Shown: positions 1 to 38,640 of the stretch, in pieces | How the letters are laid out: every line of letters starts with the position of its first letter | How positions within the stretch are numbered: position 1 is the first letter of the stretch | NCBI GenBank assembly: GCA_024398755.1 | Contig: JAKSIQ010000013.1 | Coordinates: 1 to 38,640, forward strand | From: Bacteroidaceae bacterium | GTDB taxonomy: Bacteria > Bacteroidota > Bacteroidia > Bacteroidales > Bacteroidaceae | Length of the DNA stretch: 38,640 bases | Direction: 5' to 3' | Notes under the pieces: generated by a model | Told to the model about the DNA's origin: nothing | Databases searched by the model: none | The model's input: only the letters and a program-made list of their open reading frames with translations | Made by a program: the position numbers and the translations under genes

Positions 1-42
1 AAAACAGGCGTATTCACTTACCGCGGGCTGGAAAATGGCTAG
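1..42 (+). CDS. C-terminal tail of an upstream gene (partial)
   Basis: Frame 1 is open from the window edge and ends at the TAG at 40-42, giving a tail that contains Tyr-Arg-Gly-Leu-Glu. The same frame continues past the stop from 43 to a TGA at 100-102 and encodes a similar His-Arg-Gly-Leu-Lys stretch 17 codons later. This suggests the end of a repeat-containing protein, perhaps shortened by a nonsense codon. Only 13 codons are visible, so no family can be assigned. The rest of the gap, 103-207, holds no clear promoter and no other gene that I can support. Confidence 0.3.
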   Translation, partial: KTGVFTYRGLENG

Positions 43-207
43 TCCGTGAGCAAAAAAGCCCAAATCACTCACCGCGGTCTGAAGGTACAATTATTTGATT
101 GAATATGACATAGTCTGATGAATTTTTCAAACTGTTTTTCTGCATATTGATGGAACTGAAAAGAAAAAGAGCTAACTTGGCAGACCGTCAACTGTCAAGC
201 CAGCATT

Positions 208-2904
208 ATGATGCTATCAGAAATATGGCAGGGAATATCCCAGGCCTTCATAAACAATCTGTTGGTTGAGAACCGCTATCAGTTAATTCTGGGTGGACTA
301 AGAACCACACTTGTGATAACCATATTCGCCACTGTTGCAGGAACCCTGCTGGGCGGACTGATATGCCTGTTGAGAATGAGCCGCAACAGGTTTGCTAGCG
401 GTTTTGCAAAGGTTTACATTGACATTATGCGCGGCACACCGGTACTGGTTCTGCTCATGATAATGTTCTATGTGGTAATGGCGGAGTCTGAAGCAAGCGG
501 GCAACTCGTTGCCATTGTAACCTTTGCGCTCAATTCGGCAGCATACGTCAGTGAGATACTGCGCACAAATATTGAAAGTATTGACAAGGGACAGACGGAA
601 GCAGGACTCTCTTTAGGCTTTTCCAGGACACAGACGTTTCTCAGGTTCGTTCTTCCGCCAGCCGTACGTAATGCCGTACCGGTCTATCTGGGCGAAATAA
701 TAACGCTCTTGAAATCGACCTCAATAGTGGGTTACGTTGCTGTGATGGATATGACAAAGGCATCGGACCTGATACGTTCACGCACCTTTGACGCCTTCTT
801 TCCGCTTATTCTGATAGCATTGCTGTATTTTCTCATAGCATGGCTCATAGGGCTGGTTCTGAAGAGGCTTTTCAGTTTGAAGAAAAGACGGAAATATGCG
901 GCAGCGCTCATTCCAGCCATTGCATTCATAATGGTTTCGTGCAATCCCGCCGGGCATGCTGACTTCAAGCGGATAATGACCGAGGCCGATTTGGACGGCA
1001 TGAAGCTGGGAGTACTTCAGGGCACATCGCAGGAAATGGCGCTGCTTGACCGATTCGGCCCGCAAAGACTGCTTTCGTTCAATACCGAAAGCGATGCCAT
1101 AGAGGCCGTAAGAACCGGCAAAGCTGGTGCGTTCTATATGAACCGGCTGGCGACAATCGGTCTTATGATGACCAGCACAGAGTTCGACACAATACCCACA
1201 GCTTTTCCCGTAACCGATGTAGGAGCATGTTTCAATCCGGACAGCACGGAACTGGCAGATCAGTTCAGATGCTTTATGGATACGTTCAGAGTGTCTGCGG
1301 AATCGGAAGACATGTATTACCGCTGGCATAATCTGCTTGGAGAGGAAGCTCACCATGACATTGAAATGCCGACGCACGGCAGGCCCATCAAAGTCGGAGT
1401 GCTGGGCAGCACCCCGCAATTCAGCATGTTCATAAACGGAGAACTTGACGGTTATGAGATTGAACTGGTCAGGCGCTTTGCACGTGCTGCAGGCCGCCCT
1501 GTGGAGTTCAACATAATGAATTTCGGAGCATTGATACCCAGTCTGAATTCCGGAAAATCAGATATGATTCTTGCATGCATACTGATTACTCCCGAACGTC
1601 AGAAAGCGGTAATTCAGATACCATATCTTAAAAGCACCACACTGGCGCTGGTTAGAAAAGCACCTTTACATACGGCCACAGAAAGCGGTAGCCGCAAATG
1701 GCTTCTTGCCGCCTTATCCATAATTCTGCTGTGTGCGGCAATCCACATTGTCCTGCACCGGACAAAGAAACGCAGGCACAGCAGCCAGGACTCCGTTCAG
1801 AATATCAGCAGCGATATTGTGATTAAAGTGGAGCATTTGAAAAAGAGTTACCGCAACGACCTGCAGGTGCTGAAAGATATCAACGTTGAAATACGCCGTG
1901 GCGAGGTGATTTCAATAATCGGCCCGTCCGGCACGGGCAAAAGCACATTTCTGCGCTGTCTTAACCTGCTGGAACAGCCTGACGGCGGAACCGTATTGGT
2001 TGACGGTCAGAATATTCTTGCCGCCGATGCCGATGTGCCTGCGCTCAGGCGGAAAATCGGCATGGTGTTCCAGTCATTCAACCTGTTCAATGATTTTTCC
2101 GTTATTGACAACATAACATACGCTCCACAAAAGCTGCTGGGCCATAGCAAAGAACAGGCAGGCGCCGAAGCTATGGAACTGTTGCGGCTTGTAGGACTTG
2201 CCGATAAAGCCAACGCTTTTCCGGATGAACTGTCAGGCGGCCAGAAACAGCGTGTCGCCATAGCACGCGCTCTGGCCATGGAACCGGAAATAGTGTTGTT
2301 TGACGAACCCACATCGGCCCTGGACCCGACTATGGTGAGCGAGGTACTGGGTGTGATGCGCGCACTTGCAAAAAAAGGCGTTACCATGATGATAGTGACT
2401 CACGAAATGAGATTCGCGCGCGAAGTGAGCAGCCGTGTGTTCTACATGGATCAGGGCGTGATATACGAAGAAGGTACTCCGGAACAGATATTTGACAATC
2501 CGCAACGTGAAAGGACCCGTATCTTCATAAACGGCATACATGAGTGCAGGTATGAAATAAAATCGGACGAGTTCGATTACTATGGAATGAATGCCGGTAT
2601 GATAAGTTTTGCAGAAAAGTTCAACATGTCTTATGCCACAATCAACAATATTGAACACGTAATAGAAGAAGGACTTGTCATTATGGGGCATAGCAGGGGC
2701 ACATCAATAACACTCACTTATTCTGAAAAGAGTTCCGATGTGACGCTGAATATTGTCAGACCGCAAAGCCTGCCAGACAATCATCTTGAACTGGAAGCCA
2801 ATTCCCTTTCTACGACAATGATACGCGGCATGAGCAAGTCAGTGGAACTGAGCAGTACCGAATCGGCCTCCTGCCTGAAAGTCAGTATCAGAAACAATTT
2901 ATAA
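208..2904 (+). CDS. All-in-one amino-acid-type ABC importer: permease, substrate-binding domain, ATPase, GHKL-like tail
   Basis: The 898-residue protein appears to contain every part of a polar amino acid importer. Residues 1-225 are a HisM/GlnP-type permease with the EAA-loop signature near 131-165. Residues about 250-380 match lobe 2 plus the C-terminal helix of a family 3 solute-binding protein, and 392-485 match the N-terminal lobe 1, so the domain is in permuted order. A membrane helix (497-515) leads to a GlnQ-type ATPase with Walker [10 protein letters not shown] (572-580), Q622, LSGGQ (675-679), Walker B ending DEP (699-701) and H732. Residues about 782-898 resemble the GHKL fold of RsbW-like anti-sigma kinases but lack its Asn and Gly boxes. 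The substrate is probably a polar amino acid, by family only. An endoglucanase gene follows 11 bp downstream, probably in the same transcript. The start at 208 or 211 is uncertain because no ribosome binding site is visible. Confidence 0.88.
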
Positions 2905-2915
2905 CAACCGGAAAT

Positions 2916-5468
2916 ATGACTAAACGACTTTTCTTTCCAACAATCGCAATGGTGCTTTGCTGCTTGAGCACGCAGGCGCAGTCATTCAAGCTCAACGAGA
3001 GCGGTTATTTCAACAACGGCGGAGTTGATGTCATGTCATTCAGCGACTTCTACCCCGAAGGCCATCAGGGCGGCGTTACCATCATAATGAACGGCAAGCG
3101 TCTGTGTGCCAACGGCGACATCCGCTTCGAGCCCACACCCGGACAGTGGCAGCCCGTACCGGCACAATTGAACCGTAAGGTCGAGGCCGACAAAATAGTC
3201 ACAAACCTGATGTTTCCCGATACTACAAGGCACAATACCGGATTCAATCCCATGTTCTATCCCGATGTCAGGCTCAAATACAAGGTTACCCTTGAACCGC
3301 AGGGCGCCGGTCTTCTGGTTACGGTCGATTTGGAAAGCCCCATTCCCGACGCTCTTGTAGGACGCGCAGGCTTCAACCTGGAACTGTTTCCCGGCGAACT
3401 GTTCGGTAAGCCATGGATAATGGACAATCATACAGGTGTGTTCCCGCAGCAGCCCAATTCGCCTGTCATTGAACAGAAAAGCTATCTTGACATATCGGTA
3501 GGCGATTTCAAACCCAAGAGAAGCCAAGCCGCCAATCTGGAGCATCTGAATGCCACAGGATACAGTCCGTACAGGGCCGACGAAGTCATTGCTGAGCCGT
3601 ACGCCACAGGACGCAGCTTCGTCATGAATCCGAACGACAAGCTGAGCAAGATAACCATAAAGACGCTGACATCAGATTTGCAGCTGTACGATGGAAGAAT
3701 GAATCACAACAACGGCTGGTTCGTGCTGCATTCCGATATTCCGGCAGGAGCCACCAATGGTGCCGTGAAATGGTACATAGAACCCGAGGTTGTGGCCGGT
3801 TGGCAATACAAGCCGGTGGTACAGACATCACAGGTCGGTTATCTGCCCAATCAGCCCAAGACTGCCATCATAGAGATGGACAGGAAATCCGAAATGCTTT
3901 CCGAAGCCACTCTGATAAGGTACGATGCCGATGGCGAGAAGGTTGTGAAACGTATGCCTGTTGAAGAATGGCAGGGCAGTTTCCTGCGCTACAACTATGC
4001 CAAAGCCGATTTTTCGGATGTGAAGACCCCCGGCCTGTATACGGTCAAATACGGAGAGAGCACTTCCACGCTGTTCCGCATAGACAACGATGTATATGAC
4101 CGAGGCGTATGGCAACCCGTAATCGAGTATTTCCTGCCGGTGCAGATGTGTCACATGCGCGTATCAGAAAAGTACCGTGTATGGCATGATCTCTGCCACA
4201 TGGACGATGCAAGAATGGCTATGGAAGGCAGCCATATTGACGGTTATGCCCAGATGCACGACAACCTGACAAGCTATGACGAGTTGGATATGGTTCACGG
4301 ACTGAATGTGGGCGGATGGCACGATGCGGGCGACTTTGACCTGAGAGTGGAATCACAGTCTGACGAATGCTACGTGCTGACCATGGCTTACGAAATGTTC
4401 CATCCCAATATAGACGTCACAGCCATAGACCAGAACAGCCATACGGTCGAAATACATCAGCCCGACGGCAAGAACGACATTCTACAGCAGATAGAGCACG
4501 GAGCACTGACAGTTGTCAACGGATATCTGGCATTGGGACGATTGTACCGCGGCATAATCTGCAATACCATCAGACAGTACGTGCTGCTTGGTGACGCATC
4601 GGCCATGACCGACGGCATTCCCGGCAACGATGACGACCGATGGGTGTTCACCGAGAACAATCCGAGCCGTGAAATGAGTACGGCAGCCGCACTTGCAGCT
4701 TCATCGCGTGCGCTGAAGGGCTACAACGACACCCTGTCGGCACATTGCCTGGGTATAGCGCGCCAGATTTTTGAATCGCAGACAAGCGCGAACACATCGG
4801 GCATGGCACGCTTCGGCTTCGGTAACATGGGCAAGGTACAGACAGCCGCAGAGCTCTACATTGCAACAGGCGAACAGCAGTATCTTGACTATATTCTGAC
4901 CAACTGGAACACCTGCGTCAGGTCAATATCAAACTGCGGATGGTATCTGGCCAGAATAGAGAAGATTATGGAAACGCAGGACCAGTACAGCGAGCAGGTG
5001 ACGGCATTCAAGGAGGCTCTGAAGAAATACAGCGAGTCACTTGACAAGCAGAGCCTGCAGACACCGTACGGAGTGCCCTACCGTCCAAGCATCTGGGGCG
5101 CCGGCTGGGACATAGAATCGTTCGGTTACCGCCACTATTTCCTTGTTAAGGAATACCCGGAAATATTCTCAGACAATCAGGTGTTCAATGCTCTGAACTT
5201 CATACTCGGCTGCCATCCCGGCATCAACCAGAGGTCATTTGCCGGCGGTTCAGGTACGCAGTCTACAATAGTCGGCTACGGACTTAACCGTGCTGACTGG
5301 TCATACATTCCTGGAGGAGTAGTGTCAGGCACGGCACTCATCCAGCCCGATTTCCCTGAACTTCTGGAATTTCCATACCTGTGGCAGCAGGTGGAATACT
5401 GCCTGGGAGGCGATTCCACCCACTACATGTTCCTGGTATTGGCAGCAATGTCACTGCTCGGTATCTGA
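2916..5468 (+). CDS. GH9 endoglucanase/cellulase, secreted
   Basis: This 850-residue protein is a family 9 glycoside hydrolase that should cleave beta-1,4-glucan with inversion. A signal peptide covers about residues 1-21, ending near Thr-Gln-Ala-Gln. Residues about 22-295 form a beta-rich module that I do not recognise but that is also present in the second GH9 protein at 35724. An Ig-like CelD_N domain begins near 300 (SQVGYLPNQ). The (alpha/alpha)6 catalytic domain follows, with the DAGD motif at 470-473 carrying the nucleophilic-water base, and the expected acid Glu827 near the C-terminus after NRADW and IPGG motifs. There is no lipobox, so the protein is periplasmic or exported. It starts 11 bp after the ABC importer gene. 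The stop codon lies in one arm of a hairpin shared with the convergent polyamine operon. Confidence 0.9.
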   Translation: MTKRLFFPTIAMVLCCLSTQAQSFKLNESGYFNNGGVDVMSFSDFYPEGHQGGVTIIMNGKRLCANGDIRFEPTPGQWQPVPAQLNRKVEADKIVTNLMFPDTTRHNTGFNPMFYPDVRLKYKVTLEPQGAGLLVTVDLESPIPDALVGRAGFNLELFPGELFGKPWIMDNHTGVFPQQPNSPVIEQKSYLDISVGDFKPKRSQAANLEHLNATGYSPYRADEVIAEPYATGRSFVMNPNDKLSKITIKTLTSDLQLYDGRMNHNNGWFVLHSDIPAGATNGAVKWYIEPEVVAGWQYKPVVQTSQVGYLPNQPKTAIIEMDRKSEMLSEATLIRYDADGEKVVKRMPVEEWQGSFLRYNYAKADFSDVKTPGLYTVKYGESTSTLFRIDNDVYDRGVWQPVIEYFLPVQMCHMRVSEKYRVWHDLCHMDDARMAMEGSHIDGYAQMHDNLTSYDELDMVHGLNVGGWHDAGDFDLRVESQSDECYVLTMAYEMFHPNIDVTAIDQNSHTVEIHQPDGKNDILQQIEHGALTVVNGYLALGRLYRGIICNTIRQYVLLGDASAMTDGIPGNDDDRWVFTENNPSREMSTAAALAASSRALKGYNDTLSAHCLGIARQIFESQTSANTSGMARFGFGNMGKVQTAAELYIATGEQQYLDYILTNWNTCVRSISNCGWYLARIEKIMETQDQYSEQVTAFKEALKKYSESLDKQSLQTPYGVPYRPSIWGAGWDIESFGYRHYFLVKEYPEIFSDNQVFNALNFILGCHPGINQRSFAGGSGTQSTIVGYGLNRADWSYIPGGVVSGTALIQPDFPELLEFPYLWQQVEYCLGGDSTHYMFLVLAAMSLLGI

Positions 5469-5498
5469 GCACCCGGATAATGGGAATGGAAGTGCTCA
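5466..5498. terminator. Hairpin between convergent genes, stop codons in both arms
   Basis: TGAGCAC (5466-5472) pairs perfectly with GTGCTCA (5492-5498) around a 19-base loop. The left arm contains the TGA of the GH9 gene and the right arm the TGA of the dehydrogenase gene on the other strand. There is no T-tract on either side, so intrinsic termination is uncertain. It could instead act as an mRNA 3'-end stabiliser for both transcripts. Confidence 0.45.
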
Positions 5499-6755
5499 GT
5501 CAACCAGAACCGGATTCTCATCGACCATCCATGGCAAGCCCCATTTGTTGAGGGCTTCCATGTATGGATCCGGATCGAACTCTTCGACCGTGAACACACC
5601 GGGCTTCTTCCAGAGGCCTTCCATGACCATCATTGTACCTATCATGGCCGGAACACCTGTAGTGTAGCTGATAGCCTGCGATTCGACCTCGCGGTAACTT
5701 TCCTGATGGTCGCACACATTGTATATCTTCAGACTGCGCTTTCTGCCGTCCTTGATGCCTGTGAATATGCAGCCGATATTGGTTTTTCCAACGGTGCGCG
5801 GTCCCAGACTGGCCGGATCGGGCAGCAGGGCCTTGAGCAGCTGGATAGGCACAATTTCCTGACCGTTGAGCATGACAGGATCGGTACGCAGCATGCCTAC
5901 GTTCTCAAGACACTTCATGTGGGTAAGATAGCTCTGACCGAATGTCATGAAGAAACGTATTCTCTTTACGCCGGGAATGTTCTTTGCCAGCGACTCAATC
6001 TCTTCGTGATGCAGCAGGTACATGTCCTTCATACCCACCTGTTCGAAATTGTATTCACGCTTTATGCTCATGGCCGGAATTTCAATCCACTTGCCGTTTT
6101 CCCAGTACGATCCCGGGGCTGAAACCTCGCGCAGATTGATTTCCGGGTTGAAGTTGGTGGCAAACGGATAACCATGGTCACCGCCGTTACAGTCAAGAAT
6201 ATCTATTGTCTCTATCTGGTCAAAATAGTGCTTCTGGGCATACGCCGTAAAGACGCTGGTAACACCCGGATCAAAACCGGTGCCGAGCAGTGCGGTCAGG
6301 CCGGCCTTTCTGAAGCGGTCCTGATAGGCCCACTGCCATGAATAGTCAAAGTATGCCGAGAAGCCCAGTTCCTTGCAGCGCTTCTCATAAATGGCGCGCC
6401 AGGCCGGATCTTCGGTATCTTCAGCCTCAAAATTGGCGGTGTCAATGTAATGTACGCCAGTAGCAAGACACGCATCCATGATGGTGAGGTCCTGATAAGG
6501 GAGAGCCAGATTGAGAACCACATCGGGTCTGACCTTGTTTATCAGAGCCACAAGCGATTCCACGCTGTCAGCGTTTACCGTTGCAGTTGTAATGACGGCC
6601 CTGGTCTTGCCGGCCAGTTTTTCCTTCAAGGCAATGCACTTGCTTTCCGTACGGCTGGCAATGCATATTTCCGTAAACACTGAGTCGTTCTGAGCACACT
6701 TGCGTATTGCAACTCCGGCCACACCACCGCAGCCAATCACTAAAACTTTACCCAT
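5496..6755 (-). CDS. Carboxynorspermidine/carboxyspermidine synthase (saccharopine dehydrogenase family)
   Basis: The enzyme reductively condenses L-aspartate semialdehyde with a diamine, using NADPH, to give a carboxylated triamine that a partner decarboxylase turns into (nor)spermidine. The 419-residue length fits the family. A Rossmann nucleotide-binding motif VIGCGGVAG is at residues 6-14, and the family signature LGTGFDPGVTS is at 157-167. This is the last gene of the five-gene polyamine operon, 37 bp after the agmatinase gene. Its natural acceptor may be putrescine (carboxyspermidine route) or agmatine (carboxyaminopropylagmatine route). The sequence alone does not decide, but the gene neighbours allow both. 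Confidence in the family is high and in the exact substrate moderate. Confidence 0.92.
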   Translation of the reverse strand: MGKVLVIGCGGVAGVAIRKCAQNDSVFTEICIASRTESKCIALKEKLAGKTRAVITTATVNADSVESLVALINKVRPDVVLNLALPYQDLTIMDACLATGVHYIDTANFEAEDTEDPAWRAIYEKRCKELGFSAYFDYSWQWAYQDRFRKAGLTALLGTGFDPGVTSVFTAYAQKHYFDQIETIDILDCNGGDHGYPFATNFNPEINLREVSAPGSYWENGKWIEIPAMSIKREYNFEQVGMKDMYLLHHEEIESLAKNIPGVKRIRFFMTFGQSYLTHMKCLENVGMLRTDPVMLNGQEIVPIQLLKALLPDPASLGPRTVGKTNIGCIFTGIKDGRKRSLKIYNVCDHQESYREVESQAISYTTGVPAMIGTMMVMEGLWKKPGVFTVEEFDPDPYMEALNKWGLPWMVDENPVLVD

Positions 6756-6763
6756 TTGTATTC

Positions 6764-6785
6764 TATTATTCTGTTATTATTCTGT
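6764..6785. repeat. Perfect tandem duplication of an 11-mer
   Basis: TATTATTCTGT occurs twice back to back (6764-6774, 6775-6785) in the 37-bp gap between the agmatinase-like and dehydrogenase genes. It is AT-rich and sits just upstream of the dehydrogenase start on the - strand. It may be replication slippage or may set spacing for translation. No known site matches. Confidence 0.7.
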
Positions 6786-6792
6786 CAATTCA

Positions 6793-7647
6793 TTATCCGA
6801 TAGCCAGAAGCAGTTCTCTGACAACCTTGCAGGCAACGGCCGTTGAAGCACCGCTCTGATCAAGCGACGGCGCCAGTTCGTTCACATCGCATCCTACAAT
6901 ACGGCAGCCACCGCAAACGGTCATTATTGCCTCCAGCAGGTCGGAGAACTGCACCCCGCCCGCTTCGGGCGTACCTGTACCCGGAAATACCGACGGATCA
7001 AGCACGTCAAGGTCTATGGTAAAATAGACAGGCTTGCCTGCCAGCTTGCTGACGGTTTCAGCAAGGCCGTCAAAATTGTACTTGTGCAGTTCGGTATGAC
7101 CGGCAGCAGCCCAGCGGAATTCTTCACGTTCACCGGAACGTATTCCGAACTGATGTATGCGGCCGTCACCTGTCAGGTCATGACAGCGGCGGATTACGCA
7201 TGCATGCGACAGTTCAACGCCAAGGTACTCCTGACGCAGGTCAGTGTGCGCGTCAAAATGTATTATGTGCACGTCGGGATAGCGTTTGAACACTTCGCGG
7301 AAAGCGCCAAGCGTTACAAGATGTTCCCCTCCTGTCATGAACGGTATCTTGCCATCGTCAAGAATGGTTGCAGTACGGGCGGCAATGGCATCAAGAGCCA
7401 GCACGCTGCTACCCAGACTCAACTCTATGTCGCCGCTGTCAAACACGCTTATGTCGGCCATGTCTTTGTCCTGGTACGGGCTGTAGGTCTCAAGCCCGAA
7501 CGATTCCGACCTTATGGCCCTGCTGCCGAATCTGGTGCCGGGACGATACGATGTGGTGGAATCGAACGGTGCTCCGAAAAGCACTATACCGGCATCGGCA
7601 TAGGTGGCATCGGCCCCCAGAAATGTCTCTACGTTACTGTCAAGCAT
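6793..7647 (-). CDS. speB: Agmatinase-family ureohydrolase (agmatinase or aminopropylagmatine ureohydrolase)
   Basis: This 284-residue manganese enzyme of the arginase/agmatinase family hydrolyses a guanidino group to release urea. Metal ligands are visible: H109 in GGEH, D132/H134/D136 in HFDAHTD, and D212/D214 in DLDVLDP. The TPEAGG stretch at 226-231 is typical of compact SpeB proteins. It overlaps nothing but starts only 2 bp after the SpeE-like gene, so the two are cotranscribed and probably translationally coupled. The substrate could be agmatine, giving putrescine, or N1-aminopropylagmatine, giving spermidine. Related enzymes doing the second reaction are known from thermophiles, and its position beside an aminopropyltransferase homologue keeps this option open. 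Confidence 0.9.
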   Translation of the reverse strand: MLDSNVETFLGADATYADAGIVLFGAPFDSTTSYRPGTRFGSRAIRSESFGLETYSPYQDKDMADISVFDSGDIELSLGSSVLALDAIAARTATILDDGKIPFMTGGEHLVTLGAFREVFKRYPDVHIIHFDAHTDLRQEYLGVELSHACVIRRCHDLTGDGRIHQFGIRSGEREEFRWAAAGHTELHKYNFDGLAETVSKLAGKPVYFTIDLDVLDPSVFPGTGTPEAGGVQFSDLLEAIMTVCGGCRIVGCDVNELAPSLDQSGASTAVACKVVRELLLAIG

Positions 7648-7649
7648 TG

Positions 7650-8513
7650 TCAGTCCTTTATGTGTTCAACGTCTTCAAGCATCTGTTCCACATACTTTGG
7701 AAGCTGGAAACAGCCCTTGTGCAGATTGGTGGTATAGTATCTGGTGTCTATATTCAACTTGTTCCAGTCTTCTTCACGCAGATCTATTACCGGCTTGTAT
7801 TTTTTTGAAGCAAAGCCAAGAAGCCAGTAGCCCGACGGGTACGATGGTATATGCGCCTGATATACACGGCTTATTGGGAAACTGTTCACAATACGCTTGT
7901 GGGCCTTCTGTGTCTCTATGCGGTCTTCCTCGTAGAACGGGCTCTGGTGCTGGTTCACCATTATGCCATCGTCTTTCAGCGCCTTGAAGCAGCTGCCGTA
8001 GAATTCGCGCGACAACAGGCTCTCACCAGGGCCGTAGTAACCTGCGGAATCTACAATGATTATATCGTAAAGGTTCTCTATGTGGCGTATGTGGCGAAGG
8101 GCGTTCTCATGATAGATTTTCACCTTCTTGTCTTTGAGACAGCCTGCTATCTCGGGGAAGAAGTGCATGCAGGCATCGACCACACCTTCGTTCATCTCGA
8201 CCAGATCTATACGCTGTATGCTCTGATACTTCAGCAGTTCACGCACAACGCCACCGTCGCCGGCACCGAATACAAGAATGTTCTTCGGATTGGGATGAAC
8301 GGCCATAGGAACGTGGGTCAGCATTTCATGATAGATGAATTCATCGCGTTCGGTCATAATTATGTAGCCGTCAACAACCAGCACGCGGCCGAAATCGACC
8401 GACTCGAAAATATCAACGCGCACATAGTCACGCTCTTCAGAGTAGAGGTGCTTGTTTACTCTGATTGACAACTTGACATTCTCGGAATGCATTTCAGAAA
8501 ACCAGTATTCCAT
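7650..8513 (-). CDS. speE: Spermidine-synthase-like aminopropyltransferase with altered active site
   Basis: The 287-residue protein has the two-domain spermidine synthase plan. The N-terminal beta domain includes the TERDEFIYHEML segment (54-65). The Rossmann-like methyltransferase-type fold carries GAGDGG (83-88), Glu106 that would bind the ribose, and the YPSGYW segment. Compared with the family consensus recalled from memory, the catalytic motif DS(T/S)DPxGP reads DSAGYYGP (155-162), so the second Asp is Gly158. The Gln normally found before the TxxDEF motif is replaced by Ile. It may therefore not be an ordinary putrescine aminopropyltransferase. It sits 6 bp after the arginine decarboxylase gene and 2 bp before the ureohydrolase gene. 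No S-adenosylmethionine decarboxylase gene is present in this window to supply the usual donor. Confidence 0.8.
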   Translation of the reverse strand: MEYWFSEMHSENVKLSIRVNKHLYSEERDYVRVDIFESVDFGRVLVVDGYIIMTERDEFIYHEMLTHVPMAVHPNPKNILVFGAGDGGVVRELLKYQSIQRIDLVEMNEGVVDACMHFFPEIAGCLKDKKVKIYHENALRHIRHIENLYDIIIVDSAGYYGPGESLLSREFYGSCFKALKDDGIMVNQHQSPFYEEDRIETQKAHKRIVNSFPISRVYQAHIPSYPSGYWLLGFASKKYKPVIDLREEDWNKLNIDTRYYTTNLHKGCFQLPKYVEQMLEDVEHIKD

Positions 8514-8519
8514 TTGGCG

Positions 8520-9977
8520 TCAGTATGTTGAATTTTCCTTGATAACGTTCAATCTCTCAATTTTCTCATCTTCGGGACCCGACATTGAACAGCCCTTCTC
8601 CTTGGCATACAGAATGTAGTCTATGATTTCCTGGGTTATACGTTCGCCCGGAGCCAGAATAGGAATGCCGGGAGGATAGCACATTACGAATTCCGTGCAT
8701 ATACGGCCGTTGGTCTCGCGTATGGGTATCATTTCCTCCTTCTGGGCATAGAATGCCTCCTGAGGTGTCATGACCACCATAGGGTTGATGTATTCGTGAT
8801 CGAACAGACCTGAACGCGAACGCTTGTATCGGCGGCGTATGTCGTAAAGGGCACTGACCAGACGTTCAACTTCGCGCATACGGTCTCCTATCGATATGTA
8901 TGCCAGCACATTGCCCAAATCGCCAAGTTCCAGCTGAATGTCATATTCGTCACGCAGCAGGTCATACACTTCAATGCCTGCCAGTCCGATGTCAAGGGTG
9001 AAGACCGTCAGTTTTGTAGTGTCGAAGTCATATATGCTGTCATCGTTTATAAGTTCCTTTCCGTATGCGTAATAGCCGCCTATCTTGTTGATTTCGGTAC
9101 GGGCATAGTCGGCAATGCGGCACACCTCGGCAAATTCCTCACGACCGCGCAGGGCCAGATTCCTGCGGCTCATGTCAAGACTGGCCAGCAACAGGTACGA
9201 TGCGCTGGTGGTCTGGGTAAGGTTGATTACCTGACGTATGTAACCGGGACTGACTGCCGGACCGGCCAGCAGTATTGAGCTCTGGGTCAGACTTCCACCT
9301 GACTTGTGCATGCTGACGCATGACATGTCGGCGCCTGCCTCCATGGCGGTCATGGGCATGTTGTCGCTGAAATAGAACTGCGTGCCGTGAGCTTCATCGA
9401 CCAGCACCATCATACCGTGCTCATGCGCAAGTTCCACTATTCTTTTCAGGTTCGAGCAGATGCCGTAATAGGTAGGGTTGTTGACAAGAATTGCAACAGC
9501 ATCGGAATTCTCTTCAATGGCCTTTTCAATTTGTGAAATCTTCATGCCCAGAGCAATACCAAGCCGTTTGTCCATATCGGGATTGACATAGACCGGAACT
9601 GCGCCGTTGACCACAAGAGCGTTTATGACACTGCGGTGCACGTTTCGCGGAAGTATTATTTTGTCTCCCTTCTTTGACGCCGTCAGCACCATTGTCTGTA
9701 CTGCGCTGGTGGTACCGCCTACCATAAGGAAGGCGCTCGATGCCCCGAACGCGTCGGCAGCCAGCTGCTCGGCTTCCTTGATTACCGAAACAGGATGACA
9801 AAGGTTGTCAAGCGGTTTCATGGAGTTCACATCCAACTCCAGACACTGTTTTCCTAACAGTTTGACAAGTTCCGGGTTACCCCTGCCGCGTTTGTGGCCT
9901 GGAACATCAAAAGGAATTACCCTCTTCCTTCTGAACTCTTCAAGTGCTTCGTAAATGGGAGCTCTGTCCTGATTCAT
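8520..9977 (-). CDS. speA: Arginine decarboxylase (Orn/Lys/Arg decarboxylase, aspartate aminotransferase fold)
   Basis: This PLP enzyme of 485 residues belongs to the short Bacillus SpeA-like branch and has an aminotransferase-type large domain. The N-terminus carries FDVPGHKRGRG (23-33). DEAH (194-197) provides the Asp for the PLP ring nitrogen, and SMHKSGGSLTQ (222-232) carries the Schiff-base Lys225. Family members decarboxylate arginine, lysine or ornithine. Arginine, giving agmatine, is favoured because an agmatinase-family gene lies in the same operon. It starts 31 bp after the carboxynorspermidine decarboxylase gene and ends 6 bp before the SpeE-like gene. The C-terminal domain near residues 400-480 contains the PPGIP segment usual in this branch. 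Confidence 0.88.
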   Translation of the reverse strand: MNQDRAPIYEALEEFRRKRVIPFDVPGHKRGRGNPELVKLLGKQCLELDVNSMKPLDNLCHPVSVIKEAEQLAADAFGASSAFLMVGGTTSAVQTMVLTASKKGDKIILPRNVHRSVINALVVNGAVPVYVNPDMDKRLGIALGMKISQIEKAIEENSDAVAILVNNPTYYGICSNLKRIVELAHEHGMMVLVDEAHGTQFYFSDNMPMTAMEAGADMSCVSMHKSGGSLTQSSILLAGPAVSPGYIRQVINLTQTTSASYLLLASLDMSRRNLALRGREEFAEVCRIADYARTEINKIGGYYAYGKELINDDSIYDFDTTKLTVFTLDIGLAGIEVYDLLRDEYDIQLELGDLGNVLAYISIGDRMREVERLVSALYDIRRRYKRSRSGLFDHEYINPMVVMTPQEAFYAQKEEMIPIRETNGRICTEFVMCYPPGIPILAPGERITQEIIDYILYAKEKGCSMSGPEDEKIERLNVIKENSTY

Positions 9978-10008
9978 TTGTGTTTGATATAGAACCGTTA
10001 TTGTTGCG

Positions 10009-11148
10009 TTATAGTCTTGATTTGAAATCGGCGTACGAGAACGATTTCCAGAGCTGTAAATCGTCGCCGCGTTTTATGTATATTGACGGCAGCGGAACGC
10101 CGTTGAACGTATTGTTCTTTACCATTGAATAAATGGACATGTCTTCAAAGACAAGAATCTGTCCTTCGTGTAGTTCATGGTCAAACGAATACTCGCCTAT
10201 TGTGTCGCCGGCAAGACAGGTGGGACCGCCGAAACGGTATGTGAATGGTTTTTCATGAGCTTCGGCGCTGTTTCCCAACGGGGGGCGGTAAGGCATTTCC
10301 AGAACGTCGGGCATGTGACAGGCCGCACTTGTGTCAAGAATGGCATTCCTCACTCCGTCAACCGGAGACTGGATTTCAAGCACAGACGTGTACAGATAAC
10401 CTCCGTTCAGGGCGACCGCCTCGCCCGGTTCAAGATATACAAGCAGGCCATATTCGGAACGCATGCGTCCTATGCAACGTTCCAGGCGTGCAATGTCATA
10501 ATCATGACGTGTAATATGATGACCGCCACCAAAGTTCACCCATTTCATGTTTGCCAGATATTTGCCGAACTTGCGGCAGAATTCGTCAAGAGTGACTTCG
10601 AGCGCATCGGAATCCTGTTCGCACAAAGTATGGAAATGAAGCCCGTCAAGCAACGGAAGGGCCCGGGCCGATGCCTCTTCAAACTGTGACAGAGTCACCC
10701 CCAGCCTGCTGCCCGGAGCACACGGATCATATATGGCATGGTCCTTCTGTGTCGATATTTCAGGGTTGATGCGCAGACCCACCTGCAGGCCTGCCTGTTT
10801 TGCCGCCGGTCCGAACTTTTCCAGCTGGGCTATTGAGTTGAATACAATGTGGTCGCATATTTCAAGAATCTGCGGAATATCCTGAGCACGGAACGCAGGA
10901 TTGTATATGTGGTTCTCGGCCCCCGGCATCTCTTCATGGCACAGTCTGGCCTCGAATATGCCGCTTGCAACGGCACCGGTCAGATATTTTGAAATCAGCG
11001 GATACAGAGCATAGCCGCTGAAAGCCTTCTGGGCCAGAAGAATGCGACAACCGGTGCGGTCCATGACACCACGCAGCACCCGCAGGTTGCGTTCAATGGC
11101 ATCGGCATCGATCACGTAACACGGAGTCTGAACAGCAGATTCTCTCAT
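10009..11148 (-). CDS. nspC: Carboxynorspermidine/carboxyspermidine decarboxylase
   Basis: This 379-residue PLP enzyme has the alanine-racemase/DapDC-type barrel fold and removes the carboxyl group from carboxy(nor)spermidine. The PLP lysine is K41 in LLAQKAF. The Gly-rich phosphate loop reads FGGGHHIT, and the C-terminal part has the GPTCLAGD motif with the Cys typical of the family. It is the first gene of the operon, transcribed from a promoter in the 11149-11230 gap. Together with the synthase at 5496 it makes a full aspartate-semialdehyde route to spermidine. Its substrate might instead be carboxyaminopropylagmatine if the pathway runs from agmatine. Confidence 0.92.
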   Translation of the reverse strand: MRESAVQTPCYVIDADAIERNLRVLRGVMDRTGCRILLAQKAFSGYALYPLISKYLTGAVASGIFEARLCHEEMPGAENHIYNPAFRAQDIPQILEICDHIVFNSIAQLEKFGPAAKQAGLQVGLRINPEISTQKDHAIYDPCAPGSRLGVTLSQFEEASARALPLLDGLHFHTLCEQDSDALEVTLDEFCRKFGKYLANMKWVNFGGGHHITRHDYDIARLERCIGRMRSEYGLLVYLEPGEAVALNGGYLYTSVLEIQSPVDGVRNAILDTSAACHMPDVLEMPYRPPLGNSAEAHEKPFTYRFGGPTCLAGDTIGEYSFDHELHEGQILVFEDMSIYSMVKNNTFNGVPLPSIYIKRGDDLQLWKSFSYADFKSRL

Positions 11149-11166
11149 CCTTTTTGTTTTACGGTG

Positions 11167-11197
11167 CGAAAGTAGTACTTTCCTACGTAAAAAAAGG
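11167..11197 (-). promoter_or_regulatory. Candidate promoter of the polyamine operon
   Basis: On the - strand the sequence TACTTTCG (11174-11167), followed by CACCG, resembles the Bacteroidetes -7 box TAnnTTTG with one mismatch. A T-run at the expected distance upstream replaces a clear -33 TTTG. It lies about 20 bases from the nspC start, which fits a short leader. Confidence 0.45.
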
Positions 11198-11234
11198 CTT
11201 CTGTTTCAGGAACTTTGCATTTTCAGGCATTACG

Positions 11235-11270
11235 ACAAAAAGAAGAGGGGCAACCGCACGGTCACCCCTC
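11235..11270 (-). terminator. Intrinsic terminator of the GH10 xylanase gene
   Basis: Read on the - strand, AGGGGTGACC pairs with GGTTGCCCCT around a four-base GTGC loop (11269-11246), including two G-T pairs, and is followed by a T-rich run (11245-11236). It lies about 25 bases after the xylanase stop, in the right orientation to separate that gene from the polyamine operon. Confidence 0.75.
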
Positions 11271-11295
11271 CTGTCTTAAGTATTGGAATTATCGT

Positions 11296-12693
11296 TTACT
11301 TGTTCTTCTTCCAGTCACGTACTGTGTAGTAAACCGGCTTGCGCTGGTTGTCCTTGTCGTACAGCAGCGGGAAGTTGTTTGCACCCAGCCATGAATCGCG
11401 GTCGCATACATTCCAGAATGTTACGCAAGAAATGTTCTTCTTGTACTTGCGCAGAACGCTGAACAGCTCTGCATACTTGTCCATCTGCATCTGGGCGATT
11501 GAGTCTGACAGTACCTGACCTTCGCCACGGCTGAATGACAGGCCACCACCTGCCTCGTGGTTGATACGTACGTCAAGTTCAGTAATCTGGATGTTGTCAA
11601 CCAGTTCAAGATACATGTTGATGGCAGTCTCGAAGTCTTCCATGTTCGGGTTGTCATAGATGTTGTAGTGACCCTGCATGCCGATACCGGTAATAGGAGC
11701 ACCTTCTGCCTGAAGTTTCTTGACCATGTTGTAGATGTAGGTTCTCTTGGCAGGAGTCCATGCGCTGTAGTCATTGTAGAACAGGTCAGCTTCCGGATCA
11801 GCCTCGTGAGCGAACTGGAAGGCCTTCAGAATGAATTCATCACCGCAGAGCTGGAAAGCCTGTGACTGACGGAATGACTTCTCGTATTCGCAGTCAGGTT
11901 CGTTGGCATCGCTCATGGCTTCGTTTACAACATCCCAGCAATATACAACGTCCTTGTAACGGTTGATTACAAAGTTGATGTGAGCCTGAAGTGAGTCGTA
12001 GAAGTCTTCCTTGGTTGCCTTGGCATACTTTGGAACCTTTACAGTCTGAGGAGCCTGAGCCTGAGCCTGCTGTCCCTGTGGACGAGGACCACCGAAGCCT
12101 GGGAATCCGCCCTGAGGCATCTGGCCACCGCCAAAGCCCGGGAATCCACCCTGAGGAGCGCCCTGAGGAGCGCCCTGAGGAGCGCCCTGAGGCATAGGAG
12201 GCATCTGACCGCCACCAAAACCACCAAAACCGCCGAAGCCGCCGAAGCCGCCGAAGCCGCCGAAGCCACCACGTGCAGGCTGCTCTACCCAAACGGTATC
12301 ACCGTTCTCGTCGCGCTCTACAACCTGATTGCCGTTCTCGTCATACTTGTTGAACATCCAAGTTGCAAACTGGCTGTGCCATACAAGGCAGTGACCGCGC
12401 ATCTTGATTCCGTTGGCACGGCAGAAATCTGCAATTGCATCGGCCTCGGTAAGATTCCATACACCCGGCTGCGGATGAATTTCACCCGGTTTCATGCAGT
12501 TTTCAGCTGTTATGCTGTTGTACTCCTTGAGCACGATTGATGACTGGAGTGAATCACTGAGGTTGCGTCCGGTAACAGCAACGCCAATCTTGAAGTAATT
12601 CTTGTAGGCATCCTTCAGACCTGGATCCTTCGGGCCACATGCGCTAATTGCAACTGCTGCTGCAACAAGGGCGACGATTGTAAGTTTTTTCAT
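11296..12693 (-). CDS. GH10 endo-beta-1,4-xylanase lipoprotein with low-complexity insert
   Basis: This 465-residue GH10 enzyme cleaves the xylan backbone with retention. A lipobox ISAC with Cys19 predicts a membrane-anchored, probably surface lipoprotein. GH10 motifs run in order: HCLVWHSQ (101-108), DVVNEAM (254-260) with acid/base Glu258, and ITELDV (370-375) with nucleophile Glu372. The catalytic fold is interrupted between about 142 and 218 by a repeat segment. It begins with GGF triplets, continues with PQGA tetrapeptides and ends with Gln/Ala/Pro-rich sequence. The gene is monocistronic, with its own promoter upstream and an intrinsic terminator downstream. The insert lies after the strand carrying the WHSQ motif, where GH10 loops vary, so activity is probably kept. 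Confidence 0.93.
   Translation of the reverse strand: MKKLTIVALVAAAVAISACGPKDPGLKDAYKNYFKIGVAVTGRNLSDSLQSSIVLKEYNSITAENCMKPGEIHPQPGVWNLTEADAIADFCRANGIKMRGHCLVWHSQFATWMFNKYDENGNQVVERDENGDTVWVEQPARGGFGGFGGFGGFGGFGGFGGGQMPPMPQGAPQGAPQGAPQGGFPGFGGGQMPQGGFPGFGGPRPQGQQAQAQAPQTVKVPKYAKATKEDFYDSLQAHINFVINRYKDVVYCWDVVNEAMSDANEPDCEYEKSFRQSQAFQLCGDEFILKAFQFAHEADPEADLFYNDYSAWTPAKRTYIYNMVKKLQAEGAPITGIGMQGHYNIYDNPNMEDFETAINMYLELVDNIQITELDVRINHEAGGGLSFSRGEGQVLSDSIAQMQMDKYAELFSVLRKYKKNISCVTFWNVCDRDSWLGANNFPLLYDKDNQRKPVYYTVRDWKKNK
12042..12272 (-). repeat. In-frame 9-bp and 12-bp tandem repeats inside the xylanase gene
   Basis: On the + strand CTGAGGAGCGCC is repeated three times without mismatch at 12151-12186, encoding PQGA units. 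A 9-bp unit of the form GCCGCCGAA, with CCACCAAAA variants, is repeated about six times between 12212 and 12266 and encodes GGF units. All units are multiples of three, so slippage would change protein length without a frameshift. Confidence 0.9.
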
Positions 12694-12749
12694 TGTTTGT
12701 AAAATGATGTTATGATATGATTAGTAATTGCACTTTGAAATTTGCGCGC

Positions 12750-12785
12750 CAAAAATAAGCATTTGTTTCAATATCTTCCGAAAAA
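12750..12785 (-). promoter_or_regulatory. Promoter of the GH10 xylanase gene
   Basis: TATTTTTG on the - strand (12757-12750) matches the Bacteroidetes -7 consensus TAnnTTTG exactly. A T-rich stretch at 12781-12785 stands in for the -33 box, with a slightly long 23-base spacing. The predicted leader is about 50 bases. Confidence 0.55.
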
Positions 12786-12811
12786 GTCTGAAAATAATGC
12801 AGATAACGTGT

Positions 12812-13174
12812 TTATTGGGCCTGATCGCCGTACATTTCGTGCAGGACAGAGATGGTTCTGTCATACTCGCATGTCAAGGCCTGGAAGAGGTTCATATCGG
12901 CTGTTTCCTGACGGGGACGCAACTGTTCAGTCAGATTGACTGCAGCATTGTACAAAGCGGTCAGACCAAGATTTCCTGACACGCCTTTAAGGGTATGGAC
13001 TGAACGGAACGAGTTCTCTATATCATCCTTGTTCACAGCATCACGCAACAGCTGCATGGAAGGGTCTTCGGGAAATTTCTGCAGGAAACGCAACAGGAGT
13101 TTTTCGTTTATCAGTCTCTTGCAGGCACCTTCGTAATCGCCTTCAAGTTTGTCATAACATTCTTTCAGTGTCAT
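12812..13174 (-). CDS. Stand-alone Hpt phosphotransfer protein
   Basis: The 120-residue protein is a histidine phosphotransfer domain, a four-helix bundle that carries phosphate between receiver domains. The phosphoacceptor is His60 in the motif VHTLKGVSGNLG. It starts 5 bp after the stop of the double histidine kinase gene and is surely cotranscribed with it. Hpt proteins need a receiver partner. The nearest is the single-domain response regulator at 16678, on the other strand about 3.5 kb away. Neither the kinase nor this protein carries a receiver itself. Confidence 0.93.
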   Translation of the reverse strand: MTLKECYDKLEGDYEGACKRLINEKLLLRFLQKFPEDPSMQLLRDAVNKDDIENSFRSVHTLKGVSGNLGLTALYNAAVNLTEQLRPRQETADMNLFQALTCEYDRTISVLHEMYGDQAQ

Positions 13175-13179
13175 TTTTA

Positions 13180-15597
13180 TTACTTTGTTTCAGTTACCTT
13201 ATTCGCTTCAGCCATAGCCTCTTCATCGGATATGCGCGGCAGAGATACCGTAAAGCATGAGCCTTGGCCATACGTACTCTCAACAAGAAGCTGTCCGTCC
13301 ATCATTTCAGTCAGACGCTTGCAGAGAGGAAGTCCTATACCGGCACCGCTCGATGTGCTGTCCGCCTTGAAGAACTTCTTGAAAATGTTCTCTATATTTT
13401 CGGGAGTCATTCCCATTCCCGTATCACGGACGTATATGTTCACACGGTCATCGGTCACATTCCATCCGAATGTTATGCCGCCCTTTTCCGTGAATTTGCA
13501 TGCGTTGTTAATAAGATTTGAAATAATCTGACGCATACCGGTACGGCTTATCTTGGCCTTCGCATCGCCACCCTTCTCAAAATCGAATGACAGTCTTGAA
13601 GGTACGATGACCGAGTTTGTCTTGTAGAGTTCCTCCATGACGTCCTGAATTGGAAGCACGTTCAGACTGCTACGCAGCAGCTTGTCCTGTTCCTTGGCGG
13701 AAAGCAGAGCGCCGTCCAGAAGACTGAGCAGATGCTCGTTGCTCTTGCTGATGACCTCAGCGTAGTTGGCACGCTCCTTCTCGTCAATTTCAAAGTACAG
13801 GTCGGCAAGCAGACTTGAGAATCCGACAATGGCATTCAGCGGATTTCTGATTTCATGTCCCATGCTGGCTATGAACGACTGCTTGGCTATAGATTCCTCT
13901 TCCTTGGCATATACGGCCCGCATTGCCTCCATTCTGGCATGAGCCTCGTCAATCGAGAAGAACATGCCCATGGGCACGAACACGCCGTCATCGTCCTTGA
14001 CCTTCGTGGCCATGCATGAAAATGACATGATCTTGAACGTACGGAAATTGGGAAGTGATATGAAGTCCGACACTATGTTGCCGGGATTGACGTCCTTGAG
14101 CTTGCGCATGACTTCCTTATCGGCCTCATCCATGGAATCCATATACACGTCAAGGCCTATGTGGTTCGATGAGAACGAGAACCATTCTGCCGTCTTCTTG
14201 GTTATGTGCAGGCAATCGTCCCTGAACTTGAACAGATGACCGCCCGAAACCTCAAGTGTTCTTGTAATGGCCTCGTTATCAATCATATTGAGGCTCTTTG
14301 TCAATTTTACCTTTCTGTAGAACTTGACACTCAGAATCAGGCATAGGAGCGACAGGAGGAACACGCAATATCCTATGAACGGCAATGGTATGATCAGCGG
14401 TGCGACATTTCTGAATTTGACAAAAAATGTGGAGCCGCGCTTTGATGTCTTGCACCTGATTTCAGCCTTTTCGTGTTCAAGATAGCCTTTGGCAATTGTC
14501 AGGCCCTGTCCGGTACCTGTCGAGAAAGGATCGGCCTTATAGAAAGCCTTGTAAATGAACGGAAGGTCACTGTCGTCAATGCCGGGCCCTCTGTCCTTTA
14601 TGTACAGTTCTATGGAACCGTCTTCACAGGCAATCCATCCGTATGCCAGCAGTTTGCCCGACGACGCATGCTGTATGACGTTGTCAATAAGTATCTGGAA
14701 CACCTTTCTGAGTATCTTCTCATCGGCGTTTATTCTGCATTCCATTGGTGACAGTTCCTCTTCGGCAACTATGCCGGCCTCGTCAAGAGCAGCCTTGTTG
14801 GCCTCGACAAGCGACCGCATGAAATCGGGCACGCTGACAGGCTTGTCAACAACCAGAATGTTTTCGCTGCCAAGATGCGATATGGTGAGCACGTTTTCAA
14901 GAATCTTGGTAAGCGACTTCGCATTCGATTCAATGGTGCTCTTGTAGTCAACCATTTCTTCGGGCGTGATTTCCATATCAGGATCGGCCAGTATTTCCGA
15001 GAATCCCACAATTGCGTTCAACGGAGTACGTACGGAATGGTTCATTTCACGTATGAAGTCATCGCGTTCTTCTGCATTCAGTGTGCGGCGGTGCATCTCG
15101 ATAGCATCTCTTTCGCGCTGTTTTATGTTGTCAATTGGAATGAAGATGCCCCTGCTGCGAATCTTGTTCTTCTTGTAGCGTGACATGGTAAGTCGTATTT
15201 CATACCAGTGTTTTTCATCGCCGGTAAGAGCTATTCGGACCTGCATGGAAAAGGTTTCGGTAGTACCTGTGGAACGGAGCGAGTCAATTGAAGACGATAT
15301 GAATTCGTTTATGTCATCACGGTTTTCCAAGCGCTCCTCTATTCTTTCGGCCTCGTCAAACCGCACGCCCGAGATACGTATCCTGTTGTTTTCCAGCATA
15401 AAGAAATATGCTCCAGTCAGATTCAGAAGTCCGCAAAGAACCTTTGGAGACGCAATCTCATATATGTCTCCTTCTTTCCTTATTGCCCTGTTATATCTGA
15501 TGTTTATTATCATGCCGACGACAGCAAGCTCAATGGCGACCAGCATGATTGCGGCCGATACGAATATCAGCAGATACCAGAATGAATTGTCTTCCAT
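13180..15597 (-). CDS. Membrane protein with two tandem histidine kinase modules
   Basis: The 805-residue protein is built as two similar halves. Half 1 has a membrane helix (about 8-33), a PAS-like sensor region (50-155), HisKA with His187 in NHSVRTPLN, and HATPase boxes: Asn306, DRGPGID (335-341) and GTGQGL (361-366). Half 2 repeats the plan: helix (about 400-426), PAS-like region (445-550), HisKA with His581 in GHEIRNPLN, and HATPase boxes Asn698, DTGMGM (725-730) and GAGIGL (751-756). All key residues are present in both halves, so both may be active. No receiver domain is attached. The gene is followed by an Hpt gene after 5 bp and is divergent from a GT2 gene of the polysaccharide locus. 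A fusion of two duplicated kinases is the likely origin. Confidence 0.92.
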   Translation of the reverse strand: MEDNSFWYLLIFVSAAIMLVAIELAVVGMIINIRYNRAIRKEGDIYEIASPKVLCGLLNLTGAYFFMLENNRIRISGVRFDEAERIEERLENRDDINEFISSSIDSLRSTGTTETFSMQVRIALTGDEKHWYEIRLTMSRYKKNKIRSRGIFIPIDNIKQRERDAIEMHRRTLNAEERDDFIREMNHSVRTPLNAIVGFSEILADPDMEITPEEMVDYKSTIESNAKSLTKILENVLTISHLGSENILVVDKPVSVPDFMRSLVEANKAALDEAGIVAEEELSPMECRINADEKILRKVFQILIDNVIQHASSGKLLAYGWIACEDGSIELYIKDRGPGIDDSDLPFIYKAFYKADPFSTGTGQGLTIAKGYLEHEKAEIRCKTSKRGSTFFVKFRNVAPLIIPLPFIGYCVFLLSLLCLILSVKFYRKVKLTKSLNMIDNEAITRTLEVSGGHLFKFRDDCLHITKKTAEWFSFSSNHIGLDVYMDSMDEADKEVMRKLKDVNPGNIVSDFISLPNFRTFKIMSFSCMATKVKDDDGVFVPMGMFFSIDEAHARMEAMRAVYAKEEESIAKQSFIASMGHEIRNPLNAIVGFSSLLADLYFEIDEKERANYAEVISKSNEHLLSLLDGALLSAKEQDKLLRSSLNVLPIQDVMEELYKTNSVIVPSRLSFDFEKGGDAKAKISRTGMRQIISNLINNACKFTEKGGITFGWNVTDDRVNIYVRDTGMGMTPENIENIFKKFFKADSTSSGAGIGLPLCKRLTEMMDGQLLVESTYGQGSCFTVSLPRISDEEAMAEANKVTETK

Positions 15598-15619
15598 TTG
15601 AAAAATACAATTTCCAGCA

Positions 15620-15627
15620 CAAATATA
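15620..15627 (-). promoter_or_regulatory. -7 box of the double-kinase/Hpt operon
   Basis: TATATTTG on the - strand (15627-15620) matches TAnnTTTG exactly and lies 22 bases before the kinase start codon. A TTTG at -33 is not evident. The element lies back to back with the promoter of the GT2 gene. Confidence 0.5.
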
Positions 15628-15644
15628 GAAAAAAGATTACCCGG

Positions 15645-15675
15645 TTCGCATTATCAGCGGAATTATATAACTTTG
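15645..15675 (+). promoter_or_regulatory. Promoter of the GT2 gene at 15707
   Basis: TTCG (15645-15648) and TAACTTTG (15668-15675) are separated by 19 bases, a close match to the Bacteroidetes TTTG-N19-21-TAnnTTTG promoter. The start codon is 31 bases downstream of the -7 box. Confidence 0.75.
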
Positions 15676-15706
15676 TTGAAAAGAAAAGCGTCATAATACT
15701 GGAAAC

Positions 15707-16561
15707 ATGAAGTGGTACAGCAAATATCTTGACATTTACGGCAAGGCGATTGACGAGATCAGTCCCGGAATCCTTTCTGAAATAAACGGAAAGATGTCAC
15801 GCATGCAGAGCGAAACGCCGCTTATAACGGTAGCGGTCATAGCGCACAACGAGGAAAAGCGCCTGGCAGCATGCCTGTGGTCGCTGGCTGACCAGAAATG
15901 TGATTATCCCATCGAAATAATCGGGGTTGACAACAATTCGTCGGACAGGACAAGCCTGGCATATTCCGAATGCGGTGTGAAGCCCCTTGTCGAAACAAGA
16001 CAGAGCCCTGGCTGGGCACGTCTGAAAGGGTTGGAGAACGCACGCGGAAAATACACTCTTACAATCGATTCCGACACCATGTATCCCGAACTGTACGTAC
16101 AGACCATGGCCGAACGGCTCATGAAGGAAGGGGTTGTTGCAGCAGGCGGTTTCTGGAGTTATTATCCTGACAGCGAACATTCACGCTTCAGTCTGTTCCT
16201 TTATGAAACGTTCCGGGACATATACTTGTGGCTGCTTCATTTCAAAAGGCCGGAGCTGGTGGTACGCGGCATGGTTTTCGGTCATGTTACCGATCCGGCG
16301 CGCAAGGTTGGAATCAGAACTGACATCATACGCGGCGAAGATGGCAGCCTGGCGCTCGGGCTCAAAGAATTCGGCAGGATTGAGTTCGTTTACAGCCATA
16401 AGGCCAGACCGGTTACAGGCTATGGCACCATGGGGCAGGACGGCAGCATCATGAAACGGTTCATACGAGTGGCATGGATGCGTTTGAAAGGCATTTCGGA
16501 CATATTCACAAAAAAAGAGAAATACGAAGACGACCAGGACAATCTGGTAAAACCGGAATGA
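15707..16561 (+). CDS. Glycosyltransferase family 2
   Basis: This 284-residue soluble-looking enzyme has a GT-A fold. An acidic nucleotide-sugar loop VDNNSSD lies at 74-80 and the metal-binding DSD at 121-123, within a family 2 layout starting at about residue 39. There is no clear membrane helix, but the C-terminal third is basic and may lie on the membrane. It has its own promoter and stands between the kinase genes and the exopolysaccharide operon, so it may act outside the main repeat-unit assembly. The first 35 residues precede the catalytic fold and have no assigned role. Donor and acceptor cannot be told from the sequence. Confidence 0.88.
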   Translation: MKWYSKYLDIYGKAIDEISPGILSEINGKMSRMQSETPLITVAVIAHNEEKRLAACLWSLADQKCDYPIEIIGVDNNSSDRTSLAYSECGVKPLVETRQSPGWARLKGLENARGKYTLTIDSDTMYPELYVQTMAERLMKEGVVAAGGFWSYYPDSEHSRFSLFLYETFRDIYLWLLHFKRPELVVRGMVFGHVTDPARKVGIRTDIIRGEDGSLALGLKEFGRIEFVYSHKARPVTGYGTMGQDGSIMKRFIRVAWMRLKGISDIFTKKEKYEDDQDNLVKPE

Positions 16562-16642
16562 GCGGGCTCTCCAATTACAACAATTTATCAACAGCCACCT
16601 CTTTATTGGCACGCAAGGCCCACGTTTATAATAAATAATTAG

Positions 16643-16650
16643 TAACTTTG
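16643..16650 (+). promoter_or_regulatory. -7 box of the long exopolysaccharide operon
   Basis: TAACTTTG (16643-16650), followed by CATCAC, matches TAnnTTTG exactly and lies 28 bases before the response regulator start. The upstream region is AT-rich without a clean -33 TTTG. It is the last obvious promoter before the operon that runs to 30176. Confidence 0.65.
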
Positions 16651-16677
16651 CATCACTATACTAAAAACAATTGAGAC

Positions 16678-17085
16678 ATGGACATTTCAAACAGCGACAT
16701 TGATCCTTCCAAGTACACAGTAATGATTGTTGATGACATTCCTGTCAACACACGCCTTCTGCAGAAGATTCTTGAGAGGGAAAGTTTCAACCTGAATATC
16801 TTCAACAACAGCATTCAGGCATTTGAAGCCCTTCAGACTGTCAAACCGGACGTTCTCCTGCTGGATATAATGATGCCGGGACTGGACGGTTTGGGATTCC
16901 TGCAGAAAATGCGCGCCGACAGCGCCTTTGACCAGACAAGAGTCATAATGGTTACCGCTGTCAGCGAATCGGACGAAATAACAAAAGCCAACGCTCTTGG
17001 TGCCAATGACTATGTTACAAAGCCTATCAACTCAAAGAGGCTTGTAAGCTGCATCTACAATCAGATACGCCAGATTGAAAAATAA
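16678..17085 (+). CDS. Single-domain response regulator (receiver only)
   Basis: The 135-residue protein is one CheY-like receiver with no output domain. The acidic pair Asp19/Asp20 lies in MIVDD, the phosphoacceptor Asp63 in LLLDIMMPG, a Thr in VTAVS, and the conserved Lys in YVTKP. It is the first gene of the exopolysaccharide operon, 15 bp before the LruC-domain lipoprotein gene. Without a DNA-binding domain it should act by phosphate transfer or protein contact. It is the obvious partner for the Hpt protein at 12812 and the kinase at 13180, either as the intermediate receiver or as the final target that touches the export machinery. Confidence 0.93.
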   Translation: MDISNSDIDPSKYTVMIVDDIPVNTRLLQKILERESFNLNIFNNSIQAFEALQTVKPDVLLLDIMMPGLDGLGFLQKMRADSAFDQTRVIMVTAVSESDEITKANALGANDYVTKPINSKRLVSCIYNQIRQIEK

Positions 17086-17100
17086 CGCTCCGCATCGTCT

Positions 17101-19569
17101 ATGAAGAAATTGCTGCGGTTATCCGTCACGATAGCACTTTTCGTACCCATTCTGAGTTCATGCTCCGACACATTGAACTCCGACCAATTCGAGAAGAATC
17201 GCGTAAATGCCGACGATTTCTTTTCATTCAACACGACCCGTCAGGTAACCCTGTGCCTTGATTACGGACAGGCAGGAGCATATGCGCTTGTCAGGTTATA
17301 CGACAATAATCCTCTGGTATATGACGAGCAGGAAGGCCGCTATATGCTCAATGAGGAGCTGGCTCCACTGCACCAGCAGTTCACCGACAGTACAGGCTGC
17401 GTATTCACCAAGGTCAGCATACCTGTCCATGTCAGTCAGGACGTTTGGATTTACAGTGACTACATGGCACTTCCGCAATGTGAGCACTGCCTGATAGAGA
17501 ACGGGGTGATATTCAATTTCCGTCATGTGGACAACCCCGATTTCACCAAAGCCGGCATTACCAGAGCTGTTGTCAGCAATCCGGAAATGTTCAAAATCAA
17601 TGAAGGATTCCACACCATCGTCAAATGGTCAAACAAATACGGCAAGCCCAATGACAGCAATGGCATTTACTCCAGCAGCAGTCTGACCTCGGACGATATG
17701 GCAGCAGCGGCAAAGGCGGTATGGAGCGGAAACACCAGCAGACCAAGCTATTTTGACAACAGTTCATATACCGCCAAGAGCACCGAACTGACAAACACCA
17801 AGGTGCCGGCTACATATTACGACGGGCAGGGAAAAATCCAGCCGCTTGAATCGGCCCAGGTATTTCTTGATTTTGTCATGGAAAACAGCTGGAACGAAAA
17901 TGTCATAGGATATTATTTCTACCCGAGCGACAATGTTCCGCAGTCACCTGACAAGGTGAAGAAATACGTGATTCTGCCGAACACATCGGTTGCAGGCAAT
18001 CCTCCGTATGGAGTACAGGGATTCAATAACCTGGATTGGGGGTATTACAATGCGCCCGTCAGCCAGAATTCAAGAATCCAGCTTCTGTATGAAGACGAAC
18101 AGGGAAAGCTTACTCCGAATTTCCCGCCTAACACCACAATAGGCTATTTTGTCATTACCGACGGGTGGGCTGCCAACGGAGGAAGCACTTCATTCGACAG
18201 CGGCAGTACAACCAAATCGGCACTGACAACCAGAGCCGTAAACAAAAACGTTTACATCAAAGCAGGAGAGACAGGCACAATTGAGCTGGATGACTATTAC
18301 ACGAACGTGGAATGGTCTCAGACCAATTACAATTGCGCGGCTGTGAGTCCCCAGAACAATAACGGATACACAAAGACCGCCTATGTCAACACATGGACCA
18401 AGGGAGAGGTCACAATAACAGCCTTCCGTACAATCTGGGACAGTTGGGGAAATTCCACGAGAGTGACTCTAGGCACGTTCAATGTCTTTGTGAACGATAC
18501 CGGTACCGGTCCCGCATCGGGAGGAGAAACCCAGGAGGGCAAGATTGACTTCTCAAAACCGACATTCTATTCAAACAAGGAATGGAATTCAGATGGTGCC
18601 GGACATTTCATAAATTTCAACTATAACGGCTATGTTATATATGGTGTTGAAGACAGTGATGACAAAGCCTTTGACGACTTTGTATTCATGGTCTCATCAA
18701 ATCCGGCCTCGGCAATAGTCAATTCATTGAACCCCAATGTCATAAATAGCGGGTACGATGATCCAAACCCGACCGCCTTACTGCACGACATTGCAACATA
18801 CTGCTATGAAGACATCTGGCCGTATGTCGGAGACTATGACCTGAACGATGTCGTCATTGAGCACCGTTCCTCAGTTTGTTTTGACAGGTTCAACAACGTA
18901 ACTCAGGTAATTGATTCATTCACAGTTTGCAATGACCGGTATTCTTCAGGAGAAGGTGTTTCAGACGCATTTGCCATAAGGATTCCATTGGATCAGAGAG
19001 GATCAATCATAAATCTGCCAGCAGGTGCCGTCAATGAAACCGAGACCAGTTCAATAATCATATTTGAGAACGCCCAGGACAACATTGGAGAGCTGTTTGT
19101 GATTGCAAGATACTTTGATCAGGGTTCCCTCAGTCTGAAAGATCTGACACGCGGTCTTGATTTGGACCCGTATATCATTCCCGTCATGCCTGACGAGTCC
19201 ATAACCTGTTATGACAGTCACCGCCGTGAGGTTCACTTCCCCAAGAAGGAGGGTACAAGCAAGATTGAATCCGTATATTATATAAATGATACTGAGGCCT
19301 TCTTCGTGGCAAGAGACAACAGACATCCTTTCGCAATCAGCATTCCATTGCGCACAGCACAGACCGCCGATGAAATAGCACAAGCCAAGAAGGACGGCTC
19401 CATGTTCATTGTCGCACCGGAGATGAGCGAGATAGACGGACAATATGCCAAATCGGGACACTCTTTCGCAGAATGGGTGGAATCGGAAGGCAAGACCTGC
19501 ACTGACTGGTACAGATACTACAGTCCCCGCAGTGGAGAAAGCATAAGAACAGAAATGAAGAAGCGATAA
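17101..19569 (+). CDS. LruC-domain lipoprotein, exopolysaccharide operon
   Basis: This 822-residue protein has a lipobox with Cys21 (ILSSC), so it is an outer-membrane or surface lipoprotein. The C-terminal part from about residue 500 contains the hallmark of LruC/DUF4842-type domains: CYEDIWP at 568-574 followed by GDYDLND at 577-583, an acidic cluster that could bind calcium. Residues about 25-500 are beta-rich and poorly characterised, with many Asn, Ser, Thr and Tyr. It is in operon with the response regulator (15 bp upstream) and its stop is directly followed by the start of the TolC-like gene. LruC proteins are known as surface lipoproteins, but a role in polysaccharide secretion or anchoring here is inference from position. 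Confidence 0.8.
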   Translation: MKKLLRLSVTIALFVPILSSCSDTLNSDQFEKNRVNADDFFSFNTTRQVTLCLDYGQAGAYALVRLYDNNPLVYDEQEGRYMLNEELAPLHQQFTDSTGCVFTKVSIPVHVSQDVWIYSDYMALPQCEHCLIENGVIFNFRHVDNPDFTKAGITRAVVSNPEMFKINEGFHTIVKWSNKYGKPNDSNGIYSSSSLTSDDMAAAAKAVWSGNTSRPSYFDNSSYTAKSTELTNTKVPATYYDGQGKIQPLESAQVFLDFVMENSWNENVIGYYFYPSDNVPQSPDKVKKYVILPNTSVAGNPPYGVQGFNNLDWGYYNAPVSQNSRIQLLYEDEQGKLTPNFPPNTTIGYFVITDGWAANGGSTSFDSGSTTKSALTTRAVNKNVYIKAGETGTIELDDYYTNVEWSQTNYNCAAVSPQNNNGYTKTAYVNTWTKGEVTITAFRTIWDSWGNSTRVTLGTFNVFVNDTGTGPASGGETQEGKIDFSKPTFYSNKEWNSDGAGHFINFNYNGYVIYGVEDSDDKAFDDFVFMVSSNPASAIVNSLNPNVINSGYDDPNPTALLHDIATYCYEDIWPYVGDYDLNDVVIEHRSSVCFDRFNNVTQVIDSFTVCNDRYSSGEGVSDAFAIRIPLDQRGSIINLPAGAVNETETSSIIIFENAQDNIGELFVIARYFDQGSLSLKDLTRGLDLDPYIIPVMPDESITCYDSHRREVHFPKKEGTSKIESVYYINDTEAFFVARDNRHPFAISIPLRTAQTADEIAQAKKDGSMFIVAPEMSEIDGQYAKSGHSFAEWVESEGKTCTDWYRYYSPRSGESIRTEMKKR

Positions 19570-20355
19570 ATGAAAGAACGAAGAAAATTGTTTTATCTGA
19601 TGCTGGCATTATCCCTGATGACCGGGACATTATGCCACGCCCAGAACAGCGGATTCAGGACAATAAGGATAGACAGTGCCATGATGAGACTGAACAGCAT
19701 GACAGTCGAGGACTATCTGGCATTGAATATTCCTTCATTGGATTCCCTGTTTTTTAACGCCTACGAGCTGTCCAGCCGCATGGGATCACATGATGCCGAC
19801 ATTGACTATTTTGAACGTGCAGCGAAGACAGAACGCAGAAGGCCGCTGGAATGGGTACGTATTCTGGGATCGTACAACTATGGAAGCAGTGATATGGCTG
19901 CCATAGCCCTGATGGAGACCACATACCAGGTCTGGACAATGAACAACTCCTCACAGCGTAATATATATTATAATGTGGGAGCGACTTTCTCCATGTCTCT
20001 TCTGGACCTTATTGACATGCCTAACCGCAACAGGCAGGCAAAGGCCAAGGTACAGCAATCCATGATAGAAAAGGAGCGCGAGTTCGAGCAGCTCAAGCAC
20101 GAAATCATTGAATATTATTGCAACATACAGGAATGCATCTCAATTCTTGAAGAAAAATTCAAGACCGTGCTTCTGGCGCGAAGCCAATATAATGTTGCCG
20201 AGACAGACTTCCTGAACGGAAAAACATCAGCAGAAGAACTTTACAGAAGCCACGGATTTGAGTCATCGGCCGTAGCGGAATATGAGAACATAAGAAAGGA
20301 GCTGAACAAGAATCTGCTTTCTCTTGAAGTTGTAACATGTACCAAGATTTTTTAA
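19570..20355 (+). CDS. Half-length TolC-like outer membrane protein
   Basis: This 261-residue protein has a signal peptide ending near CHAQ (about residue 25). The mature part reads helix, two beta segments, helix. A helical start with LNIPSLDSLFFNAYELS is followed by amphipathic strands around EWVRILGSYNYG and YYNVGATFSMSLLDL. A long coiled-coil-like helix follows from about 150 to 220 and includes FLNGKTSAEELYR. This is the pattern of one structural repeat of an outer membrane efflux protein; TolC carries two per chain and is normally over 400 residues. It lies directly between the LruC lipoprotein gene and the Wzc-like gene, where a Wza-type export gene would usually be found. The assignment rests on pattern and not on a strict motif. 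Confidence 0.6.
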   Translation: MKERRKLFYLMLALSLMTGTLCHAQNSGFRTIRIDSAMMRLNSMTVEDYLALNIPSLDSLFFNAYELSSRMGSHDADIDYFERAAKTERRRPLEWVRILGSYNYGSSDMAAIALMETTYQVWTMNNSSQRNIYYNVGATFSMSLLDLIDMPNRNRQAKAKVQQSMIEKEREFEQLKHEIIEYYCNIQECISILEEKFKTVLLARSQYNVAETDFLNGKTSAEELYRSHGFESSAVAEYENIRKELNKNLLSLEVVTCTKIF

Positions 20356-20364
20356 AATAGGACT

Positions 20365-22518
20365 ATGCAGACATTTCTATATATTATCAAGACCCTGTAC
20401 AAGAACAAGTGGATAGTTCTTCTGGTTCCCTTCTTCATAGCTCTGGCGGTTTATATCTTCCTGTCAGGACAGCCAAGGAAGTACCAGTCCAGTACTACAG
20501 TCTATACGGGTATTGTTTCCGGCTATAACGCATTCTCCAGCGAAGGAGTTCAGGACTGGATGTCAGTAAACAACTCCATTGACAACCTGATTAACATAAT
20601 CAAGGCTGAATCAACGCTTGAATCAGTATCGTTGAGACTTCTTGCAAGAAACCTGTCGCATTGCAATCCGAAGGAAGACACTGAATACATGACATCATTC
20701 TCGTCAATTGAACTGCTGAATGAAACCCCTGCCGAGGTTCTGGCTCTTGTAATTGACGGAGACGAGGACTCCACTTATACAAGACTGAGAGAGTTCTATG
20801 AAAAGGACAACACCAACTATCTGAAACAGCTTTTCAACTGGGAGCACCATTATTACAGCTTCAAGGCTCTGTCAAGTGTTGAAGTATCCAGAATCAGCAA
20901 CTCGGACATGCTGAAGATTTCATACATCAACGATGACAAGTACATTGTATACAACACTCTTCTTCTTATAGAGAAGGAATTCGTTGACCAGTATCTGACA
21001 ATCCGCTACGAGCAGACCAACGACGTTGTCTCATATTTTGAAAACGAGCTTAGAATTATCGGTGCCGATTTGCGTTCCAAGGAGGATAACCTGACAACTT
21101 ACAACGTGCAGAAGGGTATCATCAACTACCAGGAGCAGACACGTATGGTTGCCGAACGTGCCAGAGATATTGACGAGGCATACGAAAGTGTAATGCGTGA
21201 ATATGAAGGAGCCAAGCAGAAAATTGCACTTCTTGAAGAGCAGATGGGATTTGCTGCAGCCATTTATCAGCGGAACGCTGAATTCATAAAGCAGTTGAAC
21301 ACCATCACGAACCTTTACTCTCAGAGCAGCAGTGCTGAGGACAACTCAAAGAAGGAAGAAATTGCCAATCTGATTGACGATGAAACGGAGAAACTGCGCA
21401 AGGTCAGCATCGACATGGCCCAGAAGCGTTATTCCAAAGAGGGACTTGCCAACGATGAGATTATTACAGAATGGTTGGACGCACTTCTCATAAAGACCCG
21501 TACAGAGCAGGAACTGAATGTGCTCGTACAGAGCAAGCAGGATATAAACAACGAGTTCAAGCGTTTCTCTCCTGTGGGCTCATCAATCAAGCGCCAGGAT
21601 CGTGAAATCAACTTCTCCGAACAGAACTACCTGTCAAATCTTCAGGGACTCAACGAAGCCAAGCTGCGTCAGAAGAACCTGCAGCTGACATCGGCCACAT
21701 TCAGAATAATAACACCGCCAACTGTAGCAATCAAGCCGGAAAAGACCAAGAACACTCTTTTCACCATTGCAACTTTCATCTTTGTGCTTATCATAATCAT
21801 GGTCTATTCGGTTGTTGTAGAATTGTTCAACCGTGTTCCTTATGACCAGCAGGCTGCAAAGAAGATTATCGGACTGCCGGTATTGGGAGCCATTCCGAAC
21901 ATAAACCAGAAGAGCAAGGCTCTGGAAATAGGCAAGGCACTTTCATACAACCAGCTTGGAAATGCAGCCGTGAACTTCTTTGACCGCACAAAGACCGCCA
22001 ACATCATCAATGTGATAAGTATTGACAGTGGTGAAGGTAAAAGCGTTGTCTGCGATGCTCTGATGCAGCATTTTGAAAAAATCGACACCAAGCCTGTGCT
22101 GATTACCCACGGAAAAGACTTTGAAGACGATGACAAATACTATCTGATGGCCGGTTCAATCTATGACTTCGGTGTCAATGAGAACAACTTTGACACACTG
22201 CCTGAAGCAAACGTCATCATTGTGGAATATCCACCTGTGTCAACATCATCATTCCCAATCAAGCTTCTTGATTCATCGTCAATAACCATTCTTGTTGCCG
22301 ACAGCACCAAGGCATGGACTGACATGAACAATATAGTATTGAGACAGTTAACATTGAACGACAGAAATCACAAACTTGTCACGGTTCTCAACAAGGCTGA
22401 CAATGACTGCGTTGGTACATTTACCGGTATGCTGCCTCCATACACATTGAGGCACAGAATTCACTACACAATGTGGAATCTCGGTAACAACACCTTCAAT
22501 GACGAACAGCGCAGCTAA
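20365..22518 (+). CDS. Wzc-like polysaccharide co-polymerase with degenerate kinase domain
   Basis: The 717-residue inner-membrane protein has a Wzz-type chain-length domain between two helices (about 16-34 and 463-486), with a long coiled-coil periplasmic part. The cytoplasmic domain (490-717) resembles a BY-kinase. A Walker A (DSGEGKS, 554-560) is kept, but the Walker A' acidic motif is replaced by ITHGKDF (580-586). The Walker B ending in Asp-x-Pro-Pro is IIVEYPP (618-624) with Glu. There is no C-terminal tyrosine cluster. It probably controls polymer length and export without acting as a tyrosine kinase. It starts 9 bp after the TolC-like gene and overlaps the next gene by 20 bp. Confidence 0.88.
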   Translation: MQTFLYIIKTLYKNKWIVLLVPFFIALAVYIFLSGQPRKYQSSTTVYTGIVSGYNAFSSEGVQDWMSVNNSIDNLINIIKAESTLESVSLRLLARNLSHCNPKEDTEYMTSFSSIELLNETPAEVLALVIDGDEDSTYTRLREFYEKDNTNYLKQLFNWEHHYYSFKALSSVEVSRISNSDMLKISYINDDKYIVYNTLLLIEKEFVDQYLTIRYEQTNDVVSYFENELRIIGADLRSKEDNLTTYNVQKGIINYQEQTRMVAERARDIDEAYESVMREYEGAKQKIALLEEQMGFAAAIYQRNAEFIKQLNTITNLYSQSSSAEDNSKKEEIANLIDDETEKLRKVSIDMAQKRYSKEGLANDEIITEWLDALLIKTRTEQELNVLVQSKQDINNEFKRFSPVGSSIKRQDREINFSEQNYLSNLQGLNEAKLRQKNLQLTSATFRIITPPTVAIKPEKTKNTLFTIATFIFVLIIIMVYSVVVELFNRVPYDQQAAKKIIGLPVLGAIPNINQKSKALEIGKALSYNQLGNAAVNFFDRTKTANIINVISIDSGEGKSVVCDALMQHFEKIDTKPVLITHGKDFEDDDKYYLMAGSIYDFGVNENNFDTLPEANVIIVEYPPVSTSSFPIKLLDSSSITILVADSTKAWTDMNNIVLRQLTLNDRNHKLVTVLNKADNDCVGTFTGMLPPYTLRHRIHYTMWNLGNNTFNDEQRS

Positions 22519-23953
22519 ATTCCTGTATCCTCTGGCAATAATAGCCAGTCTTGCCGTTGCATACTGCATGATTAACGACATGATGGCTGTTGCTGCCGCA
22601 CTGGCATTCTTTCCACTGCTTATAGTAGTGGTATGCCTGGCGTTTACCAACAAGCTGTGGGGATTTCTGCTGCTGTTCATTCTGAACTATTTCATACCGG
22701 TACTTGGCAACTACGTATATGACGCGCCGCTCGGACTTCTTATGGACGGTGCCATAGCATTCAACATACTTGTCATTATATGCAGTTTCCTGACAAGCAA
22801 GCCGAATTTCAGGACAATAACCCCCGATTTGCTGATTGTTGTGCTGATATGGATGGTGTATTGTGCACTTGAGATATTCAATCCGCACATGATTACCACC
22901 TCAGCGTGGTTGTCTTCCATGCGAAGCATGGCACTTTACTTTTTCCTGGTAATTATACTTGTACAGATGTCGGTCAAGGACCTCAGCCAACTGAAGCAGG
23001 TACTTGCAGTATGGTCTGTTCTTGTCATAATTTCAGGATTGAAGGTCGTTTATCAGAAATACGTGGGTTTCACTCCAGGAGACAAGCACTTCCTGTATGA
23101 CATGGACGGACAGGTTACCCATATCATTTATTACGGTATCAGATACTTCTCCATATTTTCCGATGCAGCAAACTTCGGTGGCAGCATGGCTATGGCACTG
23201 GTAGTATTTATGATAACAGGTTTCCATACAAAACAGCCGCTGCTGAAGTTCTACTGGTGGTTCGTGGCAGCTGTGGCATGCTACGGTATGTTCATTTCCG
23301 GTACAAGAAGTGCCCTACCCGCACCGGTTGCCGGTGTCATGCTGTATCTTGTTCTGGTTCGCGACTTCAAAAAGATGATACCGATATCCATACTTATGGG
23401 TATTGTGATATGCCTGCTCGCCTTCACGACCATCGGCGAAAGCAATTCTACAATACGAAGAGCCAGAACGGTTTTCCATCATGAAGAAGACGCATCATAT
23501 ATTGTACGAAAGGAGAATCAGGCAAAGCTGAAGGTCTATATGAGTGAAATGCCATACGGCAACAGCCTTGGCATGAGCGCCGGACGAGCACAGAACTATG
23601 GAGACTTTTCACCTGTAACTGAGATTCCTACCGATTCATGGTACGTGCAGTTGTGGGTTGAGACCGGAATCATTGGATCCATTCTCTATTTTCTTGTAAT
23701 GGGGTATATCTTCATTAAATCGGGAATCACAATTTTCTTCCGGCTGAAAGACCCGGAGGTTAAAGGAATAGCGGCGGGACTGCTGTCTGGTGTCGTAGGA
23801 TTGTTCGTCATGTCATCGAACAACGAAGTGTTCTCACAGTTCCCGAACGGAGTGATAGTATATACGCTTATTGGACTGATATTCATGGCTCCGGAATTTG
23901 ACAGGCAGGCGCAAGAAAGGAAATATGGTATCATTCATAACAGTCAACTATAA
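22499..23953 (+). CDS. O-antigen ligase/Wzy-type polymerase, multi-pass membrane protein
   Basis: The 484-residue protein has about 11-12 hydrophobic segments and one large periplasmic loop (roughly 335-395) with Arg-rich and Glu-rich stretches. This is the usual plan of Wzy polymerases and O-antigen ligases. The SGTRSA segment near residue 265 before a helix is typical of the Wzy_C family. It should join repeat units delivered by the flippase encoded at 27026. It overlaps the Wzc-like gene by 20 bp and the next GT2 gene by 29 bp, so translation is probably coupled. Confidence 0.85.
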   Translation: MTNSAAKFLYPLAIIASLAVAYCMINDMMAVAAALAFFPLLIVVVCLAFTNKLWGFLLLFILNYFIPVLGNYVYDAPLGLLMDGAIAFNILVIICSFLTSKPNFRTITPDLLIVVLIWMVYCALEIFNPHMITTSAWLSSMRSMALYFFLVIILVQMSVKDLSQLKQVLAVWSVLVIISGLKVVYQKYVGFTPGDKHFLYDMDGQVTHIIYYGIRYFSIFSDAANFGGSMAMALVVFMITGFHTKQPLLKFYWWFVAAVACYGMFISGTRSALPAPVAGVMLYLVLVRDFKKMIPISILMGIVICLLAFTTIGESNSTIRRARTVFHHEEDASYIVRKENQAKLKVYMSEMPYGNSLGMSAGRAQNYGDFSPVTEIPTDSWYVQLWVETGIIGSILYFLVMGYIFIKSGITIFFRLKDPEVKGIAAGLLSGVVGLFVMSSNNEVFSQFPNGVIVYTLIGLIFMAPEFDRQAQERKYGIIHNSQL

Positions 23954-24812
23954 CGGATTTGAAGCCACATGTGCTCTGTTACGTTCACTGAAGGAAAACA
24001 TCACTTCCTGTCAGTGGGAGGTCATTGTTGTTGACAATGCTTCAAAGACTGATGAAGCAGCCGCCATCAAGGAACGGTTTCCTTGGGCAAAAACAGTAAG
24101 AAGTACCGGGAATCTTGGATTTGCCGGCGGCAACAATCTGGGAATTAAAGAAGCCAAGGGAGATTTCCTTTTCTTTGTAAACAACGACACCGAATTCTTT
24201 TCAGACGGTGTTGACAATCTTTGCAATGTCTTCGGCCGTTATCCCGACTGCGGAATGGTTTGTCCGAAAGTGAAGTTCTTCAATGACAGGAATCTGATTC
24301 AGTATGCAGGATACACTCCCATGAAACAGGTGCGGATGAAGAACGGTATGGTGGGTTATGGAATGAAGGATGACGGATCGTACGATGTACCCTCGGTGAC
24401 ATCGTTCCCCCATGGTGCAGCAATGATGGTTAGCCGTAAGGCGCTTGAAGATGTCGGTTTAATGCCGGAATGTTATTTCCTATACTACGAAGAGTTGGAT
24501 TGGGGGTCGCATTTCATTGAAAAAGGATGGACCATCAGGTATGAACCGTCATGCACCATTCACCATAAGGACAGCCTGACAACTGGGACGGACAGTCCGT
24601 TGAAGACCTTCTACATGTACCGCGGCAGGCAGATTTTCGCATACAGGAATTTCAAGGGCCTGAACAGGATAGGCTCAATTGCATTCACGCGCCTGTTTGC
24701 CGTACCGAAACGCGTTGTCACCGGCCTGCTTAAGGGAAAACCCGGCATTGCAAAGGCCGCAGTAAGAGCCAACATAGATTTCATTAGAATGTGCTTAAGC
24801 AAGGAACTATGA
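23925..24812 (+). CDS. Glycosyltransferase family 2, rhamnosyltransferase-like
   Basis: With the start at 23925 the protein has 295 residues and begins right at the GT-A fold. An upstream in-frame start at 23898 would add nine unlikely residues, and GAAAGGA lies just before 23925. VVDNAS (35-40), GNLGFAGGNN (62-71) and NND (86-88) match the GT2 branch that includes dTDP-rhamnosyl transferases of the WbbL type. A later YYEELDW segment carries the acidic catalytic residues. It overlaps the polymerase gene by 29 bp and its stop overlaps the next start as ATGA. The donor sugar is a guess from the subfamily only. Confidence 0.88.
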   Translation: MVSFITVNYNGFEATCALLRSLKENITSCQWEVIVVDNASKTDEAAAIKERFPWAKTVRSTGNLGFAGGNNLGIKEAKGDFLFFVNNDTEFFSDGVDNLCNVFGRYPDCGMVCPKVKFFNDRNLIQYAGYTPMKQVRMKNGMVGYGMKDDGSYDVPSVTSFPHGAAMMVSRKALEDVGLMPECYFLYYEELDWGSHFIEKGWTIRYEPSCTIHHKDSLTTGTDSPLKTFYMYRGRQIFAYRNFKGLNRIGSIAFTRLFAVPKRVVTGLLKGKPGIAKAAVRANIDFIRMCLSKEL

Positions 24813-25954
24813 TACTGAAAACAATTAACTGGATTTTTCTTGTCATATTGGGGTTCCCCGCCCTATATATGTTCTATTATGCGCTGTGTTCAAAGTTTTT
24901 CACGCAGAAGAATGCTGTAAAAGGAAAAAGAATGCGCCGTTTTGCTGTTCTGATTCCTGCATATAAGAGTGATACCTGTATAATGAGTACGGCATTGGCC
25001 GCAAAGAACCAGTACTACCCTATCAACAAATTCAGGGTGGTAGTCATAGCTGATTCAATGAAACCGGATACAGTGGAAACGCTGAGGAGCCACGGAATAG
25101 AAGTTGTTGAAGTCAGTTTTGAGCAGAGCAGCAAGGCCAAGTCATTACAGGCCGGCATGGATTTTCTTGGAGCCGATGCAGCCGACATTGTAACCATATT
25201 GGATGCAGACAACATTGTCAACGAAGATTATCTGGCATCGCTTGATGACTGCTTTGAGAATGGTGCACAAGCCGTTCAGTCTCACAGAACCGCAAAGAAC
25301 ACCGATACTCCAGTGGCCATAATAGACGCAGCTGCTGAAGAAATAAACAACTCAATCTTCAGAAAAGGACATTGTGCAACAGGATTGAATTCCGCTCTTA
25401 TCGGTTCAGGAATGGCCTTTCCATACACATGGTTCGGCAGCAAAGTCAAGGATTTCAAGACGACCGGCGAAGACAAGGAAATTGAGCTTGCGCTGCTTAT
25501 TGACGGTGTGTCGGTCAGTTATGCCGACAACATTCTTGTGCTTGATGAAAAGACACGTACAGAGGACAATTACGCACGTCAGCACCGCCGTTGGATTGGT
25601 TCGCAGTACAACCTGTTTGGCGGAGCCATCAAGGATCTGTCGGCTGCAAAGATGAAACTTGGATATTTTGACAAACTTCTGCAATGGATCATGCCGCCGA
25701 GAATGATCATTATGGGCGTATTGCCCGCAATGGCCATCATTTCCAGCATATTCAATTTCTCCAATTCAATGTTCTGGTGGGGTGCCGTAATTCTTCTGGT
25801 ATTATCCATGTTGTTGGGAATACCCGGTTCCATGCTGAACGCCGGTCTGCTGAAAGCGCTTACCAAAGTTCCGGTTCTTGCCTTTTCAAGCATTGCCAGC
25901 ATATTCCATCTGAAAGGTACAAAAGATAATTTCATACATACAGATCACCAATGA
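24809..25954 (+). CDS. Membrane glycosyltransferase family 2, processive-type motifs
   Basis: The chosen start at 24809 makes an ATGA overlap with the preceding stop and gives 381 residues. An N-terminal helix (about 8-28) is followed by a GT-A domain with DAD (132-134), TGED (219-222) and QHRRW (258-262). This D,D,D,QxxRW set is found in cellulose-synthase-like and related polymerising enzymes. C-terminal helices follow from about 290 to 365. Such enzymes may transfer single sugars as well as polymerise, so within a Wzx/Wzy locus a one-step role is possible. It overlaps the next gene by 4 bp. Confidence 0.88.
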   Translation: MILKTINWIFLVILGFPALYMFYYALCSKFFTQKNAVKGKRMRRFAVLIPAYKSDTCIMSTALAAKNQYYPINKFRVVVIADSMKPDTVETLRSHGIEVVEVSFEQSSKAKSLQAGMDFLGADAADIVTILDADNIVNEDYLASLDDCFENGAQAVQSHRTAKNTDTPVAIIDAAAEEINNSIFRKGHCATGLNSALIGSGMAFPYTWFGSKVKDFKTTGEDKEIELALLIDGVSVSYADNILVLDEKTRTEDNYARQHRRWIGSQYNLFGGAIKDLSAAKMKLGYFDKLLQWIMPPRMIIMGVLPAMAIISSIFNFSNSMFWWGAVILLVLSMLLGIPGSMLNAGLLKALTKVPVLAFSSIASIFHLKGTKDNFIHTDHQ

Positions 25955-27051
25955 AAATTGCAGTTGAAGCCCAGAGGATTTTCCGCAAGAACAAGCACGG
26001 CATGGATTTTGTCGTTCTTGAAATTCTGCGTGTATTGCAGCAGATTGACAAGAATAACGAATATTGGGTCTATGTTGCTCCGGGCGATGACATCTGCCTG
26101 GAAGAGACTACAAATTTCCACATAGTCACTCTAAACTCCAACTTCTATCTTTACTGGGAGCAGTACCTGTTACCGCGAGCAGTAAGAAAAATCAAGCCGG
26201 ACCTGCTTCACTGCACAAGCAATACTGCCCCTCTGTTTCCGGGAGTTCCGCTGATTCTGACTCTCCACGACATTATTTTCATGGAGAAGAAGACCGGCAG
26301 CAACAATTCCACATATCAGAGACTCGGACGCATATACCGCAGATTCTTTGTTCCCAAGGTATTGAAGAAATGCCGAAAGGTAATTACGGTTTCCAATTAC
26401 GAAAAGGCCCAGATTGTAGCGTCAGGAATGGTCAACGAAGAAAGGATGGCAGTGATATACAACGGATTCGGAAAGGAATTCAATGCTTCAGCCGCCAGCA
26501 CAGACAGAAACTACATTCTATTCTTAGGTTCACCTGACCCGAAAAAGAATACGCCGAGAACACTTGAAGCTTATGCAATTTATCACAAGGAATCAGACCG
26601 CAAACTGCCATTGAAGGTAGCCGACCTGAGCCGCGACAACATACTTCTTTACCTTCAGGAAATTGGCTGTCCTGAAATCATTGATGATATTATTTGCGCA
26701 GGATACATTTCTCACGACGAACTCCCTGCCACATACGGTGGAGCCGCCGCGTTCCTGAGCACATCGGTACGTGAAAGTTTCGGCATTCCACAATTGGAGG
26801 CCATGGCCTGCGGTACACCGGCTGTCGTTTCAAATGCATCGGCCCTGCCAGAAATTGCAGGTCAGGATGCCGTTCTGGTCGATCCTTACAGTCCCAGAAA
26901 TATGGCCGATGCCCTGTTGCGCCTGGAACGTGATGACGAATTTAGAGAGAAGTCTGTAATTTACGGATACGAGCGTGTAAAGATGTTCTCATGGGAGAAT
27001 GCCGCACGCCAGACACTTGCACTTTATGAATCTGAAGCAGGAAGTAACTAA
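25951..27051 (+). CDS. Glycosyltransferase family 4 (GT-B)
   Basis: This 366-residue protein has the two-Rossmann GT-B plan of family 4. The acceptor half includes LHCTSN and LTLHDI, and the donor half includes LGSPDPKKNT and the E-x7-E motif in RESFGIPQLEAMACGTP. These are retaining transferases using NDP-sugars on the cytoplasmic face. Its start overlaps the previous stop as ATGA and its 3' end overlaps the flippase gene by 26 bp. The sugar specificity is unknown. Confidence 0.9.
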   Translation: MKIAVEAQRIFRKNKHGMDFVVLEILRVLQQIDKNNEYWVYVAPGDDICLEETTNFHIVTLNSNFYLYWEQYLLPRAVRKIKPDLLHCTSNTAPLFPGVPLILTLHDIIFMEKKTGSNNSTYQRLGRIYRRFFVPKVLKKCRKVITVSNYEKAQIVASGMVNEERMAVIYNGFGKEFNASAASTDRNYILFLGSPDPKKNTPRTLEAYAIYHKESDRKLPLKVADLSRDNILLYLQEIGCPEIIDDIICAGYISHDELPATYGGAAAFLSTSVRESFGIPQLEAMACGTPAVVSNASALPEIAGQDAVLVDPYSPRNMADALLRLERDDEFREKSVIYGYERVKMFSWENAARQTLALYESEAGSN

Positions 27052-28483
27052 AGGGGTATTTTTTACCGCAATAGCAAAATACGCAGGCATATTCGTTACC
27101 CTGGGGGTTACGGCTGTACTGTCCAGACTGCTCACGCCCGACCAGTTCGGCGATGTCACTTTTGCCACAGTATGCATAGCATTCTTTGCGGTGTTCGGAG
27201 ACATGGGGCTTGGTCCGGCCGTCATTCAGAGAAGAGACCTCTCTGAAGATGATCTGCGGGGTGTCTTTTCACTCACCATCTGGGCCGCAGCCATATTGTC
27301 CCTGCTCTTTATCGGCCTGTCATTCACCATTGTACGATTTGACAAAGATGCAGGTCCCGATCTGCTTAACGTGCTTCTGATTTTGAGTGCGAACCTGTTC
27401 TTCAGCACTCTGAACATGATTCCCAACGCACTGATTCTGAAGCAGCAGAGATTCGGTTTTGCCGCTGTCCGTTCACTTGTAGTGCAGATAATATGCGGAG
27501 CGATTGCAATTGGAGCTGCGTTCATGGGCTTCGGCATTTATGCCCTGACCATAAATCCGGTTCTGTCAAGCATAGCTCTGTTCCTGATAAACTTTTCACA
27601 GCATCCCATCAGACCGCGTTTCAAACCCGGCAAGGCTGCTGTTGACAAAGTCATGAGCTTTTCAATCTACCAGTTCGGGTTCCAGCTGGTCAACTATTTC
27701 GGATGCAACCTTGACAAATTCCTTATCAAGTCATTGAGTTCATCTGAACTTGGTTATTATGACAAGTCATACAGGCTCATGCAGATGCCGCTGCAGAACA
27801 TTTCGTTTGTCATCACTCCGGTACTGCACCCGGTTCTGTCACAGATACAGGACGACAGGAAACATATTGCATATTCATATCTGAAGGTCATAAAGCTGCT
27901 GGCATACATAGGATTCCCCCTGGCGGCCGCTGTGTTCTTCATGTCCGATGACCTGATTCTGTTCCTGTTCGGCCATCAGTGGACAAAGTCAATTCCCTGC
28001 ATGCAGATACTGTCCGTATCAATTGCCATCCAGATGATCTCATCGTCATCGGGAGCTATTTTCCAGGCTGCCGGTGATACCAGAAGGCTGTTCGGTTGTG
28101 GAGTGTTCAGCGCTATAACCTGCATTGCGGCCGATGTGATCGGCGTGTTCGTATTCCACACAGCCGAAGCGGTTGCAACAGGTCTGTGCATTGCATACGC
28201 GCTGAATTTCATACAGTGCTATTATTCGCTGTTCCTGAAATGTCTGAAGAGCGGCTGGTCCGAATTCTGGAAAGGACTGGTTCTGCCAGTGGTATTATGT
28301 GCAATTCTATCAACATGCCTCTTTTTAGTAAAGCCGCTTGTAGTTACAGAATACCACATAGTCAATCTGATAACCCTTACCTGCATTTCCGGTATCATCT
28401 CAGTTCTATTTGTGGAACTGACTGGAGAATATCAAATTATTGACACAATCAAAACCAAATTATGCCAATTAAAGAAACATTGA
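27026..28483 (+). CDS. Wzx-type polysaccharide flippase (MOP superfamily)
   Basis: From the start at 27026 the protein has 485 residues and begins MNLKQEVTKGVFFTAIAKY, the usual amphipathic N-terminus of PST/Wzx exporters. A start at 26999 would add nine residues inside the upstream gene. About 12-14 hydrophobic segments are visible, with basic loops such as HPIRPRFKPGK. It should flip lipid-linked repeat units to the periplasm for the polymerase at 22499. It overlaps the gene on each side, which fits strict co-expression. Confidence 0.9.
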   Translation: MNLKQEVTKGVFFTAIAKYAGIFVTLGVTAVLSRLLTPDQFGDVTFATVCIAFFAVFGDMGLGPAVIQRRDLSEDDLRGVFSLTIWAAAILSLLFIGLSFTIVRFDKDAGPDLLNVLLILSANLFFSTLNMIPNALILKQQRFGFAAVRSLVVQIICGAIAIGAAFMGFGIYALTINPVLSSIALFLINFSQHPIRPRFKPGKAAVDKVMSFSIYQFGFQLVNYFGCNLDKFLIKSLSSSELGYYDKSYRLMQMPLQNISFVITPVLHPVLSQIQDDRKHIAYSYLKVIKLLAYIGFPLAAAVFFMSDDLILFLFGHQWTKSIPCMQILSVSIAIQMISSSSGAIFQAAGDTRRLFGCGVFSAITCIAADVIGVFVFHTAEAVATGLCIAYALNFIQCYYSLFLKCLKSGWSEFWKGLVLPVVLCAILSTCLFLVKPLVVTEYHIVNLITLTCISGIISVLFVELTGEYQIIDTIKTKLCQLKKH

Positions 28484-29076
28484 AGAGAAGTGACAGAATA
28501 AAGGAACTGTCCATACTTCTTCTCTCATCAAGAATACATCCGCGGCCAAGAATATGGACACGCCTGTTCGTAAACCCATTCTTTCACAAGAGAGGACGCG
28601 GAAGCAGGGTCTGTTTCAAAGCCCGTCTTGATGTATTTCCATGGCGCAGTTTCGTGCTTGGTAAAGGTGCCATTGTTGAAGACTGGGCTGTAATCAACAA
28701 TGGTGGAGGCGATGTCATAATTGGAGAAAAAACCAGAATCGGTATAGGTTCGGTTGTTGTGGGGCCTGTAACTATCGGTAACAGAACATCACTTGGGCCG
28801 CATGTACATATTGCAGGATTCAATCATACTTTTGATGACGGCAACAGGGACTGGAACGAACAGGGCCTGACACTCCGCCCTATTGAGATAGGAGACGAAT
28901 GTCTGATAGGCGCAAATTCATGCGTCTGTGGCGGTGTAAAGATTGGCAACCGCGTGCAGGTGGGTGCCGGAAGCGTAGTTACAAAAGATCTGCCTGACTG
29001 TTGTGTTGCGGTCGGCAATCCGGCTAAAGTGATAAAGCTGTTCAATGCTGAAACCGGAAAATGGGAAAGGGTATGA
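28462..29076 (+). CDS. Hexapeptide-repeat acyltransferase (left-handed beta-helix)
   Basis: The 204-residue protein has imperfect hexapeptide repeats from about residue 65 to 190 with the catalytic-type His in HIAGFNHTF, as in the WbbJ/maltose O-acetyltransferase group. It probably puts an acetyl or similar acyl group on a sugar of the repeat unit using acyl-CoA. The first 60 residues form a basic helical lead. It overlaps the flippase gene by 22 bp and the next glycosyltransferase gene by 4 bp. Confidence 0.9.
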   Translation: MPIKETLKRSDRIKELSILLLSSRIHPRPRIWTRLFVNPFFHKRGRGSRVCFKARLDVFPWRSFVLGKGAIVEDWAVINNGGGDVIIGEKTRIGIGSVVVGPVTIGNRTSLGPHVHIAGFNHTFDDGNRDWNEQGLTLRPIEIGDECLIGANSCVCGGVKIGNRVQVGAGSVVTKDLPDCCVAVGNPAKVIKLFNAETGKWERV

Positions 29077-30176
29077 AGATACTGTTCCAGGTATATCACG
29101 TTCTGGTATCGCACAGCGGAATAAGCAAGAAGATACTGTCACAGGTTGAAGGACTACGCGAAAACGGTGCTGACGTTTCTCTCTGCACGCTTACCATCAA
29201 TGAAGACGGCAGCAAATCCAGAACTGTTGACGGAAAATCCATCAGGGATTTCGGTTTCGGCCTCAAAGCCAAGCTGAGAAAAAGGTTTTCATATTCCGAC
29301 ATTGTTGAATATGTGAAAAACAACGGTTTTGATGCGGTTTACATCAGATATGACATCAATGCTGACCCATTCACCGTAAGGTTTGTAAAATCGCTCAAGA
29401 AAGCCGGAGTCAAAGTTGTTGTTGAAATACCGACATTTCCTTATGACGGAGAATTCAAGGGAATGGGCATTGGGCCGAAATTCCAGTTGTTCACGGACAA
29501 ATGTTTCAGAAGACGTTTCTTCAAATACTGCGACAGGGTTATTGTTTATTCGACCGATGAATACGTGTTCGGTTGCAAAGCCATCAATATCAGCAATGGA
29601 GTAAACTTCGGCAACATTCCGCTTTCCGAGGAACAGACTTATGACGGAACGTTAAGAATGCTGTCAGTTGCCAATGTGCATCTGTGGCATGGTCTGGACC
29701 GTCTTATTGAAGGCATGGGGCGCAATCCCGAAATAAAATCGGAACTGCATATAGTAGGTGACGGTGTTGAAAGCGTTTTCAATGAGTACAGAATGCTCAT
29801 CGGGCGATACGGTCTTGAAGACAGGGTAAGAATTCTCGGACCTATGTTCGGAAGTGAACTGGACAAAGAATTCGAATGGTGCAACATTGCGGCAGGTAGC
29901 CTGGGACGTCATCGCAGTGGCATTACCGATATCAAGACATTGAAGAACCGCGAATATGCAGCCCGTGGACGTGCATTCTTCTACAGTGAGAATGACAGCG
30001 ATTTTGAAGGTCGTCCATACGTTTTCAAGGTATCGGCCAATGAAACACCTGTTGACCTGAAGGCTCTGGCCGAGTTCCGACAGTCGCTGAACGTCAGTCC
30101 TTTACAGATAAGGGAATCAATCAGTGGTCTTAGCTGGACCAGTCAGATGGGCAAGGTTGCAGATTTCTGCCGTTAG
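29073..30176 (+). CDS. GT4-like glycosyltransferase, last gene of the long operon
   Basis: With an ATGA overlap start at 29073 the protein has 367 residues. The GT-B layout is visible, with MKILFQVYHVL at the N-terminus and a donor half with SVANVHLWHGLDRLIEG and LHIVGDGVE. The usual E-x7-E motif is not obvious: the region reads AAGSLGRHRSGITDIKTLKNREYAARG, with Lys/Arg-Glu further on. This is typical of divergent capsular family 4 enzymes. Its TAG stop overlaps the stop of the facing GT2 gene by 4 bp, leaving no room for a separate terminator. Confidence 0.8.
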   Translation: MKILFQVYHVLVSHSGISKKILSQVEGLRENGADVSLCTLTINEDGSKSRTVDGKSIRDFGFGLKAKLRKRFSYSDIVEYVKNNGFDAVYIRYDINADPFTVRFVKSLKKAGVKVVVEIPTFPYDGEFKGMGIGPKFQLFTDKCFRRRFFKYCDRVIVYSTDEYVFGCKAINISNGVNFGNIPLSEEQTYDGTLRMLSVANVHLWHGLDRLIEGMGRNPEIKSELHIVGDGVESVFNEYRMLIGRYGLEDRVRILGPMFGSELDKEFEWCNIAAGSLGRHRSGITDIKTLKNREYAARGRAFFYSENDSDFEGRPYVFKVSANETPVDLKALAEFRQSLNVSPLQIRESISGLSWTSQMGKVADFCR

Positions 30177-31093
30177 TCCTTTTTTACAAATCCTTTCAGC
30201 ATAAGTATGCAGAAAGGCTTTAGTCTGAAGCTGTACGGATGTCTGAAAACAGCTTTGACAATTCTGACTTTTTCATTGGCTGGCAGAGCATAACCGTTAT
30301 GCATCATTGACAACAGAATTGTGCTGACCAGACGGCGGCATGTCTTTTTTGCACGCGGAGCTATAGTCCTGACATGTTCAAAACAGCCGTCAATAACAGT
30401 CATATAGCCGTCAATATTACGTTTGCCGAATTTCCGGGTCATGATGGAGTCGCCTCTGAGACGTCTATGATAGAACTCCGCATTTATGCTTTCTATTCTG
30501 TTGGCATTGAAATATACCTGAGCAGAGAAGAGCTCATCCTCATGTATGATACCGGAATGGAAACGGGTTTTGAATTTATTCAGGAATGAAGTCCTGAACA
30601 ACGACATACAGACAGTGCATCTGTATTTGCCGTCCTTCAGCATTTCATACATAATCTCATAGCCCTTGCGGACGCCTTTGTATGAAGCGGCCCTGTGATA
30701 ATCCTGCCATTTTGATCCCGTCAGTTCATCTCCGAAAGACACGCCGTCAAAAAAGCAGAAATCAAGGTTGTCACGTTCACAAAGTTCATAGCAGCGTTCA
30801 AGAGTGTCAGGCTCTATCCAGTCATCGCTGTCCATGAAAAAAATGTACTTTCCGGAAGCTATTTTCATAGCATCGTTGCGTGCAGCTGCCTGACCGGCAT
30901 TTTTCTTGGTTATAACGGTGACTCTCTCCTTGTATTCTTCAAGAATACGCGGAGTGTCATCGGTGGAACCGTCATCAACCACAATGGTCTCAATATTTTC
31001 CAACGTCTGCGAAAGTATGCTGTCAAGTGCTTCCCTCAGGTATTCACCGGTATTGTAGGCTGGAACAATTACAGAAACTAGTTTCTCTTGCAT
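30173..31093 (-). CDS. Glycosyltransferase family 2
   Basis: This 306-residue GT-A enzyme has a textbook start, VSVIVPAYN, with DGSTD (41-45) and the metal-binding DSDD (88-91). There is no strong membrane helix, although the C-terminal 60 residues are basic and hydrophobic. It is the last gene of the three-gene - strand cassette and its start overlaps the preceding stop as TAATG. It converges on the long operon with a 4-bp overlap of stop codons. The branch resembles WaaV/EpsJ-type enzymes, but specificity is unknown. Confidence 0.9.
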   Translation of the reverse strand: MQEKLVSVIVPAYNTGEYLREALDSILSQTLENIETIVVDDGSTDDTPRILEEYKERVTVITKKNAGQAAARNDAMKIASGKYIFFMDSDDWIEPDTLERCYELCERDNLDFCFFDGVSFGDELTGSKWQDYHRAASYKGVRKGYEIMYEMLKDGKYRCTVCMSLFRTSFLNKFKTRFHSGIIHEDELFSAQVYFNANRIESINAEFYHRRLRGDSIMTRKFGKRNIDGYMTVIDGCFEHVRTIAPRAKKTCRRLVSTILLSMMHNGYALPANEKVRIVKAVFRHPYSFRLKPFCILMLKGFVKKD

Positions 31094-31950
31094 TATTTTC
31101 TATTGAATGTGGAAATGACCATTCTGTGATCGCTTATCTTGTCATCTATTATTTGAGCGCCCACACAATCAAAATGGTCATTATAAAGTATGTAGTCTAT
31201 TCTGAGTCTGTCTTTCAACAACCTGTAGGTTGAACCGCGTCCGCATCCGGCCTCCAGGAAGCTGTCATTCATGTCATCGTCCATCAGAATTCTGTAGACC
31301 CTGGAACCGGCCACGGAATTGAAATCGCCTGCAATGATAAGCGGTTCACCATCGTCAAACAATGACCTTCTGATTGACTTGGCCTGATTTATACGGATTA
31401 CCCTGTTGTCACGCATCATTTGTCTAAGTCTTGCAACATCGTCAGTCCCGTCAACACCGCGCCCATTGTTCATGACGCTCATTCCGGTAGTTCTGAGATG
31501 AACCGCTATAACTCTGGTTTGTGTACCTGGAGTACCAAGCAGAATGGATGAATACGCGCCGGAACATCCCAGATATGACTTTCTTTCATGTTCCAATATC
31601 GGCATTTTTGAAAGGACCGCACATTCGTCCTTTATGGAGATATATGGAAAATACGAGCGGAACTTCTTTGCAAATTCACGGTCAGTGCCTTCAGGGTACA
31701 TTGGGAATTCCTCTATGAGCAGAACGTCAAGAGCGTTGTCCTGGGCCGCCTTCAGCAGCACCGCTTCAGTAATGTCACGTTTGCCTCCATATGAAAGCCC
31801 GCAGACATTGATGGAACCCAGTTTGAAGTCACCCTGTACCTGAGGTATCGCATCTGTATAATTCCGACTGTTTATCCAATTGAAATACCAAAAACAGCCA
31901 CCGGCTGCACAAACCACTATAATCAATAGTATAAGAAAGAACTTTTTCAT
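31093..31950 (-). CDS. Membrane-anchored endonuclease/exonuclease/phosphatase-family hydrolase
   Basis: The start at 31950 gives an ATGA overlap with the preceding gene and 285 residues. A membrane helix (about 4-24) precedes an EEP-fold domain whose metal-site motifs are visible: INVCGL (47-52), Glu80/Glu81, His151, GDFNS (208-212), RIDYIL (250-255) and SDHR (273-276). The family cleaves phosphodiester or phosphomonoester bonds in nucleic acids, inositol phosphates or lipids. A periplasm-facing member between two GT2 genes suggests a carrier-lipid or polymer phosphodiester as substrate, but this is inference. An upstream start at 31971 is possible and would overlap the previous gene more. 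Confidence 0.88.
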   Translation of the reverse strand: MKKFFLILLIIVVCAAGGCFWYFNWINSRNYTDAIPQVQGDFKLGSINVCGLSYGGKRDITEAVLLKAAQDNALDVLLIEEFPMYPEGTDREFAKKFRSYFPYISIKDECAVLSKMPILEHERKSYLGCSGAYSSILLGTPGTQTRVIAVHLRTTGMSVMNNGRGVDGTDDVARLRQMMRDNRVIRINQAKSIRRSLFDDGEPLIIAGDFNSVAGSRVYRILMDDDMNDSFLEAGCGRGSTYRLLKDRLRIDYILYNDHFDCVGAQIIDDKISDHRMVISTFNRK

Positions 31951-33110
31951 GCTCTGCGTGATTTTTCCCATGCGGCGTTACCGTTAAAATTCAGATAATA
32001 TTTGAGTCCGGGGAACATTGTGAAATTTGCAAACAAAAAGTAATATGGGACTCGCAGCAAACCGCTTCTGCCTTTTTTATCCATTATCATTCCTGCAAGC
32101 GCAGCAAGATAGAAACACAACTGCAGAATCAGGAAGACCGTGTAGAATGTTCCTGCACCCATCAGAACGAGTACGATATTCAGCAGGAACATAAGAATGA
32201 TATTTGACGGAGTCAGAATCCAGCGTATCACCCTGTGTGAAACGAACTGGAATGCAATGACACCATAGCGGAACGGATTCATCAGGTCACGGAACATGCT
32301 TGAAATCTGGTATCCGTTTGCAGCAAGTCTGACCTTGCGCTTTCTTTCCTCCTTTATGTCGGCCGATGGCTTTTCCATGGCATAAGCCTGTTTGCAGTAT
32401 CCTATTATGTAACCACGGCGCAGCATGTTCAGCGATATGTTCAGATCATCTCCCAGAACACCTGCCGGAATAGGCATCCAGAGTTCACGACGTATTGCAA
32501 TCAGTTCACCGGCTGCACCCATCGATGAATACAGCCTGTCATCAAGGTCTTTAAGGAATGATTCGTATTTCCAGTAGACGCCTTCGGTTGCGGCAGCTGA
32601 ATTGCCGTCGGTCATCACCTTCTTTTCGCCGGCTACGCAACCCACCTTGGGATTGTCGAACTTTCTTACCAGACGGTATATGGATTCAGGATTAAGGTAG
32701 GTGTTAGCATCGGTCATAACCACGAACGGAGTATCGACAAATTCCATAGCTCTGTTCAACGCCGCAGTCTTGCCACATCTTTCCGGTTTGTGAAGAACTG
32801 TATTTTCCGGATAGGCCGACAGCATTTCCGGAGTCTTGTCGTTCGATCCGTCGGTAACCCACACTATTCTGAGCTTGTCTTTCGGATAGTCCAGCGCAAG
32901 GCAGTTTTTCATCTTCTCTTCCACATAATCCTGCTCATTATATGCCGCAATAAGAAGAGTCACCATAGGAAATTCCTCTGCCATTGGAAATGTCTGAGGC
33001 TTACGCAAAGCCTCCTTTATTCTGACAATTATCCATACCAGTATGCCGTATCCGAAAAATGTATAAAACACAATGAATACGGAAATCCAGAAAAAAACCT
33101 TTACCAACAT
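31947..33110 (-). CDS. Membrane glycosyltransferase family 2, processive-type
   Basis: This 387-residue protein has an N-terminal helix (about 5-30) and a GT-A domain with DGSND (87-91), TDAN (133-136), GDDL (220-223) and a basic KVRLAANG segment (259-266) in place of QxxRW. Three or four helices follow toward the C-terminus. This is the plan of IcaA/HasA-like and related membrane transferases. It is the first gene of the - strand cassette and is transcribed from a near-perfect promoter at 33134-33164. Whether it polymerises or adds single sugars is open. Confidence 0.88.
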   Translation of the reverse strand: MLVKVFFWISVFIVFYTFFGYGILVWIIVRIKEALRKPQTFPMAEEFPMVTLLIAAYNEQDYVEEKMKNCLALDYPKDKLRIVWVTDGSNDKTPEMLSAYPENTVLHKPERCGKTAALNRAMEFVDTPFVVMTDANTYLNPESIYRLVRKFDNPKVGCVAGEKKVMTDGNSAAATEGVYWKYESFLKDLDDRLYSSMGAAGELIAIRRELWMPIPAGVLGDDLNISLNMLRRGYIIGYCKQAYAMEKPSADIKEERKRKVRLAANGYQISSMFRDLMNPFRYGVIAFQFVSHRVIRWILTPSNIILMFLLNIVLVLMGAGTFYTVFLILQLCFYLAALAGMIMDKKGRSGLLRVPYYFLFANFTMFPGLKYYLNFNGNAAWEKSRRA

Positions 33111-33133
33111 CTATATTATAACTTTTTAGTGTT

Positions 33134-33164
33134 CAAAGGTATGAACAGTTTTGAAATTATCAAA
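33134..33164 (-). promoter_or_regulatory. Promoter of the three-gene - strand cassette
   Basis: On the - strand TTTG (33164-33161), 19 bases of spacing and TACCTTTG (33141-33134) match the Bacteroidetes consensus exactly. The start codon of the GT2 gene lies 23 bases downstream. Confidence 0.85.
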
Positions 33165-33166
33165 AC
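33148..33166. promoter_or_regulatory. Palindrome spanning both -33 boxes
   Basis: GTTTTGA (33148-33154) and TCAAAAC (33160-33166) form a perfect inverted repeat with a 5-base centre. Each arm contains the -33 TTTG of one of the two divergent promoters. It could be an operator for a dimeric regulator, or simply a consequence of the two boxes facing each other. Confidence 0.6.
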
Positions 33167-33181
33167 TATACACTAACTTTG
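33150..33181 (+). promoter_or_regulatory. Promoter of the sugar transferase gene
   Basis: TTTG (33150-33153), 20 bases and TAACTTTG (33174-33181) match the Bacteroidetes consensus exactly. Because the -7 box ends at 33181, a TTG start at 33179 lies before transcription begins. The ATG at 33209 is therefore the real start. Confidence 0.88.
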
Positions 33182-33208
33182 CCCTTAACACTTGACAGAA
33201 GCGAAGTA

Positions 33209-34120
33209 ATGACAAGAAACGGAGAATCCATCATCATTGTTGGACCAGAAGAAATTACTGCTATAATCAGGAAAGACCTTGAGAAGCATTACAAGGTCAA
33301 AGTATTGGAGGTAATAACCGAAAACTACAGCACGGCAGCCGACACTATAATGAGGCATTGGCCCGATGCGGTTTTCTGCGCGCTTCCATCAGATCACCCT
33401 GATGCAGTTAACATGTATCATGCATGCGAGCTCACTTTCTGCACGTTCTACTTTATCATAAAGCCTAATCCGCACAGTGAACGTCTGATTACATGCCGCT
33501 GGTGTAAGGAACCGCTCAAGAAGACCTGGGCCAAGTTCGTAAAGCGGACTTTCGACATTCTGGTTTCCGGACTGTTCCTGATTACAATCTATCCTTTCGT
33601 ATATATCATTTGCGCAATATGCATCAAAGCATCAGGACCGGGGCCGGTATATTTCAAACAGCTCAGGCCAGGTTTCCATGGTGAGAACTTTGAATGCTAT
33701 AAGTTCCGTTCCATGAACGTGAATGCCCAGAGTGACAGCCAGCAGGCCACAAAAGGCGATGCCCGCGTCACCAAGTTCGGCAGCTTCATGAGAAAGACAT
33801 CCATCGATGAACTTCCACAGTTCATCAATGTACTGAAAGGCGACATGTCTATTGTCGGTCCAAGACCGCAGCTGTTGAACTGGTCAGACTATTTTGCCCC
33901 GAAGATTCCGAATTTCTTCATGAGGCATCTGGTCAAACCGGGCATAACAGGCTGGGCACAGGTAAACGGTTGCAGAGGGGAATGCTATGGTGTGGAAGAT
34001 GTCAACGACCGTATCAACAACGACATTTGGTACATTGAAAACTGGACTCCATGGCTTGACATAAAGATATTGTTCATGACAGTCAAGCAGATTGCCGGCG
34101 GAGACGAACAGGCTTACTAA
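33209..34120 (+). CDS. Initiating sugar-phosphate transferase (polyprenol-phosphate phosphoglycosyltransferase)
   Basis: This enzyme moves a sugar-1-phosphate from an NDP-sugar to undecaprenyl phosphate and so starts repeat-unit synthesis. From the start at 33209 it has 303 residues. KRTFDI (112-117) leads into one membrane segment (118-138), followed by the catalytic region with PGPVYFKQ (144-151), KFRSM (165-169), DELPQF (200-205) and SIVGPRP (214-220). The WbaP/WcaJ large forms have four extra helices. This protein instead has a soluble N-terminal domain of about 105 residues that reads like a Rossmann or CheY-like fold. It has its own strong promoter, divergent from the - strand cassette. 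Confidence 0.93.
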   Translation: MTRNGESIIIVGPEEITAIIRKDLEKHYKVKVLEVITENYSTAADTIMRHWPDAVFCALPSDHPDAVNMYHACELTFCTFYFIIKPNPHSERLITCRWCKEPLKKTWAKFVKRTFDILVSGLFLITIYPFVYIICAICIKASGPGPVYFKQLRPGFHGENFECYKFRSMNVNAQSDSQQATKGDARVTKFGSFMRKTSIDELPQFINVLKGDMSIVGPRPQLLNWSDYFAPKIPNFFMRHLVKPGITGWAQVNGCRGECYGVEDVNDRINNDIWYIENWTPWLDIKILFMTVKQIAGGDEQAY

Positions 34121-34144
34121 CCAACACCTAACCACATTAATGCA

Positions 34145-35677
34145 ATGGCTGATTTCATATATTCACTCAAAGGAATAAGCAACACTGAAAAATTCTCCAG
34201 ACTATACAGGCATCAGAAGGAAGTTGCACCTGGTCTGACACTGTTTTCAAATTATGACATCGAGGAGTATCAGTCAAAACAGGCCTGCGCTTTCATAGTA
34301 GGCACCTGCACAGTTCTCGGAAAAGACAAAGGCAGTTTCATTACAGGAGCCCTGAATTCATTTGATGCGGACACGACAATGCCTTCACTGCAAAGGAATC
34401 TTGTCGGACAGTATGTGGCAATCATCGTCACCGAATCAGGGAAGTCGTATATACAGTCTGATTTTCTGAACATACGCAGCATCTTCTTTGATGCCGAAGC
34501 ACATCAGGCAGCATCTGCCATAGGAGCGCTTGATGCCATGTCCGGCAGCAAAGACGACTACAAGGCATTCGAATTCCGAGCCATGAGAGGCTGTCTGTAT
34601 CCGCAGTGGCTGGGAAGCACAACGGCTCTACCATCGGTTTCAAGACTCAGAATCTGCCAGTATCTGGAAATTGACCACGCCACTGGCGCACTCAACGTAC
34701 ATGACACCGTCGTAAAAATGGACAACACGAAGCCGGCAACACCTGAGAAGAATGCTTTCATCTGTACCGGTATCCTGAAATCCATCATAGGACACTTCTC
34801 GAACTATCATGCTGCATCGACCATTACCGGAGGATATGACAGCCGTATCATTTCTGCAATCTGTTCAAAGAAGATTGACGACCTCACCCTGCGCATATCA
34901 ACTTTCGGCGACCCGGGATTCAAGGATCTGAAGATTGCCAGAAAAGTAGCATCGGTACTTGGCAGAAGAATGGCCGTATACAATGCAAACCTGAAAGACG
35001 AGGCTGAAGACTTCTTCAATTACACCGACGGACTGACACCGTTCGAAAACTGCATTGTCACAAGCATGATGTACAGGACAGGTGATTTTGAAGTAGGTTT
35101 CGGCGGCACGCTAGGAACGGAGATTTTCTCAACTCTAAGATATGTGACATGCGAAGAGCTGGTAAGCGATTTCTGCCGCATAGCTTCACAGAGCAAGGAC
35201 AGCGAAAAATACATCAAGCGATTTGAAGAAGCCATCAGAAATGAGATAGAACACATTTCAAGTCACATAAAGCTGGCTGAATATGAAGAAAGAGACATTG
35301 TGCGCCTGTTCTGGACTTTTGCCACCGCACGTTTCTCATCGCCTATAGTATCGGCTTATGATATAAACGGACATCAGATGGAGCCTTTCGCTACATTCCC
35401 GATGGTTGAAGCTGCGCTGGGCATTTCGTATGATTTCCAGGGTGACCAGAAAACACACGGCCGCTTCTACATGATTCCGAAAATGATCATGAAGTCAGTA
35501 AGCACAAGAGTCGGAATGATTGATTCCACACATTTTGCGCCGTTCCTTCCGGTTTCATTCTTCACATTCCCGCTTTACGTCATAGGTAAGTTCAAGGCAA
35601 ATATATACTACAAGACAAAAAAGAACCGTGAATTCCCGTTTGTCTGGGATGCCGGATACAGGAATTACTACGAATAA
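34145..35677 (+). CDS. Asparagine-synthetase-like PP-loop protein without glutaminase cysteine
   Basis: The 510-residue protein follows the AsnB plan. An N-terminal region ends in FLNIRSIFF (107-115), like the AsnB DRLGIRPLYY segment. A synthetase domain follows with the ATP pyrophosphatase loop TITGGYDSR (226-234). The N-terminus begins Met-Ala-Asp, so the Cys2 nucleophile needed to use glutamine is missing. The GDE motif of AsnB is replaced by GGTLGTE in the later acidic loop. Relatives in O-antigen loci are thought to amidate uronic acids, and others make beta-lactam or lasso rings. Here an adenylating, ligase-like modification of a sugar or carrier is likely but unproven. It lies 24 bp after the initiating transferase gene. 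Confidence 0.75.
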   Translation: MADFIYSLKGISNTEKFSRLYRHQKEVAPGLTLFSNYDIEEYQSKQACAFIVGTCTVLGKDKGSFITGALNSFDADTTMPSLQRNLVGQYVAIIVTESGKSYIQSDFLNIRSIFFDAEAHQAASAIGALDAMSGSKDDYKAFEFRAMRGCLYPQWLGSTTALPSVSRLRICQYLEIDHATGALNVHDTVVKMDNTKPATPEKNAFICTGILKSIIGHFSNYHAASTITGGYDSRIISAICSKKIDDLTLRISTFGDPGFKDLKIARKVASVLGRRMAVYNANLKDEAEDFFNYTDGLTPFENCIVTSMMYRTGDFEVGFGGTLGTEIFSTLRYVTCEELVSDFCRIASQSKDSEKYIKRFEEAIRNEIEHISSHIKLAEYEERDIVRLFWTFATARFSSPIVSAYDINGHQMEPFATFPMVEAALGISYDFQGDQKTHGRFYMIPKMIMKSVSTRVGMIDSTHFAPFLPVSFFTFPLYVIGKFKANIYYKTKKNREFPFVWDAGYRNYYE

Positions 35678-35723
35678 CTGGCAACCAGCCGTCATTCTAC
35701 AACCAATCATTACGCCACCATTT

Positions 35724-38372
35724 ATGAAGAGAATCCTTTATTCTATTCTGATTGTCTGTGCATTTGCCGCATGTACAGAAAACAATGCCAGTCAGGAACT
35801 GCCAGGTCTGGCTATCAATGAAAAAGGTTATTATGAAGAACCGGGCGTCAACGTGCTTGTGTACTCCAATCAGTATCAGGGCATTTTCTGTGACGAAAAG
35901 ACCGCCGGCATTGAACTTATTCAGCGCGGTGTCAGAATTGGCACCGGCGGCGGTGTACGCCTTATGAACACACCTGAGCAGTGGGATATATATGCCACTA
36001 TGACAGACCGAAGCATCGACACTTTAGACGGGGTTATCAACTGCCGCTTCAATTATCCCGATTACAGTTTCGAATATGGTCTGACGGTAAAGTCGGAAGG
36101 CTGCGGCATGATAATTCAGGTTAATCTGGACAAGCCTCTGCCTGCAGATCTTGAAGGCAAAGCCGGACTGAATATGGAGTTTTTCCCTGCAACATATTTC
36201 GGCAAGACATATCTTGTTGACGGCCAGAGCGAAATATTTCCGCGCTATCCGTCAAGCGACACTGAAATGCGTCCCGTGTCGGAAAAAATCACGCAGTTCT
36301 ACGGTCTTTCCACATTTGATGACCGTGGACGCGACGAATTCATAGTTCCAAGTCCCATATCAAAAGGACATACTCTGGTGCTTGCCCCCGAAGATAAAGC
36401 ACTGCGCGTGCTATTCCATTCGGATTCGGAAATCTGTCTGTTTGACGGGCGCAATCTGTCACAGAACGGAACATTCGTCGTCAGGTCGTTGCTTCCCGCA
36501 GGCGAGACAGGCACCGTTCTTGAATGGTATGTTGAGCCTACACTGGATTCAGAATGGATAAGGGAACCGAACATAGGTTTCTCGCAAATAGGTTACACTC
36601 CGGCCCAGAAAAAGGTTGCAGTCATTGAACTCGACCCGAATGACAGACTTGCCGACAAGGCAACGGTCTGGCGTGTCAATGCCGATGGGAGCAACACAGA
36701 GGTTCTGCAGGCCGATGTCACGGAATGGGGTATTTTCTACGACCGCTACAACTACGCGCATGCCGACTTCAGTGCAGTTACTGAACCGGGCACATATTTT
36801 ATTGAATATAACGGTGTACGCACCAACCCGTTCCCAATTAACGAAGACGTCTATAAAGGCAAGTGGTACAACACAATGGACGTGTGGCTGCCTGTACAGA
36901 TGGACCACATGATGGTGAACGAAGCCTATCGCGTCTGGCATGGCCGTTCTCACATGGATGATGCCATTCAGGCGCCCACCAACTACCAGCAGCATGACGG
37001 CTATCGTATGGGAGACACGACCAACACAAAATACAAACCGTATGAACACATTCCGGGGCTTGCTGTAGGAGCATGGTACGATGCCGGTGACTTTGACATC
37101 CAGTCCGGCACTGTAATCGGCCTGACCACACAGCTGGCAGAACTTTGGGATGTGCTGCGTCCGGAGCGCGACCAGACATATATTGACCAGCAGACGCAAT
37201 TCGTTGACATTCATCGTCCGGACGGCCTGCCCGATGTAATCCAGCAGGTTGAGCACGGAGCCCTTAATCTGTGCGCGCAGATTGAGAATATCGGATTCAT
37301 TGCAGGAGGTATTGTACAGGGCAACATGCACCAGTACCATCATCTGGGCGATGCTGTAAATATTACCGACGGTTACATCTATGACCCGGAACTGGAACCG
37401 TATCAGGTTCTTGACAACAAATATTCGGGAACTCTCGATGACCGTTTCGCTTTCACCAACAACGCAGGCAACCCGATGTCAAATGTCAGCGTCTGTGCGG
37501 CCCTTGCCCATGCGGCCAAAGTTCTAAAGCCGTATATTCCTGAAACTGCAGCCCGCTGCGAGTTGAACGCTTTGAAGCTTTGGGAGGATATGGATGAATA
37601 TCAGGAACAGATACAGGCACGTCAGCAAACCCAGCAGAATGGCCAGACAGGCAGAAACGGTCGTGGGTGGAATCAGGACCGGTCGGCTGCTGCCATACAG
37701 TTGTGGCTTCTGACAGGCGATGACAAATACAAGGAAATCTTCATGCCAGGCGTCATGCGTCAGATTGAAGCTGCAAGACAGGCTCCACAGGGTGTCGACG
37801 ACAACCGCACCATGGGCGGTAGCGCAATGCGCGCCCCACGTGTCAACCTTACAACCGCTCTCATGCTTCTACCATACATGGATGACGAATTCAAGGAAAA
37901 AATCCGTGAAGTTGTTCCTGTTTTCGTGCAGAACGCTGAAAACGAGGCCAAATCAACTCCTTACGGTGTCCCTGTAGCAGGAGGCACTTGGGGTGGAACA
38001 GAACGTGTCATCAGCTGGGCCCAGGACAACTATATGGTATGGCGCTACTTCCCAGACATGATTGACCCGGAACTGGTACTGGCAGGTCTGAACTTCATTT
38101 ACGGGTGTCACCCGTATTCAAACGTATCGTTCATAACCGCTGTTGGCGTGAACACCAAGAAGGTGGCATACGGCAACAACCGTGCCGACTACACCTTCAT
38201 ACCAGGTGGCATTGTTCCCGGTCTGGTACTTTTGAAGCCTGATTTCCTTGAGCACAAGGATGACTATCCGTTCCTTTGGGGTGAAAACGAATGCTGCACA
38301 CGTTCCGTACCTTCGTACGTAACCATTTCTATAGGTGCGCAGGAAATTGCAAAGGCTATAAACGACAGATAA
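35724..38372 (+). CDS. GH9 endoglucanase lipoprotein
   Basis: The start at 35724 is chosen because it opens a lipoprotein signal peptide with Cys16 (CAFAAC). A longer frame from 35628 would bury it within the upstream gene. The mature 882-residue product has the same unassigned N-terminal module (about 20-275) as the GH9 enzyme at 2916, then a CelD_N domain (from about 279, FSQIGYTP). The catalytic domain carries DAGD at 453-456 and Glu856 as the expected acid in GENE. A Gln/Gly/Asn/Arg-rich insert lies at about residues 628-655. It is read through from the polysaccharide genes, with 46 bp and no promoter between, so it might act on the cell's own polymer as well as on cellulose. Confidence 0.9.
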
Positions 38373-38640
38373 TGGAACTCACAGAGAAGGAAATCTCGGA
38401 AAGACTTGTTGAAACACGTAACCAGCTGCCACAAGATGTGCAGCTGGTTGCCGTTTCAAAAACACATCCAAGCAGCGCGGTACTAGCCGCATACAATGCC
38501 GGACAAAGGCTGTTCGGTGAGAACAAGGTTCAGGAAATGACACTCAAGCACAACGAACTGCCTTCCGACATAGAATGGCATTTCATAGGCCATGTACAGA
38601 AGAACAAAATCAAGATTATGGCTCCATACGTTAGTGTCAT
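38372..38640 (+). CDS. yggS: YggS/PLPBP-family PLP-binding protein (partial)
   Basis: The gene starts with a TAATG overlap with the GH9 stop and runs off the window after about 89 codons. The visible part has QLVAVSKTH, with the PLP lysine, then [10 protein letters not shown] and [11 protein letters not shown], which are diagnostic of the YggS/PROSC family. These proteins bind PLP and control its supply and amino acid balance but have no known enzyme activity. The link to the glycosidase is probably only transcriptional. Confidence 0.92.

Follow-up and report, generated by a model that had tools for sequence, protein, structure and literature searches.

The window, by which we mean the whole 38,640-nucleotide stretch of DNA analysed, is an entire contig from a member of the Bacteroidaceae, with 207 bp lying 5' of the importer gene considered here. 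In the ORF list, the gene is an open frame at 208-2904 on the forward strand that encodes 898 amino acids without an internal stop. Pfam models assign residues 47-221 to BPD_transp_1, 394-486 to SBP_bac_3, and 555-703 to ABC_tran, while no Pfam family of its own is found for residues 262-375. These assignments, with the ORF, confirm the original prediction of permease, binding part, and ATPase in one frame, and the boundaries it proposed within the chain (262-375, 392-485, and 497-515) are correct to within a few residues. Its domain list did not include the C-terminal domain at 776-898. The features are as follows.

208-2904, forward strand: 898-residue ORF, with permease, transmembrane helix, permuted binding domain, transmembrane helix, ATPase, and C-terminal domain (ORF list and Pfam)
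208-882, forward strand: PAAT-type permease domain, residues 1-225, with BPD_transp_1 at 47-221 (Pfam) and a 20-residue EAA-type loop (motif by eye)
898-954, forward strand: hydrophobic helix, residues 231-249, returning the chain to the periplasm; its MVSC resembles a lipobox and may be what is left of a lipoprotein signal
979-1341, forward strand: H2, residues 258-378, equivalent in a family 3 binding protein to the bulk of lobe 2 and the C-terminal portion of lobe 1 (phmmer and profile)
1342-1377, forward strand: joint between native C terminus and native N terminus, residues 379-390 (profile)
1378-1665, forward strand: H1, residues 391-486, lobe 1 plus the first strand of lobe 2, matching SBP_bac_3 profile positions 1-94, with putative carboxylate-binding Arg464 (Pfam and profile)
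1699-1755, forward strand: transmembrane helix, residues 498-516, returning the chain to the cytoplasm
1819-2532, forward strand: GlnQ-type ATPase, residues 538-775 (Pfam and NCBIfam), with Walker A, LSGGQ, Walker B, and His switch intact (motifs by eye)
2533-2901, forward strand: C-terminal domain, residues 776-898, seen on related ATPases, possibly degenerate and HATPase_c_2-like (profile)

Sequence matches give the order PAAT-type permease, transmembrane helix, permuted family 3 binding domain, second transmembrane helix, ATPase, and C-terminal domain. Features of a type I (PAAT) importer are present in both transport domains, namely an EAA-type loop in the BPD_transp_1 permease and, in the ATPase, the Walker A and B, LSGGQ, and His switch motifs. 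The top NCBIfam match of the ATPase is GlnQ, at 287 bits, under the equivalog cut-off of 379. The hydrophobic helices at 231-249 and 498-516 bear out the expected membrane anchor on either side of the binding domain. Positively charged residues come after the permease and again after helix 498-516, as would fit an ATPase in the cytoplasm and a binding domain in the periplasm. Elsewhere in the window, five polyamine-type genes on the reverse strand at 5496-11148 (saccharopine-dehydrogenase-like, arginase/agmatinase family, spermidine synthase family, Orn/Lys/Arg decarboxylase, and a second PLP decarboxylase) may constitute a spermidine or norspermidine pathway. Plant-cell-wall enzymes are encoded as well, two GH9 proteins with CelD_N (2916-5468 and 35628-38372, forward) and one GH10 protein (11296-12693, reverse).

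The binding part had been predicted, from family motifs, to be circularly permuted, and this is supported. A phmmer search of residues 246-497 against the PDB gave two stretches in inverted order in all five alignments printed. In the best of these, to 4zv1, query positions 148-239 align with the N-terminal half of the structure and positions 13-129 with the C-terminal half; the second stretch is weak alone, with an independent E-value of 0.012 for 8hnj and of 6.3 to 100 for the remaining four. Profile A1, built from 44 sequences with the window's included, matches AncQR (4zv1) at chain residues 4-107 with model positions 142-244 (i-E 4.8e-34) and at 105-231 with model positions 7-129 (6.9e-24). 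The two inverted blocks tile residues 4-231 of the structure end to end, overlapping by three residues, and model positions 129-142 form the joint that links the native C terminus to the native N terminus. At the sequence level, these alignments confirm an exact permutation, and the inverted order of the blocks relative to PDB chains implies that the window chain runs permease, H2, H1, ATPase. The same evidence excludes two truncated binding domains, each in normal order, because each half occurs once and the two jointly tile a single domain.

A control set of 25 half-matching ORFs (24 distinct, L132 repeating L077) came from genomes of the window's phylum and from three plasmid records (Pseudomonadota and Cyanobacteriota). 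All 24 distinct members are in regular order, an H1 block (model positions of about 133-245) followed by an H2 block (about 6-148), with a weak second block in L118 (E 0.09) and L022 (0.0014). Four sequences in the control search (L069, L128, L129, and L131) instead aligned in one stretch and are permuted. The window domain scores 69.4 bits against SBP_bac_3, whose cut-off is 26.4, but over positions 1-94 of 132, the N-terminal part only; both lobes are nevertheless present, in inverted rather than lobe-1-before-lobe-2 order. All 90 members of A3, our alignment and profile of permuted domains, match SBP_bac_3 at an E-value of 1e-3 or better. Annotation with PF00497 alone picks up only a single half of the window's domain and can make proteins of this kind seem truncated.

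The original prediction gave the inverted order correctly; what we add is that the cut falls inside lobe 2 and that the permutation is a trait of a whole family rather than an oddity of one gene. H1 ends after the strand LALVRK, aligned with LVMVK of GlnH (8hnj), and we take the first hinge crossing to lie just before that end. The alignment places the cut in a loop within lobe 2, after its first strand, and not between the lobes, so that both hinge crossings would be kept and the membrane tethers would leave from lobe 2. Against the GluA2 S1S2 construct, the A3 profile matches residues 23-116 and 154-257. The S1/S2 junction, which is the site of the pore in full-length receptors, is at construct residues 115-117, and the best stretch in full-length chains starts at 115. 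In genomes of the window's phylum we also observed GluR0-like channels, in which a TVGYG pore lies within a family 3 binding protein; in these six distinct bacterial ORFs (L077, L123, L124, L125, L126, and L127), model positions 241-244 and 8-10 are separated by 110-113 residues. The matching junctions in GluA2 and in the TVGYG ORFs indicate that permuted proteins start and end at the loop that receives channel insertions.

Full-span matches, meaning about 200 or more of the 247 profile positions, occur among the matches listed in at least 21 of 295 genomes of the window's order and, for a sample of the phylum, in at least 34 of 392 genomes, the window's own genome being included in both counts. 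Among the matches listed, which are the best by E-value, the other 33 phylum genomes all fall in three families (f128, f129, and f146) of a different class; within the window's own class, no full-span match listed for the 392 genomes lies outside the window's order. Sought across the phylum, the permuted domain is thus found in the window's order and in these three families. Scores are bimodal: full-span matches exceed 180 bits, except for three divergent permuted members at 84-100, and half-matches reach at most 82 bits, except for two short-frame fragments in one genome (G580; 128 and 89 bits).

Architectures were counted over distinct ORFs clear of locus ends, in an uneven sample of loci fetched by our searches that includes some near-copies. 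The order H2-H1-permease and the free H2-H1 unit are each found in 28 ORFs, two units with a permease in 12, and three units with a permease in 4; permease-H2-H1-ATPase accounts for 7 (the window included), H2-H1-permease-ATPase for 5, permease-H2-H1-permease for 1, and regular H1-H2 for 5. The 28 free-standing ORFs span 261-306 amino acids, 26 of them with a lipobox-like motif, and show that one H2 plus one H1 is enough to make a unit. Loci such as L080, L086, L087, and L097 encode the free binding protein next to a permease and an ATPase that have genes of their own; the permuted binding protein is probably the older form, from which one-chain importers would be derived. Two or three permuted domains lie in tandem upstream of one permease in L025, L030, L051, L054, L057, and L063. 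In L010, which is one and the same gene as L030, the middle H1-H2 can also be read as a full protein in regular order, so the halves of tandem copies may pair in more than one way.

The window's own layout, permease-H2-H1-TM-ATPase with a C-terminal tail, is complete in seven loci: L003 (the window), L001 (the same gene as L004), L002, L006, L023, L039, and L062, the last from another family of the window's order (genome G232). A further example, L005, is cut by a contig end. Two of these genes may share a genome, as do L001/L004 and L039 in G001 and L023 and L005 in G031; L001 and L002 come from metagenome-assembled genomes from horse faeces. Locus L020 encodes at 709-2910, in one open frame, a permease, a lipobox, H2, H1, and a second permease. 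It is plausibly an intermediate, in which a permease gene was fused to a downstream lipoprotein gene and the second permease was lost later, and the MVSC at residues 242-245 of the window protein would be a relic of that lipobox.

A FastTree phylogeny of 116 rows (92 permuted and 24 regular) shows no clean split between permuted and regular domains, and its deep branches are poorly supported. IQ-TREE was run in quick mode with 54 of these rows, namely 31 of the 92 permuted and 23 of the 24 regular ones, L118 and L021 being omitted as long branches; here the permuted/regular label needs four changes, and a single clade is not rejected (p-AU 0.15, with a long-branch warning). Among plasmid records, none of the 443 matching the window domain covers 80% of it. 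With L010 as the query, 135 of 1157 records cover 80%, and the 25 among the matches listed all do so in two pieces. The plasmid rows L112 and L113 (L010 query) and L114 (window query) are in regular order by profile.

The C-terminal domain, about 120 residues long (2533-2901 in the window), occurs on both fused and stand-alone amino-acid ABC ATPases, L037, L041, L043, and L069 among them. A profile made from the window's copy alone matches the window itself, five of the six further fused loci (L062 being the exception), and three separate ATPases. A profile of the domain has no significant match in the PDB, nor did comparing profiles link it to a stand-alone HATPase_c_2 protein encoded in the same genome (E-values of 0.17 and, at zero bits, 0.05). 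Of 19 tails scanned, one (L069) matches HATPase_c_2, with an E-value of 1.7e-5 and 25.2 bits, under the Pfam cut-off of 27.4; the tails of L081 and L037 have no matches. The L069 tail matches a profile of the other 18 at 9.6e-16. Those 18 were picked by their length and position after the ATPase, which makes any match of their own to this profile circular. The domain could possibly be a degenerate regulatory one, a suggestion to which these matches lend slight weight.

Two residues of the putative ligand site are kept. Arg464 of the window protein, which we take to align with the carboxylate-binding Arg of family 3 binding proteins, is Arg in 87 of the 90 A3 members, and Thr273 is Ser or Thr in 82 of the 90. 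Asn312 presumably occupies the position of the amino-group-binding Asp of LAO/HisJ. It is Asn in the window and its two closest relatives (>75% identity) and Asp in 49 of the 90, and at this position it may mean that ligand binding is changed. Our guess from these residues would be an amino-acid-like ligand whose amino end is recognized in an altered way. Among ORFs of at least 150 residues, at an E-value of 1e-10, the window shares no gene neighbours with L001, L002, or L131 beyond the importer gene and its antisense frame, in comparisons spanning about 5 kb per side in L001 and L002, about 3 kb in L131, and 207 bp upstream in the window.

H1 and H2 are under equal purifying selection. Against one orthologue, L001, dN/dS rises from 0.085 (ATPase) and 0.087 (permease) through 0.096 (H2) and 0.098 (H1) to 0.154 (C-terminal domain). 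The linkers that carry helices 231-249 and 498-516 evolve faster, with dN of 0.58 and 0.78 versus 0.10-0.30 in the domains. A frame or assembly artefact that fused adjacent genes might be suspected in a draft assembly of 86 contigs, with the importer gene close to a contig end. However, the frame has no internal stop, the same layout recurs in six further complete loci, and dN/dS is low across all five domains (0.085-0.154); the recurrence and the low ratios rule out a frame error, and we give an artefact of any kind a negligible chance.

We think it probable that the protein is a homodimerising PAAT type I half-transporter with all its parts in one chain and with a permuted, GlnH/ArtJ-like clamshell pinned by lobe 2. 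The binding domain would fold within the chain as a single clamshell that starts and ends in a lobe-2 loop, with about 12-18 residues linking the native C terminus to the native N terminus. Helices 231-249 and 498-516 would hold both new ends, pinning lobe 2 to the membrane and leaving lobe 1 to swing closed over an amino-acid-like ligand for import. A pair of such chains would supply two copies each of the permease, the tethered binding domain, and the ATPase.

Because each chain has one permease and one ATPase, dimerisation is needed anyway, and this leaves room for a domain-swapped dimer in which each chain's H2 pairs with the H1 of its partner and the binding site exists only in the homodimer; cis and trans pairing are indistinguishable from sequence. 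The native N and C termini of family 3 binding proteins lie in the same lobe, however, and it is between these that the joint of 12-18 residues sits; an isolated H2-H1 unit exists in 28 free-standing ORFs. We regard the swap as decidedly unlikely. A different division of the chain would follow if signal peptidase II processed the lipobox-like Cys245, yielding a permease and a lipid-anchored binding-TM-ATPase chain as two mature proteins. MVSC in the window and the SC or AC found at the equivalent position of L001, L005, L002, L023, and L006 are consistent with this, but L039 and L062 have kept the fusion without such a Cys motif and the segment is internal to the chain, so that processing seems unlikely.

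Very improbable, in our judgement, is that the protein acts as a receptor rather than an importer, passing a ligand signal through its ATPase or C-terminal domain without uptake. A binding domain set between transmembrane helices is receptor-like, and one of 19 relatives of the C-terminal domain matches HATPase_c_2; yet the permease has its EAA-type loop and a dN/dS (0.087) similar to that of the ATPase, in which all motifs are present. The half-transporter remains the reading we prefer, and in its one-chain forms the stoichiometry of binding domain, permease, and ATPase is fixed.

Among known systems, the domain resembles GlnH/ArtJ/HisJ-type proteins (SBP_bac_3, PF00497) in belonging by sequence to the same fold family, with both halves present and the carboxylate-site Arg kept, but differs in being circularly permuted, with 94 of 132 Pfam positions matched. 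NCBIfam has no model above cut-off for the binding domains scanned, those of five proteins and the window's. In the open-licence PMC literature, a scope outside which most subscription papers fall, we found no report of permuted family 3 binding proteins among the matches listed, and they form a large, apparently undescribed family. In OpuA the binding domain is placed after the permease and the ATPase is separate. Partial texts describe two SBDs per transporter for OpuA of Lactococcus lactis (PMC11065425) and a natural circular permutation in glycine betaine-binding proteins (CPSARST, PMC2395249; OpuAC and ProX structures). A term search of the part of the OpuA SBD paper available found no passage on permutation. 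OpuA is similar to the window protein in having a binding domain attached to the permease, and differs in its glycine betaine ligand and separate ATPase. The permuted betaine-binding proteins likewise share natural permutation within an ABC-importer binding protein but are of another family with other ligands, and no OpuAC-type family appears among Pfam matches of the window at E <= 1. Permutation, then, is known in betaine binders; for family 3 we found no precedent among the papers listed.

Family 3 binding domains have their C terminus in lobe 1, and the tethers of GlnPQ presumably leave from that lobe. GlnPQ of Lactococcus lactis is described, in the part of PMC8025302 available, as an SBD1-SBD2-permease homodimer with two binding domains per chain and a separate ATPase, GlnQ, and with linkers of 19 residues between SBD2 and permease and 14 between SBD1 and SBD2. 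Its tandem SBD pair (6h30) is the top PDB match of the A1 profile. The two systems share a PAAT-type permease with covalently attached family 3 binding domains, but those of GlnPQ precede the permease, in regular order and with a C-terminal tether, whereas the window's follows the permease and has the ATPase fused. Permutation for biosensors is usually engineered, and natural binders with lobe-2 termini could serve as biosensor scaffolds.

The family is a natural test of how a clamshell must attach to the membrane, with the tether moved from lobe 1 to lobe 2 as in glutamate receptors. Lig_chan-Glu_bd matches 65 of the 90 permuted members, and in GluA2 and GluR0-like channels the membrane segments join at the same lobe-2 loop. 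Ionotropic glutamate receptors differ in having the halves in regular order with the pore between them, where the window protein has an ABC permease and ATPase instead; by eye, there is no TVGYG-type pore motif in its 898 residues, and its halves are inverted. The permutation could conceivably be a functional rewiring, in which clamshell closure would pull on helices 231-249 and 498-516 and thence on permease and ATPase, making a ligand-gated ABC importer that is coupled via its tethers and not by docking alone. We hold this to be rather unlikely; if it were true, GluR-type channels and permuted importers would be two independent uses of one attachment point.
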